A stretch of 64,000 nucleotides of DNA, taken from assembly GCF_029029505.1 (NCBI RefSeq), contig NZ_JAKJSD010000006.1, positions 1-64,000 of the forward strand, written 5' to 3'. Within the stretch, counting starts at the first letter, position 1; each line of letters begins with the position of its first letter. Shown piece after piece: positions 1 through 64,000 of this stretch. The notes under the pieces are model-generated. The model had not been told where the DNA came from. It saw only the letters and a list, made by a program, of their open reading frames with translations, and did not search any database. Position numbers and translations under genes: made by a program. This DNA comes from Ancylomarina sp. DW003. Its GTDB lineage: Bacteria > Bacteroidota > Bacteroidia > Bacteroidales > Marinifilaceae.

Positions 1-50
1 AAATTTGAAGTTTTTTTAAAGTTTTTTTTCTCAAAGAAATTAAACTTCAT
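1..50 (-). CDS. possible N-terminus of a gene running off the left edge
   Basis: A minus-strand ATG at 50 opens a frame that stays open to the window edge (17 codons, Lys/Phe/Asn rich, starting MKFNFF). It lies about 45-55 nt downstream of a good leftward promoter (104-136), which is what makes it worth listing. The other ATG nearby (63) hits a stop after seven codons. Nothing in the short peptide identifies a family. Confidence 0.25.
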   Translation of the reverse strand, partial: MKFNFFEKKNFKKTSN

Positions 51-103
51 TTCCTGTTACCATCACCAAAATTTTTAAGAACTTCTCGCTATCTAAGCGG
101 CTG

Positions 104-136
104 CAAATATAAGAAACTTAAATCCAATATTGCAAA
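104..136 (-). promoter_or_regulatory. leftward Bacteroidota promoter
   Basis: On the minus strand TTTG (136-133) is followed after 21 nt by TATATTTG (111-104). This matches the Bacteroidota consensus TTTG / TAnnTTTG. It points at the open frame starting at 50. Confidence 0.5.
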
Positions 137-237
137 TCTTTTTTCGTTTATTTTTTAATTGTTTTTATCGGGACATCCCAATGTTTTCAATACTTACAAA
201 CGATTCAAAGACCTCTGCTCCCCTTCGGAAGCGGGTG

Positions 238-270
238 CAAATATATGAACTTTATTTCCAACTTTCCTAA
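238..270 (-). promoter_or_regulatory. second leftward -7 element
   Basis: A perfect TATATTTG lies on the minus strand (245-238). The -33 position has only TTAG (270-267) at a 21-nt spacing. It could be a distal promoter for the same off-window gene. Confidence 0.35.
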
Positions 271-388
271 TACGAAATGAAAGTTTTTTGAAAGCAAAGC
301 TTAAGTCGCTGTAAACCACAACTACTTTTTTTTGAAAAAAAGAGTCAGACAAGCAATTTACGACATTAATTAGAGAAAATCCAGCCCC

Positions 389-1381
389 TTAAAGAAGATT
401 CCTTTCTAAATTAGCAATCACATCATCCATATTAATCTCAGGATTCAATTTTAAGAAGTCATGGATCTTTGCTAAACTAGATTTAATAAAGGTTTGATGT
501 GAATCTGAATTCACATTGAATGGCCGATGATTAGCAGCTAAGATAAACTTCTCAACCTGTTTTTGAATTTGAAGAGATGCTTCAGAAAGATATGTTTCTG
601 AAAATCGTTGCCAAATATATTTTACTGCAACATCACTCATGTGTAACATGTCCTCTGAATAAAAGCGATAATCCCGTAATTCATCCATCACAATTTCGTA
701 TGATGGAAAGTAAGACACCTGATCAAACAGCTCAGTTAACTGATCGATTGCTAACAGAAGAGTAGCCTTACTTAATTGATTCCCGTTAGCACCATCTTTC
801 CAATGGCGTATAGGGCTTACAGTAAATACTATTTTAATTTTAGGATTGAAAACCAACAACTCTACAAGTAAGTCTTTATATATAGATACAATCTCATCCA
901 CATTTAATCGATATCGATTAAAATCTTTAGATGGCAATTTGTGGCAATTAGATACAATATTACCTGAACTTAGCAATTCATATACCCAAGACGTTCCAAA
1001 AGTGATGAATAAAAAATCTGCTTCCTTTAAATACTTTGAACTCTCCTTTATACCTTCGTTAATATCAGATAAACATTGCGACAAATCGGCATTAGAGAAT
1101 CTGCTATGATGATAAAAACTAAACCAAAGATTATTGTGAAAATTCAAATCATCCTCAACTAGTTCTTTTTCTTCCATAAGTATACGTAGACTACTACAGA
1201 CACTTACCGGATTATAGATCACACCAAATGGATTAACATCGACTTGATATTTGTATGATTTTAACTTTGAACCAATGTTTTCAACAAAACAAGAGCCCAT
1301 CATCATAGCTTTCTTCTGATACCCAAAGTCAAACTCTGATTTAGGGATGTTCACTTTTGTTCTAAACAAATCTTCATTCAT
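389..1381 (-). CDS. GSCFA-family protein
   Basis: A 330-residue cytoplasmic protein with the signature of the GSCFA family, a bacterial group placed in the SGNH/GDSL hydrolase superfamily whose substrate is unknown. Visible motifs are GSCF (residues 29-32, the likely nucleophile Ser30), FGTSWVYE (128-135), FTVSPIRHW (186-194), and D244-x-x-H247 near the C-terminus, which resembles the SGNH Asp/His pair. The start is placed at the ATG at 1381. A longer frame would begin at 1429 but would run 34 nt into the hydrolase gene, and its first 16 residues look unlike the family. It is probably the third gene of a queG/hydrolase/GSCFA transcript. The family call is firm; the enzymatic role is inference. 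Confidence 0.85.
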   Translation of the reverse strand: MNEDLFRTKVNIPKSEFDFGYQKKAMMMGSCFVENIGSKLKSYKYQVDVNPFGVIYNPVSVCSSLRILMEEKELVEDDLNFHNNLWFSFYHHSRFSNADLSQCLSDINEGIKESSKYLKEADFLFITFGTSWVYELLSSGNIVSNCHKLPSKDFNRYRLNVDEIVSIYKDLLVELLVFNPKIKIVFTVSPIRHWKDGANGNQLSKATLLLAIDQLTELFDQVSYFPSYEIVMDELRDYRFYSEDMLHMSDVAVKYIWQRFSETYLSEASLQIQKQVEKFILAANHRPFNVNSDSHQTFIKSSLAKIHDFLKLNPEINMDDVIANLERNLL

Positions 1382-1395
1382 AGTGATAGTCGTTA

Positions 1396-2238
1396 TTATA
1401 AGGATGGCGTTACATTCTTTTGAATCCAACTTAAAATTAGATCAAAGGCCTCATCTTTACAAAAATCATTTTGCAATTCATGGAAAGCACCTTCAAATAA
1501 ATGAAACTGGCATAAATAACCTGCACTAGATGCAAATTTTTGACTTGCAGAATGAGATGTTATTTTATCATCATCGCCATGTAATAATAAAAGTGGCTTA
1601 TTTAAATTCGTTGTATTATTCAAAAGAGAATACCCTCTCTGATAAGCTTCATGAAATAATCGGAAGGAAACTAATGGATGAACAAGAGGGTCATTCATAT
1701 ACGCTTCCCCAACCTTAGAATCGCGAGAAAGTAGATCAGGATTTAATTTTGTCTTTAAACTAATATTAGGAAATAAACGCTTACACAAACCTACGATAGG
1801 AATCAGAAATTTAGGCGGTGATTGTTGTGCTATCAACCAAGGTGAAGTTGCAATAACAGCTTTATAAGTTCCTTGTCTGTTAATTAGGTGACTTAATACT
1901 TCGCCACCCCCCATGCTGTGACCATATAAAACAATCGGAATATTAGGGAATTGCTTTTCACATTCTAATAAAAGCAAATCAATATCATCAAGCAAAGTTT
2001 CGTATGATGGGATCACTCCTCTTTTACCTTCTGACTGCCCATGACCTCTTTGGTCGAAAGCAAGAAGAGCTATATTATTTGACACAAATCTTTTTGCCCA
2101 ATTTTCATATCGAGAACAGTGCTCACCAATTCCATGCACCAAACAAATAACACAATCGGGCGATAGGTTGGGTTTCCATACTTGAGAAAACAAGTTAATA
2201 TCATCCGATGATTTAATTATTGCAGTTTGATGAGTCAT
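1396..2238 (-). CDS. alpha/beta hydrolase, monoacylglycerol-lipase/lysophospholipase type
   Basis: A 280-residue serine hydrolase of the Hydrolase_4 (monoglyceride lipase-like) type. It has the oxyanion-hole HGIGEH (35-40), the strand DQRGHGQS (62-69), the nucleophile elbow GHSMGG with Ser108, the acid in HGDDDK (Asp224 most likely) and the catalytic His253 in AFHEL. There is no signal peptide, so it probably acts in the cytoplasm or at the inner face of the membrane on acylglycerols or lysophospholipids. It starts 12 nt after queG and ends 14 nt before the GSCFA gene, so the three are probably one transcript. The substrate cannot be read from sequence. Confidence 0.85.
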   Translation of the reverse strand: MTHQTAIIKSSDDINLFSQVWKPNLSPDCVICLVHGIGEHCSRYENWAKRFVSNNIALLAFDQRGHGQSEGKRGVIPSYETLLDDIDLLLLECEKQFPNIPIVLYGHSMGGGEVLSHLINRQGTYKAVIATSPWLIAQQSPPKFLIPIVGLCKRLFPNISLKTKLNPDLLSRDSKVGEAYMNDPLVHPLVSFRLFHEAYQRGYSLLNNTTNLNKPLLLLHGDDDKITSHSASQKFASSAGYLCQFHLFEGAFHELQNDFCKDEAFDLILSWIQKNVTPSL

Positions 2239-2250
2239 ACCAATAGGGTT

Positions 2251-3183
2251 TTATTCATTTAGAAAATCTAAGTTGCGTTTTAAGCCCTTAAACTTAGTCC
2301 TTTTTACAGCTGAATTTTTAAATACCTTTCCAAACTTATGGGCATCCATTGCAAACCAATCATCTTTTGAAAGAGATAGTATTTCCGGGTTTGGTTTGAA
2401 AGCTTCAACAGCATGTGGCTTGACCATTCGATTCCATGGACAAACATCCTGGCAAATATCACAACCAAACACACGATTTTCAAATTTCCCCTTCATCACC
2501 TCAGGAATTTCATCTTTCAATTCAATAGTGAAATATGAAATACACTTACTTCCATCTACAACTTTGGGTGAAACAATAGCATTGGTTGGACATGAACGAA
2601 TACAGCGATTACAACCACCGCAAAAGTCGAGATAGGTTTCTGTATTATATTCTAAAGGCATATCGATAAGTAGTTCTCCCAAAAACATGAAGGAACCTAA
2701 CTTTCTATTAAGGAGTAATGAATTTTTTCCAATCCACCCCAAACCAGCCTTTCGTGCCCAAGCATGTTCTAATATTGGAGCTGAATCAACAAAGGCTCGT
2801 CCTTGCGTTTCTCCAATCTCCTGATTTATATACTCCAAAAGGGCATTTAACTTTTCTTTTATTACAAAATGATAATCCTTTCCATAGGCGTATTTTGCCA
2901 AAACTGGTGCTTCAGAATCTTCTTGAGTATTTTCTGGGAAATAATTAAGAGCAACCATTACAATTGACTTGGTATTTTCAACCAAAAGTCGGGGATCGAG
3001 GCGCTTCTCTATATTGTTTGCCATATAGCCCATCTCACCATGATAATCTTTATCTAACCAGTCAATGAAACGCTCCTTTTCTTCGGAGAGAAAATCAGCC
3101 TCTGCAATACCACAAAGATCAAAACCAAGTTCTTTGGCTTTATCTCTTATAAGTTGTGATTTTGCAGCGAGGGTTAAGTTCAT
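2251..3183 (-). CDS. queG: epoxyqueuosine reductase QueG
   Basis: A 310-residue cobalamin- and Fe-S-dependent reductase that converts epoxyqueuosine to queuosine at the wobble base of GUN-anticodon tRNAs. The family core FVDSAPILEHAWA is present, with the proposed catalytic Asp133, followed by GLGWIGKN. A ferredoxin-like double [4Fe-4S] module follows: C188, C191, C194, C198 (FCGGCNRCIRSCP), then C214 and C241, C244, C248 (CDICQDVCPWN). It is shorter than QueG proteins that carry a C-terminal HEAT extension, which is common in this phylum. It is first in the leftward unit; only an imperfect -7 (TAnnTTTG-like, 3241-3248) lies upstream. Confidence 0.95.
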   Translation of the reverse strand: MNLTLAAKSQLIRDKAKELGFDLCGIAEADFLSEEKERFIDWLDKDYHGEMGYMANNIEKRLDPRLLVENTKSIVMVALNYFPENTQEDSEAPVLAKYAYGKDYHFVIKEKLNALLEYINQEIGETQGRAFVDSAPILEHAWARKAGLGWIGKNSLLLNRKLGSFMFLGELLIDMPLEYNTETYLDFCGGCNRCIRSCPTNAIVSPKVVDGSKCISYFTIELKDEIPEVMKGKFENRVFGCDICQDVCPWNRMVKPHAVEAFKPNPEILSLSKDDWFAMDAHKFGKVFKNSAVKRTKFKGLKRNLDFLNE

Positions 3184-3592
3184 ATTACGAAGATAGTGAA
3201 ATCAAGTAGTTCTTGAGTAAATACAGAGTTAATAGAATTACAAATATTAGACGAAGGACTAATCTAATTTTTTATATTCCACTCAAGCCGTTTGGCTTTT
3301 TACTTTTTTCTTAGATAAAAAAGTAAACAAAAAATCAAATCAGCCTGATCCTTGTTTGCTCTTCGTTGAAACGACTTACACACGCCTAACGGCAGGCTAA
3401 CAAAGTACACTCAGATCCAGATACTGACAAATTTTTAATAACACAAAAAAACTAAGCGCAAGGGATTGCAGTGGGAAGCCCACAGCGAAGTATGAGCGAG
3501 GATTTGTAACGAAAATCCCGACCTGAGGGACGAAGGTTGCGCCCCAAATATCCAGAAATAAAAAAAGGACCGTAAAAACAGTCCTTTATATT
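3184..3592. repeat. structured intergenic element, candidate dispersed repeat
   Basis: A 409-bp gap with no credible gene. About 3285-3545 is visibly richer in G+C than its surroundings and is packed with small inverted repeats. One is a 9-bp stem TACTTTTTT/AAAAAAGTA (3301-3309/3317-3325). Another is GCCT/AGGC (3384-3387/3394-3397), and a third is GGATTT/AAATCC (3500-3505/3513-3518). GGGAAGCCC at 3473-3481 is partly self-complementary. The look resembles non-coding repeat units scattered between genes in many Bacteroidota genomes. A degraded relative of its right half may lie at about 12036-12060. Confidence 0.45.
3564..3587 (-). terminator. terminator of the suf operon
   Basis: On the minus strand, AAAGGAC...GTCCTTT with a closing GT/AC pair and a TTTT loop is followed by a run of T. 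It lies just after the sufT stop. Confidence 0.8.
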
Positions 3593-3904
3593 TTATAGAA
3601 AACCCAATTCGAGTTTTGCTTCTTCAGTCATCATGTCCTTATCCCAAGGTGGATCGAAAGTTAAAACGACAGTTACATCGTTAATCTGTGGCAAAGCCTT
3701 AATTTTTTCGTTCACCTCTTCAAGAATCTGATCGGCCATAGGACAGTTAGGCGCAGTCAAAGTCATCAAAACTTTCACCTCATCATCTTCGTAAACATCA
3801 ATTTCATATATCAATCCCAAGTCGTAAATATTCACAGGGATTTCAGGATCGTAAATCGTTTTTAAAATCTCTACGATAATTTCTTCTGTTTGTTTTCTAC
3901 TCAT
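3593..3904 (-). CDS. sufT: SufT / MIP18-type (DUF59) Fe-S maturation protein
   Basis: A 103-residue DUF59/MIP18-family protein, an auxiliary factor for Fe-S cluster delivery or maturation. Characteristic segments are YDPEIPVNIYDLGLIY near residues 17-32, TLTAPNCP with the conserved Cys, and the C-terminal VVLTFDPPWD. It is the last gene of the suf operon, 50 nt after sufE, which supports a role in Fe-S assembly rather than the PaaD (phenylacetate) role of a paralogous branch. Confidence 0.9.
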   Translation of the reverse strand: MSRKQTEEIIVEILKTIYDPEIPVNIYDLGLIYEIDVYEDDEVKVLMTLTAPNCPMADQILEEVNEKIKALPQINDVTVVLTFDPPWDKDMMTEEAKLELGFL

Positions 3905-3954
3905 TGTATTGAAATTTGCGATCAGAGAATCAGGGTTCTCACAATCTATCGTTA

Positions 3955-4392
3955 TTAATTATTCACTTTATGGTTGAAGGCCAAACCGTACATTTTGATT
4001 TGCTTCACCATAGAAACCAAACCGTTTGAACGTGTTGGAGACAAGTGCTGTTTCAATCCGATCTCATCGATGAATTTTAAATCAGCATTCATAATTGCTT
4101 CAGGTGTTTGATTATCGAATACTCGAATCAACAAAGCAGCAATCCCTTTTACAATAATCGCATCACTATCAGCTTCTAATTTCACAACCCCATCTTCCAA
4201 TTTAGCATTGAACCAAACCTTAGATTGACAGCCTTTAATTAAATTCTGATCTGTTTGATATTGCTCATCCAAACCAGAAAGATCTGTACCCAATTCGATT
4301 AAGTATGCATATTTATCCATCCAGTCCTCAAAACCAGCGAATTCTTCAATGATTCCTTCTTGTATTTCGTTTATGGTCATTTCTCCAATCAT
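3955..4392 (-). CDS. sufE: SufE sulfur-acceptor protein
   Basis: A 145-residue SufE protein that accepts persulfide sulfur from SufS and passes it to the SufBCD scaffold. The acceptor cysteine is Cys55 in LIKGCQSKVW. The C-terminal block with LSPTRSNGL is typical of the family. Two in-frame ATGs (4392 and 4380) are possible; MTINEIQEG fits the family start slightly better. It sits between sufS and sufT in the same direction. Confidence 0.93.
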   Translation of the reverse strand: MIGEMTINEIQEGIIEEFAGFEDWMDKYAYLIELGTDLSGLDEQYQTDQNLIKGCQSKVWFNAKLEDGVVKLEADSDAIIVKGIAALLIRVFDNQTPEAIMNADLKFIDEIGLKQHLSPTRSNGLVSMVKQIKMYGLAFNHKVNN

Positions 4393-4467
4393 TTGTAAAT
4401 TTCAACAGCAGTTCATTAACAGAACTTACTTATTCGGCTACAAAGTTATAATTATTTAAGAAACATT

Positions 4468-5700
4468 TTAAGCCGTTTTGACTCCAAACATTTTACAAAC
4501 TTTCTCAATTCCTGCAAGAAGCGCATCAATTTCCTCTTTTGTATTATAAAAAGCAAAGGATGCTCGCACCGTTCCTTCAATACCAAAATGCTGCATGACA
4601 GGCTCGGTACAATGGGTTCCGGTTCTAACTGCTATTCCCATTTGATCGAGCAACATTCCCATATCGTAGAAATGAATTCCATCGATTAGAAACGAAATCA
4701 CAGATGTTTTATTTTTTGCAGTTCCATAGATTTTCATGCCCGGAATTGCCTCAAATTTTTCTGTAGCGTATTTTAATAAATCCTGCTCGTATGCATCGAT
4801 ACTATCCAAACCGATTGTCTCAACATAGTCGATAGCTGCACCAAGTCCGATTGCATCTATATAGTTTGGCGTACCGGCTTCAAATTTAAATGGCAATTCA
4901 TTGTAGGTTGTTTTTTCAAAAGAAACCTCCTGAATCATCTCACCTCCGCCTTGCCAAGGTGGCATCTCATTTAAGAATTTCTCTTTCCCATATAAAACAC
5001 CTATTCCTGTAGGTCCATACAGCTTATGACCTGAAAACACTAGGAAATCAGCATCAAGAGCTTGAACATCGATTTTCTTATGCTGAACCGACTGTGCGGC
5101 ATCGATAAGAACAGGCACATTTTTCGAATGTGCAAAATCAATAATCTCTTTTATAGGATTAATTGTTCCTAGTGAATTTGATATATGATTTACAGCAAGA
5201 ATTTTTGTGCGATCAGTAATCAGATCAGGTAATTTTTCAATCATCAATTCCCCTTTATCGTTGAAAGGTATAACTTTTAAAGTCGCTTTCTTTCGCTGAC
5301 AAAGCATTTGCCATGGCACAATATTCGAATGATGCTCCATTTCTGAAACAATCACCTCATCACCTTCGGAAATATAGCATTCCCCAAATGAGTTTGCAAC
5401 CAAATTGATACTCTCAGTTGTTCCTCCAGTAAAAATAACTTCATGAGAATGTGCTGCATTAATAAACTTCTGAACCTTAAGACGAGCATTTTCTGCCCCT
5501 TCAGTTGATTTATTACTCAAATAATGAACCCCTCGGTGGATATTGGAATTATACTTATTGTAGTATTCTAACATCACGTCAGTTACCTGACTTGGCGTTT
5601 GAGTAGTTGCAGCATTATCAAAATACACCAATGATTTTCCATAAATCTTCTCAGATAAAATTGGAAAATCTTGACGGTATTTATTTGGATCTAGAGTCAT
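4468..5700 (-). CDS. sufS: cysteine desulfurase SufS
   Basis: A 410-residue PLP-dependent group II cysteine desulfurase that mobilises sulfur from L-cysteine as an enzyme-bound persulfide. The PLP lysine is Lys226 in SGHKLYGPTG, and the PLP-contact motif HHSNIVPW is at 123-130. The active-site cysteine Cys364 lies in RTGTHCTEP on the short group II loop. Length is normal. It lies 67 nt after sufD and 75 nt before sufE, its partner, in one operon. Confidence 0.96.
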   Translation of the reverse strand: MTLDPNKYRQDFPILSEKIYGKSLVYFDNAATTQTPSQVTDVMLEYYNKYNSNIHRGVHYLSNKSTEGAENARLKVQKFINAAHSHEVIFTGGTTESINLVANSFGECYISEGDEVIVSEMEHHSNIVPWQMLCQRKKATLKVIPFNDKGELMIEKLPDLITDRTKILAVNHISNSLGTINPIKEIIDFAHSKNVPVLIDAAQSVQHKKIDVQALDADFLVFSGHKLYGPTGIGVLYGKEKFLNEMPPWQGGGEMIQEVSFEKTTYNELPFKFEAGTPNYIDAIGLGAAIDYVETIGLDSIDAYEQDLLKYATEKFEAIPGMKIYGTAKNKTSVISFLIDGIHFYDMGMLLDQMGIAVRTGTHCTEPVMQHFGIEGTVRASFAFYNTKEEIDALLAGIEKVCKMFGVKTA

Positions 5701-5767
5701 TTTAATTTTTATGTTTTGAGACGTAAATCATTACGTCTTTACAGTATCGCTTTTACTAAAACTTGCT

Positions 5768-7123
5768 CTACTGATTACAAGCAATTGCACATGTATTACA
5801 CTTAGAGATTTCGCCTCTTAATCGTTTTTCAACCAATTCGTCAATACGATCTTTAAGGGCGTCAACTCTAATTTTCTCGATGATTTCGTGAGCAAAAGCA
5901 AACATCAACATCATACGAGCTTCTTCTTCATGAATACCACGAGCACGTAGGTAAAATAAAGCGTCATCATCCATCTGACCAACAGTTGCACCATGACTAC
6001 ACTTCACATCATCAGCATCGATAATTAACTGAGGCTTTGTGTTGATAACAGCATTCTCGGATAACAGGAGGTTGTTATTACTCTGATAAGCCTCTGTTTT
6101 TTGTGCATCGCGACGAACGTGAATCTTTCCTGTGAAAGCTGCAGTCGCATCATCATCCATTACACCTTTGAAATGCTCATTGCTTACACAATTAGGCTTA
6201 GCATGATCTGCAAAAGTAAAATTATCAACATGCTGCTGACGGTCCATCAAATACATACCGTAAGTATGATTTTCGCAATGCTCTCCATCGAATAAAGTGT
6301 AGTGATTGTTACGAATCATTCCACCATATAGAGATAGTGTATTAGTCAATACATTTGAATTTGCTTCCTGACGAATAAACACAGAGTTTAGCACAGTTGC
6401 ATTCAAATGCTGATTTTGCAAGGTATATAAATCGAAAACTGCATTTTTAGCGACATTAATCTCACTTACTGTATTCGATAAGTATTTGTTATGAGTTAGC
6501 GTATGATCACAAAAAATTAATTTTGCCTGAGCATTTTCTTCAATCACAACCAGGTTACGTTGAGTCGCCATTAAATCACGATCTGAACGAAGTAGGTTAA
6601 TCACCTGAATAGGCTTTTCAACTACGATATTTTTAGGAACGTAAATAAAAACACCATCCTTAGCTAAAGCTGTGTTTAGCGCAACCAAACCTTCTTCGTT
6701 TGGCTTAGCATATTTCCCGTAGTGTTTCTCGAAAATTTCGCTATGCTTTTCAGCTGCTTCTTGCAGACTACAAACAATAACACCTTTAGGAATATCTAAT
6801 TCTCTATTCTGATTGTAATACCAACCATTCGAAAGCAATACCAAATTGGTATCTAACTCTGGAACGTCGCAGTAAAACAATTCATTCAAGTCACCAATTA
6901 CAGTTCTGTATTGTAAATCAACCGTGTAAGGATGATCAAATGCAGGAACTAAATTTGTGTACTTATAATTTTCGTTGGCAAGAGTAGGTACACCAAGCTT
7001 TTTAAAATACTCAACGGCTTCCTCTCTTTTTGTATTCATGAATTTTGAAGAATTGTCTTCGAGAAGGGATTTCCCCTGCTCAAACAAATCTGCAAAATCA
7101 TTATTTATAGTATCTATAGACAT
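5768..7123 (-). CDS. sufD: Fe-S assembly scaffold protein SufD
   Basis: A 451-residue SufD, partner of SufB in the SufBC2D scaffold. The right-handed beta-helix core has the family signature KCSHGATVGQMDDDALFYLRARG near the C-terminal third, followed by the helical C-terminal domain. The start is put at the ATG at 7123; the longer frame would use a TTG at 7132. The tail ends with KCNTCAIAC (Cys442, 445, 449), a small CxxCxxxC cluster not found in the proteobacterial SufD model. It may occur in other Bacteroidota SufD proteins. Confidence 0.94.
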   Translation of the reverse strand: MSIDTINNDFADLFEQGKSLLEDNSSKFMNTKREEAVEYFKKLGVPTLANENYKYTNLVPAFDHPYTVDLQYRTVIGDLNELFYCDVPELDTNLVLLSNGWYYNQNRELDIPKGVIVCSLQEAAEKHSEIFEKHYGKYAKPNEEGLVALNTALAKDGVFIYVPKNIVVEKPIQVINLLRSDRDLMATQRNLVVIEENAQAKLIFCDHTLTHNKYLSNTVSEINVAKNAVFDLYTLQNQHLNATVLNSVFIRQEANSNVLTNTLSLYGGMIRNNHYTLFDGEHCENHTYGMYLMDRQQHVDNFTFADHAKPNCVSNEHFKGVMDDDATAAFTGKIHVRRDAQKTEAYQSNNNLLLSENAVINTKPQLIIDADDVKCSHGATVGQMDDDALFYLRARGIHEEEARMMLMFAFAHEIIEKIRVDALKDRIDELVEKRLRGEISKCNTCAIACNQ

Positions 7124-7146
7124 AGTGTTCAAATTGACAGATTGAT

Positions 7147-7200
7147 AGATTGCTACATTGCTGAATGGCTTACTTTGACAATTAAGCCATTTAACAATCT
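7147..7200 (-). promoter_or_regulatory. intercistronic hairpin between sufC and sufD
   Basis: A perfect 9-bp inverted repeat AATGGCTTA/TAAGCCATT (7164-7172 / 7183-7191) with a 10-nt loop is flanked by an outer 6-bp pair AGATTG/CAATCT (7147-7152 / 7195-7200). No T-run follows on the minus strand. It is more likely an mRNA stability or processing element than a terminator. Confidence 0.45.
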
Positions 7201-7202
7201 AA

Positions 7203-7955
7203 CTATTTCACTAGTTCTTCCTTAATCCAGTCGTATCCTTTTTCTTCCAATTCAAGCGCTAACTCTTTACCGGCAGTTTTTACGATACGTCCATCGAATA
7301 AAACGTGAACTACATCAGGTACAATATAATCAAGCAAACGCTGATAGTGAGTAATCACAACAGTTGAATTCTCTGCATTCTTCAATTTGTTAACCCCATT
7401 GGCGACAACACGAAGTGCATCAATATCCAAACCTGAATCAGTCTCATCCAATACAGCTAACTTAGGTTCAAGCATAGCCATTTGGAAAATTTCATTTTTC
7501 TTTTTCTCTCCACCAGAGAAACCTTCGTTTACTGAACGATTAGTCAGCTTCGAATCGATCTCTACCAGATTTTTTTTGTCTCGCATCAACTTTAAGAAAT
7601 CAGCAGCTTTTAAGGGCTCTAATCCTTTATACTTGCGATGCTCGTTTACAGCTGTCTTCATAAAGTTAACAGTTGAAACACCTGGAATCTCAATTGGATA
7701 CTGGAAGCCTAAGAAGATACCTTCTTTTGCACGAGCTTCTGGAGACAGATCTAAAAGATCTTTTTGTTCAAAAACTACTTCACCTTCTGTAACTTCAAAA
7801 AGTTCGCGTCCTGCCAAAACTGAAGCCAATGTACTTTTACCTGCGCCATTAGGGCCCATGATAGCATGAACTTCTCCTGGCTTTATTTCTAGGTTAATCC
7901 CTTTTAGGATTTCTTTCCCGTTGATTGATGCGTGTAGATTCTTTATACTTAACAT
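7203..7955 (-). CDS. sufC: Suf ATPase SufC
   Basis: A 250-residue ABC-type ATPase, the soluble motor of the SufBCD complex. It has Walker A GPNGAGKST (34-42), the Q-loop region FQYPIEIPG, the signature FSGGEKKKNE (146-155) and Walker B LAVLDETDSGLD (166-177). The DETDSGLD form and the Lys-rich signature are specific to SufC. It lies between sufB and sufD, 45 nt from sufB. Confidence 0.97.
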   Translation of the reverse strand: MLSIKNLHASINGKEILKGINLEIKPGEVHAIMGPNGAGKSTLASVLAGRELFEVTEGEVVFEQKDLLDLSPEARAKEGIFLGFQYPIEIPGVSTVNFMKTAVNEHRKYKGLEPLKAADFLKLMRDKKNLVEIDSKLTNRSVNEGFSGGEKKKNEIFQMAMLEPKLAVLDETDSGLDIDALRVVANGVNKLKNAENSTVVITHYQRLLDYIVPDVVHVLFDGRIVKTAGKELALELEEKGYDWIKEELVK

Positions 7956-8000
7956 TGTTGTCTTTTTTCCGGTTATCAGTTATCAAATATCTGTTGTCGA

Positions 8001-9452
8001 TTATCCGACAGAGCCTTCGAGGCTAATTGCCAATAGTTTTTGTGCTTCAACAGCAAACTCCATAGGCATTTTATTAATCACCTCTTTAGCGTAACCATTA
8101 ACAATTAAGCCAATAGCATCCTCGGTTGAGATACCTCGCTGGTTACAATAAAAGATCTGATCTTCACCAATTTTCGAGGTGGTTGCCTCGTGCTCGACTT
8201 TAGCCGATTTATTATGAACTTCCAAATAAGGATAAGTATGTGCACCACACTTATCGCCCAATAGAAGCGAATCACATTGTGAGAAATTTCGGGCGCCTTC
8301 GCAATTCTTAACCACTTTTACCAATCCTCGGTAAGAGTTGTTCGATTTCCCTGCAGAAATACCTTTCGAAATAATCGTTGACTTTGTGTTATTACCGATG
8401 TGAATCATCTTCGTTCCCGTATCGGCTTGCTGATGATTATTGGTTACAGCTACTGAGTAGAACTCACTTGATGAACCATCACCTTTTAATATTGTAGATG
8501 GGTATTTCCAAGTTACTGCAGATCCTGTTTCAACCTGAGCCCACATTAACTTAGCATTAACGCCTTCACAAATTCCACGCTTGGTTACAAAATTGTAAAT
8601 ACCTCCAAGGCCATCTTTGTTTCCTGGATACCAGTTCTGAACCGTTGAATACTTCACTTCAGCATTATCCTTAACGATGATCTCAACAATTGCGGCGTGC
8701 AATTGATTCTCATCACGCATTGGTGCCGTACAACCTTCAAGGTAACTTACATATGATTCGTCTTCACAGATGATCAAAGTACGTTCAAACTGACCTGTAT
8801 TCTCCGCATTAATTCGGAAATAGGTTGATAGTTCCATTGGGCAACGAACGCCTTTAGGAATATAAACAAAAGAGCCATCCGAAAATACTGCAGAGTTTAG
8901 AGCCGCAAAGAAATTGTCGCGATAAGGAACAACCGTTCCCATATACTCCTGAATCAAATCCGGATGATCCTGAACGGCGTCGCTGAATGAACAGAAAATA
9001 ATTCCCTTCTCAGCTAAAGCTTCTTTAAAAGTCGTTTTCACCGAAGATGAATCCATAACAACATCAACAGCAACATTCGATAAAAGCTTTTGCTCATCCA
9101 AAGGGATACCCAGTTTGTCGAAAGTTGCACGAATCTCAGGATCTACATCATCCATACTTTCCAACTTCGCCTTTTGGACAGGAGCTGCATAGTAAATAAT
9201 ATCCTGATAGTCGATTGGTGGAATATCCAGATGTGCCCATTCAGGCATTTTCATGGTTAACCAATGACGGTAAGCTTTTAATCGAAATTCCAACATGAAC
9301 TCCGGCTCGTTTTTCTTAGACGAAATCAGACGAATCACATCTTCGCTCAAACCCTTTGCAATAGAGTCTGTATCGATGTCACTCGAAAAACCATATTTGT
9401 AATCACTTTGCGTGACTTCGTTCAATATTTTATCTTGTTCTTCTTTAGCCAT
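8001..9452 (-). CDS. sufB: Fe-S assembly scaffold protein SufB
   Basis: A 483-residue SufB, the main scaffold subunit of the Suf machinery. Family hallmarks are the long N-terminal domain, [20 protein letters not shown], the beta-helix segment with [16 protein letters not shown], and the C-terminal [17 protein letters not shown] containing the conserved Cys. It is first in the operon, about 155 nt downstream of a perfect -7 element at 9609-9616. No IscR-like repressor gene is nearby. Confidence 0.97.
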
Positions 9453-9608
9453 ATCTTAAAAAAAGTATCAAGTAGTAAGTATCCTTATTCGAAAACGCTT
9501 CACTACTTTAATGAAACACCTTTACTTTCCTACAAAAGCTTTAAGGCTGCCTTCGAAAATTCGTTCCAACGACCCATTCAGACCAAGTGAAACGTTTGAA
9601 ATTTGCTG

Positions 9609-9616
9609 CAAATATA
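9609..9616 (-). promoter_or_regulatory. -7 element of the suf operon promoter
   Basis: TATATTTG on the minus strand, an exact TAnnTTTG. No clear -33 TTTG is seen 19-21 nt upstream, so the promoter may rely on an activator. Confidence 0.5.
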
Positions 9617-9859
9617 AAGAAAGTATTTATATATCTATCTGTAAGGTACACAATAAAACACCACAAAGTCTTTTTCTTGATGTAAGATTGGGAAAAGAGT
9701 ATAAAAAGATACAATTCCACACCTTAATACATCAAATTCACATGCATTAATACAAGTGGCTAAGATATAAAAAACCACCTCCCTTAATAAGCTTTAGCAA
9801 GCTAATAAATCTTAAATTTCTACTTAAACTGACAAGTTCTGCATTCCTTTTTTTTTCTC

Positions 9860-9867
9860 TACCTTTG
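9860..9867 (+). promoter_or_regulatory. -7 element of the thiL promoter
   Basis: TACCTTTG, an exact TAnnTTTG, 33 nt before the ATG at 9901. It overlaps the TTG at 9865 that would otherwise extend the gene, which is why the ATG was chosen as start. Confidence 0.55.
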
Positions 9868-9900
9868 CAAGCAAATTCCAAATTTAGAAATCAGCTTATT

Positions 9901-10944
9901 ATGCAGGAAAATAACAATCAAGGAACCGATATATCTACATTGGGTGAGTTTGGTCTAATCAAACACCTAAGCAAAAACGTAAAGCTAACGCAAGAAAGTA
10001 CTCATAAGGGTATTGGTGACGATGCTGCGGTACTTAGCCAATCTGGTAAGAAAACTGTTGTTACAACTGATCTTTTGGTTGAAGGGATTCATTTCGATTT
10101 GATGTATACACCTCTGCGTCATTTAGGGTATAAAGCAATTGTCGTAAATGTTTCTGATGTTTACGCCATGAATGCTGAGCCTAAGCAGGTGACTGTTTCT
10201 TTAGCGATTTCAAAGCGTTTCACTCTCGAAGCCATTGATGAGATTTATGAAGGCATAAATATGGCGTGCGAGAAATATAATGTCGATTTAGTTGGTGGTG
10301 ACACGACTTCATCACTAACGGGACTTTGCATCTCAGTAACTGCCATTGGTGAAGCTGATGAAGATCAAATCGCATATCGTAGCGGAGCAAAAGCTAACGA
10401 CTTAATTTGCGTTTCAGGTAATCTGGGAGCAGCCTATGCTGGTCTTCAACTATTAGATAGAGAGAAACGTATTTTCGAAAATAACCCGGAGATTCAACCA
10501 GACCTAACAGGTCACGATTACATCCTAGAGCGTCAGTTAAAGCCAGAGGCTAGAAAAGATATTTTTGAGAGCTTACAAGACGCTAAAATCGTTCCTACAG
10601 CCATGATTGATGTTTCTGATGGCTTATCATCGGAACTCTTCCATATTTGTGAAGATTCAAAAGTGGGTTGTCAGATTTACGAAGAGAAAATCCCTATTGA
10701 TTACGAAACTCATAAAATGGCAGAGGAGTTGAATATGAACTATTCAGTTTTTGCGCTTAATGGTGGTGAAGATTACGAATTACTTTTCACCGTACCTCTA
10801 GACAAACATGAGGAAATCGAAAAGATGCCAGATGTAAAAGTTATCGGTCATATCTGCGAAGCAAGCAAGGGAAAATATATGATTGCCCGTGACGATACAG
10901 AGATTGCACTTCAAGCTCAAGGTTGGACTAACTTTACGGAGTAA
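9901..10944 (+). CDS. thiL: thiamine-monophosphate kinase
   Basis: A 347-residue ThiL that phosphorylates thiamine monophosphate to thiamine pyrophosphate with ATP. It has the N-terminal GEFGLIKHL, GIGDDAAVL, TTDLLVEGIHF, the metal-binding VGGDTTSS, and the C-terminal MIDVSDGLSSEL and NGGEDYELLF. No other thiamine genes are nearby. The gene stands alone between the suf promoter region and a strong bidirectional terminator. Confidence 0.95.
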   Translation: MQENNNQGTDISTLGEFGLIKHLSKNVKLTQESTHKGIGDDAAVLSQSGKKTVVTTDLLVEGIHFDLMYTPLRHLGYKAIVVNVSDVYAMNAEPKQVTVSLAISKRFTLEAIDEIYEGINMACEKYNVDLVGGDTTSSLTGLCISVTAIGEADEDQIAYRSGAKANDLICVSGNLGAAYAGLQLLDREKRIFENNPEIQPDLTGHDYILERQLKPEARKDIFESLQDAKIVPTAMIDVSDGLSSELFHICEDSKVGCQIYEEKIPIDYETHKMAEELNMNYSVFALNGGEDYELLFTVPLDKHEEIEKMPDVKVIGHICEASKGKYMIARDDTEIALQAQGWTNFTE

Positions 10945-10955
10945 TTTAAATGATA

Positions 10956-10992
10956 AAAACCACTTTGAGATCTGGTCTCAAGGTGGTTTTTT
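10956..10992. terminator. bidirectional terminator between thiL and the peptidase gene
   Basis: CCACTTTGAGA/TCTCAAGGTGG (11 bp, one G-U pair) is flanked by A-run and T-run, so it can serve both convergent genes. Confidence 0.85.
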
Positions 10993-11006
10993 CAGTTTGT
11001 TTTTCG

Positions 11007-11984
11007 CTATTTCACAGCCAAATAAGTCTCAATAAATTTTTCGGAAGGTTGGGAAATCAATTCTACCAACTTTTCTCTTCCCATTTTTTCTTCTATTACT
11101 TGAGCCATTAGTGCGCCCACACGATACCACAATCTTCGTTTATTAGACAAAATAGCAACTAGCTTCCAATCAGAACCTTCAATTAAACGATTAGGATTAT
11201 TTTTAAAGTGATTGTAAATATCAAAATACTCCTCCTCATAGGTGTTCATCAAATCCTTAGCCTGCAAACAAACATAATCTTCATCTGAATTCATTGCCCC
11301 CTCTTGTTTTCTCAATTTAAGTGGCACATATGTACCCATCCCTTCTAAATGAGTTAGAATCTCAATAAACTCAGCCATTTCTTTAAAGGTCAAAATATCA
11401 ATTGATGGCATGGCTTTAGCTTTCACTTCAAAAAAGCCTGCATGATGAAGTTCATGAAGAGAATAATAACGAATCTCATTCATATCCTCCAGATAGTTTG
11501 AATGTGCCAAGTTTATGCTAGCATTATTATCAAACACAACGCCTAAATCATAACCAAAGGTGAAGAACAAACTCCCTGAATACTCAAAATTATCTGGTAG
11601 ATAGTTCGCACATATCATTTGCGAAAAATCAGTCATTGCAATCTCTTTTTTAGCATATTGCAAATTTCGCTTAAATGCGGTCAAAATCTCTTTCTTTTCC
11701 TCAATCGGTGTTAATAAATACTTTACTAAACTTAATTTTGATTTCCTCGGAACATTATACCTATATTGATTTGCGTGTTTAAAGATATGCTCAGTCGCTT
11801 TGAGATTAGCTATCTTAAGCAAATAAATAGAATCCTCAGTTTCGATATACTTTATTGCTAAATCAGCAAAAGTAAAATCATAGGTCAATCTCCCCTTCTT
11901 AATAATAGAATGGGATAAACTATTTTGGCATAACGAAGCCGAAATATTTACAAATAATAACAAGAAACATATAAAAGCTTTCAT
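11007..11984 (-). CDS. secreted putative zinc-dependent peptidase (HExxH)
   Basis: A 325-residue protein with a signal peptide (about 1-19, ending ASLCQ). Residues 177-181 read HELHH, a zincin HExxH motif, and E214 in HLEGMGTYV sits 33 residues later, where gluzincins place their third zinc ligand. The overall pattern resembles the Bacteroidota DUF5700 putative zinc peptidases; that family assignment is from memory and is not certain. No pro-domain or sorting domain is evident. After signal cleavage it would be periplasmic, or secreted by another route. It stands alone between two terminators, with no clear -7 element upstream. Substrate unknown. Confidence 0.6.
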   Translation of the reverse strand: MKAFICFLLLFVNISASLCQNSLSHSIIKKGRLTYDFTFADLAIKYIETEDSIYLLKIANLKATEHIFKHANQYRYNVPRKSKLSLVKYLLTPIEEKKEILTAFKRNLQYAKKEIAMTDFSQMICANYLPDNFEYSGSLFFTFGYDLGVVFDNNASINLAHSNYLEDMNEIRYYSLHELHHAGFFEVKAKAMPSIDILTFKEMAEFIEILTHLEGMGTYVPLKLRKQEGAMNSDEDYVCLQAKDLMNTYEEEYFDIYNHFKNNPNRLIEGSDWKLVAILSNKRRLWYRVGALMAQVIEEKMGREKLVELISQPSEKFIETYLAVK

Positions 11985-12091
11985 AAAACGAATTAATTCA
12001 CATTAAACATTAGAATATTTGACGCTCATTAGCAGTTTTTCGTTACAGATTTTCCTCACTATTCAATTTTCATAAGGCATAAACAAAAAAA

Positions 12092-12124
12092 GGTGAGACT
12101 TTTAAGTAAGTCTCACCTTTTTTT
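12092..12124 (-). terminator. terminator of the lpx operon
   Basis: GGTGAGACTT/AAGTCTCACC, a perfect 10-bp stem extended by A-T pairs, with flanking A7 and T7 runs. It lies just after the lpxA stop and could also act on the opposite strand. Confidence 0.9.
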
Positions 12125-12141
12125 ATTTATGTAAATAGATT

Positions 12142-12924
12142 TTATTCTGGGAAATACCCACGCATAATACCTCTTTTTGAGTTCTTAACGAAAAGGATAA
12201 TCTCATCACGCTCTGGTGAAGCTGGCATCTCTGCTTCAATTGCTTCAATCGCTGCGAAATTATTCATTCCTTTTTGGTAAAGGTAACGATACACATCCTG
12301 AATCTCACGAATCTTATCGTTCGAATACTCACGACGACGTAAACCGATTGAGTTAACTCCTACATATGAAACTGGCTCACGAGCTGCTTTCACAAATGGA
12401 GGAATATCTTTACGAACTAATGATCCACCTGAAACCATTACATGTGAACCAATGTGTACAAATTGGTGCACAGCCACAAGTCCACTTAAAATAGCGAAAT
12501 CATCGATCACAACTTCACCAGCAATCTGAGAAGCATTTCCAATAATAATATTATTACCCAAGATACTGTCATGAGCAATGTGAGAGTAAGCCATTAGTAA
12601 GCAGTTATCACCTACAACAGTTTTACCTTTTGCAGCTGTTCCTCTATTAATAGTTACACATTCGCGAATTGTTGTATTATTTCCAATCTCAACAGTTGTC
12701 TTTTCGCCACGGTATTTCAAATCCTGAGGTACAGCACCAATTACAGCACCTGGAAATACATTACAGTTTTTTCCAATACGTGTACCTTCAAGAATGGTTG
12801 CATTAGAACCAATACGTGTTCCTTCTTCAATCACAACATCCTTGTCTATAGTTACGAAAGGTTCGATAACTACATTGTCGGCAATTTTTGCCTCCGGATG
12901 TACATAAGCTAAGGGTTGCTTCAT
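12142..12924 (-). CDS. lpxA: UDP-N-acetylglucosamine acyltransferase LpxA
   Basis: A 260-residue LpxA, the first lipid A step: it transfers a 3-hydroxyacyl chain from acyl-ACP to the 3-OH of UDP-GlcNAc. Left-handed beta-helix hexapeptide repeats run through about residues 10-190, with the catalytic His118 in YSHIAHDS and the LpxA-specific GVNSIGLRRR before a helical C-terminus. The ATG at 12924 gives the family start MKQPLAYVHPEAKI; the 13 extra upstream codons are dropped. It is the last gene of lpxD/lpxC-fabZ/lpxA. Confidence 0.96.
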   Translation of the reverse strand: MKQPLAYVHPEAKIADNVVIEPFVTIDKDVVIEEGTRIGSNATILEGTRIGKNCNVFPGAVIGAVPQDLKYRGEKTTVEIGNNTTIRECVTINRGTAAKGKTVVGDNCLLMAYSHIAHDSILGNNIIIGNASQIAGEVVIDDFAILSGLVAVHQFVHIGSHVMVSGGSLVRKDIPPFVKAAREPVSYVGVNSIGLRRREYSNDKIREIQDVYRYLYQKGMNNFAAIEAIEAEMPASPERDEIILFVKNSKRGIMRGYFPE

Positions 12925-13002
12925 TTTATATTTTTTATTTACACTTCGGAAGAATAAAACCAAAAGCTCTAGTCTTCTTTCCGGTAGATGAAAATTTAGA
13001 TA

Positions 13003-14394
13003 TTACTTCTTCTTGGCAATCTGAGCCATGAACTCACCTTCAGCTACAATGGTATCACCCACATAAGCCAAACCTCTCATATTAGCAATTCCACGACGAA
13101 TAGGCGACAAGAATTCTAATTTAAAAATTAAGGTATCGCCTGGAACAACCTTTTTTCTAAACTTGATATTGTTTTGAGTCAGAAAGTAAGTTCCATAATT
13201 CTCTGGATCATCAACCTGACTTAAAACTAAAATACCTCCACATTGAGCCATAGCTTCAACCATAAGAACACCCGGCATTACAGGTTCTCCCGGGAAGTGA
13301 CCAACAAAAAATGGTTCGTTCATTGAAACATTTTTTACCCCAACGATGCTATCGCTTTGAATATCGATAATCTTGTCAACCAACAAAAATGGAGGACGAT
13401 GTGGTAACAATTTCATTACCCCATTAATGTCTAAAACAGGCTCTTTATTAGGATCGTAAGCCGGTACTGAATCTTTTCCCATCTCTTTTTTAATTCTATT
13501 GATTAATACTTTAGCCATCTCGGTATTAGGACCGTGACCTGGGCAGGTTGCAATAACTCTACCTTTTATAAACTTACCACAAAGTGCTAAATCACCAATT
13601 ACATCAAGCAATTTGTGACGGGCACATTCGTTATCGAAATACAAATCTACATTACTAAGAACGCCTTCTTTTACTTCAACACTTTCGTGATCAAATAAAT
13701 CTGCAATACGATCTAACTCAGCCTGCTCCATTGGCTGATCCATAATTACAATCGCATTATCTAAATCACCACCTTTTACAAGGTTGTTATTTAAAAGAAA
13801 TTCTAGCTCACGAACAAAGACGAATGTACGGCACATCGAAATCTCGTTCTTGTATTCGCTCAAACTATTCATGCTCGCAAACTGATTTCTCAAAACTTTC
13901 GAGTCAAAAGAAATCATAGTATTTACACTAAACTCATTATCCGGCAGAATTATTAATTCTGATCCACGAGCTTCATCCTTATAAGTAATTCTCTCTTTTA
14001 CAACGTAGTATTCACGAACCGCATCTTGCTCAACAATTCCAACTTCCTCTATTCCTTCTACATAAAACTTTGCACTTCCATCCAAGATAGGAGGTTCAGG
14101 AGAGTTCATCTCAATCATGCAGTTATCAACACCTAAACCGTAAAGAGCGGATAAGGCATGCTCAACTGTTTGAACTTTCACATCACCCTTTTCTAAAACT
14201 GTTCCTCTAGACGTATCGCCAACATATTCGGCACTAGCTTTTATTGTTGGTTGTCCTTCAAGATCAACTCTTCTGAACTGGTAACCATGGTTCTCTGGTG
14301 CAGGCAAAAATTTAATTGAAACCTCTACCCCTGTATGTAAACCTTTCCCCGAAAGAGAAAATTCTTTTGCTAAAGTTCTTTGTTTATCAGCCAT
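13003..14394 (-). CDS. lpxC/fabZ: bifunctional LpxC deacetylase / FabZ dehydratase
   Basis: A 463-residue fusion. Residues 1-310 are LpxC, the zinc UDP-3-O-acyl-GlcNAc deacetylase that commits the cell to lipid A, with zinc ligands His79 (TVEHALSAL), His260 and Asp264 (HKLLDVIGD) and catalytic His287. Residues 320-463 are FabZ, the 3-hydroxyacyl-ACP dehydratase, with LPHRPPFLLVD, catalytic His366 (GHFPGEPVMPG) and Glu380. The two enzymes compete for the same 3-hydroxyacyl-ACP pool. The fusion is typical of Bacteroidota and marks the lineage. Confidence 0.97.
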   Translation of the reverse strand: MADKQRTLAKEFSLSGKGLHTGVEVSIKFLPAPENHGYQFRRVDLEGQPTIKASAEYVGDTSRGTVLEKGDVKVQTVEHALSALYGLGVDNCMIEMNSPEPPILDGSAKFYVEGIEEVGIVEQDAVREYYVVKERITYKDEARGSELIILPDNEFSVNTMISFDSKVLRNQFASMNSLSEYKNEISMCRTFVFVRELEFLLNNNLVKGGDLDNAIVIMDQPMEQAELDRIADLFDHESVEVKEGVLSNVDLYFDNECARHKLLDVIGDLALCGKFIKGRVIATCPGHGPNTEMAKVLINRIKKEMGKDSVPAYDPNKEPVLDINGVMKLLPHRPPFLLVDKIIDIQSDSIVGVKNVSMNEPFFVGHFPGEPVMPGVLMVEAMAQCGGILVLSQVDDPENYGTYFLTQNNIKFRKKVVPGDTLIFKLEFLSPIRRGIANMRGLAYVGDTIVAEGEFMAQIAKKK

Positions 14395-14467
14395 TCTTCT
14401 TATTCAATAAGCTTATTGTTATTTAAGTTACAAGTTGGTCTTGTAGACTAACCGCAGTTTAAATAAT

Positions 14468-15502
14468 CTATTTCTTCAATTCTTTCAACTCCTTCTCCAA
14501 TGTCATGATTTGCTCACGCATTTTAGGCAGGTTCTTGAACAACACATATGATTTTTGGTATGGACCGAATTCAAAAGCAGGTGATCCTTGAACAACCGTT
14601 CCAACTTTCTTGATATTTTTCCCAAGCCCGGATTGCGCTGCAATTTTTACTTCATCAGCAATACTAATGTGCCCAGCAAAACCAACTTGCCCACCAATCA
14701 TGCAATTCTTACCAATTTTGGTACTCCCTGCAAGCCCTGTTTGAGAAGCAATCACCGTATTTTCATCAATTTCAACATTGTGTGCCACCTGAATTAGGTT
14801 ATCCAACTTCACTCCTTTACGAATGATAGTTGATCCCATCGTTGCTCTGTCAACACAGGTATTTGCGCCAATCTCTACATGATCTTCAATCACAACATTA
14901 CCTACCTGAGGAACTTTTTTGTAATTATTGGCTGATGAAGGAGCAAACCCAAAACCATCACCACCAATTACAACACCCGAATGGAAAATACATTCTGCAC
15001 CAATTTTGCAATTCTCATAAATTTTAACTCCGGAGTTTAAAACGGTGTTATCACCTATAATTACATTATCTCCAACATAAGAGTGAGGATAAATCTTGAC
15101 ATTCTTACCAAGCTTAACATTGCTACCGATATAAGCAAAGGCTCCAATATAAACTTGTTCGCCAACTTGTGCTGTTTTACTCACAAACGAAGGCTGCTCA
15201 ACTCCAACATGCTGAGGTTTGCTCTGCTCATACATCTCAAGCAGTTGCGCTAAAGCCTGATAGGCGTCGTCAACACGAACTAAAGTTGCTACGATTTCTT
15301 TATCAGCTACAAAATCCTTATTTACTAAAACAATCGATGATTTAGTTTCATAAATATAATGTGCATATTTTGGATTGGCTAAAAACGATAATGTTCCTGG
15401 CTTACCTTCTTCAATTCTGGATACATTATTTACTGCAACAGTTCCGTCTCCTTCGACTTCACCGTTCAGAAACTCTGCAATATCATTGGCTGTAAAATTC
15501 AT
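14468..15502 (-). CDS. lpxD: UDP-3-O-acylglucosamine N-acyltransferase LpxD
   Basis: A 344-residue LpxD, the third lipid A step, which adds the N-linked 3-hydroxyacyl chain. An N-terminal uridine-binding domain (1-100) with [16 protein letters not shown] is followed by hexapeptide repeats (about 105-300) with catalytic His241 in [10 protein letters not shown]-terminal helix ends in EKELKELKK. It is first in the leftward lpx operon. Confidence 0.96.
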
Positions 15503-15842
15503 CTTTCTAATTTCTAAATGCCTTACAAATAAACAAACCTAGAATGCTTACAACGAAAACTACTGAAGTTTAGACCTTTCCTTTAAATCTAATTACTGGC
15601 TTAATTAAGAAAACATAAGCCTGAAGCATAGATAGTTCTACAACTTGGTTTCATTAGGCAAAATTTACGCAAATCTAATAAATATTTTAAGGCTATAAAA
15701 ATTTAGAGCGCAAAGCCTGAACAATCACATCTATCAATACGATTGCCAGAATTCCATTTTATTACAAAACACGCCTAATTCTAGATTAAGCCCAAACTAA
15801 CACACTAGAGAATCTTCCTAAAAACAAAACACTTACGAAAAT
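15503..15842. other. intergenic region upstream of lpxD
   Basis: No gene. It contains an exact minus-strand -7 element, TAGATTTG (15677-15670), about 170 nt before lpxD, without a good -33. No terminator-like hairpin was recognised after the HD gene ending at 15843. Confidence 0.45.
15670..15677 (-). promoter_or_regulatory. -7 element, candidate lpx operon promoter
   Basis: TAGATTTG on the minus strand (TAnnTTTG). It implies a long leader of about 160 nt before lpxD. Confidence 0.4.
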
Positions 15843-17081
15843 TTAAAACTTAGGGTAAGACAAATAGTATTTTTTTACGGTTTTAGACAAGACAGAAATA
15901 TTTAACATATCAGATGCTTCACCAATATCCTGCTGACTACCATCTTTAAAAAGAATATTTATACGATCATCTGCCCGGCTATAGGCATTATTGGTTATCG
16001 ATCCTTTTATAACCAAATAATTCAAGGCATGATTTGAACATCCCAATTCACCTTTCACCTTTTTGCGAATACTCGCCACATGATCCTTTGAAAATGGCTT
16101 CTTTTCTATTTCTATCTTGAACAATTCTCTATCCTTCATAGCTCTGCACAAATATGAAAGAACTTTATCTGAATGATTCGCCCAAACTTTGATAGAAACC
16201 ATTATATCGTTATCATCCAGATCAGCAAAAACTTCAAGAGCATCCTTATTTCCAACAACCTTATCCTTATTTTTGAATTGTCGTATTCCAACTTTATTGT
16301 ACAAAAAATATCTCAAAGCTGGTGTCCCAAATAACTCTACACCTTTTCCAGCAAGATATTTAGCTCTTTTTAAAATTCGTACTAGCATTTCTTCAGCAGC
16401 CAAACTTGTTTTGTGCAAATACACCTGCCAATACATCAAGCGTCGTGCAATTAAAAATTTCTCAATGGAATATATTCCCTTCGCTTCTACAGCCAAATTC
16501 CCATCTACAACATCGAGCATTTTTATAATCCGGGTTGAGCCAATAGCGCCCTCATTCACACCCGTAAAAAAACTATCACGTCGAAGGTAATCCAAACGAT
16601 CCATATCGAGCTGACTCGAAACCAGTTGGTTTAAAAAAGGTTTATGATATTCATCCTTAAAAATTTTTATTGCTAAATCTAAACGTCCACCAAATTGAGT
16701 ATTCAACCGATCCATAAATAATTCAGATAGCTTCTCATGAGTAATACCATCAACAATACTATATTCCAATGCATGTGAAAATGGTCCATGTCCAATATCA
16801 TGAAGCAAGATAGCTGTTGTCACAGCTTCAGCTTCCTCTATACTTATTTCTTTTCCTTTAGATTGAAGTGACTCTATAGCCATTTGAGTTAGATAGGTAG
16901 CACCAAGAACATGCTGAAAGCGCGTATGATTAGCACCTGGAAAAACTAAAGAAGTCATACCTAACTGCTTAATTCGACGCAAGCGTTGAAAAAACGGATG
17001 CTCAACCAAATCGTGAGGAAGGCCGGATGGTATATGGATAAATCCGTGTATTGGATCGCTCAAAACTTTTTTCTTCATCAT
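15843..17081 (-). CDS. HD-domain phosphohydrolase (dNTPase-like)
   Basis: A 412-residue HD-superfamily protein of the YwfO/SAMHD1-like dNTP triphosphohydrolase branch. N-terminal DPIHGFIHIP (9-18) and RLRRIKQLG (33-41) are followed by metal ligands His57 (FQHVLGA), His94-Asp95 (LLHDIGHGPFSHALE) and an Asp in LDMDRLDYL (about 159-161). It probably hydrolyses dNTPs or related nucleotides in the cytoplasm; the exact substrate is not predictable. Two adjacent ATGs (17081 and 17078) could start it. It stands alone, with a -7 element about 100 nt upstream. Confidence 0.85.
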   Translation of the reverse strand: MMKKKVLSDPIHGFIHIPSGLPHDLVEHPFFQRLRRIKQLGMTSLVFPGANHTRFQHVLGATYLTQMAIESLQSKGKEISIEEAEAVTTAILLHDIGHGPFSHALEYSIVDGITHEKLSELFMDRLNTQFGGRLDLAIKIFKDEYHKPFLNQLVSSQLDMDRLDYLRRDSFFTGVNEGAIGSTRIIKMLDVVDGNLAVEAKGIYSIEKFLIARRLMYWQVYLHKTSLAAEEMLVRILKRAKYLAGKGVELFGTPALRYFLYNKVGIRQFKNKDKVVGNKDALEVFADLDDNDIMVSIKVWANHSDKVLSYLCRAMKDRELFKIEIEKKPFSKDHVASIRKKVKGELGCSNHALNYLVIKGSITNNAYSRADDRINILFKDGSQQDIGEASDMLNISVLSKTVKKYYLSYPKF

Positions 17082-17182
17082 GCAGTTTATTTTCTTTCAC
17101 CTAATATTTCTCATCAGATCATAAAACAGTTGTCTTCACATCATTTTAAAGGTAAATCTGGCTATTTTTAATCACTCATTAA

Positions 17183-17190
17183 CAAATGTA
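17183..17190 (-). promoter_or_regulatory. -7 element of the HD phosphohydrolase gene
   Basis: TACATTTG on the minus strand, an exact TAnnTTTG, about 100 nt upstream of the start. No -33 match at the right distance. Confidence 0.45.
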
Positions 17191-17293
17191 ACAAAAAGAG
17201 TCACAAGCATTGACATTTAACATCAAAACACCAGAGCTGATTAGTAAGAAAATCTCTTTAACAATTAGAAAACAATAATTTAGACAAGAGTCA

Positions 17294-17325
17294 TTTGCAT
17301 ATTAAAACAAATATATCTAATTTCG
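17294..17325 (+). promoter_or_regulatory. promoter of rimP-nusA-infB
   Basis: TTTG (17294-17297), a 20-nt spacer, then TAATTTCG (17318-17325), one mismatch from TAnnTTTG. Position and spacing are right for the Bacteroidota primary sigma factor. Confidence 0.6.
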
Positions 17326-17398
17326 CAGCGAAAAGTAACATTTTACACGTGCTTTAGGGGACAACAAAGTCCCCTATTTTATTGAAAGCAACTCCTTT

Positions 17399-17863
17399 AT
17401 GATTGACAAAAAAACAATACAGGGAATTATTGAAAAAGAGATCGAAAATAGCGATCTTTATCTGGTTGAAACGAAGGTCTCATCTGACAATACAATTTCT
17501 GTGATGATTGACAGTTTTGATGGTGTTCCAATCATAAAATGTATCGAATTGAGCCGTGCTATTGAAGCCCAATTGGACAGGGAGGTTGAAGATTTTGAAC
17601 TATCAGTATCTTCAGCAGGAATTGGACAAGCTTTTCAAGTGATACAACAGTATCATAAAAATGTAGGAAACGATGTTGAAATCCTTACGACGGATGGCAA
17701 CAAATTCAGCGGTAAATTAATAACCGTTGGAGAAAACGAGATTGAAGTAGAAATTGAGGAGTTGGTAAAGGTAGAAGGGAAGAAAAAGAAACAGCTAATT
17801 ACCAAAACACTTACTTTTAGCTTCGAGCAGATAAAATCAACAAAAGATATAATTACTTTTTAA
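17399..17863 (+). CDS. rimP: ribosome maturation factor RimP
   Basis: A 154-residue RimP, needed for 30S subunit maturation. It has the N-terminal alpha/beta domain (about 1-80) with EVEDFELSVSSAGI, the region where the family has its SxGxxRPL-like motif; the PGLD/RPL residues are not well kept here, as is common in this phylum. A C-terminal SH3-like domain follows (about 85-154). It is upstream of nusA and infB in the conserved order. Confidence 0.9.
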   Translation: MIDKKTIQGIIEKEIENSDLYLVETKVSSDNTISVMIDSFDGVPIIKCIELSRAIEAQLDREVEDFELSVSSAGIGQAFQVIQQYHKNVGNDVEILTTDGNKFSGKLITVGENEIEVEIEELVKVEGKKKKQLITKTLTFSFEQIKSTKDIITF

Positions 17864-17883
17864 CAAGTGAATCGCTGAGTCAT

Positions 17884-19122
17884 ATGAATCTTATTGAAAC
17901 TTTTTCAGAATTTAAAGAGTTAAAAAACATCGATCGTGCAACCATGATGAGTGTTTTGGAAGATGTATTCCGAAACCTTCTATTGAAAAATTACGGTACT
18001 GATGAAAACTTTGACATCATCATTAACCCTGACAAGGGTGATTTGGAGATTTGGAGAAATCGTGAAGTAGTTGCTGATGCTGATATTGAAGATAAAAACC
18101 TTCAAATCACACTATCTGAAGCTAAGAAAATAGATGAAGATTATGAACTTGGTGAAGAGGTAACTGATGAAGTTAAATTCTTAGATTTTGGACGTCGTTC
18201 AATTCTGACACTTCGTCAAAACCTATCAGCTCGTATTATGGAGCTTGAGAAGGATAATATCTTTAATACTTACAAAGACAGGATTGGTGAGATTATCACT
18301 GGTGAAGTTTATCAGATTTGGAAAAAAGAGATTCTTGTTATCGACGATGAAGGTAACGAGTTGATTATGCCAAAAACAGAGCAGATTCCTTCGGATTATT
18401 TCCGTAAAGGTGAAACTCTGAGAGCGGTTGTTGTTCGTGTTGAAGTGAAAAACAACAGTCCTCTTATTATTATATCCAGAACATCTCCTGTATTCCTTGA
18501 GCGTTTATTTGAACTTGAGGTTCCTGAGATTTTTGATGGATTGATTACAATCAAAAATATCGTTCGTACTCCTGGTGAGAGAGCAAAGGTTGCAGTAGAA
18601 TCATACGACGAGCGTATTGATCCTGTTGGAGCTTGTGTTGGTATGAAAGGATCGAGAATTCACGGTATTGTTCGTGAGTTGAGAAACGAAAATATCGACG
18701 TCATTAATTATACAACAAACACCTCTTTGTTTATTTCACGTGCACTTAACCCAGCCAAAGTAAACTCGGTTAAGTTTAACGATGAAACTAGCAAAGCTGA
18801 AGTATACTTAAATCCAGAAGAAGTATCTTTGGCAATTGGTAAAGGTGGTTTAAATATAAAACTTGCAGGTCAACTTACTGGTTACGAAATAGACGTTTAT
18901 CGTGAGAAAGTACAAAGTGAGGTTGAAGGTGAAGAAGATGTAAACTTGTCAGAATTTAATGATGAGATTGAAGCTTGGATCATCGAAGAATTTAAGAAAA
19001 TAGGTTGCGACACTGCCCGTTCTGTGTTGGAACTTACAGCAGAGGAATTAGAAAAAAGAACAGATCTTGAGATCGAGACTATTGAAGAAGTATTAAATAT
19101 CTTGAATTCAGAATTTGAATAG
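17884..19122 (+). CDS. nusA: transcription termination/antitermination factor NusA
   Basis: A 412-residue NusA that binds RNA polymerase and modulates pausing and termination. An N-terminal polymerase-binding domain (about 1-125) is followed by an S1 domain (about 130-200) starting GEIITGEVYQIW. Two KH domains then run from about 230 to 345, with GACVGMKGSRIHGIVREL and VSLAIGKGGLNIKLA. A short helix-hairpin tail (355-412) follows. It lacks the duplicated acidic repeats of E. coli NusA, which is normal outside gammaproteobacteria. It lies 20 nt after rimP. Confidence 0.96.
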   Translation: MNLIETFSEFKELKNIDRATMMSVLEDVFRNLLLKNYGTDENFDIIINPDKGDLEIWRNREVVADADIEDKNLQITLSEAKKIDEDYELGEEVTDEVKFLDFGRRSILTLRQNLSARIMELEKDNIFNTYKDRIGEIITGEVYQIWKKEILVIDDEGNELIMPKTEQIPSDYFRKGETLRAVVVRVEVKNNSPLIIISRTSPVFLERLFELEVPEIFDGLITIKNIVRTPGERAKVAVESYDERIDPVGACVGMKGSRIHGIVRELRNENIDVINYTTNTSLFISRALNPAKVNSVKFNDETSKAEVYLNPEEVSLAIGKGGLNIKLAGQLTGYEIDVYREKVQSEVEGEEDVNLSEFNDEIEAWIIEEFKKIGCDTARSVLELTAEELEKRTDLEIETIEEVLNILNSEFE

Positions 19123-19184
19123 TCAGTTTTAATCCTCAATATTTTTAGTTTAAGATACAGACATTTAACAGTTAACTTCAGAAT

Positions 19185-22166
19185 ATGACAAAAGTCAATA
19201 AAAATATAAGACTTAGTAAACTAGCACGAGAATTCAATGTAGGTATTACTACTATTGTGGAATTCTTGAACAAAAAAGGGATTGAAATGGATTCAAACCC
19301 TAATAACAAAGTGTCCGGAGAGGCTTATGATATTCTTGCAAAAGAATATAGTTCAGATTTGAATCTGAAGAAGGAATCCGAGAAAGTAAATCTGAAGAGC
19401 ACGCGTGAGAAGAAAGATCCGGTATTTTTGGAAGGTTCGGAACCCGTGAAAGAAGAAACTGTAGAAACGCCTAAAGAAGAAGAACCAAAGAGTGCTGTTA
19501 AGGTTGTTGGGAAAATTGATTTAGATGCTGTATCGAAACCAAGTAAGAAAGAAGAAGCAAAGGTAAAGGAATCGAAAGTTGAGGAGAAGCCGATGAAGAA
19601 AGACGAAACTCCTGTATCTAAGAAAGAAGTTGCGACACCTAAGGCTGAATCTAAAGAAAAAGCTAAACAACCTTCGGAGGCTAGTCCCGAAGAACAACCT
19701 GTGAAAATGGAATCGCCTAAAAAAGAGGAAGCAAAACCATCTGACAAGAAAGATGAATTTAAAGTGATTGGGAAAATTGATTTGAATGCAATGAATCAAA
19801 GAACCCGTCCTGCTAAGAAAACAAAAGCAGAAAAGGATGTAGAGAGAAAAGAGAAGCAGAAAACTGTTACTCCTCCTGCAACTAAAAAGCCTGTTGAAAG
19901 CAAACCTGCTAAAACAACAGAAGCGACTCCTGCAACAAAGATAGAGAAGAAAGAAGAAGAAATCTTCAAGTCTTCAACTCAAAAATTGACTGGCCCTAAA
20001 GTTCTAGGAAAAATTGAACTTCCTGTTGAGAAGAAAACATCACAGGCAGATAAAGATAAAGCCAAAAATCAGCGCAAGAAACGTAAGCGTATCAAGAAGG
20101 ATGGCGAAAAAGTTAATGTCGCTGCTCAAAAAGGAACCAACAGACCTAAGGGTACTGGTGCCGGAGCAGGTAATGCCAGACAAGGTGGCAATGACCGAAA
20201 TAAAGGGAAAGATTCTAAATTTAATAAGCTGAGAAGAAAAGCGCCTGTTAAAAAAGAGGTTAGCGAAGAAGATGTTCAAAAGCAAATTAAAGATACTTTA
20301 GCTAGATTAACATCTAAGGGTGGAAAATCGAAAGGCTCAAAGCACCGTCGCGATAAGCGTGACATGGCCAACATCAAGCAACAAGAAATTGCTGAAAAGA
20401 AAGAGGCTGAAAAAAACACAATTAAGCTTACTGAGTTCGTAACAGTAAGTGAACTTGCTTCGATGATGGAGGTTACTGCAACCCAAATTATCGGAACATG
20501 TATGGGACTTGGTCTATTTGTATCAATCAATCAACGATTGGATGCTGAGACAATTTCAGTTGTTGCTGATGAGTTCGGTTTCGAAGCCGAATTCGTTAGT
20601 GTTGAAATTCAGGAGTCTATTATTGAAGAAGAAGACAAAGAAGAAGATTTAATTGACAGAGCTCCTATTGTTACCGTAATGGGTCACGTTGACCACGGTA
20701 AAACATCATTACTTGACTATGTTCGTCATGCGAATGTAATCGATGGTGAAGCAGGGGGTATTACTCAGCATATTGGTGCTTACAATGTGAAACTTGATGA
20801 TGGAAGACGTGTTTCTTTCCTTGATACACCGGGTCACGAAGCCTTTACAGCAATGCGTGCTCGTGGTGCTCAAGTTACCGATATTGTTATTATTATTGTT
20901 GCTGCCGATGATAACGTGATGCCACAAACAATTGAGGCAATCAATCACGCAAGTGCAGCAGGTGTACCAATCGTATTTGCGATCAATAAGATCGATAAAG
21001 ATGGTGCAGATCCAGAAAGAATTAAGAGTGAACTTGCTAACATGAACTACCTGGTTGAAGACTGGGGTGGTAAATATCAGTGTCAGGAAATTTCAGCGAA
21101 AAACGGTGTTAACATCGAAGAGTTACTTGAAAAAGTATTGCTTGAAGCTGAACTACTTGAATTGAGAGCAAATCCAAAGAAACGTGCGATTGGTTCAGTA
21201 ATTGAATCATCACTAGATAAAGGTAGAGGTTACGTTACAACTTTATTGGTTCAAGCAGGAACACTTAAAGTTGGTGATATTCTACTAGCAGGTAGTTACA
21301 CTGGTCACGTTAAGGCTATGTTTAACGAACGTGGTAAGAAAATTGATGCAGTTGGTCCTTCGGAACCAGCATTGATTCTTGGTTTGAATGGTGCACCACA
21401 AGCGGGTGACAATTTCAATGTAATGGAGAGTGAGAAGGAAGCTCGTGGTATTGCTAACAAACGTGAGCAATTACAGCGTGAGCAGGGTCTGAGAACTCAG
21501 AAGCATATTACTCTTGATGAAATTGGTCGTCGTATTGCTATCGGAAACTTCCAGGAACTTAACGTTATTGTTAAGGGTGACGTGGATGGTTCTATTGAGG
21601 CACTTTCTGACTCATTAATCAAACTATCAACTGAAGAAATTCAAGTAAACGTTATTCATAAAGCTGTTGGTCAGATTTCTGAATCAGATGTTATGCTTGC
21701 AACCGCTTCTAACGCGATTATTGTTGGTTTCCAAGTAAGACCTTCAATCGGAGCAAGACGAATTGCTGAGAAGGAAGAAATCGATATCAGATTGTACTCA
21801 ATTATCTACGATGCTATCGAAGAATTGAAATCTGCAATGGAAGGTATGCTTTCTCCTGAGATTAAAGAAGAGATTGTGGCTACTGTTGAGGTTACTGAGA
21901 CATTCAATATATCTAAAGTTGGTACAATTGCAGGTTGTATTGTTCGTGAAGGTAAGATTAAGCGTAGTTCTAAGATTCGTTTAATTCGTGAAGGTATCGT
22001 TATTTACTCCGGAGCTCTTGGTTCATTGAAACGATTCAAGGATGATGTGAAAGAAGTTGCAAAAGGTTACGAATGTGGATTGAATATCGAGAAATACAAC
22101 GACATTAAAGTTGGCGATATGGTAGAAGCTTTCGAAGAGGTAGAAGTTGCTAAGAAGCTAAAATAA
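19185..22166 (+). CDS. infB: translation initiation factor IF-2
   Basis: A 993-residue IF-2 that delivers initiator tRNA to the 30S subunit using GTP. An N-terminal IF2_N module ([12 protein letters not shown]) is followed by a long Lys/Glu/Pro/Ala-rich low-complexity linker (about residues 60-400). A second IF2_N-like module comes next, then the G domain with G1 [15 protein letters not shown] near residue 500, DTPGHEAF and [10 protein letters not shown], and domains II-IV. The linker accounts for many antisense open frames that are not genes. Confidence 0.97.
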
Positions 22167-22185
22167 TAGCTTTACACACATATTT

Positions 22186-22222
22186 AAAGAGGCTGTTTCA
22201 ATATGAAACAGCCTCTTTTTTT
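22186..22222 (+). terminator. terminator of rimP-nusA-infB
   Basis: AAAGAGGCTGTTTC/GAAACAGCCTCTTT, a perfect 14-bp stem with a 5-nt loop, followed by T7. Confidence 0.92.
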
Positions 22223-22505
22223 ATATTTGCAATTATGATACCAGATTAACACCAAAATCTATCATTTTGTAAAATGTTTCTTTTCAGACACCTTCTTTTA
22301 AAAGCTACAAGCTAACTTTTACTTTTATGCCTGATCTATCTAAAAATCATTTCACCTTATTTAAGAGATGATTCTGAAATTGAATTAATTCTAGCTAAAA
22401 CTAAGTTTCACTCGTTTCTACTTACAAGATAGAAAGCTACATCAAAAATTAGGGCATAAAAAAAGCCCCGATAAATCGAGGCTTCATTATATTTTAAGGC
22501 TACTA
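22223..22505. other. intergenic region between infB and gcvH terminators
   Basis: No gene was seen. A TATATTTG at 22222-22229 follows the infB terminator but leads to no open frame of any length, so it is probably chance. The gcvH terminator lies at its right end. Confidence 0.5.
22457..22484 (-). terminator. terminator after gcvH
   Basis: On the minus strand GCCTCGAT/ATCGGGGC (8 bp with one G-U pair) is followed by T7. Confidence 0.85.
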
Positions 22506-22880
22506 TTAAAGTAATTCTTTGTACTGCTCAGCAGTCAATAGATCTTCAAGTTCTGAAGCTTCAGCAATATTTACTTTAATAATCCAACCGTCACCATAAG
22601 GATCAGAGTTTACCAAGTCTGGAGCATCTTCCAACTTCTCGTTGAATTCCAATACTTCACCACTCAATGGCATAAACATATCAGAAACAGTTTTTACAGC
22701 TTCAATAGTTCCAAAAACTTCTTCTCTATCCAAAGTCTCACCTTCAGTTTCAACTTCGATAAAAACGATATCACCTAATTCTCCTTGAGCAAAATCAGTA
22801 ACACCAATAAAGGCTGCATCACCTTCAACACGAATCCATTCGTGATCTTTTGTAAACTTTAAATTTTCAGGTACGTTCAT
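22506..22880 (-). CDS. gcvH: glycine cleavage system H protein
   Basis: A 124-residue lipoyl-carrier protein that shuttles the aminomethyl group between the P, T and L proteins of glycine cleavage. The lipoylated lysine is Lys63 in [15 protein letters not shown], and the N-terminal [14 protein letters not shown] is standard. gcvT and gcvP are not in the window. It follows sprA in the same direction; ruvA-sprA-gcvH is a recurrent order in Bacteroidota (recalled, not checked). It also has its own upstream -7, so it may be independently expressed. Confidence 0.96.
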
Positions 22881-22917
22881 GATAATTCTTGTTTAAGTCT
22901 AGTTCTTTATTTTGCCC

Positions 22918-22951
22918 CAAATTTACATTTTTTTTCCAATTATTAACCAAA
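22918..22951 (-). promoter_or_regulatory. candidate gcvH promoter
   Basis: On the minus strand TTTG (22951-22948), a slightly long 22-nt spacer, then TAAATTTG (22925-22918), an exact -7, about 40 nt before gcvH. Confidence 0.5.
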
Positions 22952-22996
22952 CTCTTATTTCAAAATAGGCTTTTGTTTATGTTATTGGACATAAGT

Positions 22997-25900
22997 CTAT
23001 TGAGCTAAGGTAAAGCGTACACTAACACCAAATTCGGTTGTTGTAGTTGGATAAGAAAGAGAAACATAAGGCTCGTTAACAATTCTATCGTAATATAAAC
23101 GAAGGTTGAAACGACTACTTAAAACATAATCTGCCGACATTTTTATAGTTACAACTTTCTGCCCCGATGTCAATTGATCAACTTCATCAACAATCTTTCT
23201 AATAATTGTATTATTCTTTCTAATAGACAAGTCTCCACGAAGATTTAAACTACTATTAAATTTCTTCTGACTCGACCCCTGACCGATAATTAACCCTAAA
23301 TTGTCAAATCGATAACCTAACCCAAATATAAATTCGCTTGAAGCAACCTCAGTTAACTGCGTATTTGCAAGACTCAATATTAAATTACGTGTTCGTTTAA
23401 TTTCGAATGTTGTAGTGAAATTATTTTTCCACATCATATCAACATTAATCAAAGGATTAAACTGTTCGTTAATTGAAATAGAGTTGGCTTCATACATAGG
23501 TAAATAATCTCCTACCAAATCAAATTCATCAGAGAAACCATTATTGTCTGCCGTGAAATTCAAGTTGTTATTATAAGCCCCAATATTATAAGTTGAAGTG
23601 TAGGAATGGTTCATATTAATCGACTTGAAATAGCGCTTCACAAATGGAATCTTCGATAAACCATCAAATGTTACCCTCCAGTTCGGCATCATCTTCGTGA
23701 TGCTTGGGAATAGCTTATTATACTTACTTCCTCCTCCACCATATGCTTTCAGAAAGGCTGGAATAAGCACTTCTTGAGAAGTTGGACCATAGCCCTCATA
23801 ATAACCTTTTACAATAACTTCTTTTCCGTCTACTTCTATGGTTTTAGGATGATCCTTGTAAGCCTCTCCCCAACGTTTCTTAGCCAAACGAAGAGACTCA
23901 GATTTTCTTGCTGTCAAAAATTCATCGAAGTATTTAGATGAATAATCGCCTGTATTTCCAATACTAAAGAAAGCAGATTTCATACTCATAAAAGTCATAC
24001 TGAAATTACCTGTTAAGGTTTTGTTTTTAGCATCGAACACTGGCTGATCAATTGAAGACTCAGTTTCGTTATAGATATAGAACTCATTTGTATTTTTCGA
24101 ATAAGTTCTGTTTGCATTCAAGTTAATTTTCAATCCCTTTATTGGCTCAATGGTCGATCGGAAAGTGAAATTCTCAGTATGTGTCATCACGTAAGGTGCA
24201 TTCAGTGTCGGATCGGTTGTAATCCATCCCTTACGCGCCGCATCAGCTGCAAAGTTTCTATCCTGATTACCTATTAGGAAATTAAATCCTGGAGCCTTAG
24301 AACCATTATAAGTCTCACCTCCAAAGAAATTTGTTTGAGGTAAATACCCAGGTAAAGTCGTAGAATTCGTTTCCGAATAACCTATTGAGATATTTCTTAC
24401 ACTCATTCCTAATCTTAAAATACCTTCACCGGCTTTCACCAATATGTTATCCCTCTCTTCTACCCTTCCACTAATTCTAACCCGAGCATTTTTCACTGAT
24501 TTCTTTGCAATTACTCTTACCCTATTTCCTGAAAGTGGGCGGTACTCAACTCGAACTTCTTTTCCTTCCAAATCGTAAACCTTCACTTGGATATCTTTAG
24601 TGCCTAATTTATGGAAAACCGTTTTCCCTACATTAGCTTTTAGTTCATCAATTTCTCCCTCAAAATTAACTTTCTCGTATTTCTTACTTCTCGATTTATA
24701 ACGACGAGAACTGCCGTACTTCTGATTAATTCTTTTTAGAAATTTCGATTTATTATAAAGGTTTACCAAGTTCATTTGTCCATTCACTTGAATGTTGTTC
24801 GAGTTACGAACAATATTTCCATGATCAAATGATTCATCTTCGAGAATAGCACCAGCATTCCAATCGTATGATCCCGTATAGCGGGTTGTTAATGAAGTCC
24901 AGTTTAAAAATGGAATTTTATTAATTGGTACCTTATAGGTCACGTTAAAATTATGGTGATACTTTACATTACGGCCACCGTCCATAATATTATTCCAAAT
25001 CGAATCCTTCCAAATATTATAAGCATCACGATCTCTATCCTTATCAACGATTCCATCAGGTTCGTCTATACGAGAAGTATTGGTTGCTGAAAAATCAAAT
25101 TTAAGGTTCTTAGTTAAATTATACTTCAAATCGTAATAACGATACCAATTGAAATTCTTATCGTAAGTTGGTGTTATTAATAAATCCGGTTGTTCAATAT
25201 TTCTAGTTTCAATTTCTCTGTAATATCTCTGAATATCCGACCGAACCGAAAGTTGCGTTGGCATCAAATAAAAGTTGAAATCTCGTAACATTCGCAAATA
25301 AGGCGATCTTAAAGCTTTCGATTTCTTAAATGGCGAATAGTTCTTTGGTCGTGAACTGTAAGTATAATTCAATACACCTCGGTAGTTTTTCTCCAAGTCG
25401 CGAACCTTATTCACATTTCTTGAATAAGTTTCGTTAAACGAATAAGTAGCAGATAAATTCGAAACATCTAAAAGTTTTGCCTTTCCATCTTGTTTCTCTA
25501 TTCTAACATTTGTCAAGTTAAAACTCTTACGTTTGGTATAATCCTGGGCGATATGCTTAATTGAATCTCGTTCCTTTTTATTAGCAGCCTGAGCTAGTGC
25601 TACGTCAAGTGGAATATCAGGATCAAGAGGGTTATATTCTGGATTTGCTGTTTCTTCAGATATCGCATAATACATAGGAATTCTCACTCCTGATTTTTCC
25701 GGGAAAAATTTTCCCAACTCAAGGCTAGCCGAGAAGTCGTATTGGAAAATATCCTCTTTATTTCTACTATTCACGCCATCTTCGATACCACCAAAACCAG
25801 CAGTCATTTTACTACCCGCCCAAGTCAATGTTCCAAGGTCGGCTAATTTAGTCGTTACTCTAAGGTTAGCCGCCCAACCACCATCTTCATCAAAATCGGT

Positions 25901-28900
25901 CAAACGTAATTCGTTTAACCAAACCTCAACAGATTTTTGCTCACCATCATTTTCAATACCTTCCTGAGGATAACGAATACCAATCATTACAGTACGAACA
26001 TTAGCCAGGTTAGGATTACCCTTAATACTAATAATATTATCCTCTGATATAGCTTTCGCATTCTGATCAAGCTCTTGAACATTTCTACTAAACACAGTTA
26101 GTAAATCAGTTGTGGCACCTGCCTGACGCATTTCATTATTTCTCATCTGTTTAATTCCAGAGAAGAGGTTCAATTTAAAATCAAAGCGATTAGCATCTGG
26201 CCAAACGATCAGTCTATCATCCAGATTTTCGTTGGTGTATCTGCCATGAGGCGTCAGCTTAAGTGGTATTTCGTATTCATAGTAGTTGTTCTGATAATCC
26301 GATCCCATTCGAATGAAAACGCGTAAGTCGTCATCTTCAAGATTAAGGTTGGCAATTTGTTCTGCATGCACATCCATCTTTAAGCGGCCATATTTACGAA
26401 CATCCATATTCAGAGTTTTGTAGGCTGCCTTTGCATCACCTTCTTCTAAATCTGTTACTTTTAATTGGATGGCTTGCTCATTCAACTGCAACAACTGTGG
26501 ATTACTTGGGTCCACAACACGATCGATACCTGGAGGCAAGACGTAATTAACAGGTTCCTTCTCCGCATTTTCCTCAATATTAACAGCTGAAATTTCAAAA
26601 CGAGTATCTTCCGATGACGGCGTTAGGTCTGGCTTAAGCGTTTGATCGTATTTTCTCCAATCATCACGAACCAAATCTAAACTTGCAAAACGTAAAACAA
26701 CTTCTTCTTCAAAATTTTTCATCAACATTCTCATGAAACGAATAGAAGTGAAATCATTGATATTACCCAATTTATTACTATGCTCTTCCACTGGTACCTT
26801 AAACTGAAACCAGTTTACAGTTCCTTTTGTTCCATTAGCCAGATCAACCGTACTCTCAACCTTATTTACAATAAAGTTTTGACCCACTTGCATTTCATCT
26901 GGCGCTAGGTGGATTTTATATTCATAATAAGCCTCTGTCTCACTCAAAGTATTATCATGATTAATATCCTCAACATCTGGTAAAGTTGTTGCTGAAGTTG
27001 GATAAGATTCAGGTGATAAATCTGCTGTTGGCGAGTTACCATCAGGTCCATTAAAATTCTTATATCTTTCAAGAATACTTACCTCATTAGCATCAAGTTC
27101 ACCACCTCTAAAATAATGGAAGTTATCACTTGAAGGGTCAGTTATCGCATTTGAATAGGCCTTAGATCCCGCACCTAAACTAGCCGAGTTCTGAACATCT
27201 AAAATATATTTATCAAAAAATGTTTTTTCATCCTCGGTAGATAATCCATCCATACCAACATCCTGATAACGGCGTGATTGATTATCATTATCAAAAGCAT
27301 TTACTAAGGACTGAACCAGCGGTACACGTCCCCATACTGTTGAATCAACTAAAACAATATCCGATCCAGTTGGCAAACCATTCTCAAATCCCTTTCTTGA
27401 GTCACGTAAAATATCCTCTGAAATATTCCCTAGGTTGATTAACACATCACCACCTTTATGCGTCTTGTCATAAGCAAATGGATCCATCATCCAAAACTCG
27501 ATATATGCAATGTTTGCAGCTTCAAAGTCATTGGTTTCAATCTTACGCATAATACCTCCCCAACGAGTTTCCGGATCTCTCAAGGTTCCATCCTCATTCA
27601 TACCTGTTGAAATATCTGAAAATCCGTCAACATCGAAGTTATATGGCCCTTTTTCCGATGGGTAATAGGCTAAATTTAGAACCGAAATATTCGTAGGAAC
27701 TCCAGTTGCAGTTTCCTTATTTGGCCAAATTTCTTCTTCATAAATTTCACGTACATAGTGATTTGATAATTGCTCCTTATCAGAACGAATATGAGCAGGC
27801 GTAGTTGAAGTGTTTCTATTAAAAAGCGGATCAATTACATACCAAGCTAATTTTGCTCGATTATAACCATATGCCAAATCATTATTCAAATCTCCTTCTT
27901 TAAAATCGGGATGATTTTGTGGTGTACTTGCTAAAACCCAGGAGTTATAGTTCTTCATATCAATAGAAGTTTCAGTTCCTTCGAAATCATCGATATAAGC
28001 CGTTCCTGAGCTACCAATCGCTTTATTATGTCCTGGCATTAGCTGGGCAAATTCACCTTCAATAGAAATTTGAGATGGTTCCTTAGTTTCTATAAATGGA
28101 AGTTTATCAACCAAATTGGTTAAGAACATCGATTCTGTCCTATATGATCCATTTAAACCCCAAATGGTATTCGAAATAGGTTCATCACCAATATTTACCT
28201 TCTGCGTTAAAGGCTGTTCAGACAAGTGCATAACTGTTGCACCTAAATTAAAATCGTTGTTAAATTGGTAATCCATTTGAACCCCAACCAAAGTTTTTGT
28301 CTGAATATTGAATAATGAATTACTTTCCGAAGAGATAGAGATTGGTGTTCCAGCTTCCAAAAGAGCTTGGTTAATAATCTTCACTCTACCTAGTGTGTAG
28401 TCTACAGTGTAGTCAATATTCTCTATAAGCTTAATTCCCCCGGCTTTAACTTCAACCGATCCTGGCTGAACATTCAATGCATTCAAAGAAATTTCAGATC
28501 CACCACTAGATTTATAACTACCCTTAAGCGTGTACTTGTTCTTTTCAGCTATTTGTTGAGCTTCATTTTGTGTTTTCTCATATAATTCATCAAAAGCATA
28601 TTTATCAGCAATTGCAGCATTTGTAATCTTCGATCGAAGATAAGATCCAAAAGGCTCAGTAGAAGGGAAAATGACACGCCCCTTATTAGGATAAATAGTT
28701 AAAGCATCAAGAAAGTCAAACATCCCATCGGGACTTGGATCTAATTGCGAATTCAAGTTATCAAGGTTCATCAACCTTAGTAAAATCTCATTCTTTCCAG
28801 CACCATCAACATCTAAATAATTCAATTGAGAACCTGCCTGATCGTTTTGATAAAGAACATTCAGAATAAAATCCTCAGCATTAACTTGGTAAGCTCCAAT

Positions 28901-30523
28901 ATTATAGATATTCTTCATCATTAACTCCCAGGTAGGAAGTGTAGGATTCAAATTAGTTCCTTTAATCAGCTTCAAAACCAAAGATTGAGGAGCACTAACA
29001 CCTGTGCTGGAAAATTCACCAACCTGAAATACTTCCCCATTCGCAGTAAACTGATAAGCAACCGCAAGAACCTCATCTGCATTCAACGACTGATTCAAAG
29101 AAATATAACCCAAACGTCTGTTTAAGGTATATTCTTGCTCTGACAACAAGCGAGCATTTTCTACTTTCTCATAATCTTTTCCCGCTGAGAAACCTGGTGC
29201 CAATGGCGAAAGTGTATTGGTTACCTGATTAATATCACGAATATTTCCATAAGTCGTGGTCATCAAATCGTAAGCATTGTTTCGTGAGTTAGCTGGGTAA
29301 ATACCCGATTCAGTTTCAGAAAACAATGCTGTATTATGAATATTACCTTGGTTTTCACCCAAATCTACAAACCCAACAAAATTTCGAGAGTCTTCAAAAT
29401 TTGAATTTTTATTGGTAATCCAAACTTCAATTTTATTAATACTAACTGATGAACTCACAACCGGCAATTTAGCCATTGCCTGATCGTAATTATCGTAAAA
29501 GTATTTTGATAAGAAAAAGTGGCGATTGGCTTCATATTTATCAGCAGAAATTTCGAATTCACTCTTTTGAGCTCCATTCTCCATATTCACAACCTTGGTT
29601 TCTCCTTTTTGCTGCGAAAAAACAGATGCTACCGAAAGTTTCCCAAATTGCATTTCTGTCTTAACACCAAATAGATTCTGACCTCCAGTAATTAAGGTAT
29701 TTGAAATTGGCATCGAAACATTACCAGCTTCAACTTTTCTAATGATGTTATCTTCATCACCATTATACTCCAGCTTCATCTGATTTTCGTAATCAAAAGT
29801 CGCTTCGGTATTATAATTCACTTCCATAGAAAGAATGTCTCCGACTTTACCAGAAACACTCATTTGTATCTTCTCATTAAAATCAAAACTAGTCGTCTTT
29901 CTTAATTCCTCTGGAATCGTTGGATTATCAACTTTAGTGGTACTAATCCCGAAACTAAGCTCTGCAGCTCCTTGTGGTTTTATCGAGATAGCCGTATTAC
30001 CAAACAGCTTCCCAAACACTTTTGACCCCAGAAATGATCTTTGATCTCTACCGCTAACATTTCTGTCAGAAGCAATTCGTTCCATCCAATAATCACGAAG
30101 TGCATTTTGATTTTGCTGTGCCTGAAATTCCTCCTTCGACATTGAAGTTGAATTACGATAATCCATGCCTCCAATTCTCTTTTTAAGAATATAGTTTCCA
30201 GTCACTGGGTCGTAAACAATTGTTGTTTCTATATTTGATGGATCTTTCAGATATAAAGGCGATTTTGTCTGATCACCCTTTAAGTTTGTGTCATCTTCAT
30301 CCTCGAATGCATAAGGAAGTTTTTTATCCTTAGCATTTTTCTTTTTCGCCTTATTAAACGGTGACTTAGGATTGCTGATACGATTCACACTTTTATTCAA
30401 GGTGGTATCCTGTTGCAAATTCTCATATGCAAAAGCGTCCGCTTTCAAGGCCGAATCACTGAATGATAAACCAAGAATGAATAGAAATACGAAGGCTAAT
30501 ATGTATTGAACAAACTTTTTCAA
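22997..30523 (-). CDS. sprA: SprA, outer-membrane translocon of the type IX secretion system
   Basis: A 2508-residue SprA/Sov protein, the giant beta-barrel through which T9SS cargo crosses the outer membrane; it is also required for gliding in flavobacteria. Size matches the family. A signal peptide (about 1-29) is followed by family landmarks such as IEGEFAQLMPGHNK, SGTAYIDDFEG and NSWVLASTP (about residues 815-860), and a C-terminal barrel ending in FGVSVRFTLAQ. The start is a TTG at 30523, 25 nt after ruvA. No in-frame ATG lies upstream or near, and the TTG gives a clean MKKFVQYILAFVF signal sequence. No other core T9SS genes are in the window. Confidence 0.97.
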   Translation of the reverse strand: MKKFVQYILAFVFLFILGLSFSDSALKADAFAYENLQQDTTLNKSVNRISNPKSPFNKAKKKNAKDKKLPYAFEDEDDTNLKGDQTKSPLYLKDPSNIETTIVYDPVTGNYILKKRIGGMDYRNSTSMSKEEFQAQQNQNALRDYWMERIASDRNVSGRDQRSFLGSKVFGKLFGNTAISIKPQGAAELSFGISTTKVDNPTIPEELRKTTSFDFNEKIQMSVSGKVGDILSMEVNYNTEATFDYENQMKLEYNGDEDNIIRKVEAGNVSMPISNTLITGGQNLFGVKTEMQFGKLSVASVFSQQKGETKVVNMENGAQKSEFEISADKYEANRHFFLSKYFYDNYDQAMAKLPVVSSSVSINKIEVWITNKNSNFEDSRNFVGFVDLGENQGNIHNTALFSETESGIYPANSRNNAYDLMTTTYGNIRDINQVTNTLSPLAPGFSAGKDYEKVENARLLSEQEYTLNRRLGYISLNQSLNADEVLAVAYQFTANGEVFQVGEFSSTGVSAPQSLVLKLIKGTNLNPTLPTWELMMKNIYNIGAYQVNAEDFILNVLYQNDQAGSQLNYLDVDGAGKNEILLRLMNLDNLNSQLDPSPDGMFDFLDALTIYPNKGRVIFPSTEPFGSYLRSKITNAAIADKYAFDELYEKTQNEAQQIAEKNKYTLKGSYKSSGGSEISLNALNVQPGSVEVKAGGIKLIENIDYTVDYTLGRVKIINQALLEAGTPISISSESNSLFNIQTKTLVGVQMDYQFNNDFNLGATVMHLSEQPLTQKVNIGDEPISNTIWGLNGSYRTESMFLTNLVDKLPFIETKEPSQISIEGEFAQLMPGHNKAIGSSGTAYIDDFEGTETSIDMKNYNSWVLASTPQNHPDFKEGDLNNDLAYGYNRAKLAWYVIDPLFNRNTSTTPAHIRSDKEQLSNHYVREIYEEEIWPNKETATGVPTNISVLNLAYYPSEKGPYNFDVDGFSDISTGMNEDGTLRDPETRWGGIMRKIETNDFEAANIAYIEFWMMDPFAYDKTHKGGDVLINLGNISEDILRDSRKGFENGLPTGSDIVLVDSTVWGRVPLVQSLVNAFDNDNQSRRYQDVGMDGLSTEDEKTFFDKYILDVQNSASLGAGSKAYSNAITDPSSDNFHYFRGGELDANEVSILERYKNFNGPDGNSPTADLSPESYPTSATTLPDVEDINHDNTLSETEAYYEYKIHLAPDEMQVGQNFIVNKVESTVDLANGTKGTVNWFQFKVPVEEHSNKLGNINDFTSIRFMRMLMKNFEEEVVLRFASLDLVRDDWRKYDQTLKPDLTPSSEDTRFEISAVNIEENAEKEPVNYVLPPGIDRVVDPSNPQLLQLNEQAIQLKVTDLEEGDAKAAYKTLNMDVRKYGRLKMDVHAEQIANLNLEDDDLRVFIRMGSDYQNNYYEYEIPLKLTPHGRYTNENLDDRLIVWPDANRFDFKLNLFSGIKQMRNNEMRQAGATTDLLTVFSRNVQELDQNAKAISEDNIISIKGNPNLANVRTVMIGIRYPQEGIENDGEQKSVEVWLNELRLTDFDEDGGWAANLRVTTKLADLGTLTWAGSKMTAGFGGIEDGVNSRNKEDIFQYDFSASLELGKFFPEKSGVRIPMYYAISEETANPEYNPLDPDIPLDVALAQAANKKERDSIKHIAQDYTKRKSFNLTNVRIEKQDGKAKLLDVSNLSATYSFNETYSRNVNKVRDLEKNYRGVLNYTYSSRPKNYSPFKKSKALRSPYLRMLRDFNFYLMPTQLSVRSDIQRYYREIETRNIEQPDLLITPTYDKNFNWYRYYDLKYNLTKNLKFDFSATNTSRIDEPDGIVDKDRDRDAYNIWKDSIWNNIMDGGRNVKYHHNFNVTYKVPINKIPFLNWTSLTTRYTGSYDWNAGAILEDESFDHGNIVRNSNNIQVNGQMNLVNLYNKSKFLKRINQKYGSSRRYKSRSKKYEKVNFEGEIDELKANVGKTVFHKLGTKDIQVKVYDLEGKEVRVEYRPLSGNRVRVIAKKSVKNARVRISGRVEERDNILVKAGEGILRLGMSVRNISIGYSETNSTTLPGYLPQTNFFGGETYNGSKAPGFNFLIGNQDRNFAADAARKGWITTDPTLNAPYVMTHTENFTFRSTIEPIKGLKINLNANRTYSKNTNEFYIYNETESSIDQPVFDAKNKTLTGNFSMTFMSMKSAFFSIGNTGDYSSKYFDEFLTARKSESLRLAKKRWGEAYKDHPKTIEVDGKEVIVKGYYEGYGPTSQEVLIPAFLKAYGGGGSKYNKLFPSITKMMPNWRVTFDGLSKIPFVKRYFKSINMNHSYTSTYNIGAYNNNLNFTADNNGFSDEFDLVGDYLPMYEANSISINEQFNPLINVDMMWKNNFTTTFEIKRTRNLILSLANTQLTEVASSEFIFGLGYRFDNLGLIIGQGSSQKKFNSSLNLRGDLSIRKNNTIIRKIVDEVDQLTSGQKVVTIKMSADYVLSSRFNLRLYYDRIVNEPYVSLSYPTTTTEFGVSVRFTLAQ

Positions 30524-30548
30524 GAAATAGGGGTTTTGATTCAGGTTT

Positions 30549-31130
30549 TTACAGTTGTTTAAGAGCTAATTTGATAAGTTCCTCAACATTAGCTGGAGGA
30601 TTTACCTTAATAATTTTGTCAAGAACTTTGCCAATAGAATTTTTCGCAAAACCAAGCATTACTAAAGCAGATAACGCTTCATCCTTAATTGTATTGTCCT
30701 GAAACATTACAATTTCACCTATTTCGTCTTCTTTACCTATCTTATCTTTAAGTTCAATAATAATTCGCTGGGCTGTTTTTGCTCCAATACCTTTTACATC
30801 TTGTAATGTTTTAGCATTATTGGAAAAAATGGCCTTTTTCACTTCTTCAGCTGTTAGTGAAGAAAGCATCATACGAGCCGTATTCGCTCCAACACCAGAA
30901 ACAGAGATTAACAGACGAAAAACTTCTCTTTCTTTCAACTCTTTAAAACCAAATAACAAATGTGCATCGTCACGAATAACCTGATGCAAATACAATTGCC
31001 CTGATACATGACCAGAAAGCTGAGAGTAGGTGTTCAATGTGATATTGATAAAATAACCTAATCCATGATTTTCAACCACCACGGTTGTAGGGGTAAGATC
31101 ATTTATATCGCCTTTGATATATTCGAACAT
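30549..31130 (-). CDS. ruvA: Holliday junction branch-migration protein RuvA
   Basis: A 193-residue RuvA that binds four-way junctions and recruits the RuvB motor. An N-terminal OB-fold (MFEYIKGDINDL) precedes two helix-hairpin-helix motifs, LISVSGVGANTARMML and LQDVKGIGAKTAQRII. The C-terminal RuvB-binding domain (ALSALVMLGFAKNSI) follows. ruvB and ruvC are elsewhere. It lies directly upstream of sprA. Confidence 0.95.
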   Translation of the reverse strand: MFEYIKGDINDLTPTTVVVENHGLGYFINITLNTYSQLSGHVSGQLYLHQVIRDDAHLLFGFKELKEREVFRLLISVSGVGANTARMMLSSLTAEEVKKAIFSNNAKTLQDVKGIGAKTAQRIIIELKDKIGKEDEIGEIVMFQDNTIKDEALSALVMLGFAKNSIGKVLDKIIKVNPPANVEELIKLALKQL

Positions 31131-31183
31131 ATAGGTAGTTTAGATGAGTGTGTATACAATATATTCAAATCAGAAAAATTCAA

Positions 31184-32263
31184 TTATTTTACCGATTGTC
31201 TTTTATTTTGATGATCGTTGCTAGGTGCTTTTACTTTCATAGGATCTTTACTTAACTCAGCATACTGCAATCTGTTTCTATAAACATCAATTGCCATATA
31301 AAGTGCCTTCTGAAAAGATTCCGGAGAAGCAACATTTGTTCCTGCAATAGCATATGCTGTTCCATGAGCAGGAGATGTTCTAACCTTAGATAAACCTGCT
31401 GTAAAATTCACTCCCGAATCAAATGACAGAGCTTTAAAGGCTGTTAAACCTTGATCGTGATACATCGCCAAAATTGCATCAAACTTTGAATAATCATTCG
31501 AACCAAAAAAACCATCCGCTGGATATGGACCTAGTGCCATAACGCCATTCTTTCTCGATTTTTCAATTGCAGGAATAATTACATCCTTTTCTTCTGATCC
31601 GATTAATCCATCGTCTCCTGCATGTGGATTCAAACTAAGCACTGCTATCTTAGGTTTACGTATTCCAAAATCCTGAACCAATGATTTATTTAAAATATTC
31701 AGTTTCTCAATAATCTTCTCTTCTGTAATATTCTCCGATACTTTTGAAATTGGAATATGTCCTGTAACAACGCCAACTCTCAATTTCTCGCTTATCAACA
31801 ACATTAAAGATTTTCCCGAATTGATTCGCGACTCTAAGTACTCTGTGTGTCCTGGAAAAACAAAATCCTTCGACTGAATATTCTTTTTATTGATAGGTGC
31901 TGTTAGCAAAACATCAATACTTCCATCATTTAGATCCTTTACTGCAGATTCTAAAGATGCTAATGAGGCAGCTCCGGCACTTGATGTAGATTTACCTAAT
32001 TCAACTTTTATATTCTCATCTGTACAGTTAATTACATTAACTCTTTTAGGATGAGAATCGTTTGCTGTTTTGATATTATTTAAGCTAAACTCATCGATAT
32101 TAAGTGCCTTTTTGTGATAAGCAGCAACCTTTGGCGAACCATAAATAATAGGTGTGCATATTTCTAAAACACGAGAATCCATCAAGGTTTTAATAATAAC
32201 CTCGTATCCAATTCCATTTATATCACCTTGAGTTATTCCAACTTTTATTTTAGTGTCTTTCAT
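31184..32263 (-). CDS. pdxA: 4-hydroxythreonine-4-phosphate dehydrogenase PdxA
   Basis: A 359-residue PdxA of the DXP-dependent vitamin B6 pathway, oxidising 4-phosphohydroxy-L-threonine with NAD. The N-terminal VGITQGDINGIGYEVI is family-typical. Metal-ligand histidines lie in FPGHTEYLE, MYHDQGLTAFK and SPAHGTAYAIAG. The start is set at the ATG at 32263; a longer frame from 32329 adds 22 residues with no family likeness. It lies 53 nt upstream of ruvA in the same direction. Confidence 0.95.
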   Translation of the reverse strand: MKDTKIKVGITQGDINGIGYEVIIKTLMDSRVLEICTPIIYGSPKVAAYHKKALNIDEFSLNNIKTANDSHPKRVNVINCTDENIKVELGKSTSSAGAASLASLESAVKDLNDGSIDVLLTAPINKKNIQSKDFVFPGHTEYLESRINSGKSLMLLISEKLRVGVVTGHIPISKVSENITEEKIIEKLNILNKSLVQDFGIRKPKIAVLSLNPHAGDDGLIGSEEKDVIIPAIEKSRKNGVMALGPYPADGFFGSNDYSKFDAILAMYHDQGLTAFKALSFDSGVNFTAGLSKVRTSPAHGTAYAIAGTNVASPESFQKALYMAIDVYRNRLQYAELSKDPMKVKAPSNDHQNKRQSVK

Positions 32264-32463
32264 CTGTATGTATTTTATATATATGGAGTGGATTGCCTGC
32301 TTAAAAAATGCGTGCTCGTAAATTAACAAAACTTCTCTTCCTTATAATCGCTAACGCCGTATATAAAAGAGCAATCCGAATATGTTTTCACAAAAGTAAT
32401 AAGATTAAAGAAAAGATCTATTATAATCACTAAAGCCTATTTATTGCTTGCAACTGTATTTGA

Positions 32464-32877
32464 TTATAACTTATCTGGGTTCTCTTTAAAATAATTTCGA
32501 ATAAGCACTTTCTTTAGCTCTCGTTGAATAATCAATTCTGCTAAAAGCCGGTGTTTATCGACATTAGGGTATTTTAACTCGTTTTTAATAATCTCTTTTT
32601 CACTCAAGTCAATCTGATATAAGAGTAAAACTAACCTATGATAATCCTGAGAAAGCATAAATGCAACATGTTCCTCTATCTGGGTCATTAGCTCATTATA
32701 TGCCCCAGAAGGATCTCCTGAAAATTTCACTTCGAAACCAAATTGATAGAAATCCTTCTCAATTTGCTCAGCAACTTGTTTCAATATCTCAAGCTTATCT
32801 CGATACTTGGAAACTTCAACTTTTTTATAATCGGGAAGATTCACATTGTCATTTTTAGTTTCAGCATTCAATTTCAA
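32464..32877 (-). CDS. conserved hypothetical protein, 137 aa
   Basis: A small soluble protein without signal peptide or membrane segment. It is mostly helical, with a charged N-terminus and the core segments YRDKLEILKQVAEQIEKDF and FMLSQDYHRLVLLLYQIDLS. I do not recognise a named family, though similar small helical proteins are common in Bacteroidota. Its first possible start is a TTG at 32877, 10 nt after the DUF4837 stop; the next Met is far inside. Tight spacing suggests co-transcription with that gene. Confidence 0.6.
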   Translation of the reverse strand: MKLNAETKNDNVNLPDYKKVEVSKYRDKLEILKQVAEQIEKDFYQFGFEVKFSGDPSGAYNELMTQIEEHVAFMLSQDYHRLVLLLYQIDLSEKEIIKNELKYPNVDKHRLLAELIIQRELKKVLIRNYFKENPDKL

Positions 32878-32887
32878 CTGCTTCGAG

Positions 32888-33910
32888 TTATGAATTTTTC
32901 TTCTTTTTCTTAGCCTCTTCCTTTATTGGCTTGTATGAATACATAATTGCTTCAAGCTCTCTCAACAACTCTCTCTTATCTTGATTCGGACGATACACGT
33001 ATGCATCCATACAAATGACACGATTATTCTCTGAATCTAAAAATGATAGATTTACAAAAGGTCCACCCATAAAATCACCTACAACTTTCCAAAGACCTCT
33101 CATTTCAACAGCGTAATTATCTTGAAATTCAAAATGACTAACTGAAATTGGGAAATTATACTCTGTAGACATATAACTATCTTTTGCAGAGCCAGGAACC
33201 AGATCTTTAAGTAATGCATTTCTCAAACCTAAAATAGCATCCTTTTCAAACATATCTTCACTAAGATAATCGTATGTATAGATAAACATACCTTGACTTG
33301 ATTCTGGCGTTTCCTTACTTACCCAATAAAAATCAGGCTCTATTTTCTTAACCTCATATCCAGATGGAAATGCAAGAGTAAATTTCTTTTCTTCCTTCAA
33401 ATAATCAAAAATCTCTTGAACGGGAGCTTTAGAAATAACACCAATCTTACGTTCTCGTTCGCTACGAAGAAAATAAGCTAAGATCTTTGTTCTGTTTTCC
33501 TTCAATACCTCTAACATCTCTTTATTGTTGCTTGCTTCTACTCGCATAAAAGCTTGCGTGCGTGCATACATATTGTCTTTAACAACCAACTTAGGTTTCT
33601 TAACCGATGATGCAACTTTAATCTCTAAAATGCTACGATGTGTTTTAAACATACTCGTGAATGCCTCCTGGTTTAATTGAAACACATCCATTACAGGTTC
33701 ATCCTGTGGCATACCAACCTGAATATCATTAAAAATCGCTTTAATAGAATCACCAACAGAGCCTTCCCAAAGCGCTTTACTGGTCAGCACCAACATTTCA
33801 CCAGATTGACCTGTTACCGTTGGCATTAGGCTCTTAGTTGTTTTTTTACATGAACTAATGCTTGTGATAAGAATCAAACAAACGACACTTAATCTTATAA
33901 TCGATTTCAT
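32888..33910 (-). CDS. DUF4837 lipoprotein
   Basis: A 340-residue lipoprotein with a signal peptide ending in the lipobox ISSC (Cys near residue 21), followed by Lys/Thr rather than the acidic residues of Bacteroidota surface-export signals. It is therefore probably periplasmic-facing. The body matches what I recall of DUF4837: TVTGQSGEMLVL near the N-terminus, GMPQDEPVMDVFQLN, and PFVNLSFLDSENNRVICMDAYVY near the C-terminus (quoted in parts). Function unknown. The ATG at 33910 is preferred to a TTG-like start three codons earlier. It lies between the mltD-like gene and the 137-aa gene. Confidence 0.8.
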   Translation of the reverse strand: MKSIIRLSVVCLILITSISSCKKTTKSLMPTVTGQSGEMLVLTSKALWEGSVGDSIKAIFNDIQVGMPQDEPVMDVFQLNQEAFTSMFKTHRSILEIKVASSVKKPKLVVKDNMYARTQAFMRVEASNNKEMLEVLKENRTKILAYFLRSERERKIGVISKAPVQEIFDYLKEEKKFTLAFPSGYEVKKIEPDFYWVSKETPESSQGMFIYTYDYLSEDMFEKDAILGLRNALLKDLVPGSAKDSYMSTEYNFPISVSHFEFQDNYAVEMRGLWKVVGDFMGGPFVNLSFLDSENNRVICMDAYVYRPNQDKRELLRELEAIMYSYKPIKEEAKKKKKNS

Positions 33911-33981
33911 AACTAACATTTAATTTTAATTATCTTATTTTCATTCGCTTTCATAATAGAAAGCTATAATTTATTAATCCT

Positions 33982-35250
33982 TTATGAATTTCGATTCGAA
34001 TTACCTTTTAAACCAAAATTCGATATTGACCTCGTTTCTGAAACAGGAATCCAAACTTTTAATTTTTGTCCAATATGCAGAATATCTCCAGTCAGGTTAT
34101 TCCATTTTTTAATATTGGTACTTGTACAAGCATATTTCATTGCGATTTTGTGAAAAAATTCTCCTGCTTGAACAACATGAATAATACATTTCTTTCCCTC
34201 TTTCGAAGACATGTTTTTCTCTATATCCCGATATAAAGTTTTTGTTTGTGGAGCATTATATAGCTGAGATTCTTTCTCGACGTATGCAAGCACTTTATCT
34301 ACCGGTAGAGTCAATTTTGCTGGCAGCTCACTTTTAGGTATAAAATCCAATTTATAAATTGGATTCAATCGTCTCAAATTATCTATTGATATATCCAATG
34401 CTTTCGAAACATTCTTTAAGGAGATAGGCTTTTTTACATTTACATCTGAAAGCTTAAGATATGAGAACTGCATATCCTTTGGCTCAATATTATGTTCCTG
34501 ATTGTAATTCATCACATAGTTTACAGCAATAAATGCTGGTAAATACGATCGAGTTTGTTCTGGTAAGAATGGTGCAATTTCCCAAAAGCTTGTTTTACCT
34601 CCCGAAGCTTTAATCGCATCACGAACAACACCTGGGCCTCCATTGTAAGCCGCAATTGCTAACTGCCAATCTCCAAAAATTCGATATAAATATTGAAGAT
34701 ATTTACATGCTGCATCTGTCGACTTTACAGGATCCATTCGTTCATCAACATAAGAGCTGATTTTTAAATCGAACATACGACTAGCATGATACATAAATTG
34801 CCACAAACCTGTAGCTCCTGATCGAGATCTTGCTTTGGGGTTCAAAGCAGATTCAATTACAGCAATATATTTCAATTCGAGGGGTAGATCGTACTTGTCA
34901 AGATATTCTTCGAAAATAGGAAAGTAGATTTCGCTTAAACCTAAAATCCGGGATGTTTTTTCACGATGACGAACAGAATAAACATCAATATATCGTTTTA
35001 CCTTATCGTTGAAATCTAGTTGCACAGGGCTCGCCTCATTCAGCTTATCAATACGCCAAGCATAATCTTCATTTGTGAAAGTAGGAAGGCTATTATTCAA
35101 CTCTTTATTTCCTTCAGCCTTATCATCAACTAAGATTTTCTCTTCACAAGTTGATAAGTTCCCCTTTTCGGTAGCCAGGCTTTTATAAGACGAGCTTAGT
35201 AGAACTACTGAAATAAATAAGATTTTAAAAGCTGATATCGTATATCTCAT
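33982..35250 (-). CDS. lytic transglycosylase with LysM domain (MltD-like)
   Basis: A 422-residue exported murein hydrolase. A signal peptide (about 1-26) leads to an SLT domain (about 120-245) with catalytic Glu133 in AVIESALNPKARS and the GATGLWQFM motif (145-153) plus AIAAYNGGPGVV. One LysM (about 357-402) starts IHVVQAGEFFHKIAMKY and ends HIGQKLKVWIP. It cleaves glycan strands of peptidoglycan non-hydrolytically. MltD of E. coli is a lipoprotein; here the Cys35 in NLSTCEE is not a lipobox, so this is a soluble periplasmic form. A -7 element lies very close upstream (35266-35273). Confidence 0.9.
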   Translation of the reverse strand: MRYTISAFKILFISVVLLSSSYKSLATEKGNLSTCEEKILVDDKAEGNKELNNSLPTFTNEDYAWRIDKLNEASPVQLDFNDKVKRYIDVYSVRHREKTSRILGLSEIYFPIFEEYLDKYDLPLELKYIAVIESALNPKARSRSGATGLWQFMYHASRMFDLKISSYVDERMDPVKSTDAACKYLQYLYRIFGDWQLAIAAYNGGPGVVRDAIKASGGKTSFWEIAPFLPEQTRSYLPAFIAVNYVMNYNQEHNIEPKDMQFSYLKLSDVNVKKPISLKNVSKALDISIDNLRRLNPIYKLDFIPKSELPAKLTLPVDKVLAYVEKESQLYNAPQTKTLYRDIEKNMSSKEGKKCIIHVVQAGEFFHKIAMKYACTSTNIKKWNNLTGDILHIGQKLKVWIPVSETRSISNFGLKGNSNRNS

Positions 35251-35265
35251 CGGGAATAATCACTT

Positions 35266-35273
35266 CAAATTTA
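35266..35273 (-). promoter_or_regulatory. -7 element of the mltD-like gene
   Basis: TAAATTTG on the minus strand, 15 nt before the ATG. It implies a leader of only about 8-10 nt. No -33 match. Confidence 0.45.
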
Positions 35274-35407
35274 AGTATGCATTTTGGCGGAATTAAGATA
35301 AGCATTTTATCCTTGCATCAGACCAAAAAACAATCAATATTGCCGTAATTATATCAATTCTTAAAAGTCAATAGACGAGATGTATAATTCTTTGAAATTA
35401 AAGGCAT

Positions 35408-35438
35408 AAAAAAAGGCAGGTTTCAAAACCTGCCTTTC
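35408..35438 (-). terminator. terminator after tatA
   Basis: On the minus strand AGGCAGGTTT/AAACCTGCCT is followed by T7; the stem is perfect and the loop short. Confidence 0.9.
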
Positions 35439-35440
35439 TA

Positions 35441-35641
35441 TTATTTATCTTTTAACTCCTTTTCGTCTTTATCATTGTCTTTCTCTTCGGTATCCGTTGC
35501 TTTTTTAAACTCCTTCATACCCTGACCGAGGCCTTTCATTAATTCAGGAATTTTCTTCCCACCAAATAAAAGAACAAGTGCAAACACAATGATAACAACT
35601 TGCCATGGACCAATCATCCCGGCTATTACAAAAAGGCTCAT
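35441..35641 (-). CDS. tatA: twin-arginine translocase subunit TatA
   Basis: A 66-residue TatA/E subunit, the pore-forming part of the Tat system. One membrane helix (about 8-25) is followed by the FGGKKIPELMKGLGQGMKEF hinge and amphipathic helix, then a short acidic/lysine tail. tatC is not in the window. It is a single-gene unit with its own promoter (TTG, 19 nt, TATATTTG) and terminator. Confidence 0.95.
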   Translation of the reverse strand: MSLFVIAGMIGPWQVVIIVFALVLLFGGKKIPELMKGLGQGMKEFKKATDTEEKDNDKDEKELKDK

Positions 35642-35668
35642 AAGTTTTTTTTTAAGTATTATACGTCA

Positions 35669-35698
35669 CAAATATAACATTTTCATGTAAAGTATCAA
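35669..35698 (-). promoter_or_regulatory. tatA promoter
   Basis: On the minus strand TTG (35698-35696), a 19-nt spacer, then TATATTTG (35676-35669), 28 nt before the tatA ATG. Confidence 0.65.
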
Positions 35699-35728
35699 GG
35701 CAGACGTCTGAATCACATATCAATCAAA

Positions 35729-37072
35729 CTAATTGAAAGCCTTCATAATATCATTGGCATTAGCAAAAATTAATAAACCAAACAGAATAACCATACCTCC
35801 AATTTGAGCATATTCCATAAACTTATCGCCTGGTTTACGTCTTGTGATAATCTCGTACAATAAGAACATTACATGACCACCGTCCAATGCCGGAATTGGT
35901 AGAATATTCATAATTGCCAGTATAATCGACAAGAAAGCTGTTAAGTTCCAGAATGCATGCCAATCCCACCATCCGGGAAAAATACTTGCGATGGTACCAA
36001 AGCCACCAATAGATTTATACCCCTTTGTTTCAGATGAGAAAATTAACTTAAATTGCTTTAAGTAGGACTGTAGTTTATCAACTCCCTTATTAATACCTGC
36101 TGGAATCGCCTCTAAAAATGTATACTCAATTGTAGCAAACTCAAAATGATTAAAAGGTTTCATTGAAACGCCTAAAAGAGCATCTTCTCCAAGAGTTGTA
36201 GCAATCTCCTTGGTCACACCATCACGCTTAACCTGCAATAGAATTTTCTGCCCTTTTTGTGATTGCAAATACGCTAAGTATTCATCAAAGTATTTAATAT
36301 CTTTTCCATTTACCAAGATCAACTCATCTCCTTTTTTAAGACCAGATGCTTTTGCAACTGACTCATCAGAAAACCCATTCACAATAAATGGCTGTAAAGG
36401 ACGGCGTGGTGAAATTACCGGACTCATTGAAAATCCCTTACTACTCTTTGCCAATAAATCTGGAACGAAGGTTGACGGGATAGCGATATCCATCATCTGA
36501 CCATCACGCTCAACCTGCATGGTTTTAGGCGAATTCAATAAAATATTGCTTAATATATCCGTATATTTTTTTTGCTTCTGATTATCTAACTCAAGAATCT
36601 TATCTCCATTTTGCAAACCAATACTTTGTGCCAAAGAATCACATACGTAACCATACTTTACATTCTCTGCCGGCAAATATTCATCTCCCCAAGCAAATAG
36701 TACAGCAATATAAATTACGAAGGCAAGAACAAAGTTAACTAAAACACCACCTACCATAATTAATAAACGTTGGTAAGCTGGTTTCGATCGAAATTCATAA
36801 GGCTCCGGTGGCAATGCCATTTGTTCCTTATCCATCGACTCATCTATCATTCCTGATATCTTCACATAGCCCCCCAAAGGAATCCATCCAATACCATATT
36901 CCGTCTCGCCTTTTTTATATTTAAAAAGAGAAAAACCTGGATTGAAGAACATATAGAATTTCTCAACTCGAGTTTTGAAAAGCTTCGCAAAAACAAAATG
37001 TCCTAATTCGTGAAGAACCACCAGAATGGACAAACTCAGTAGAAACTGAGATACTTTAATTAATATTTCCAT
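35729..37072 (-). CDS. rseP: site-2 zinc metalloprotease RseP
   Basis: A 447-residue inner-membrane RIP protease that cuts transmembrane anchors of regulatory proteins such as anti-sigma factors. HELGH is at 21-25 in the first membrane helix, and the third ligand is in PIPALDGGHVMF near the C-terminus. Two PDZ-like regions lie between (CDSLAQSIGLQNGDKIL and ESVAKASGLKKGDELIL). Three to four membrane segments are visible. It is 80 nt downstream of dxr, the usual pairing. Confidence 0.95.
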   Translation of the reverse strand: MEILIKVSQFLLSLSILVVLHELGHFVFAKLFKTRVEKFYMFFNPGFSLFKYKKGETEYGIGWIPLGGYVKISGMIDESMDKEQMALPPEPYEFRSKPAYQRLLIMVGGVLVNFVLAFVIYIAVLFAWGDEYLPAENVKYGYVCDSLAQSIGLQNGDKILELDNQKQKKYTDILSNILLNSPKTMQVERDGQMMDIAIPSTFVPDLLAKSSKGFSMSPVISPRRPLQPFIVNGFSDESVAKASGLKKGDELILVNGKDIKYFDEYLAYLQSQKGQKILLQVKRDGVTKEIATTLGEDALLGVSMKPFNHFEFATIEYTFLEAIPAGINKGVDKLQSYLKQFKLIFSSETKGYKSIGGFGTIASIFPGWWDWHAFWNLTAFLSIILAIMNILPIPALDGGHVMFLLYEIITRRKPGDKFMEYAQIGGMVILFGLLIFANANDIMKAFN

Positions 37073-37152
37073 TAAATTTCAATTAACTAATTCGTTAACC
37101 CAAAATAATTGGGTTTTGTCATCGACTAAAAAATCACGACAAGGTAAGTATT

Positions 37153-38301
37153 TTATATCAAAGAGGCTGCCAATTCTCTCACTTCGGCATCACTAGAAAC
37201 ATAATCCTCGTAAACCGGACGAGCTATAAAACTTGCTTTTTGCATACAAGTTTCAATAATATCACTCATTTGAAGAAAACCAACCTGATCTTTCAAGAAA
37301 GCTTCCACCATAATTTCATTTGCTGCATTAATGATACAAGGCATATTCCCTCCTTTATCCATCGCTTCATAAGCCAAAGCCAAATTTCTAAAATTCTTGG
37401 AGTCTGCTGGTTCAAAAGTCAAATTTGGATAGTCTAGAAAATTGAATCTTTCAAAACTAGTTTTCAGTCGTTTAGGATATGTTAAAGCAAACTGAATAGG
37501 TAATTTCATATCGGGTAAACCCATTTGAGCTTTCATAGAAGAATCTTCGAACTGAACCAAAGAATGAACTATAGATTGTGGGTGTACAATCACATCAACT
37601 TGTTCCGGCTTAAGATCAAAAAGCCATTTGGCTTCAATTGCCTCAAAGCCTTTATTCATCATACTAGCTGAATCTATTGTGATTTTAGCTCCCATGTCCC
37701 AATTAGGGTGCTTCAAAGCTTGTTTAGAAGTCACATCTTCAAGGAATTTTCTGTCTTTCCCCCTGAAAGGTCCTCCTGATGCCGTCAGGTATATTTTTTC
37801 AACAGGATTTTCAAACTCACCAATCAAGCATTGGAATATTGCTGAATGTTCAGAATCTACAGGATAGATACTCACCCCATTTTCAAGAGCCAATTTTTGA
37901 ATGATTTCTCCTGCAACAACTAAAGTTTCCTTGTTGGCAAGTGCAATATTCTTTTTAGCTTCGATAGCTTTTATTGTTGGCAATAAGCCTGAGTAACCAA
38001 CCATAGCAGTAAGCACCACATCAATAGATGACATTCCAACAACTTGAGAAATGGCATCTATACCTGCATAGACCTTTACATCCTCATCCTTCAATGCTTC
38101 AGACAAATATTCATATTTATCTTCACGAGCAATAACAACAACATCTGGCTTAAATTTCTTTGCTTGGGCAATCAACAAATCCACATTGTTATTTGCTGTT
38201 AATACATCAACAACAAACAATTCCGGGTTTGCTTCTACTACCTCTAAGGTTTGCGTTCCAATAGAACCCGTAGATCCTAAGATTGCAATATGTTTACTCA
38301 T
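37153..38301 (-). CDS. dxr: 1-deoxy-D-xylulose 5-phosphate reductoisomerase
   Basis: A 382-residue DXR (IspC) that makes 2-C-methyl-D-erythritol 4-phosphate in the MEP isoprenoid pathway, using NADPH. It has the NADPH-binding LGSTGSIGTQTLEVV at 8-22, ANKETLV, the catalytic and metal region YPVDSEHSAIFQCL, TASGGPFRG and the C-terminal INAANE. It is upstream of rseP in one leftward unit. Confidence 0.97.
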   Translation of the reverse strand: MSKHIAILGSTGSIGTQTLEVVEANPELFVVDVLTANNNVDLLIAQAKKFKPDVVVIAREDKYEYLSEALKDEDVKVYAGIDAISQVVGMSSIDVVLTAMVGYSGLLPTIKAIEAKKNIALANKETLVVAGEIIQKLALENGVSIYPVDSEHSAIFQCLIGEFENPVEKIYLTASGGPFRGKDRKFLEDVTSKQALKHPNWDMGAKITIDSASMMNKGFEAIEAKWLFDLKPEQVDVIVHPQSIVHSLVQFEDSSMKAQMGLPDMKLPIQFALTYPKRLKTSFERFNFLDYPNLTFEPADSKNFRNLALAYEAMDKGGNMPCIINAANEIMVEAFLKDQVGFLQMSDIIETCMQKASFIARPVYEDYVSSDAEVRELAASLI

Positions 38302-38357
38302 TTAGTCCCTTGCTTTTTTTTTATTACTTATTCCATTATTAGTTAATTGAATGGAAT

Positions 38358-39230
38358 TTAAAATTTGATATAACTTTCAGGATTCAGAGCTTTTCCATTG
38401 TGCCACAATTCAAAATGCAGATGTGGTCCTGAAGTTAATTCTCCTGAATTACCCAGAATTGCAATTGCTTCGCCAGCTCTTACATATTCTCCCGGTTTTT
38501 TTAAAAGTTCCTGATTGTGTTTATAGATCGACACCAAGTCGTTGCTATGCTGAATATGAATAACATACCCTGTATTCAGAGTCCACTCAGCAAAAATAAC
38601 CGTTCCATCCAGAACAGCAGAAATTCTCTCGTTCAAAGGACCAACAACATCAACACCATAATGACCTGCTTGGCCGTCATAAGCATTAGAAATCATCCCC
38701 TTCATTGGTGTAAAGAAATGAATGCTAGATATACCTCTTGCTTTATTTTCTCCGGCAATAGTCAGATTAAACTTCTCCTCAGCCTCATGCTCTTTTCTGA
38801 AAATAGAATCATTTTCTGATTGAGTAAACTGCAAGCCTTTATATTTTGGATCAACTATTGAATCTGCTTTATTCTGGATCGTATTTTCAAAATCATTCCC
38901 CGAAATCACATTCTTAATCCCTGCAAAAAAACGATCTCTCTTTTCAAGTTCACCAATCAAAGAATCAACCATCGTAACGTTCTGCTCAATCTTTCTTCTC
39001 ATTTTTCCATCTGGGTAACCCGGAATGTATTCGCGCAATGGAGTAAAGGCAATCAATAAGGTTACAAACGCAATCAATAAAATAGAAAAGATTCCGGCAA
39101 CAGTAAAAACATTCAACCTTGAAAGACGAAAAGTCAAAGCTTCCTCAAATGTACTCTCGTTAGAAATCGTTAAACGATACTTGTTTCTGAGTTTCTTAAT
39201 GATGGCCTTCTTTTCTTTAACTTCACTCAT
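38358..39230 (-). CDS. M23-family membrane-anchored peptidase
   Basis: A 290-residue protein with a cytoplasmic N-terminus, one membrane helix (about 41-63), a helical linker and a LytM/M23 domain (about 170-290). Zinc ligands are His190 and Asp194 (GHYGVDVVG) and the HLH motif at 270-272 (GPHLHFELW). All expected catalytic residues are present, so it is probably an active peptidoglycan endopeptidase rather than a degenerate activator. It starts the leftward group with dxr and rseP. Confidence 0.92.
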   Translation of the reverse strand: MSEVKEKKAIIKKLRNKYRLTISNESTFEEALTFRLSRLNVFTVAGIFSILLIAFVTLLIAFTPLREYIPGYPDGKMRRKIEQNVTMVDSLIGELEKRDRFFAGIKNVISGNDFENTIQNKADSIVDPKYKGLQFTQSENDSIFRKEHEAEEKFNLTIAGENKARGISSIHFFTPMKGMISNAYDGQAGHYGVDVVGPLNERISAVLDGTVIFAEWTLNTGYVIHIQHSNDLVSIYKHNQELLKKPGEYVRAGEAIAILGNSGELTSGPHLHFELWHNGKALNPESYIKF

Positions 39231-39287
39231 GTTGAATAATTTTGATTGACTAAAACATCAATTTATCTCTGTCAAAACCAGAGAAGG

Positions 39288-39295
39288 CAAAGTTA
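39288..39295 (-). promoter_or_regulatory. -7 element of the M23 peptidase gene
   Basis: TAACTTTG on the minus strand, an exact TAnnTTTG, 57 nt before the ATG. No -33 match at the right distance. Confidence 0.45.
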
Positions 39296-39414
39296 TAAGA
39301 ATTAAGCAAATTATAACGGAAGCCATCCTGAAAATAGCATTCCAATGTGTTTGTCCCATCTCAAACTAAATAGATGTTATAAAACATTATTGACAATATC
39401 ACATGATGTAGGTA

Positions 39415-39445
39415 TTGTAAGCTTTCCACAAAGGCTTTATGTTTG
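39415..39445 (+). promoter_or_regulatory. promoter of the His-rich protein / TonB receptor pair
   Basis: TTG (39415-39417), a 20-nt spacer and TATGTTTG (39438-39445) match the consensus well. The transcript would start near 39452, about 25 nt before the ATG at 39478. Confidence 0.6.
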
Positions 39446-39477
39446 CATTTCCAAAGCTTTAAACTTTATAATGTTTG

Positions 39478-39840
39478 ATGGAATTCTTTAGAAAGATAAA
39501 AACAGCTGTGCTGATAGCGCTTATTCCTGCAATGCTTGCATTGACTGGAAATGCTATCTTCAACTTGCATATCCACAAACAAACGAATGGTTGCTCCTTT
39601 ATGCATGCTCACCCTACTCAGGATAACGGAGCACAAAAAGGTACTTCTCATTCTCACACTTGCAATGATTGTGTTTCGATTCAACAAATAACAGGTTTTA
39701 TTTACATTGCGATTACAGCTCTATTTTTAGGCTTGCTTTTCGCAAAGCAATTAAGACAAATTCAAGTTGAATCCCTACAAGTAAAATTTGGCTACACAGC
39801 CAGCCCCCTATACAATAGGCCTCCTCCTTTCCTGGCTTAA
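39478..39840 (+). CDS. small His/Cys-rich membrane protein
   Basis: A 120-residue protein with an N-terminal hydrophobic segment (about 9-29) and a second one (about 69-89). Between them is an exported loop rich in metal-type ligands: His31, 33, 43, 45, 58, 60 and Cys39, 62, 65, including HIH, HAH and HSHTCNDC. The C-terminus ends in RPPPFLA. This resembles the short Bacteroidota or DUF2946-like proteins that precede TonB receptors, and suggests binding of a transition metal; that is inference. The ATG at 39478 is used because the TTG one codon earlier is weaker. The TonB receptor follows 289 nt later on the same strand. Confidence 0.6.
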   Translation: MEFFRKIKTAVLIALIPAMLALTGNAIFNLHIHKQTNGCSFMHAHPTQDNGAQKGTSHSHTCNDCVSIQQITGFIYIAITALFLGLLFAKQLRQIQVESLQVKFGYTASPLYNRPPPFLA

Positions 39841-40129
39841 TACCGTCTTGTTTTATTTAGATTCCTCCTTTTGGGGATTATTATTTCACATGCACATGCA
39901 TACATATGATCTTTATTCAAGATTATAAATGCAAATTAGAATAATAGATCTTCGATTTAAATTAGAATCTGAATTCATCAGGCAATATTCAACACAACTT
40001 TAGTTTTCGGCCAAACTAACTGGTCTCCAAAGTCTCCACAACTAAGATTATTCAGATTGTATTCAATCTGTTTACCTATATGCATTGTGTCAGGCTTATT
40101 TCAATCTTATTCTAATAAAACATCTATAA
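39841..40129. other. leader region of the TonB receptor with a palindrome
   Basis: No gene and no clear -7 element. It contains a perfect inverted repeat (40053-40070) and the direct repeat ACATGC-ACATGC (near 39888). Confidence 0.4.
40053..40070. promoter_or_regulatory. 18-bp palindrome upstream of TonB receptor
   Basis: CAGATTG-TATT-CAATCTG, a perfect 7-4-7 inverted repeat, 60 nt before the receptor start. Without a T-run it is not a terminator. It could be an operator for a dimeric repressor or an mRNA hairpin. Confidence 0.35.
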
Positions 40130-42580
40130 ATGAAATTTATCACCAAACTAGGTCTTAGCCTGTTCTTAATAGCGTTATTATCCCTTATTGCATCTGCAAA
40201 AAACAATACAACAACAATTAAAGGGAAGGTTATAAATATTGCTAGTAACGAACCCGTATCCTTCGCCAGTGTAGCCTTAGAAGGCACATCGATTGGCGCA
40301 GTAACCAACTTCAATGGAGAATTTGAGATATTGAATGTTCCTGCGGGACATTGTCATATCGTTGCCAGTTGTGTTGGATTTCGAACTGACAAGAAACACT
40401 TCGATGTTAAACTTGGACAAGCAAACACACTTACATTCAAAATAAATGAAGACTTTATTGGGCTCGATCAAGTTGTAGTTACAGCCGATCGTAATAAGAT
40501 CAAACGCAAGGATTCTCCGGTTGTAGTGAATTCAATATCAACAAAACTATTGCAACAAACATCCGCATCAAACCTAGCAGACGGATTGGTATTCTCTCCT
40601 GGTTTACGAGTTGAAAATGACTGTAACAACTGTGGTTTCTCGCAAGTGAGAATGAATGGGTTGGAAGGTCCATATACACAAATCTTAATTAATTCTCGTC
40701 CAATTTTCAGTGGGCTGGCTGGTGTTTATGGCTTGGAACATATTCCATCAAACATGATTCAACGTGTTGAAGTTGTACGTGGTGGAGGTTCTGCTCTTTT
40801 TGGTGGAAATGCCATTGCAGGTACAATCAATATTATTACTAAAGATCCAATCAGTAATTCTTTTAAAGCAGGCGTTAAGTATGGTGCCGTTGGTGTTGGT
40901 GCAGATGGTGCAGGGAGTGTTGCCAATGATATTACGGCTGATTTTAATGCCTCTGTGGTATCAGAAGATCACAAAAGTGGAATTTTCATATTCGGAATGA
41001 ATCGTCAGCGCGAAGATTGGGATGCTAATGATGACGGTTATTCTGATTTGGTAAAATTAGAGAATATTAGTGCTGGTTTAAGAGCTTATCACAAATTTAC
41101 CGATTTAAGTAAACTGACTTTTGAGTATCATGTAGTAGATGAGTTCAGACGTGGTGGTGATCAGTTAAATTTACCTGCACATCAGGCAAAAGTTGCTGAA
41201 CAAGTCAAACATAGAATTAACTCAGGAGGGTTAGTTTGGGATCAATTCTTCAATAAGGACAGAAATAGTAAGTTTTCAGTATTTGCTTCTGCTCAACATA
41301 TTGACAGAGATTCTTATTATGGTGCTGCAACACTGGAAGATTCAGATGGTAATCCATTAGCTATTCCAATCCCCGATTTCAGTTCATATGGAAAAACCGA
41401 TGACTTAGCCGTTTCGGTAGGTGCACAATTCCATACTAAAGTTGACAACCTATTGTTATCTCCTGCTGATTTAACTTTTGGTATAGAAAATACTTACAAT
41501 AAACTAAAGGATGATAAGCTGGGGTATTACGACATTGAAAAAAAGGAATTTACTCCAACCACTAATATTGCAGATCAAAAATCAAACACAATTGGTGCCT
41601 TTGCACAAAGTAAATGGGATCTTGGCTTCATGAATTTCCTATTAGGTGTACGTATGGATTCATACAATGTAAAAAACGATGAAAACGGACATGAAGAATC
41701 AAATACTGTTTTCAGTCCACGCGCCAATGTTCTGTTTAAATTATCAGAGCCTATGCAATTTCGTATGAGCTATGCTCGTGGTTTTAGAGCTCCACAGATT
41801 TTCGATGAAGATTTACATATTGAAGCTTCAGGAGCAAGAAGAATCATCCATGAAAATGATCCTAATTTAAAGGAAGAAACATCAAACAGTTATACTGCAT
41901 CTTTAGATTACACCAAATCTTTTGGTAAAACTCAAACTTATTTCCTTGTAGAGGGATTCTTTACAGACCTGATAGATCCATTTGTAAATGAATTTGGAGA
42001 TACTGATTCGGATGGAAACAAAGTGTCAGTTCGAACAAATGCCAAAGGTGCTGAAGTAAAAGGTGTGAACATGGAATTCAAAGTCGCTCCTTCTTACAAG
42101 TTAGATTTCCAAATGGGGATGACATTGCAATCGAGCAAATACGATGAACTTACCGATCAGGGTGATGATGATAATGAAGCAAATAGTTCTACAAAAAACA
42201 TTATCAGAACTCCGGAACGTTACGGTTATTTTGCTATGAATTGGAAACCGCTTCACGAATTTACAACCACATTGAGTGGTACTTACACGGGACCAATGGA
42301 TGTGATGCACCTTGCCGGTGGTTTAGACAATAATAACAAGCCTATTGAAACAGAAAGTTTGGTAAAATCAGATGACTTTATGGATATGAATATCAACTTC
42401 GCTTATCATTTCGATTTAGGCAAAGACATCAAACTTCAATTTGATTTTGGTGTGAAAAACATTTTCAACTCATTCCAGAATGATTTTGATCGTGGTCCTA
42501 GTCGTGACGCAGGTTACATTTATGGTCCTATGAATCCAAGAACAATTTATTTTGGTGTAAAATTAGGTAACTTACTATAA
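40130..42580 (+). CDS. TonB-dependent outer-membrane receptor (CirA-like)
   Basis: An 816-residue receptor for energised uptake across the outer membrane. A signal peptide (about 1-24) precedes a carboxypeptidase-like beta-sandwich (about 28-100, GKVINIASNEPVSFASVALEG). A plug follows (about 115-235) with NDCNNCGFSQVRMNGLEG and VEVVRGGGSALFGGNAIAGT, then a 22-strand barrel ending NPRTIYFGVKLGNLL. The CNNC pair in the plug and the His/Cys-rich partner upstream suggest a metal or metal-complex substrate; this is inference. No transporter or TonB genes are adjacent. Confidence 0.88.
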   Translation: MKFITKLGLSLFLIALLSLIASAKNNTTTIKGKVINIASNEPVSFASVALEGTSIGAVTNFNGEFEILNVPAGHCHIVASCVGFRTDKKHFDVKLGQANTLTFKINEDFIGLDQVVVTADRNKIKRKDSPVVVNSISTKLLQQTSASNLADGLVFSPGLRVENDCNNCGFSQVRMNGLEGPYTQILINSRPIFSGLAGVYGLEHIPSNMIQRVEVVRGGGSALFGGNAIAGTINIITKDPISNSFKAGVKYGAVGVGADGAGSVANDITADFNASVVSEDHKSGIFIFGMNRQREDWDANDDGYSDLVKLENISAGLRAYHKFTDLSKLTFEYHVVDEFRRGGDQLNLPAHQAKVAEQVKHRINSGGLVWDQFFNKDRNSKFSVFASAQHIDRDSYYGAATLEDSDGNPLAIPIPDFSSYGKTDDLAVSVGAQFHTKVDNLLLSPADLTFGIENTYNKLKDDKLGYYDIEKKEFTPTTNIADQKSNTIGAFAQSKWDLGFMNFLLGVRMDSYNVKNDENGHEESNTVFSPRANVLFKLSEPMQFRMSYARGFRAPQIFDEDLHIEASGARRIIHENDPNLKEETSNSYTASLDYTKSFGKTQTYFLVEGFFTDLIDPFVNEFGDTDSDGNKVSVRTNAKGAEVKGVNMEFKVAPSYKLDFQMGMTLQSSKYDELTDQGDDDNEANSSTKNIIRTPERYGYFAMNWKPLHEFTTTLSGTYTGPMDVMHLAGGLDNNNKPIETESLVKSDDFMDMNINFAYHFDLGKDIKLQFDFGVKNIFNSFQNDFDRGPSRDAGYIYGPMNPRTIYFGVKLGNLL

Positions 42581-42622
42581 AAAGTTCATTTATAAAATTT
42601 AGTGATTCTATCGGTTAGAATC

Positions 42623-42660
42623 GGCGGAGTACAAACCTTAGGGTTTTGCTCCGCTTTTTT
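42623..42660 (+). terminator. terminator after the CirA-like receptor
   Basis: GCGGAG...CTCCGC with inner AAACC/GGGTTT pairing, followed by T6. Confidence 0.85.
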
Positions 42661-42759
42661 ATTCCTATCCCTAATTAAAGCTTGGAGTAAGCTCTTGAGC
42701 TAGCATCCTTCAAATTTTGTGTAAATTGCATCTATTATTCAATCTACAAATAAATTTAA

Positions 42760-43512
42760 ATGCTCAAAAAATCTATATTCCTACTAGCTCTTATTTATCT
42801 CACTTCATGTGCCGAGTTACAGACCATGGTTAATGAATATGCCGTAGAACAAAATAAGCCTTTAACATCTTTCGATGTATCACAAGGTTTAAAAGAGGCT
42901 TTGCTTATAGGTAGCAAAGAGGCTTCAAATATTCTGTCCATAAAAGATGGTTTCTACAAGGATGAGCTTGTTAAAATATTGCTACCTCCCGAAGCACAGA
43001 CCATTAGTAAGCATATAAAAAAGATTCCTGGAGGAGATGATTTAGTTAACAAAGTTATACTCCGACTAAACCGAGCTGCAGAGGATGCCGTTGTTGAAGC
43101 CACTCCAATCTTCGCTTCTGCAATTACAGAAATGACTATTCAGGATGCCTTTGGTATTTTAAAAGGAGATAAGAATGCAGCAACCGAATATCTTAAATCT
43201 AAAAGCTATTCGAAGCTTAAGAGTTTATTTATGCCGAAGGTAAAAACTTCGCTTGATAAAAAATTAATAGCCAACCTTTCCACAAACGAATCGTGGCATT
43301 TACTGACTCAATCATACAATCAGGTTGCATCAAGTTTTGTAGGTCAACTTGCTGATATGAAAACGGTGAATTCTAAACTCGATGAATATGTGACAAACAA
43401 AGCTTTGGATGCTCTTTTTATAAAAGTAGCTGCTGAAGAATTGAAAATCAGAAAAGATCCGATGAAACGTGTTAGCTCAATCCTAAAAAGAGTATTTAGT
43501 CAGCAAGATTAA
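42760..43512 (+). CDS. DUF4197 lipoprotein
   Basis: A 250-residue lipoprotein of the DUF4197 family, whose function is unknown. The signal peptide ends in LTSC (Cys17). The conserved core includes DVSQGLKEALLIGSKEAS, a DGFYKDELVKILLP block and NRAAEDAVVEATPIFASAI. It occurs widely in Gram-negative bacteria. It stands alone between two terminators. Confidence 0.88.
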   Translation: MLKKSIFLLALIYLTSCAELQTMVNEYAVEQNKPLTSFDVSQGLKEALLIGSKEASNILSIKDGFYKDELVKILLPPEAQTISKHIKKIPGGDDLVNKVILRLNRAAEDAVVEATPIFASAITEMTIQDAFGILKGDKNAATEYLKSKSYSKLKSLFMPKVKTSLDKKLIANLSTNESWHLLTQSYNQVASSFVGQLADMKTVNSKLDEYVTNKALDALFIKVAAEELKIRKDPMKRVSSILKRVFSQQD

Positions 43513-43521
43513 AATATAACA

Positions 43522-43550
43522 AAAGGCAGATCCCCAACAGATCTGCCTTT
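43522..43550. terminator. terminator between DUF4197 and the duplicated lipoprotein
   Basis: AAAGGCAGATC/GATCTGCCTTT, a perfect 11-bp stem with a 7-nt loop, between convergent genes. Short A/T tracts on both sides suggest bidirectional use. Confidence 0.8.
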
Positions 43551-43572
43551 CTTCAACTAAACCTAACTAACC

Positions 43573-45819
43573 CTAATTAACAATCACAGTTCCATTATAA
43601 GCTTTATTTAAAGCATCAGATAACCAAGTTGGCTTTGCAAAGCCATTACCCGCACCTGTTGCGTTCGATTTTTCGGTAAATGGTAATCCTGAAACAGCTT
43701 TATCTGTATTACCTGTTCCCATCTGATCAAATTTTACGTTCGTAATGACGATGTCACCAGCAGCAATTCTAGCAGCAGCATCGGTATCACTCGATGATGC
43801 ATAGAAATAAGCCTGTCCTTTATTATCAGCTAAACCACCAATTACGATATTATCGATATTCATTTTACCAGCACCTTCTTTCAAGTAGAATGGTTTCTCA
43901 CCCATTCCAAATACAGTTAAGTTCTTTAAGGTTGCATCAGTCATTGGTGTTGCAGCTCCATTGTCACCATTATTTGATCCTTCGATCCCTGACTTAGCAG
44001 AATTTACAGACATCCAATTCATGCCAGTACCAGACCAGCCATCAGCGAAGTCGATTCCATCGTCACCACTTTCGTATGAAAGTAAGTAAGAGGCATCAAC
44101 AGTTCCTCCGAAAAACTCCATGCCGTCATCACCTCCTTTATAAGAAACAACATACTCAACAGTTGTACCTGAACCTACTCCGAAAAGTGAAAGACCGTTG
44201 AATTCTTTTTCATTTGTGTACTTGTAACCCGTATATTCTAAACGTAAATAAGAGATCTTACCCGAGTTATCATCAGCTACATCGCCACCATAAGCTAAAC
44301 CTGAAACCTCAGCACCTGCACTGCCTGCATTTGCTTTATTAGTAGGAGCCTTACCACAAACAACAAGTCCGCCCCAAGCTTCTGGCTCAGCTTTTTCACA
44401 TGTCATTACCACTGGAGCATCAGCCGAACCATTCACAAAGATTTTTGCATCTTGTTCTACAGCTATATAACGTACATCCGTGTCTTCAGCACTTACTTCC
44501 GATGCAATAATCACAGTTCCTGCTGGAATTGTTAAACTCGCACCTGCTTTTACCACAACGGCTCCATTCAATACATATATGTTATTTGCATCCAATGTCA
44601 TATCGTTTGTAATATCACCTTCGAAAGCCACTCGTGCAACCACAGGGTCCCCAAATACGGTTGTCGATTCATCAATAGTATTTAATGCATCCGAAACCCA
44701 ATCTGGTTTATTAATTCCACTCCCTGCACCCTTTGCTTCAAGGTTTTCTCCAACTGTTAAGCCACTAACCGCTTTAGTTTGTCCGGCTTTCATATCAACA
44801 AAATTGGCATTTGTAACAATAATATCACCAGCACTTATTCTTGCTGCAGCATCGGTATCGCCAGACGAAGCATAAAAGAATGCTTGCTCTTTCTCAGCTA
44901 CTAAACCTCCAATTACAATATTATTGATATTCATCATTCCGGCACCTTCTTTCAGGTAAAATGGTTTTTCACCCACACCATAAATAGTCACATTCTTTAG
45001 TGTCGCATCAGTCATTGGCGTTGCAGCTCCATTATCTCCGTTATTAGAGCCTTCAATTCCCGACTTAGCAGAGTTCATAGAGAACCAGTAATCACCAACA
45101 CCTGACCATCCGTCAGCAAAGTCGATTCCATCGTCGCCACTATCAACAGATACCAAGTGAGAAGCATTTACTGTTCCTCCAAAGAACTCGATACCATCGT
45201 CACCACCTTTATAAGAAACTACGTAGTCAACAACAGTTCCAGAGCCTACACCAAACATAGATAGTCCGTTAAATTCTTTTTCGTTTGTGTATTTATAACC
45301 TGTGTACTCCAAACGTAAATATTCGATAGAACCCGAGTTGTCGTTTGGCTTATCGCCACCATAAGCTAAACCAGAAACCTCAGCTCCTGCGCTACCTGCA
45401 TCAGCTTTATTGGTTGGAGCATATCCACAAACAACTAAACCTCCCCAAGCTTCCGCTTCTTTCACAGCCGAAGTCATTACAACTGGTGCCGAAGCAGTAC
45501 CTTTAATATAAATTTTCGCTCCTTGCTCTACCGCAATATATCTTACATCAGCATCGCTTGTCGAAGTTGCAGTGGCCTCAATTCTTGTTCCCGCTGGAAT
45601 CGTTAAACTTCCTCCTTTTTTTACTATTAATGCACCTGATAACTTATAGGTTTTTGATGCATCAAGACTAATTTCTTCACCATCCTTTATTTCACCTTTA
45701 AAATCTTCAGAGTTGAATTCCCCTTCAGGTTTTGGTGTTGGTTTAGGATCATCATCATCCGAACAACTTGAGAAGCCAAGTACCGAAACTGCCAATAAGG
45801 CCAATAATAACTTTTTCAT
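43573..45819 (-). CDS. surface lipoprotein with two tandem ~357-aa repeats
   Basis: A 748-residue lipoprotein: the signal peptide ends FSSC (Cys19), and the next residues are SDDDD, the acidic tract that acts as a surface-export signal in Bacteroidota. The rest is two copies of one ~357-residue unit (about 35-395 and 396-748). Each has LTIPAGT, DVRYIAVEQ, EAWGGLVVCG, RLEYTGYKYTNEKEFNGL, YKGGDDG.EFFGGTV, SGDDGIDFADGWSG and SGIEGSNNGDNGAATPMTDA. Repeating short strands with Gly/Asp turns suggest a right-handed beta-helix. It is 52 nt downstream of the TonB receptor and is presumably its surface partner. No catalytic motif was recognised. Confidence 0.8.
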   Translation of the reverse strand: MKKLLLALLAVSVLGFSSCSDDDDPKPTPKPEGEFNSEDFKGEIKDGEEISLDASKTYKLSGALIVKKGGSLTIPAGTRIEATATSTSDADVRYIAVEQGAKIYIKGTASAPVVMTSAVKEAEAWGGLVVCGYAPTNKADAGSAGAEVSGLAYGGDKPNDNSGSIEYLRLEYTGYKYTNEKEFNGLSMFGVGSGTVVDYVVSYKGGDDGIEFFGGTVNASHLVSVDSGDDGIDFADGWSGVGDYWFSMNSAKSGIEGSNNGDNGAATPMTDATLKNVTIYGVGEKPFYLKEGAGMMNINNIVIGGLVAEKEQAFFYASSGDTDAAARISAGDIIVTNANFVDMKAGQTKAVSGLTVGENLEAKGAGSGINKPDWVSDALNTIDESTTVFGDPVVARVAFEGDITNDMTLDANNIYVLNGAVVVKAGASLTIPAGTVIIASEVSAEDTDVRYIAVEQDAKIFVNGSADAPVVMTCEKAEPEAWGGLVVCGKAPTNKANAGSAGAEVSGLAYGGDVADDNSGKISYLRLEYTGYKYTNEKEFNGLSLFGVGSGTTVEYVVSYKGGDDGMEFFGGTVDASYLLSYESGDDGIDFADGWSGTGMNWMSVNSAKSGIEGSNNGDNGAATPMTDATLKNLTVFGMGEKPFYLKEGAGKMNIDNIVIGGLADNKGQAYFYASSSDTDAAARIAAGDIVITNVKFDQMGTGNTDKAVSGLPFTEKSNATGAGNGFAKPTWLSDALNKAYNGTVIVN

Positions 45820-45871
45820 TTTCTTTTTTTATTAGATTATAAAATGGATATCATATTTACAATTGATTATT

Positions 45872-48598
45872 CTAGAAGGTATAGCTTAAGCCCATGCTTA
45901 GTTTCACCCCTTTATTATAAGATTTCACAAGCCAATCCTGACTCGTATTTTCCTGTGTTCTTTCAATGTCTTGATTAAGTATATTCTTTGCTGAAAAGCT
46001 TAAGCCCCATCGCTTAATTTTTGATTTCAATACAAAATCAAGTGTGTGCACAGCTTTATCAACTTGATTACCCAAACTTGAATAGCCAATCAGATTCAAG
46101 CGATCGGAAACATAGCCATAAATCAAAGTCGATGTCACTGAATTTTGCCCGTCATTCCATGCATATTTATAAGTCAAATCTGCATTCGCAATCATTGGAG
46201 CAGCTCCCTGCAATTCTTCCTCATCCTTATTAAAGTTGGCATTGAATTGCCCTTTAGTTTGGCTAATGATTTTATCTGCATTCAATTCTTGCTTGGTTTC
46301 CATCAAAGTTAGGTTGGTGCTTAGAGATAATTTCCTGGTCGATTTCTCTGATGAGATAGACCATAAATCCTTTTTCAACTCAAACTCTAAGCCATATAGA
46401 TAAGCCCAATCGCCAGTGTTGGCATAAGTAAATTCGTTACCAGCAGAGGCTCTTACAAATTTGTTTATAGGATCGATTATATATTTACCAAAAGCAGCTA
46501 CGGAAATCAGTTCACTTGGTTTAGGAAAGAATTCCCACTTAATCTCGCCATTGTAATTGGTTGATGGTGTTAGAAAAGGATTACCAACCGTAACATCGGT
46601 AATACCTTCGAAAAGGAATAAGGCTGTTTCTTTAAACTGAGGAAGTGTGTATGTCATACTTGTTGCAAATCTTAAGTTCGATTTGTCATTCAAGGCATAT
46701 CTTAAAGATAGGTTTGGTAACACTTTCAACTCAGTAAACTCTTCTTCTCCTTTTCCTAATGAAGTTTTGTATTCAATTTGCTGATTGACATTCTCTACCC
46801 GAAAACCAATTAGAGCCAAAAATCGAGAATTAAAATTGTATTCTAAACTGGCAAACCCAGCGTTAATAACTTGTTCGCCATCATAAGTTGATAAGCTTAC
46901 AAAATTGTTTGATAGCACGCGAAGGTCAAACTTATCATTCTGAAGGTTTTGATTGTTGAAATAGGCATCCACATCTAAAACATCAACCAACTGATTCGTT
47001 TTTATCTTGTGGTTAAATTGAGTGGCTTCGAATGCTCTTTTCTTAAATTTACCTGAATATCCGAAAGTAATTTTCCCTTTATAATCTGCGTCATCAAAAC
47101 CTTTACCAAACTTATAATCCAGGCTCAAGTTTGTAGCCAACTCGTCTTCAGTTAAATCATGGAAATACCTGTTATTATTGGCTTGATCGTTTGTAGCAAA
47201 CATCTTCTCGTTCTCATCTTCACCTTCCAGAGTATTGTGTCTTCTATCGGGAACAATATTATTTACTGTATTGTATGCAACACCCCAATTCAGATCCATA
47301 TCCTTTTTCAGCTTATGCTCTCCTAAAAGTTGGTTAACAAGAACTGTGTTCCTTTCATATTCGGCTCTTCGCACATAAGCTCCAAGCTCTGCTAAATCGA
47401 AAATTGTTCCTCGTAAATTCTTTAGTGTTTGTTCTGATGTATTGAGTAGAATTGAATTGTAGAATAGTTTATTCGATGCCCAATTGTAGTTCAAATTCAA
47501 CATGCCTGTTGTTTGCGTGTTGTACTTAAATTGCTCCCCCTCCAGATCGGTTCTTACATAGTCGCTCCCATTAACTTTTCGTTGTAGTAGATCGCTATAT
47601 GCATATTCATTGTCGAATGAAAGACTAGCAAAAGCATTTAAGTCTGAATTTTCGAACTTAAAACTTTTCCCTCCTGATAGAGAAAAATCAAAATTTGGAT
47701 AAACCCTCTTTTCTTCAGGGTTCCAAGTGCTTTCAAAATCGTAAACGCTCAAATCTTGTGGGTAGTTAAAATCATCAAAGCCTAAACTTCCAGGCCCATC
47801 GCCCAAATAAAATTTATCGGCATCGGCTAAACTTAAATTATAACCCGATTTCAAACCAATCTTTAAGAAACGATTTCCCGAATGGACTTTAGAAACAACA
47901 TTAATATTCGCTCCTGCAAAATCGCCATACAAATAGGCCGTCGAAACCTTTTCAACATCAACAAACTCAATAATATCTGTTGAAAACAAGCCGAGATCAA
48001 TGTTTTTTAACTCTGCATTATTAGAAGGTAATGGTAAGCCATTCAACGTTGTTGTATTATAACGATCACCTAATCCACGAACACTTAAGCCCTTATTCCC
48101 TTCTTGCTTACTCACTCCAGTGATTTTACTGGCTGCTGAAGCGGCATCGGATATACCTTGAGTGGCTAACTGTTGGGCTCCTATTGATTGTTTCATCACC
48201 GATGATTTCTTCTGATCCATCAATAAAACTAAAGCCGATTCTCGTTTAGCTTTAGCTATTACCACAACATCGTTCAGCTTTACAGCCGATTCTCCCATTT
48301 CAAAATTGATAACTGGTGCATCTCCTTCAACAATTTTGATATTTTCTTTAACAACTTTCTCGTATGAAATAAAAGAACACACCAAATTAATTGTCCCTAC
48401 CGGTACATTATTAAGTATATAGTTGCCGTCAAAATCAGTTACTGTCCCAATTGTTGTTCCTTCCACATAAACCGAAGCCCCAATTAATGTTTCTCCAAGT
48501 TTAACGTCTTTCACATTTCCGGTTACGCTCGTTTTTTGAGCAAACGAAGTCAAAAAAGATAGGTTTAATAATATAAGTATGAATACTTGCTTTGTCAT
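45872..48598 (-). CDS. TonB-dependent receptor paired with the duplicated lipoprotein
   Basis: A 908-residue outer-membrane receptor. A signal peptide (about 1-20, ending SFAQ) is followed by a carboxypeptidase-like domain (about 23-105, GETLIGASVYVEGTTIGTV). The plug (about 125-240) contains SVRGLGDRYNTTTLNGLPLP and GDFAGANINVVSK. The barrel ends in GVKLSMGLSYTF. It differs from SusC-type receptors in lacking their long barrel, and the partner is not SusD-like, so glycan import is not indicated. The upstream region carries 11-bp-phased TTAACAT repeats. Substrate unknown. Confidence 0.88.
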   Translation of the reverse strand: MTKQVFILILLNLSFLTSFAQKTSVTGNVKDVKLGETLIGASVYVEGTTIGTVTDFDGNYILNNVPVGTINLVCSFISYEKVVKENIKIVEGDAPVINFEMGESAVKLNDVVVIAKAKRESALVLLMDQKKSSVMKQSIGAQQLATQGISDAASAASKITGVSKQEGNKGLSVRGLGDRYNTTTLNGLPLPSNNAELKNIDLGLFSTDIIEFVDVEKVSTAYLYGDFAGANINVVSKVHSGNRFLKIGLKSGYNLSLADADKFYLGDGPGSLGFDDFNYPQDLSVYDFESTWNPEEKRVYPNFDFSLSGGKSFKFENSDLNAFASLSFDNEYAYSDLLQRKVNGSDYVRTDLEGEQFKYNTQTTGMLNLNYNWASNKLFYNSILLNTSEQTLKNLRGTIFDLAELGAYVRRAEYERNTVLVNQLLGEHKLKKDMDLNWGVAYNTVNNIVPDRRHNTLEGEDENEKMFATNDQANNNRYFHDLTEDELATNLSLDYKFGKGFDDADYKGKITFGYSGKFKKRAFEATQFNHKIKTNQLVDVLDVDAYFNNQNLQNDKFDLRVLSNNFVSLSTYDGEQVINAGFASLEYNFNSRFLALIGFRVENVNQQIEYKTSLGKGEEEFTELKVLPNLSLRYALNDKSNLRFATSMTYTLPQFKETALFLFEGITDVTVGNPFLTPSTNYNGEIKWEFFPKPSELISVAAFGKYIIDPINKFVRASAGNEFTYANTGDWAYLYGLEFELKKDLWSISSEKSTRKLSLSTNLTLMETKQELNADKIISQTKGQFNANFNKDEEELQGAAPMIANADLTYKYAWNDGQNSVTSTLIYGYVSDRLNLIGYSSLGNQVDKAVHTLDFVLKSKIKRWGLSFSAKNILNQDIERTQENTSQDWLVKSYNKGVKLSMGLSYTF

Positions 48599-48647
48599 TT
48601 TCCGTCTTAAATAAATCTATTCGTATTTCTATTTCTTGTTCACTATG

Positions 48648-48736
48648 CGATTTTAGACAAGAAAGACGACAAGCATGTTAAATTCTCTTTAAGTGAAAAT
48701 TATCAAAACAGAAAAATCATGTTAAATATATGTTAG
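48648..48736 (-). promoter_or_regulatory. phased TTAACAT repeats upstream of the TonB receptor
   Basis: On the minus strand TAACAT occurs at 48735-48730, 48724-48719 and 48680-48675, offsets of 11 and 44 nt, so all share one helical face. The last copy is followed after 19 nt by TAAAATCG (48655-48648), a weak -7. This is consistent with an OmpR/PhoB-type activator replacing the -33 contact. Confidence 0.5.
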
Positions 48737-49020
48737 AGCAAAGTAAATTGTTAAACCAAGCTAAAATTCAGATTAATCAGAGTTAGAGAGATTATTGTTC
48801 TTCCCTCTTAAAACTCCAATAAATTCGGACACTTCAGAATCCAAACCAATGTAAATTCTCTAAAATTACCTTTTAGCCTATTCTCAGTTGAGAAATAGAA
48901 TTCCCCTGTCTTTTTGAGGTTTCAAAACTTTGAAGACATCTCTTTAGAACACTCTACAATGACTATGAATAGGCTCTTTCATAAATTGAAACCACAATTT
49001 AACGCTCAATTTTCAGATGG

Positions 49021-49087
49021 TTAATCATTCCTTAACATATTGGTAAATTTCTTTTAATCAACCCAGATAGGGATTCATGTATTTTTG
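49021..49087 (+). promoter_or_regulatory. four 11-bp-phased boxes plus exact -7 element
   Basis: TTAATC (49021), TTAACA (49032), GTAAAT (49043) and TTAATC (49054) repeat at exactly 11 bp. The last box ends 20 nt before TATTTTTG (49080-49087), an exact TAnnTTTG, so it occupies the -33 position. This is the layout of a PhoB-class activated promoter for the 49190 gene. Confidence 0.6.
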
Positions 49088-49189
49088 GTCATGTAAAAAC
49101 ATAGCAGCACAATCATTATATACAAGCTGCCTTATTAATTATCAATGCTAAATCAACAAAAGCATTATATATAAACTTTAAAAATTGAC

Positions 49190-49564
49190 ATGATGAAAAA
49201 GATCGTATTCCTTTTTACAGCATTACTTATTTTAGGATTGGCTTCTCAAGCTAAAAATATTGTAACACCTAACGGTGATAAAAAAGTAGAAACAGCAGAA
49301 CTGGCTACAATAAATACAACTAGCCTTTCAGGTGTCGTTTTAGATAACGAAACTGGCGAAACATTAACTGGTGTTGCCATACGTTTTGAAGGTTCAGATG
49401 AAGTTGTTTATACCGACTTTGATGGCAACTTTAAGATTGACAACATTGTTCCTGGAAACTACAATATCTTATCTAACTATATTTCATATAGCGACAATAA
49501 GCTTAAAAATGTAAATGTTAACGGGCAGAATAATGTAATTCGTTTAGTTCTAAAAAAAGACTAG
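49190..49564 (+). CDS. exported single CarboxypepD_reg-like domain protein
   Basis: A 124-residue protein with a signal peptide (about 1-21, ending SQAK). A single beta-sandwich of the carboxypeptidase regulatory-like type (about 45-122) starts LSGVVLDNETGETLTGVAI and includes EVVYTDFDGNFKIDNIVPG. This is the same module found at the N-terminus of TonB receptors, but here it stands alone, without plug or barrel. It may be an accessory that contacts the receptor system; that is inference. It is preceded by the 11-bp-phased promoter, and the MORN-repeat gene follows after 9 nt. A second ATG lies one codon inside. Confidence 0.75.
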   Translation: MMKKIVFLFTALLILGLASQAKNIVTPNGDKKVETAELATINTTSLSGVVLDNETGETLTGVAIRFEGSDEVVYTDFDGNFKIDNIVPGNYNILSNYISYSDNKLKNVNVNGQNNVIRLVLKKD

Positions 49565-49573
49565 TTATTACCG

Positions 49574-50041
49574 ATGAAAAAAAGATTTAGCTTAATCCTT
49601 TGTTTCCTAATATACATGCTTATAAATCAAGCATTCTCACAGTCGATAAAAGAAATTGAAGGTTTATATTATAGTGTTGATGGTGACTTATATACGGGAA
49701 CATATACCGAATTCTACGAAAATGGGCACAAGCGTATTGAAATGAACTTATTAGAAGGGAAACGTAATGGAAAAATTACTCTTTTCTTCGAAAATGAAAA
49801 TAAACAGGAAGTTCGCTCCTACATTAAAGGCTTGATGGATGGTACCTGGATTACCTGGAATGATCAATCAATTAAGATTGCAGAAGCTCGATACAAAAAA
49901 AATAAGAAGCACGGTAAATGGTACATTTGGGATGCAAATGGAATCAAAAGGTACGAAATGGAATACGATGAAGGGGAAAAAATTGGAACCTGGCTTATCT
50001 GGGATGAAAATGGGAAACTTATAAAAAAAAGGAAATTCTAA
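49574..50041 (+). CDS. exported MORN-repeat protein
   Basis: A 155-residue protein with a signal peptide (about 1-22, ending QAFS) and about five MORN-variant repeats of the form FYENG.K...Y..G...G.W..W (about 45-150), ending IWDENGKLIKKRKF. Databases often label such proteins YwqK-family antitoxin; nothing here resembles a toxin partner, and the export signal argues against that role. It is co-transcribed with the CarboxypepD_reg-like gene 9 nt upstream. Confidence 0.75.
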   Translation: MKKRFSLILCFLIYMLINQAFSQSIKEIEGLYYSVDGDLYTGTYTEFYENGHKRIEMNLLEGKRNGKITLFFENENKQEVRSYIKGLMDGTWITWNDQSIKIAEARYKKNKKHGKWYIWDANGIKRYEMEYDEGEKIGTWLIWDENGKLIKKRKF

Positions 50042-50076
50042 AATTTTCTATTGTCGGAGTTTTAGTAGTGCTCCTA

Positions 50077-50110
50077 AGTCGCTTGATCAAAAGATTGGGC
50101 GGCTTTTTTT
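50077..50110 (+). terminator. terminator after the MORN gene
   Basis: AGTCGCTTGATC/GATTGGGCGGCT, a 12-bp stem with several G-U pairs, loop AAAA, then a T-run. Confidence 0.7.
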
Positions 50111-50152
50111 CTATTTAAGAGCATCCTTATGCGTTAAAACGGTAAAAACCAT

Positions 50153-50160
50153 TAAATTTG
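50153..50160 (+). promoter_or_regulatory. -7 element of the coiled-coil protein gene
   Basis: TAAATTTG, an exact TAnnTTTG, 31 nt before the ATG at 50191. The -33 region is weak. Confidence 0.5.
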
Positions 50161-50190
50161 GTGCCACCGTAAACGATAAAAGTAATTTAG

Positions 50191-51078
50191 ATGAGCACAG
50201 ATTTGAAAACAGAAAAGAAAGACAAGATTTACAAAATCGTATTAATTTCATTGGGAGTTATCCTACTTACCGTATCTATCCTTTTTCTAAAAACATATAG
50301 AGAAAACAGACAGTATATTTCAGAAATTAAAATTGAAAAAGCTGATCTTGAAACAGAACTTAGAGCTCTTTCTCAGGATTATGATTCTCTACAAACCAGT
50401 AACGATACTTTAAATCAACTACTCGTAACAGAGAAGGAAAAAATTGATGAGTTACTTGAACGAATGAGAGTCTTTAGAAACAATTCGTATTTCGAAATCA
50501 ATAAGTATAAAAAAGAACTTGGAACTCTTAAGGGCGTGCTTCGTAGCTACGTGATTCAGATTGATTCTTTGAATAGTAAAAACATAGAATTAAATGCGGA
50601 AAACTTACGTGTTAAAAAGCAAATCTCATATGTAAAGGAGCGTAACGAAAGGTTAGAAAGCTCAACCAAAAACATGAAAGAGCTTATCTCAAAAGCTTCT
50701 GCTCTCGATGCAACAAATATTAGCTGTTCTCCTATTAACAAAAAAGGTAGGGTAATTAAGAAAATTTCGAAAACAGTAAAGCTAAAAGCTAGCTTTACCC
50801 TCAGAAAAAACATCACTGTAACACCAGGCCTTAAGACTATTTACGCAAGAATTGCTCGCCCTGACGAAGTGATTTTAAGTAACCCTGAAGGTTTGTTATT
50901 CGAATACGAAAATACACAAATGGCTTTCTCAGCTAAACGTGATATCGAATATGAAGGTAATGAGCTAGAAGTTTCTATTTTTTGGGATAACGATGGTAGT
51001 TTAATTAAAGGCGAGTACACTTTAGATCTATTTACTGAAGGTATTCATATTGGAAATGCAAGTTTCATTCTGAAGTAA
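50191..51078 (+). CDS. membrane-anchored coiled-coil protein
   Basis: A 295-residue protein of unrecognised family. A basic cytoplasmic N-terminus is followed by one membrane helix (about 14-33) and a long coiled coil (about 40-170, heptad-like runs of Leu/Ile/Lys/Glu). The C-terminal domain (about 195-295) is beta-rich, with KLKASFTLRKNITV and LEVSIFWDNDGSLIKGEYT. The C-terminal part would lie in the periplasm and looks like a small beta-sandwich. Such proteins are common in Bacteroidota, sometimes annotated as chromosome-partition proteins without evidence. A single-gene unit with its own -7. Confidence 0.7.
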   Translation: MSTDLKTEKKDKIYKIVLISLGVILLTVSILFLKTYRENRQYISEIKIEKADLETELRALSQDYDSLQTSNDTLNQLLVTEKEKIDELLERMRVFRNNSYFEINKYKKELGTLKGVLRSYVIQIDSLNSKNIELNAENLRVKKQISYVKERNERLESSTKNMKELISKASALDATNISCSPINKKGRVIKKISKTVKLKASFTLRKNITVTPGLKTIYARIARPDEVILSNPEGLLFEYENTQMAFSAKRDIEYEGNELEVSIFWDNDGSLIKGEYTLDLFTEGIHIGNASFILK

Positions 51079-51159
51079 TATTTCGAAACTTTGAAAATAT
51101 TAGATGTCCTTTCTCTTAAATTATAGAGTTAGGACATTTTTATATCTTTTAAATTACAA

Positions 51160-51864
51160 TTAATACAGAATCAGAAGTAATAATTTAATCACCCATGGAG
51201 CTAAAATAGCTGTAATAACACCATTCAATGCCATTCCTAATCCTCCAAAAGCACTAAAATCAGGTCCTTTCTCGCTAATACTTGCAGTTCCTAAAGCATG
51301 CGCTGTTGCCCCTAAACTTAAACCTACCGATTTAGAATCGTTCACACCAATCAGTTTAAGGTAAGCCTGGCCAAAAATGGCTCCTAAAACTCCAACTAAA
51401 ATCACAAAAGCAACTGTCAAAGAAGGAATACCTCCCATTTGATTTGACACTTCAATAGCAATTGGTGTGGTAACCGATTTTGGTGCTAAAGATATCATTG
51501 TTGCCTTTGAAGCTCCAAATAAATAGGCAATCGTAAATACAGATAATATTCCTGTTAAACTCCCAGCTAACATAGATAAAATAATCTTTTTAAAATCAGC
51601 TTTTATTTCTTCAAGGAAACTGTACAAAGCATACCCCAAAGCTATGACTGATGGTGCTAACCAGAAGCTTATAATTTGAGTATTACTTTCATAATCTTCA
51701 TACGAAGTATCTGTTATCAACAGAAAAGCTATAACGACTCCTATAGTTATCAGAATTGGATTTAACAAAGGTGTTTTATACTTCTGTTGTAATTTCTTCG
51801 ATAGAATAAATACGATCAAAGTCAGACAGACATGGACTAAGGGAGAATTAATAAGTTCTTTCAT
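51160..51864 (-). CDS. lrgB: LrgB/CidB-family membrane protein
   Basis: A 234-residue polytopic membrane protein of the LrgB family, described as antiholin-like, or in other lineages as a glycolate/pyruvate carrier component. The family region includes ALAPKSVTTPIAIEVSNQMGG and GATAHALGTA. The start is the ATG at 51864, which overlaps the lrgA stop as TAATG and so couples translation. The longer frame (to 51948) would overlap lrgA by 85 nt and is rejected. No LytSR-type regulator is adjacent. Confidence 0.92.
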   Translation of the reverse strand: MKELINSPLVHVCLTLIVFILSKKLQQKYKTPLLNPILITIGVVIAFLLITDTSYEDYESNTQIISFWLAPSVIALGYALYSFLEEIKADFKKIILSMLAGSLTGILSVFTIAYLFGASKATMISLAPKSVTTPIAIEVSNQMGGIPSLTVAFVILVGVLGAIFGQAYLKLIGVNDSKSVGLSLGATAHALGTASISEKGPDFSAFGGLGMALNGVITAILAPWVIKLLLLILY

Positions 51865-52199
51865 TAGGATCGTTTTTTCATAATTAAGCCTACAACCGTC
51901 AAAATCAGTAAGCCACTCAATACGATTGCAACTGAAATCGGCAACCACTCTTGTTTCAATACTCTATAGTGGCACATTAGACCAACACCAGCAGGTATAA
52001 AAAACATGGCCATATTATTTAGTAGAAAATTAGCGACATCTTTTACATCCTTAGTTTTAATTAGTTTCAACTCCAATCCCACAACCAGCAATAGCATACC
52101 AATAATACTCCCGGATAATGGGAGGTGAGTATAAAAAGAAATCGATTCACCAAGGAACCATAAGCCAAGAAATATGGCTATCTGTTTAATTAAAATCAT
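51864..52199 (-). CDS. lrgA: LrgA/CidA-family membrane protein
   Basis: A 111-residue, four-helix membrane protein of the LrgA/CidA holin-like family. It contains LPLSGSIIGMLLL and the conserved FFIPAGVGLM. It is the partner of the downstream lrgB. The ATG at 52199 is used (the TTG at 52205 overlaps the -7). An exact -7 element sits only 3 nt before this ATG, so the mRNA may be leaderless or start within the codon region. Confidence 0.9.
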   Translation of the reverse strand: MILIKQIAIFLGLWFLGESISFYTHLPLSGSIIGMLLLVVGLELKLIKTKDVKDVANFLLNNMAMFFIPAGVGLMCHYRVLKQEWLPISVAIVLSGLLILTVVGLIMKKRS

Positions 52200-52202
52200 A
52201 CA

Positions 52203-52210
52203 CAAAAGTA
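52203..52210 (-). promoter_or_regulatory. -7 element immediately before lrgA
   Basis: TACTTTTG on the minus strand (exact TAnnTTTG), separated from the lrgA ATG by 3 nt. No -33 at the right distance. Confidence 0.4.
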
Positions 52211-52242
52211 AGCTTTCCTAATCTCCCTGAATCCCAAAAATT

Positions 52243-52273
52243 AAAAAATCCACCCTTGTGAGGTGGATTTTCT
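52243..52273 (-). terminator. terminator after the 152-aa exported protein
   Basis: On the minus strand AAAATCCACC/GGTGGATTTT, a perfect 10-bp stem, followed by T-rich sequence. Confidence 0.85.
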
Positions 52274-52313
52274 AATTTTGAAATAAACCGTATAATTTAA
52301 TGTAATTTCATTC

Positions 52314-52772
52314 TTATTTAAAAAGGGTACGCGATCCAAAGGCTCTAAAGCCAACTAGCATCGAAACACAGCCACTTTCAGTATCTTCCGGATTTTGGTT
52401 CTGATCAACAATAACTCTTACAATAAAATCATCGGTACTTTCCACCGAGAAATCCCAAGCCTTTGTAAAATCTTCATCTTTATTATCGTACAATACGTTG
52501 TACTCAACATCCAACAATTGAAATCTAATCTTCCCCAACTGATCTTCTCCTGCTACCAAAACTCTATATTCCTGATCAGCATAAAAAGTCAATTGCAATT
52601 CAGCTGTTTCTCCTTCTGAAAGAACTGTATTATTAAGTTGTCCGTTAAAAGTATATGGACTTAATAAGGGAATACAATCTTTCTTGGTAAATTCATTACA
52701 CTGAGAAAATGCAAAACTCGAAATACAAGTTAATGCTATAATTAGTGTGATATATTTGTAAATTTTACTCAT
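52314..52772 (-). CDS. exported protein of unknown function, 152 aa
   Basis: A signal peptide (about 1-23, ending AFSQ) precedes a small beta-rich body with YTFNGQLNNTVLSEGETAE, a two-layer pattern resembling pre-peptidase-like or galactose-binding beta sandwiches. Cysteines at about 25, 33 and near the C-terminus (ESGCVSML) could form a disulfide. The end GFRAFGSRTLFK is basic. I do not recognise the family. The 298-aa lipoprotein gene lies 41 nt upstream in the same direction, so the two may be co-expressed. Confidence 0.65.
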   Translation of the reverse strand: MSKIYKYITLIIALTCISSFAFSQCNEFTKKDCIPLLSPYTFNGQLNNTVLSEGETAELQLTFYADQEYRVLVAGEDQLGKIRFQLLDVEYNVLYDNKDEDFTKAWDFSVESTDDFIVRVIVDQNQNPEDTESGCVSMLVGFRAFGSRTLFK

Positions 52773-52813
52773 CCTTACGATTATTATTTATCAACAAAAC
52801 TCCTTATTCAACT

Positions 52814-53710
52814 TTACAATTCTGTAATTCGCATTCGAATTCTATCATTAATAACCTTTACTTCCTTTAAAATATTTGGAGGTATATTTAGCTCAATTTT
52901 ATTACCAATAACTGGCTTCCCTTTTTTAGAAATAAGCTTAGCCTTTCCTGTTCTCACTTGACCTATCTCTTGAAACTTAGCATTCAATTTCTTTAAATCC
53001 GGTAAAAAATCCTGAACACGTTTTTCGTCCGAGAACTGGCTCATAAGAGCCAACAAATTTTTAACTGAATATCGTTGCTCAACAATTAGTTTTACCATAT
53101 CGTTTTCAGGAAACTCAGGATCTAAAATATTAGTTGCCAAATAAAGTGTTTCAATCCAACCTCCAAAAATAATTAGAGCAGCAGTACTTCCTCGCTGATT
53201 TTCCTTTAAGTAACTATCGGAATCTGTAAATGTTTCTGTAATAATTCTTAATAGAGAATCTTGATTCTGAAGATTCTTCTCAAGACGTTTAGCAATTTTA
53301 CGTTCCCCTTCTTCCGGAATTCCCAACTCACGCGTAAATTTCTTAACAACAACTAAAAATTTAGCAGCATCCTGATATTGTTCGTAAATCCTGATGTAAC
53401 TCAAATCAGCACCATAAACACCCATATTCAATGCTTTATCTGCCTGAGTTAAGTAATTTTCTGAATTAGAGCTAGGATTTAACAAATCCGGATGATAAGG
53501 CAGATCCATTCTTTGAATAATGTTAGTCACCTCAACTGGAGACGGGACATTATAAAAGATATTCTTAACCTTTTTCAAACTCTGTGGGTTACTAGGCAGT
53601 TCTTTAACATTATTTGTAGTTGCCTTTGTTTTATTTTGACAAGCTATCGAGATAATAGAAAAACCTAGCAATATTAAAATAGAGGATAATCGAATGCTAA
53701 ATCTGAGCAT
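52814..53710 (-). CDS. lipoprotein of unknown function, 298 aa
   Basis: The signal peptide ends SIAC (Cys24), followed by QNKTKA, with no acidic surface signal, so it is probably periplasmic-facing. The mature protein is mainly helical, with YLTQADKALNMGVYGADLSYIRIY, a KFTRELGI segment and a central GSTAALIIFGGWIETLYLATNIL helix; the C-terminal 60 residues look beta-rich. I recall similar unnamed lipoproteins across Bacteroidota but no characterised member. It is first in a two-gene unit with the 152-aa exported protein. Confidence 0.65.
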   Translation of the reverse strand: MLRFSIRLSSILILLGFSIISIACQNKTKATTNNVKELPSNPQSLKKVKNIFYNVPSPVEVTNIIQRMDLPYHPDLLNPSSNSENYLTQADKALNMGVYGADLSYIRIYEQYQDAAKFLVVVKKFTRELGIPEEGERKIAKRLEKNLQNQDSLLRIITETFTDSDSYLKENQRGSTAALIIFGGWIETLYLATNILDPEFPENDMVKLIVEQRYSVKNLLALMSQFSDEKRVQDFLPDLKKLNAKFQEIGQVRTGKAKLISKKGKPVIGNKIELNIPPNILKEVKVINDRIRMRITEL

Positions 53711-54211
53711 AGTAAGAATGGTTTATTGGCTTTATTTAATTTCAATTCAATAAAACTAAGCCATTTATCTCAATTTTTCAATTCCTAATCTGTATTTTTT
53801 AGTGATTCGTAAAAAAAAATGAACAATTCCCCTACTTGTTACAAGTTCATATATCAATTAAAATCACTACGTTGCCCCGTTCAAACTATCTTAAAATAGT
53901 CGTTAATATGGTCAACTTACCCTTCCTTTTTTTTTGCAAGTGGTTATTTCTAACATAATTCTTACAGTCTTTACTATTCATCTTATAATAACAAAATATG
54001 AATACTCAGGTTTCAACCAAGTATAACTTGATTTTATGGCTTGCCATCTTCTCAAAATCAATATTTGATACAACTTTAAATATTATTAGAGCTTATGTTT
54101 CAAGTTAAATGAAAAAAACTTTCATTTTTTTACTTTTGATTACTAAGCTTTTAGTATATTTCTAATGGCTTCTGATTTTAATAAGCCTCTAGAATTTTTA
54201 TCTTTGTTTTT
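53711..54211. other. 500-bp AT-rich intergenic region
   Basis: No gene. The only supported signal is the TATCTTTG -7 at its right end. A short AACTAT/ATAGT inverted pair near 53885 is too weak to name. Very AT-rich throughout. Confidence 0.5.
54199..54206 (+). promoter_or_regulatory. -7 element just before the HU/SPOR gene
   Basis: TATCTTTG, an exact TAnnTTTG, 5 nt before the ATG at 54212. Transcription from it would start at or next to the ATG. Confidence 0.5.
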
Positions 54212-55168
54212 ATGCTGGAAATATCAAGATATATTAAGGATTTATTATTCATTCACGATTGTGTGATTCTACCAGGTTTAGGGGGCTTTGTTGCCAACTA
54301 TACGCCTGCTATAGAAAACCCACTAATGAATGAAATGCTTCCTCCGTCGAAGGCTCTGAGTTTCAATAAGAACCTTACACAGAATGATGGTTTATTAATA
54401 AATTGTTTAGCAGAAGCAGAAAAATTAACTTATTCAGAAGCCAGAAGAGCTATTGATCTTTATATTGAAGATGTTAGTGTTCGCTTGCGAAGAGGTGAGA
54501 AAGTCAATTTTGATAATTTAGGTGAATTGTTCTACAATAAACGCCATAAATTACAATTCGAACCTGCTAAAGACATTAATTTTCTTGTCGATCTTTTTGG
54601 GATGGAAAGTTTCGAACTTCCTGATCAAATTATTCAAGAAAATCCTCAGATTCGATCACTGATTATTAAAGAAAATTTCTGGAATCGTTTCAGTTTGAAA
54701 CGTAAAGCTTATGCTGCAGTTGCTATTCCTTTTTTCTTAGGTCTTGCTTTAATTCCGGTTAATCTAAGTAATTATCAGCATCAATCCTCAGCTTCATTTA
54801 GCATGATGGAAAGTACGCCTGATGTACAAAAAGCAAAAGTTGTAAAAGCTGAAAAGAAAATTTCACCAGCCAATGAATTAGTAAGCTTCGAGCCTCGTAT
54901 TATTTATGCAAAGCCAAAAGCAGCTATTAAAAACAAGTCGATTAAGGGGAAATATTATTTAATTGCTGGTAGTTTCTCTAATATTGAAAATGCTAAAATT
55001 CTAAAAACTGTAATTGAAGCAAACTCTTATCCGGCAAAGATTATAAAGAATAAAAATCTTTATGCCGTTGCTTTGAATAAATTCAATTCTAAAAAAGAAG
55101 CTGAACGATTCCGCAGAAAAGTACGACAGAAGAATCCAAATGCATCATGTTGGGTTTTGAAACAGTAG
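54212..55168 (+). CDS. HU-CCDC81 / SPOR domain membrane protein
   Basis: A 318-residue protein with an N-terminal CCDC81-type HU-like domain pair (about 1-130; starts YIKDLLFIHDCVILPGLGGF and has RRGEKVNFDNLGELFY). One membrane helix follows (about 167-184), then a Lys-rich linker and a C-terminal SPOR domain (about 244-318, YYLIAGSFSNIENA). The SPOR part would bind denuded septal glycan in the periplasm while the HU-like part is cytoplasmic. This suggests a link between division and a cytoplasmic partner or DNA, which is inference. The architecture is typical of Bacteroidota. The start codon is the family start and sits 5 nt after a -7 element. Confidence 0.88.
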   Translation: MLEISRYIKDLLFIHDCVILPGLGGFVANYTPAIENPLMNEMLPPSKALSFNKNLTQNDGLLINCLAEAEKLTYSEARRAIDLYIEDVSVRLRRGEKVNFDNLGELFYNKRHKLQFEPAKDINFLVDLFGMESFELPDQIIQENPQIRSLIIKENFWNRFSLKRKAYAAVAIPFFLGLALIPVNLSNYQHQSSASFSMMESTPDVQKAKVVKAEKKISPANELVSFEPRIIYAKPKAAIKNKSIKGKYYLIAGSFSNIENAKILKTVIEANSYPAKIIKNKNLYAVALNKFNSKKEAERFRRKVRQKNPNASCWVLKQ

Positions 55169-55192
55169 AAGTTGTCCAGAACAAAATATTTC

Positions 55193-55226
55193 AAGGAGTT
55201 TCCATAAATGGAGACTCCTTTTTATT
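55193..55226 (+). terminator. terminator after the HU/SPOR gene
   Basis: AGGAGTTTCCAT/ATGGAGACTCCT, a 12-bp stem with one G-U pair and an AAA loop, then T5. Confidence 0.88.
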
Positions 55227-55306
55227 TTCATTAAGTCTATTTCAAATATTTCTCTACTAGAAATTTCTAGTACAAAAGAAGCGAACAGAGATGATACAAT
55301 AATTAT

Positions 55307-55314
55307 TATCTTTG
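55307..55314 (+). promoter_or_regulatory. -7 element of the gltX promoter
   Basis: TATCTTTG, an exact TAnnTTTG, 58 nt before the gltX ATG. It sits just before the TTG at 55322 that would extend the gene, favouring the ATG start. Confidence 0.5.
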
Positions 55315-55372
55315 TCGAAATTTGAATTATCATCCCTGGCATTCAGGAATTAAAATACTTAAGGATAAAATC

Positions 55373-56899
55373 ATGAGTGATAATAAAGTCAGAGTTCGAT
55401 TTGCCCCTAGTCCAACAGGACCTTTACATATGGGAGGTGTTAGAACAGCCCTTTTCAACTATTTATTTGCCCGTAAACACGGTGGCGAATTCTTGTTACG
55501 TATTGAGGATACCGATCAAACGCGTTATGTACCAGGTGCTGAAGATTATATTGCAGAAGCCTTAAACTGGTGTGGTATTACTATAGATGAAGGTGCTACT
55601 GTTGGTGGGGAATATGGTCCATACCGTCAGTCTGAGAGAAAACCATTGTATCGCGAGTATGCTGAGAAATTAATTGCATCAGGTGATGCTTACTATGCTT
55701 TTGATACAGCGGAAGAACTGGATGCTATTCGTAATGAATACGAAGCTGAAAAGAAGACCTTTACATATAACCCTGATACTCGTGATAACTTAAACAACTC
55801 TTTAGCATTAAGTGCTGATGAAGTTCAAGCTAAGATCGAAGCAGGTACACCTTACGTTGTGCGTTTCAAAATGCCAGTAAACGAAGAACTTCATCTTGAT
55901 GATGAGATTAGAAAACATGTTATATTCAACACTTCTGCGCTTGACGACAAGGTTCTTTTCAAATCGGATGGTATGCCAACATACCACTTAGCTAATGTCG
56001 TTGATGATTACTTGATGAAGATATCTCACGTGATTCGTGGTGAGGAATGGTTACCATCTATGCCTCTTCACGTTTTATTATACAAAAAATTAGGTTGGGA
56101 AGCTGAAATGCCAAAATTTGCACACCTGCCATTAATTCTTAAGCCTGTAGGAAAAGGTAAACTTAGTAAACGTGATGGTGATAAGCTTGGATTCCCTGTT
56201 TTCCCTTTACTTTGGACTGATCCAAAAACGCAAGACATTTCTTCTGGATATCGTGAAGATGGTTACTTCCCTGAAGCATTTGTTAATATGTTAGCTTTCT
56301 TAGGATGGAACCCTGGAACCGAGCAAGAGATTTTCTCAATGGAGGAATTATCTGAAGCATTCTCGTTGGATAGAGTTGGAAAATCAGGTTCAAAATTCGA
56401 TCCGGAAAAAACAAAATGGTTCAACCGTCAGTACTTAGTGACTAAATCTGATGAAGAAATTGGTCAGCTATTCAGTAAAGAAGTGCTTGCTGAAAAAGGA
56501 ATCGAAGCTGATTCAGATAAAGTAACAAGAGTTTGCGGCATGGTTAAAGATCGTGTTGACTTTATCTCTGAACTTTGGGATCAAGTTAACTTCTTCTTCG
56601 AAGCTCCTTTGGAATTCGATGCAAAGACTGCTAAAAAAGCTTGGAAAGGTGAAGCTGCTGAATTAATGCAGGAACTTAAAACTATCTTATCTGATATCTC
56701 TGATTTCTCATCTGCAAACACAGAGATAATTGTCAAAGAATGGATTACAGCTAAAGAAATTGGTTTTGGTAAAGTTATGAACCCATTCCGTTTGGCAATG
56801 GTAGGCGCTGGAAAAGGGCCACATATGTTCGACATTATCGAATTATTGGGAAAAGACGAAACATTATCTCGTATCGATTTTGCTTGTGAAACATTGTAA
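55373..56899 (+). CDS. gltX: glutamyl-tRNA synthetase
   Basis: A 508-residue class I synthetase that charges tRNA-Glu. The HIGH-type motif is [11 protein letters not shown] (12-22) and the KMSKS-type motif is KGKLSKRDG near residue 260. [12 protein letters not shown] and [11 protein letters not shown] are both present. The ATG at 55373 gives the family start [14 protein letters not shown] single-gene unit with its own -7 and terminator. Confidence 0.97.
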
Positions 56900-56917
56900 G
56901 CGTAAATAACAACATAC

Positions 56918-56951
56918 AAAAATAGCCTTGGAGTTTCCAAGGCTATTTTTA
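56918..56951. terminator. terminator between gltX and lspA
   Basis: AAAATAGCCTTGG/CCAAGGCTATTTT, a perfect 13-bp stem with a 5-nt loop, A-run and T-run, between convergent genes. Confidence 0.92.
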
Positions 56952-56970
56952 TATCTAGTGAAACGATATT

Positions 56971-57585
56971 TTATTTTTTAGTTTCTTCCACAAAATACTT
57001 CTTGTGAAATAGAAGTATCAATGCTACCCCAATTGTAATATATGAATCTGCAATATTAAAAACAGGACGGAAGAATACAAAATGTTCTCCTCCCCAGATA
57101 GGAAACCAGGATGGGAAATTACCATCTATTAAAGGGAAGTAAAGCATATCTACAACCTTACCATGAAGAAATGAAGAGTAACCTCCTCCTTCTGGTAGAA
57201 AACTCGCTACCTGATAGTAACTATCGTTAAAAATCATACCGTAAAAAGCAGAGTCAATAATATTCCCCATGGCTCCTGCAAAAATTAATCCTATTGACAG
57301 AATTAGCCCCTTAGGTGCTTTCTTTTTACAAATATCATTCAAATACCAACCTATACCACAAATAGCAACGATTCTGAAAAGACTAAGCAATACCTTCCCC
57401 CACTTGCCTTCCAGTTCCATTCCGAATGCCATTCCATTATTCTCGATAAAGTGAATGATAAACCAATCGCCAAATACCGGAATATCTTCCGATAGCATTA
57501 AATTGGTTTTGATCCATATTTTAACGACTTGATCGAGTATTAAAAGCACAACAATAAAGAGTGCAGATTTTTTTATTAAGGACAT
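56971..57585 (-). CDS. lspA: lipoprotein signal peptidase LspA
   Basis: A 204-residue inner-membrane aspartyl protease that removes signal peptides from prolipoproteins. Conserved residues are ENNGMAFG, Asp111 (GNIIDS), Asp146 (KVVDML) and Asp180 (FNIADSYI); the last two are the expected catalytic dyad. It is about 40 residues longer than E. coli LspA because of an insertion (about 115-175) between these motifs, usual in Bacteroidota. It lies 184 nt downstream of the DksA-like gene. Confidence 0.95.
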   Translation of the reverse strand: MSLIKKSALFIVVLLILDQVVKIWIKTNLMLSEDIPVFGDWFIIHFIENNGMAFGMELEGKWGKVLLSLFRIVAICGIGWYLNDICKKKAPKGLILSIGLIFAGAMGNIIDSAFYGMIFNDSYYQVASFLPEGGGYSSFLHGKVVDMLYFPLIDGNFPSWFPIWGGEHFVFFRPVFNIADSYITIGVALILLFHKKYFVEETKK

Positions 57586-57769
57586 GCTATTGTTTTAATG
57601 TTAAAAATTCAGTGATAATAACAGGTTAACACAGTTATTATTCTCTAGAAAACCAAAATAACGGTTCACATTGCTGAAAGTTATTTTTATAACTAACAGC
57701 TCCCGAATATAAACAAAAATGATTGGAAGACTTCTCTCCCAATCATTTTCTGTATATTATAATTTGCTT

Positions 57770-58147
57770 TTAAAGTTGCTTGTTCTTCGCATCAATACTA
57801 AGTGTAGCATGAGGAACAGCACGCAATCTTTCTTTAGAAATCAAATTTCCTGTCTCACGACAAACTCCATAATTTTTGTTCTCTATTCTAATTAGAGCAG
57901 CTTCTAAATGACTAATGAATTTTGCTTGACGCTGTGCCAATCTTCCTGCCTCTTCTTTCGATAAAACTGAAGCACCTTCTTCAAGAACTTTAAAAGTAGG
58001 AGAAGTATCTTCAATATCGTTTCCCGAGCTATTAGATATAACAGCTTTCAAGGTTTCATAGTCTTTCTTTGCTTTTGCAAGCTTCTGAGAAATCAAGTCT
58101 TTGAACTCTTGCAATTCTTCGTCTGTATAGCGTTTTTTTTCAGTCAT
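57770..58147 (-). CDS. DksA/TraR-family protein with degenerate zinc finger
   Basis: A 125-residue DksA/TraR-like protein. An N-terminal coiled-coil hairpin (about 8-85) precedes the C-terminal signature YGVCRETGNLISKERLRAVP. Only the first of the four zinc-finger cysteines is kept; the others are replaced (the final pair is in LSIDAK). It is therefore probably a zinc-independent member that enters the RNA polymerase secondary channel; that role is inference. The start is placed at the ATG at 58147; the longer frame overlaps ileS by 8 nt. The gene follows ileS closely (37 nt). Confidence 0.88.
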   Translation of the reverse strand: MTEKKRYTDEELQEFKDLISQKLAKAKKDYETLKAVISNSSGNDIEDTSPTFKVLEEGASVLSKEEAGRLAQRQAKFISHLEAALIRIENKNYGVCRETGNLISKERLRAVPHATLSIDAKNKQL

Positions 58148-58184
58148 AATTTTGGATTTGATCCTAAAGATAACAAAAAAAGTA

Positions 58185-61100
58185 TTACTCACTAAGCTTT
58201 TTGATTCGAATATAAGTTTCGATTCCAGCCTCTATTTCTACAGCTTTAGCGTCCTCACCATTAACATTTTCAATCAAACTTACTGATTCAGCGAGAGTTT
58301 GACTTCCAATATAATCTTTGTGAGTATTTACTGCTTCATTTATGGCATCGTGCATAGCAATTTCCAATGAAATTTTATCAGTAACATCAAAATCGCTATC
58401 CTTACGCAAATTTTGAATTCTATTGATGAATTCACGAGCAATACCTTCCTGACGTAACTCCTCAGTTATGTTTACATCAAGAGCAACAGTAAGCTTTCCT
58501 TCGTTAGCAACTAACCAACCTGGAATATCCTCAGAGATAATTTCAACATCTTGAAGAGTCAAAACTACATTCTCGTCGTTTACAACAATTGTAAATTCAG
58601 ATGCCTTTTCGAAAGTCACGATATCATCCTGATTCATCTTAGCAATCTCACCAGCAATTTGCTTCATGATTTTACCATGCTTTGGTCCAAGAGTCTTAAA
58701 GTTCGGTTTAATCTTCTTGATCAATACACCTGATGTATCCGTAATGAATTCCATCTCTTTTACATTAATCTCAGAAAGGATAATGCCTTTTACAGCTTCC
58801 AATTGAGGAATCATTGCTTCGTCAAGAATTGGAACCATAATCTTACTCAATGGCTGACGTACACGAATCTTCACCTTACGACGAAGACCTAACACCATAG
58901 AAGAAATCTTCTGAGCCATATCTTGTCTTTCCTCAAGCGACTTATCAATTACTGATTCGTCAGCAGCTGGGAAATCTACCAAGTGAACAGAACTCTCAGT
59001 GTAATTCTTCGATACTGAATTCAAGTCTAAGAATAGACGATCCATAAAGAATGGTGCAATTGGTGATCCCAAGATAGAAATGGTCTCAAGACATTTATAA
59101 AGTGTTTGATATGCCGAAATTTTATCTGTATCATACTCACCACCCCAGTATCTCTTGCGACATAAACGAACGTACCAATTCGATAGGTTTTCGTTCACGA
59201 AATCCTGAATAGCACGACCAGCACGAGTTGGCTCGTATGCTTCGTAGCACTCTTCAACCTCTTTCACCAATGAGTTAAGAAGAGAAAGAATCCAACGGTC
59301 AATTTCAGGACGTTTTTCCATTGGTACATCTGCCTCTGAATAGGTAAATCCATCAACATTAGCATACAATTGGAAGAAACTGTAAGTATTATATAGTGTA
59401 CCGAAGAATTTACGACGAACTTCTTCAACACCACCTAAATCAAATTTCAAGTTATCCCATGGTTGAGCATTGGTAATCATATACCAACGTAATGGGTCTG
59501 AACCATATTTCTCAATTGTTGAGAATGGATCAACCGCATTACCTAGACGCTTAGACATTTTATTTCCTGTCGCATCTAGTACCAAACCGTTTGAAATAAT
59601 ATTTTCGAAGGCTACACTATCGAAACACATGGTTGCAATAGCATGTAGCGTAAAGAACCATCCACGTGTTTGGTCTACACCCTCAGCAATAAACTGTGCT
59701 GGGAATTTCTTATCGAAATCCTCTTTGTTTTCGAATGGATAATGCTGCTGTGCATAAGGCATTGCTCCTGAATCGAACCAAACATCAATAAGGTCTAGTT
59801 CACGGAATAATTTCTGTCCCGACTCACTTACCAATACAATATCGTCAACATACGGACGGTGAAGATCGAACTTCTCATAGTTCTCTTTTGAGTTATCACC
59901 TTCTACATATTTCTCAAGCATGTTTTCGCTCATGTATCCTTTTTCGATTGACTTAACAATCTCGCCCTTAAGCTCAGGTACAGAACCAATACATTTCATT
60001 TCTTTACGATCCTCGCTTACCCAGATAGGTAGAGGTGTTCCCCAATAACGAGAACGAGAAAGATTCCAGTCCTGCAGGTTCTCTAACCATTTTCCAAAAC
60101 GACCTTCACCAGTTGATTTTGGCTTCCAGTTAATCGTCTTATTTAGCTCGATCATACGATCGCGAACTTTTGTCGTCTTGATAAACCATGAATCCAGTGG
60201 ATAGTACAATACCGGCTTATCAGTTCTCCAACAATGTGGGTAGTTGTGAACATGTTTCTCAACCTTAAACGCCTGACTGCTCTTCTTCAAATCAACAGCA
60301 ATATCAACATCCAAAGTAGGATCTTTCTCAGTTAAACTGCTATCGAAAGCATTCTTAACGTAACGACCTGCATATGGAGCATAAAGTTCGGTATTTACAT
60401 GGTTTTTAACGAATTCCTCATCAAGGTCTTCAATTTTGAAGAACTTACCTGTACGATCAACCATTGGTTGCATCTTACCTTCCTTATCACGGAAAATAAG
60501 TGGAGAAATTCCAGCAGCTTTCGCTACTCTATCATCATCCGCACCAAAAGTTGGCGCAATATGAACGATACCTGTACCGTCTTCAATAGTTACGAAATCA
60601 CCTAAAATCACGCGAAAAGCATCACCTTCAGGCTTAACCCAAGGTAATAACTGTTCGTAACGGATTCCTTCAAGATCAGTACCTACACACTCAGAAAGTG
60701 GCTTATATGGAATTTTCTTATCTCCAATTTTATATTCGCTTAACTCTAATCCTTCAAGCTTTGTATCGAAGAAGTTATTGAAAAGCTCTTTGGCTAATAC
60801 AACCACACAATCTTTACCTGTATATGGATTGAAAGTACGTACACGTACATAGTTGATCTTAGGGCCAACCGCTAGTGCCGTATTCGATGGCAAAGTCCAA
60901 GGCGTAGTTGTCCAGGCCATGAAGTATACATCACAGTCGATTCCTTCGAAAAGGAAATTACTTTTTTCGTCTTTCTCAATCTTAAATAGACCAACTGCTG
61001 TTGTATCTTTTACATCCTTATAGCAACCAGGTTGGTTCAACTCATGAGTTGACAATCCCGTACCTGCTGCTGGTGAGAATGGCTGGATTGTATATCCTTT

Positions 61101-61625
61101 ATACAAATAACCTTTCTCGAACAATTGCTTAAGCAACCACCATAAAGTTTCAATATATCGGTTGTCGTATGTGATATATGGCTCATCCATATTCACCCAA
61201 TAACCCATTTTCGAAGTCAAATCTTCCCACTCACGTGTATATTTCATCACGTTCGTTCTACAAGCTTCGTTATATTCGTCAACGGTAATTTTCTTACCAA
61301 TATCCTCTTTGGTAATACCCAATTCCTTTTCAACACCCAACTCAACTGGAAGTCCGTGTGTATCCCAACCTGCTTTACGGTCTACTTTAAAACCCTTAAG
61401 CGTCTTATAACGACATACAATATCTTTAAGTGCACGGGCCATTACGTGGTGAATACCAGGCATACCGTTAGCTGATGGGGGTCCCTCATAGAAAACAAAA
61501 GATGGATTTCCTTCACGAGTTTCTAAACTCTTGTCGAAAGTCTTGTTTTCTTCCCATTCCTTTAAGACATCTTTATTGATCTGTGAAAGATCTAAGTTCT
61601 TGTAATCTGGAAATTTTGTGCTCAT
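58185..61625 (-). CDS. ileS: isoleucyl-tRNA synthetase
   Basis: A 1146-residue class I synthetase that charges tRNA-Ile. The HIGH-type region is SANGMPGIHHVMAR (51-64) and the KMSKS-type motif is GNKMSKRLGN near residue 690. The CP1 editing domain (about 190-400) includes WTTTPWTLPSNTALA. The PGIHH signature, length above 1100 and lack of a C-terminal zinc-cysteine cluster point to the type 2 (eukaryote-like) group; this is inferred. A -7 element lies about 150 nt upstream. Confidence 0.97.
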   Translation of the reverse strand: MSTKFPDYKNLDLSQINKDVLKEWEENKTFDKSLETREGNPSFVFYEGPPSANGMPGIHHVMARALKDIVCRYKTLKGFKVDRKAGWDTHGLPVELGVEKELGITKEDIGKKITVDEYNEACRTNVMKYTREWEDLTSKMGYWVNMDEPYITYDNRYIETLWWLLKQLFEKGYLYKGYTIQPFSPAAGTGLSTHELNQPGCYKDVKDTTAVGLFKIEKDEKSNFLFEGIDCDVYFMAWTTTPWTLPSNTALAVGPKINYVRVRTFNPYTGKDCVVVLAKELFNNFFDTKLEGLELSEYKIGDKKIPYKPLSECVGTDLEGIRYEQLLPWVKPEGDAFRVILGDFVTIEDGTGIVHIAPTFGADDDRVAKAAGISPLIFRDKEGKMQPMVDRTGKFFKIEDLDEEFVKNHVNTELYAPYAGRYVKNAFDSSLTEKDPTLDVDIAVDLKKSSQAFKVEKHVHNYPHCWRTDKPVLYYPLDSWFIKTTKVRDRMIELNKTINWKPKSTGEGRFGKWLENLQDWNLSRSRYWGTPLPIWVSEDRKEMKCIGSVPELKGEIVKSIEKGYMSENMLEKYVEGDNSKENYEKFDLHRPYVDDIVLVSESGQKLFRELDLIDVWFDSGAMPYAQQHYPFENKEDFDKKFPAQFIAEGVDQTRGWFFTLHAIATMCFDSVAFENIISNGLVLDATGNKMSKRLGNAVDPFSTIEKYGSDPLRWYMITNAQPWDNLKFDLGGVEEVRRKFFGTLYNTYSFFQLYANVDGFTYSEADVPMEKRPEIDRWILSLLNSLVKEVEECYEAYEPTRAGRAIQDFVNENLSNWYVRLCRKRYWGGEYDTDKISAYQTLYKCLETISILGSPIAPFFMDRLFLDLNSVSKNYTESSVHLVDFPAADESVIDKSLEERQDMAQKISSMVLGLRRKVKIRVRQPLSKIMVPILDEAMIPQLEAVKGIILSEINVKEMEFITDTSGVLIKKIKPNFKTLGPKHGKIMKQIAGEIAKMNQDDIVTFEKASEFTIVVNDENVVLTLQDVEIISEDIPGWLVANEGKLTVALDVNITEELRQEGIAREFINRIQNLRKDSDFDVTDKISLEIAMHDAINEAVNTHKDYIGSQTLAESVSLIENVNGEDAKAVEIEAGIETYIRIKKLSE

Positions 61626-61777
61626 ATTCTTGTTTTGATACTTGACATTTTATCCCGTAAACCAACGGGTTGAGAAGATTGTAAATAACTGAATCAATCA
61701 CACTTACACCAATGATGATTTATGGAATAAATTAGATAGGTATCAATTAGGATACGATACTTCTTCTCAAAAGTTCA

Positions 61778-61785
61778 CAAATATA
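61778..61785 (-). promoter_or_regulatory. -7 element of the ileS promoter
   Basis: TATATTTG on the minus strand, an exact match, with no -33 at 19-21 nt. It implies a leader of about 145 nt. Confidence 0.4.
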
Positions 61786-62003
61786 GAAAAAATACAAGAC
61801 ATGATAACGATACTAAGCACTTAATCAAAGGAATATGAGTGAAGTCATTAACATCAAAATGAACAATTTTTAAGCTCTAAAGAGAAAAAACTTATAATCC
61901 GAAATTAATAAATATATTTAGCTTTGGATTAGTTAAGAATTCAATGAATTTTGATATTCACAGATTTTCTCAAATTCAAATTATTCTATAAAATTTGTGT
62001 TAA

Positions 62004-62033
62004 TTTGAGAAATTCGTGGACAGACTATATTTG
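62004..62033 (+). promoter_or_regulatory. promoter of the OsmC-family gene
   Basis: TTTG (62004-62007), an 18-nt spacer and TATATTTG (62026-62033), 40 nt before the ATG. Confidence 0.6.
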
Positions 62034-62073
62034 TGGACAATTATAAGTTTTGACAACTATTAATTTTTATATC

Positions 62074-62484
62074 ATGACAACAGTAAAAACAACTTACTTA
62101 GGCGATCTAAGAACAGAAAATATTCACTTACAATCGGGAAATAAGATTTATACCGATGCTCCTATTGATAATCAAGGGAAAGGCGAAGCTTTTTCTCCAA
62201 CAGATTTAATGGCAACCTCATTCGGTTCATGTATTATGACCATTATGGGAATTGTTGCTCGCGATAACAATATCGACATTGTAGGAACTGAGCTGAACAT
62301 TACTAAAATAATGGCTGCAGGTCCTCGCCGTGTTGATGAAGTGGTAGCTGAGTTTGTCTTTCCAAACAAGAAATATACCGATGATGAGAAAAAAATCATC
62401 GAATCAGTAGCAGGAACTAGCCCAGTGCCTTTGAGTGTAAGTCCTAATATGACACAAAGCATTAAAATGATTTGGCCAAAATAG
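62074..62484 (+). CDS. OsmC-family protein with a single catalytic-type cysteine
   Basis: A 136-residue OsmC/Ohr-superfamily protein of the YhfA-like branch, which reduces organic hydroperoxides or related electrophiles. The peroxidatic Cys53 is in TSFGSCIMTIMG, preceded by FSPTDLMATS. The second, resolving cysteine expected in the C-terminal CPV block is Ser116 here (GTSPVPLSV). The start is at the ATG at 62074; the earlier TTG is rejected. It has its own promoter. The SDR gene follows 134 nt later. Confidence 0.88.
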   Translation: MTTVKTTYLGDLRTENIHLQSGNKIYTDAPIDNQGKGEAFSPTDLMATSFGSCIMTIMGIVARDNNIDIVGTELNITKIMAAGPRRVDEVVAEFVFPNKKYTDDEKKIIESVAGTSPVPLSVSPNMTQSIKMIWPK

Positions 62485-62618
62485 TTTAATAAGTAAATGA
62501 GGGGTGAGAGAATGAGTTTAATTGTTAAATCATTGATTATTCTCTTACATATTAACTCTTTCACTCGCCATGAAAAACGCATTGACACATTTTTCTCATT
62601 AACACATTCACTAATAAA

Positions 62619-63629
62619 ATGATTCTAGTTACCGGAGGTACCGGCTTGGTCGGTTCACATTTACTTTTCGATCTAGCTAAAAAAGGCGAAAACATACGTG
62701 CCTTGAAAAGAGAAAACAGCTCTTTACAAGATGTGCGTGATTGTTTTGCCTACTATTCTGATAAAGCAGATGAACTCTTTGATAAAATTGAGTGGGTAAA
62801 TGGAGACATACTTGACACTGACTCATTAAATGATGCTCTGAAAGGAATTACAAAAGTTTATCACAGTGCCGCTTTAGTTTCTTTTAAGAAAGCTGATAAG
62901 AATTTGATGAAAAACATCAATGTGGAGGGAACCCGAAATATTGTTGACGCCTGTCTGGATCATAAAATTGAAAAACTATGTTTTGTTAGTTCTGTTGCCG
63001 CTCTGGGCACTCCCGAAGAAAAAGAAGATATTGTCTCAGAGACAACACCGTGGAGTCCTGAAGATAAACGCTCGGGATATTCAATAAGTAAATTCAATTC
63101 AGAACTTGAGGTTTGGCGAGGTATTGAAGAAGGTCTTGACGCCGTAATTGTCAACCCTTCCATTATTCTAGGGCCTGGTCAGTGGCATAAAGGTTCATCT
63201 CTACTATTCACAACTGTAGCCAAGGGCATGAAATATTTTACCCGAGGTATCACTGGTTATGTCGATGTAAGAGATGTCAGCAAGGCCATGGTTCAACTCA
63301 TGGATTCAGATATAAAGAATGAGCGTTTTCTTCTGAATGCTGATAATTGTAGTTATGAGTTTATCTTCAAAAGCATTGCGAAGGCTCTTAACTTACCTGA
63401 ACCCAAAAAATATGCTTCCCCATTATTAACTGGAATTGGATGGCGCTTGGCTTACTTGAAAAAGATCTTCCTATTTCAAGAATCTAGTTTCACACGTGCG
63501 ACAGCTAGATCATCGCATCATTGCACTTATTATTCTAATCAGAAAATTAAGGATACTATAAACTTTGAATTTATTACTGTTGAAGATAGTATTAAGGATG
63601 CGGCAAAGCAATATCCTTTGAAAGGTTGA
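62619..63629 (+). CDS. extended SDR-family NAD-dependent epimerase/dehydratase
   Basis: A 336-residue Rossmann-fold oxidoreductase. The nucleotide-binding VTGGTGLVGSHL is at 4-15, and the catalytic set is Ser124/125 (FVSSVAALG), Tyr154 and Lys158 (YSISK). VNPSIILGPG and the C-terminal helix set resemble dihydroflavonol-4-reductase or nucleoside-sugar epimerases. The substrate cannot be assigned and no sugar-pathway genes are adjacent. A downstream hairpin ends it and the convergent gene. Confidence 0.85.
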   Translation: MILVTGGTGLVGSHLLFDLAKKGENIRALKRENSSLQDVRDCFAYYSDKADELFDKIEWVNGDILDTDSLNDALKGITKVYHSAALVSFKKADKNLMKNINVEGTRNIVDACLDHKIEKLCFVSSVAALGTPEEKEDIVSETTPWSPEDKRSGYSISKFNSELEVWRGIEEGLDAVIVNPSIILGPGQWHKGSSLLFTTVAKGMKYFTRGITGYVDVRDVSKAMVQLMDSDIKNERFLLNADNCSYEFIFKSIAKALNLPEPKKYASPLLTGIGWRLAYLKKIFLFQESSFTRATARSSHHCTYYSNQKIKDTINFEFITVEDSIKDAAKQYPLKG

Positions 63630-63637
63630 AGCATCAT

Positions 63638-63666
63638 AAAAAAGCCAAATCAACAGATTTGGCTTC
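63638..63666. terminator. terminator between the SDR and DM13 genes
   Basis: AAGCCAAATC/GATTTGGCTT, a perfect 10-bp stem with an AACA loop. The A-run on the left makes it strongest for the minus-strand gene. Confidence 0.8.
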
Positions 63667-63692
63667 ATATACTTATACGATACAAAAATATG

Positions 63693-64000
63693 CTATTCCA
63701 ATACGGCATGGCCAAAGCTGACTGAAAAGTCAACGCACCAAATAAGAACATACTTATATTTGGTCAAATCTGTACCCAAAGGAATATCGTATTGATAATC
63801 TCCCTCTATCCCTTTCAAAACACCCAAACTTATATATTCAGTTGCTTCTTTATCAGTTGATAAATAGACCTCTAAAAGAGGATCATTATCATTCAAGCTA
63901 GTAGTTCCGGTGGTTTCATGAGCATCTGAAACAAAGTTACCTTTTGTTTCTTCTTTGCTCATTTTCATCTCCATATCAGGAGCTTCTTCAATTTCTGTCA
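63693..64000 (-). CDS. DM13-domain protein, N-terminus beyond the window
   Basis: A frame open to the right edge; the first ATG inside is at 63974, but codons upstream (TEIEEAPD before it) stay open to 64000, so the gene is cut. The visible 93 residues form a DM13 domain: NFVSDAHETTGTTSL, LLEVYLST, LGVLKGIEGDYQYDIP and YVLIWCVDFSVSFGHAVL with the conserved Cys. DM13 domains are proposed to take part in electron transfer or redox surface proteins. The acidic and Met/Lys-rich part before it may be a linker after a signal or lipoprotein sequence outside the window. Confidence 0.75.
   Translation of the reverse strand, partial: TEIEEAPDMEMKMSKEETKGNFVSDAHETTGTTSLNDNDPLLEVYLSTDKEATEYISLGVLKGIEGDYQYDIPLGTDLTKYKYVLIWCVDFSVSFGHAVLE

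Follow-up and report, generated by a model that had tools for sequence, protein, structure and literature searches.

A four-box array with an 11-bp step upstream of a CarboxypepD_reg-like gene of Ancylomarina sp. DW003, a probable Pho box

The window analyzed, a whole stretch of 64,000 nucleotides from Ancylomarina sp. DW003 of the family Marinifilaceae, contained two divergent pairs of genes around a common intergenic region. On the plus strand, a small secreted-looking CarboxypepD_reg-like protein of 124 amino acids, here designated W (49190-49564), was followed by a MORN-repeat protein (49574-50041), which was also found after W in the 12 relatives compared. Divergent from W, the minus strand encoded a TonB-dependent receptor (TBDT) with a CarboxypepD_reg extension (45872-48598) and a lipoprotein-like receptor partner (43573-45819) that was assigned to no Pfam family and gave no match in a sequence search against solved structures up to an E value of 1. 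W was 36% identical to the N-terminal CarboxypepD_reg extension of the receptor (48317-48538), as if it were a free-standing copy of that extension.

Upstream of W, direct reading of the plus strand confirmed the four boxes 11 bp apart reported in the preliminary description: TTAATC (49021-49026), TTAACA (49032-49037), GTAAAT (49043-49048), and TTAATC (49054-49059). The fourth box ended 20 nt before TATTTTTG (49080-49087), also as described, and this octamer had the form TAnnTTTG that is characteristic of the -7 element of Bacteroidota sigma-A promoters. As neither TTTG nor TTG was present at 49050-49070, box 4 occupies the place of the -33 element, in line with the earlier proposal. The region thus presented tandem half-sites with an 11-bp step and an array standing where the upstream core element would be, both of which are features of PhoB-dependent promoters. 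A possible weak fifth half-site, AGATAG, was located at 49065-49070. The TAnnTTTG element spans -12 to -5 in F. psychrophilum (PMC9723704), and with the same placement the W transcript would start at about 49092. A palindrome reading of the region (GTTAATCATTCCTTAAC in the window) was rejected, as relatives do not keep the palindrome. The exact four-box string occurred only once in the 4.84-Mb genome. Under a half-site matrix made without the window site the array scored 16.7 bits, a value reached at one of 3,837,720 Markov-1 random positions modelled on the window, with a chance expectation of about 0.03 per window for both strands. Three boxes alone would be no proof, since a looser three-box pattern gave 10 matches genome-wide against 9 in the reversed control, that is, no enrichment.

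Stronger proof of the array than this chance estimate came from its conservation. A search for W over 58 genomes gave 13 clear orthologs including that of the own genome (E <= 1.8e-56), with orthologs present in Labilibaculum filiforme and Marinifilum sp. N1E240; weaker matches in other genomes corresponded mostly to receptor domains. All 13 orthologous promoters kept four nTAAnn boxes with the 11-bp step, the exact gap of 20 nt, and a -7 element of the form TA[TC][TA]TTTG. When these promoters were aligned without gaps over 171 columns, the invariant columns comprised 12 of the 12 TAA positions and 6 of the 6 fixed -7 positions, as compared to 9 of the 153 others; none of the 20 gap columns was invariant, and the flanks were likewise not conserved (Fisher P = 5e-13 for the TAA columns, which is no strict probability because the rows are related). 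The loss of the boxes in orthologous loci, named beforehand as an outcome that would speak against the array, was therefore not seen. The core of the half-site is TAA, commonly within KTAAYA, from which the boxes of relatives drift (ATAAGC, TTAAGG), box 3 being GTAAGT or ATAAGY in these genomes. Thus, the tandem 11-bp boxes of the preliminary description stood whereas its hexamer motif did not hold as written, the conserved form being the looser nTAAnn. Position, phase, and core were kept and little else, as would be expected for protein binding to an array.

A second array, facing the opposite way, was found on the receptor side of the same intergenic region (minus strand, 48676-48747), with units starting at 48747, 48736, 48725, 48714 (weak), 48703, 48692, and 48681. 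A putative receptor -7 element, TAAAATCG (minus strand, 48648-48655), was located 20 nt past the last box and was off consensus. The same gap of 20 nt occurred in 13 of 13 orthologous receptor promoters, together with an off-consensus -7 element (TAnnATCG) and extra boxes upstream. The last receptor box was TTATCA-like, without TAA, in nine of these 13 promoters, corresponding to the genomes outside the genus.

Similar arrays were present at genes for phosphate uptake. The gene pstS was found in all 15 genomes searched, and in the 14 promoters aligned four boxes with an 11-bp step were followed by exactly 9 nt and then TAnnnTTG, a pattern that the fifteenth promoter (G015) fitted as well; in the own genus, the third pstS box (TTTAAA) was one base out of step. 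The distance from array to core element was consequently not that of pst (20 nt at W vs. 9 nt at pstS), and the difference amounted to exactly one repeat unit. This mismatch lowers the identity with the pst arrangement but not the Pho-box reading.

Searching for four TAA cores followed, after the 20-nt gap, by TAnnTTTG, with one mismatch allowed, gave 27 matches in eight genomes vs. 4 in the reversed control. Seven of these corresponded to W itself, genome G004 being without a close W ortholog; eight preceded the same Pit-type phosphate permease, one per genome (8/8); three preceded a MarC gene in the own genus (identified as MarC in G000); and the remaining nine were single. The permease belonged to PF01384 in the three genomes examined (G000, G004, and G008), and its first 22 residues were alike in all eight, bar conservative changes. 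An exact match (G001, C4:33371), listed in one of the eight genomes, preceded a 151-aa protein. In the own genome the MarC-family gene was directly preceded by an array of the 20-nt type (L133:1501-1566, own C2:14317), as it was in two relatives of the genus. The corresponding 9-nt pattern gave 20 matches vs. 8 in the control, with pstS common to all eight genomes. The W promoters of G008 and G012 also matched this pattern with one mismatch, owing to TAAAAT and CAAATT, respectively, at the position of 49065-49070.

A half-site matrix derived only from pstS, applied to both strands of the window, placed the W array first (8.0) and the receptor array second (7.9). With other weights, the pstS matrix again placed the W array first in the window and sixth among the 299,344 positions examined in the own genome. 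When pstS, Pit, and receptor sites were combined and W was excluded, W was also sixth among the own-genome stretches examined, below Pit (in two registers), an array near a Na/Pi-cotransporter-PhoU gene, pstS, and an array near a PQQ-propeller gene. By the pstS matrix, the half-sites of the window array were therefore of the same kind as those of the own pst promoter, although a strict profile missed W: the pstS-array profile (R1) recovered pstS in five of five genomes, the W site was listed in none of them at E values up to 10, and its matches other than pstS in these five genomes were partial and weak. The Na/Pi-cotransporter-PhoU array (L026:6092-6130, own C2, near 108.1 kb) was the second-highest among the own-genome stretches examined; it sits 110 nt before the gene but is oriented away from it, and it is possible that it represents a repressor site or a differently placed site. 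The four-box array near 47.8 kb of own contig C5 (L025:4783-4821) lies between the PQQ-propeller gene and a serine-hydrolase-like gene, and on its opposite strand the 9-nt pattern was matched with one mismatch.

The helical register of the boxes was analyzed at 54 receptor loci outside Marinifilaceae after removal of near-copies, at least one of them (L213) not from Bacteroidota, by testing every TTTG between 25 and 85 nt upstream of the start, which gave 40 sites from 33 loci. The W-promoter phase had a mean half-site score of -0.05, vs. -5.0 or lower for the ten other phases, and was the best at 30 of the 40 sites and in 26 of the 33 loci. The 994 AT-matched control sites were flat, 109 of them being best at this phase. 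W itself scored 0.65, a value reached by 9 of the 994 control sites at any phase. This indicated that promoters of this receptor widely carry an array in the register seen in the window. In these distant promoters, boxes occurred at -15 and at -26 offsets. It may be that PhoB-type arrays of Bacteroidota are locked in register to the -7 element, with two slots one unit apart either of which can replace the -33 element, a conjecture for and against which we see about equal weight.

The presence of boxes at both offsets, the difference of exactly one unit, and the 9-nt matches in G008 and G012 through the position of 49065-49070 would also be compatible with the same regulator binding five half-sites, the fifth being a degenerate one at that position; the 20-nt gap would then conceal an ordinary 9-nt promoter. 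However, the fifth position is without a conserved TAA in W, receptor, and Pit promoters, and the gap lacks any invariant column among the W orthologs. We consider this arrangement conceivable but doubtful.

A candidate regulator was found in the gene neighborhood. Between the receptor and W, all nine relatives outside the genus that have W carry genes for a histidine kinase and an OmpR/PhoB-type regulator and a ComF-like gene. The own genome has the same kinase-regulator-ComF block on contig C4, the pair being on a separate contig in the genus. The regulator of G008 was 78% identical to that of the own genome (L003). The best NCBIfam model for L003 was the Bacteroides PhoB NF053854, with 208.2 bits against a cut-off of 270, and L003 is called PhoB-type on account of its neighborhood and its similarity; in a sequence search against solved structures it matched ten regulators, such as MtrA and RegX3. 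Among the loci of the lipoprotein (the 80 named ones, which are the best 80 of 515 relatives), an L003-like regulator (at least 55% identity, 200 aa) appeared in 25, or in 23 with a threshold of 57% identity, and a Pit gene in 18; two loci contained both regulator and Pit. In 59 of these best 80 loci, the top array within 300 nt upstream of the receptor was compared in rank with both strands of the entire locus; this receptor array was first in 16 of the 21 loci with an L003-type regulator (two of them Marinifilaceae) and in 11 of the 38 loci without it. An uncultured Prolixibacteraceae (L223:36-13414) displayed a single same-strand cluster that extended from pst and phoU to W, in the order PstS-like protein, two permeases, ABC ATPase, PhoU, regulator, kinase, receptor, lipoprotein, MORN, and W. 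Its W promoter consisted of four boxes, 9 nt, and TATTTTTG; its regulator was just 39% identical to L003.

The own genome contains seven proteins with the Trans_reg_C DNA-binding domain, and half-sites within the OmpR family can look alike, the W boxes not being identical to those of pstS. Another OmpR-family member could thus read the boxes instead of L003, for instance the regulator adjoining pstS, which was also tried as PhoB and dropped: in NCBIfam it is nearest to RprY (284 bits in G000, cut-off 370), and it is pstS-linked, at 1.5 kb or less, in only three of 15 loci, all of the own genus. L003-type regulators, on the other hand, adjoin the receptor and W in all nine relatives outside the genus that have W and recur at the lipoprotein loci mentioned above, which makes a different reader unlikely. 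Array-like boxes were also noted upstream of the kinase gene in the RprY-like pair adjoining pstS (L023:9320-9390, minus strand, own C9), with TAAATTTG about 21 nt past them by eye and in inexact phase.

The four boxes are best explained, with a probability of roughly 0.85, as a Pho box that would activate the W and MORN genes on phosphate scarcity through a PhoB-type regulator. The preliminary description suggested that an activator of the OmpR/PhoB family acts on tandem 11-bp half-sites; this is supported by the like boxes at pstS, Pit, and the TonB receptor, and the hint at phosphate in that description gains weight from these same boxes together with the PhoB-type kinase-regulator pair adjoining W in all nine relatives outside the genus that have W. 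The regulator of the window array is, judging from sequence comparison, very probably PhoB-type; that PhoB binds the array, that phosphate governs it, that the effect is activating and not repressing, and where transcription starts are what we infer. On phosphate scarcity, phosphorylated PhoB would line up on the boxes in head-to-tail order along a single face of the DNA, and the PhoB-type protein on four half-sites would substitute for the -33 contact of sigma-A. Sigma-A RNA polymerase would then be recruited to TATTTTTG, turning on the W and MORN genes, and the opposite-facing array of the same intergenic region would turn on the TonB receptor and the lipoprotein. At pstS, the last half-site lies one turn nearer to the -7 element than that of W.

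A PhoB-type protein bound to the array might instead act as a repressor by covering the -33 region, on whose position box 4 lies, and in B. fragilis a phosphate transporter, BF4351, drops in low phosphate (PMC3547664). There is, however, no -33 element to block at this position, the same arrangement precedes phosphate-uptake genes, and in F. johnsoniae phosphate depletion induces a receptor-lipoprotein pair (PMC8115612), so that repression appears very improbable. Chance TAA repeats in AT-rich DNA, to which the lack of excess of three-box patterns over the reversed control might point, can practically be dismissed given that the TAA columns are invariant in 13 of 13 orthologs while the gap is unconserved, and that the same gap recurs at other genes (27 matches vs. 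4).

In E. coli, the Pho-box array replaces the -35 element and leaves a gap of about 10 nt, as compared to 20 nt here; the half-site is CTGTCAT in E. coli vs. KTAAYA here, where TAnnTTTG is the promoter element. The E. coli PhoB Pho box is likewise made up of 11-nt direct repeats, to which an OmpR-family regulator binds in head-to-tail order (PMC4415409). In F. johnsoniae, the phoBR locus contains a TonB receptor (pf07715, pf13715) and a lipoprotein that resemble the receptor pair of the window and are induced on phosphate depletion, with table values of 8.02 and 9.91 that we take as log2 induction (PMC8115612); the consulted parts of that paper hold no description of a box or promoter at this locus, and the likeness to the window is one of description. 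PhoB of B. fragilis binds the pst promoter, and the pst genes are in one table group with BF3715, a phosphate/sulphate permease; no site sequence, consensus, or motif was found in the sections consulted (PMC3547664). The DAP-seq motif of PhoP from Riemerella anatipestifer, another Bacteroidota genome, is most conserved over TTTAACA, but this regulator gave 583 peaks and is described as ArcA-like (PMC9603813). Predicted Pho boxes are marked at plcP clusters of marine bacteria, in a source where the parts seen gave no sequence (PMC4796936). In the open-access literature, leaving aside subscription papers and preprints, we found no Pho-box sequence for Bacteroidota. The Pho box is therefore of a known kind, and its Bacteroidota form, which we did not find described in that literature, is a variant marked by TAA cores in the half-sites, a TAnnTTTG element, and two gaps that differ by one unit.

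For Bacteroidota, these results suggest a Pho-box rule in which KTAAYA-like half-sites every 11 bp end 9 or 20 nt before TAnnTTTG. Such a rule would allow prediction of the phosphate regulon in this phylum, where phosphate-induced genes are reported. If the arrays are indeed locked in register, the 9- and 20-nt slots would constitute a positional code, which may set promoter strength or the order of induction. The question of how an OmpR-family activator works at the unusual -33/-7 promoter also becomes testable, and the phosphate supply would be tied to a TonB receptor, a lipoprotein, and a small CarboxypepD_reg protein.
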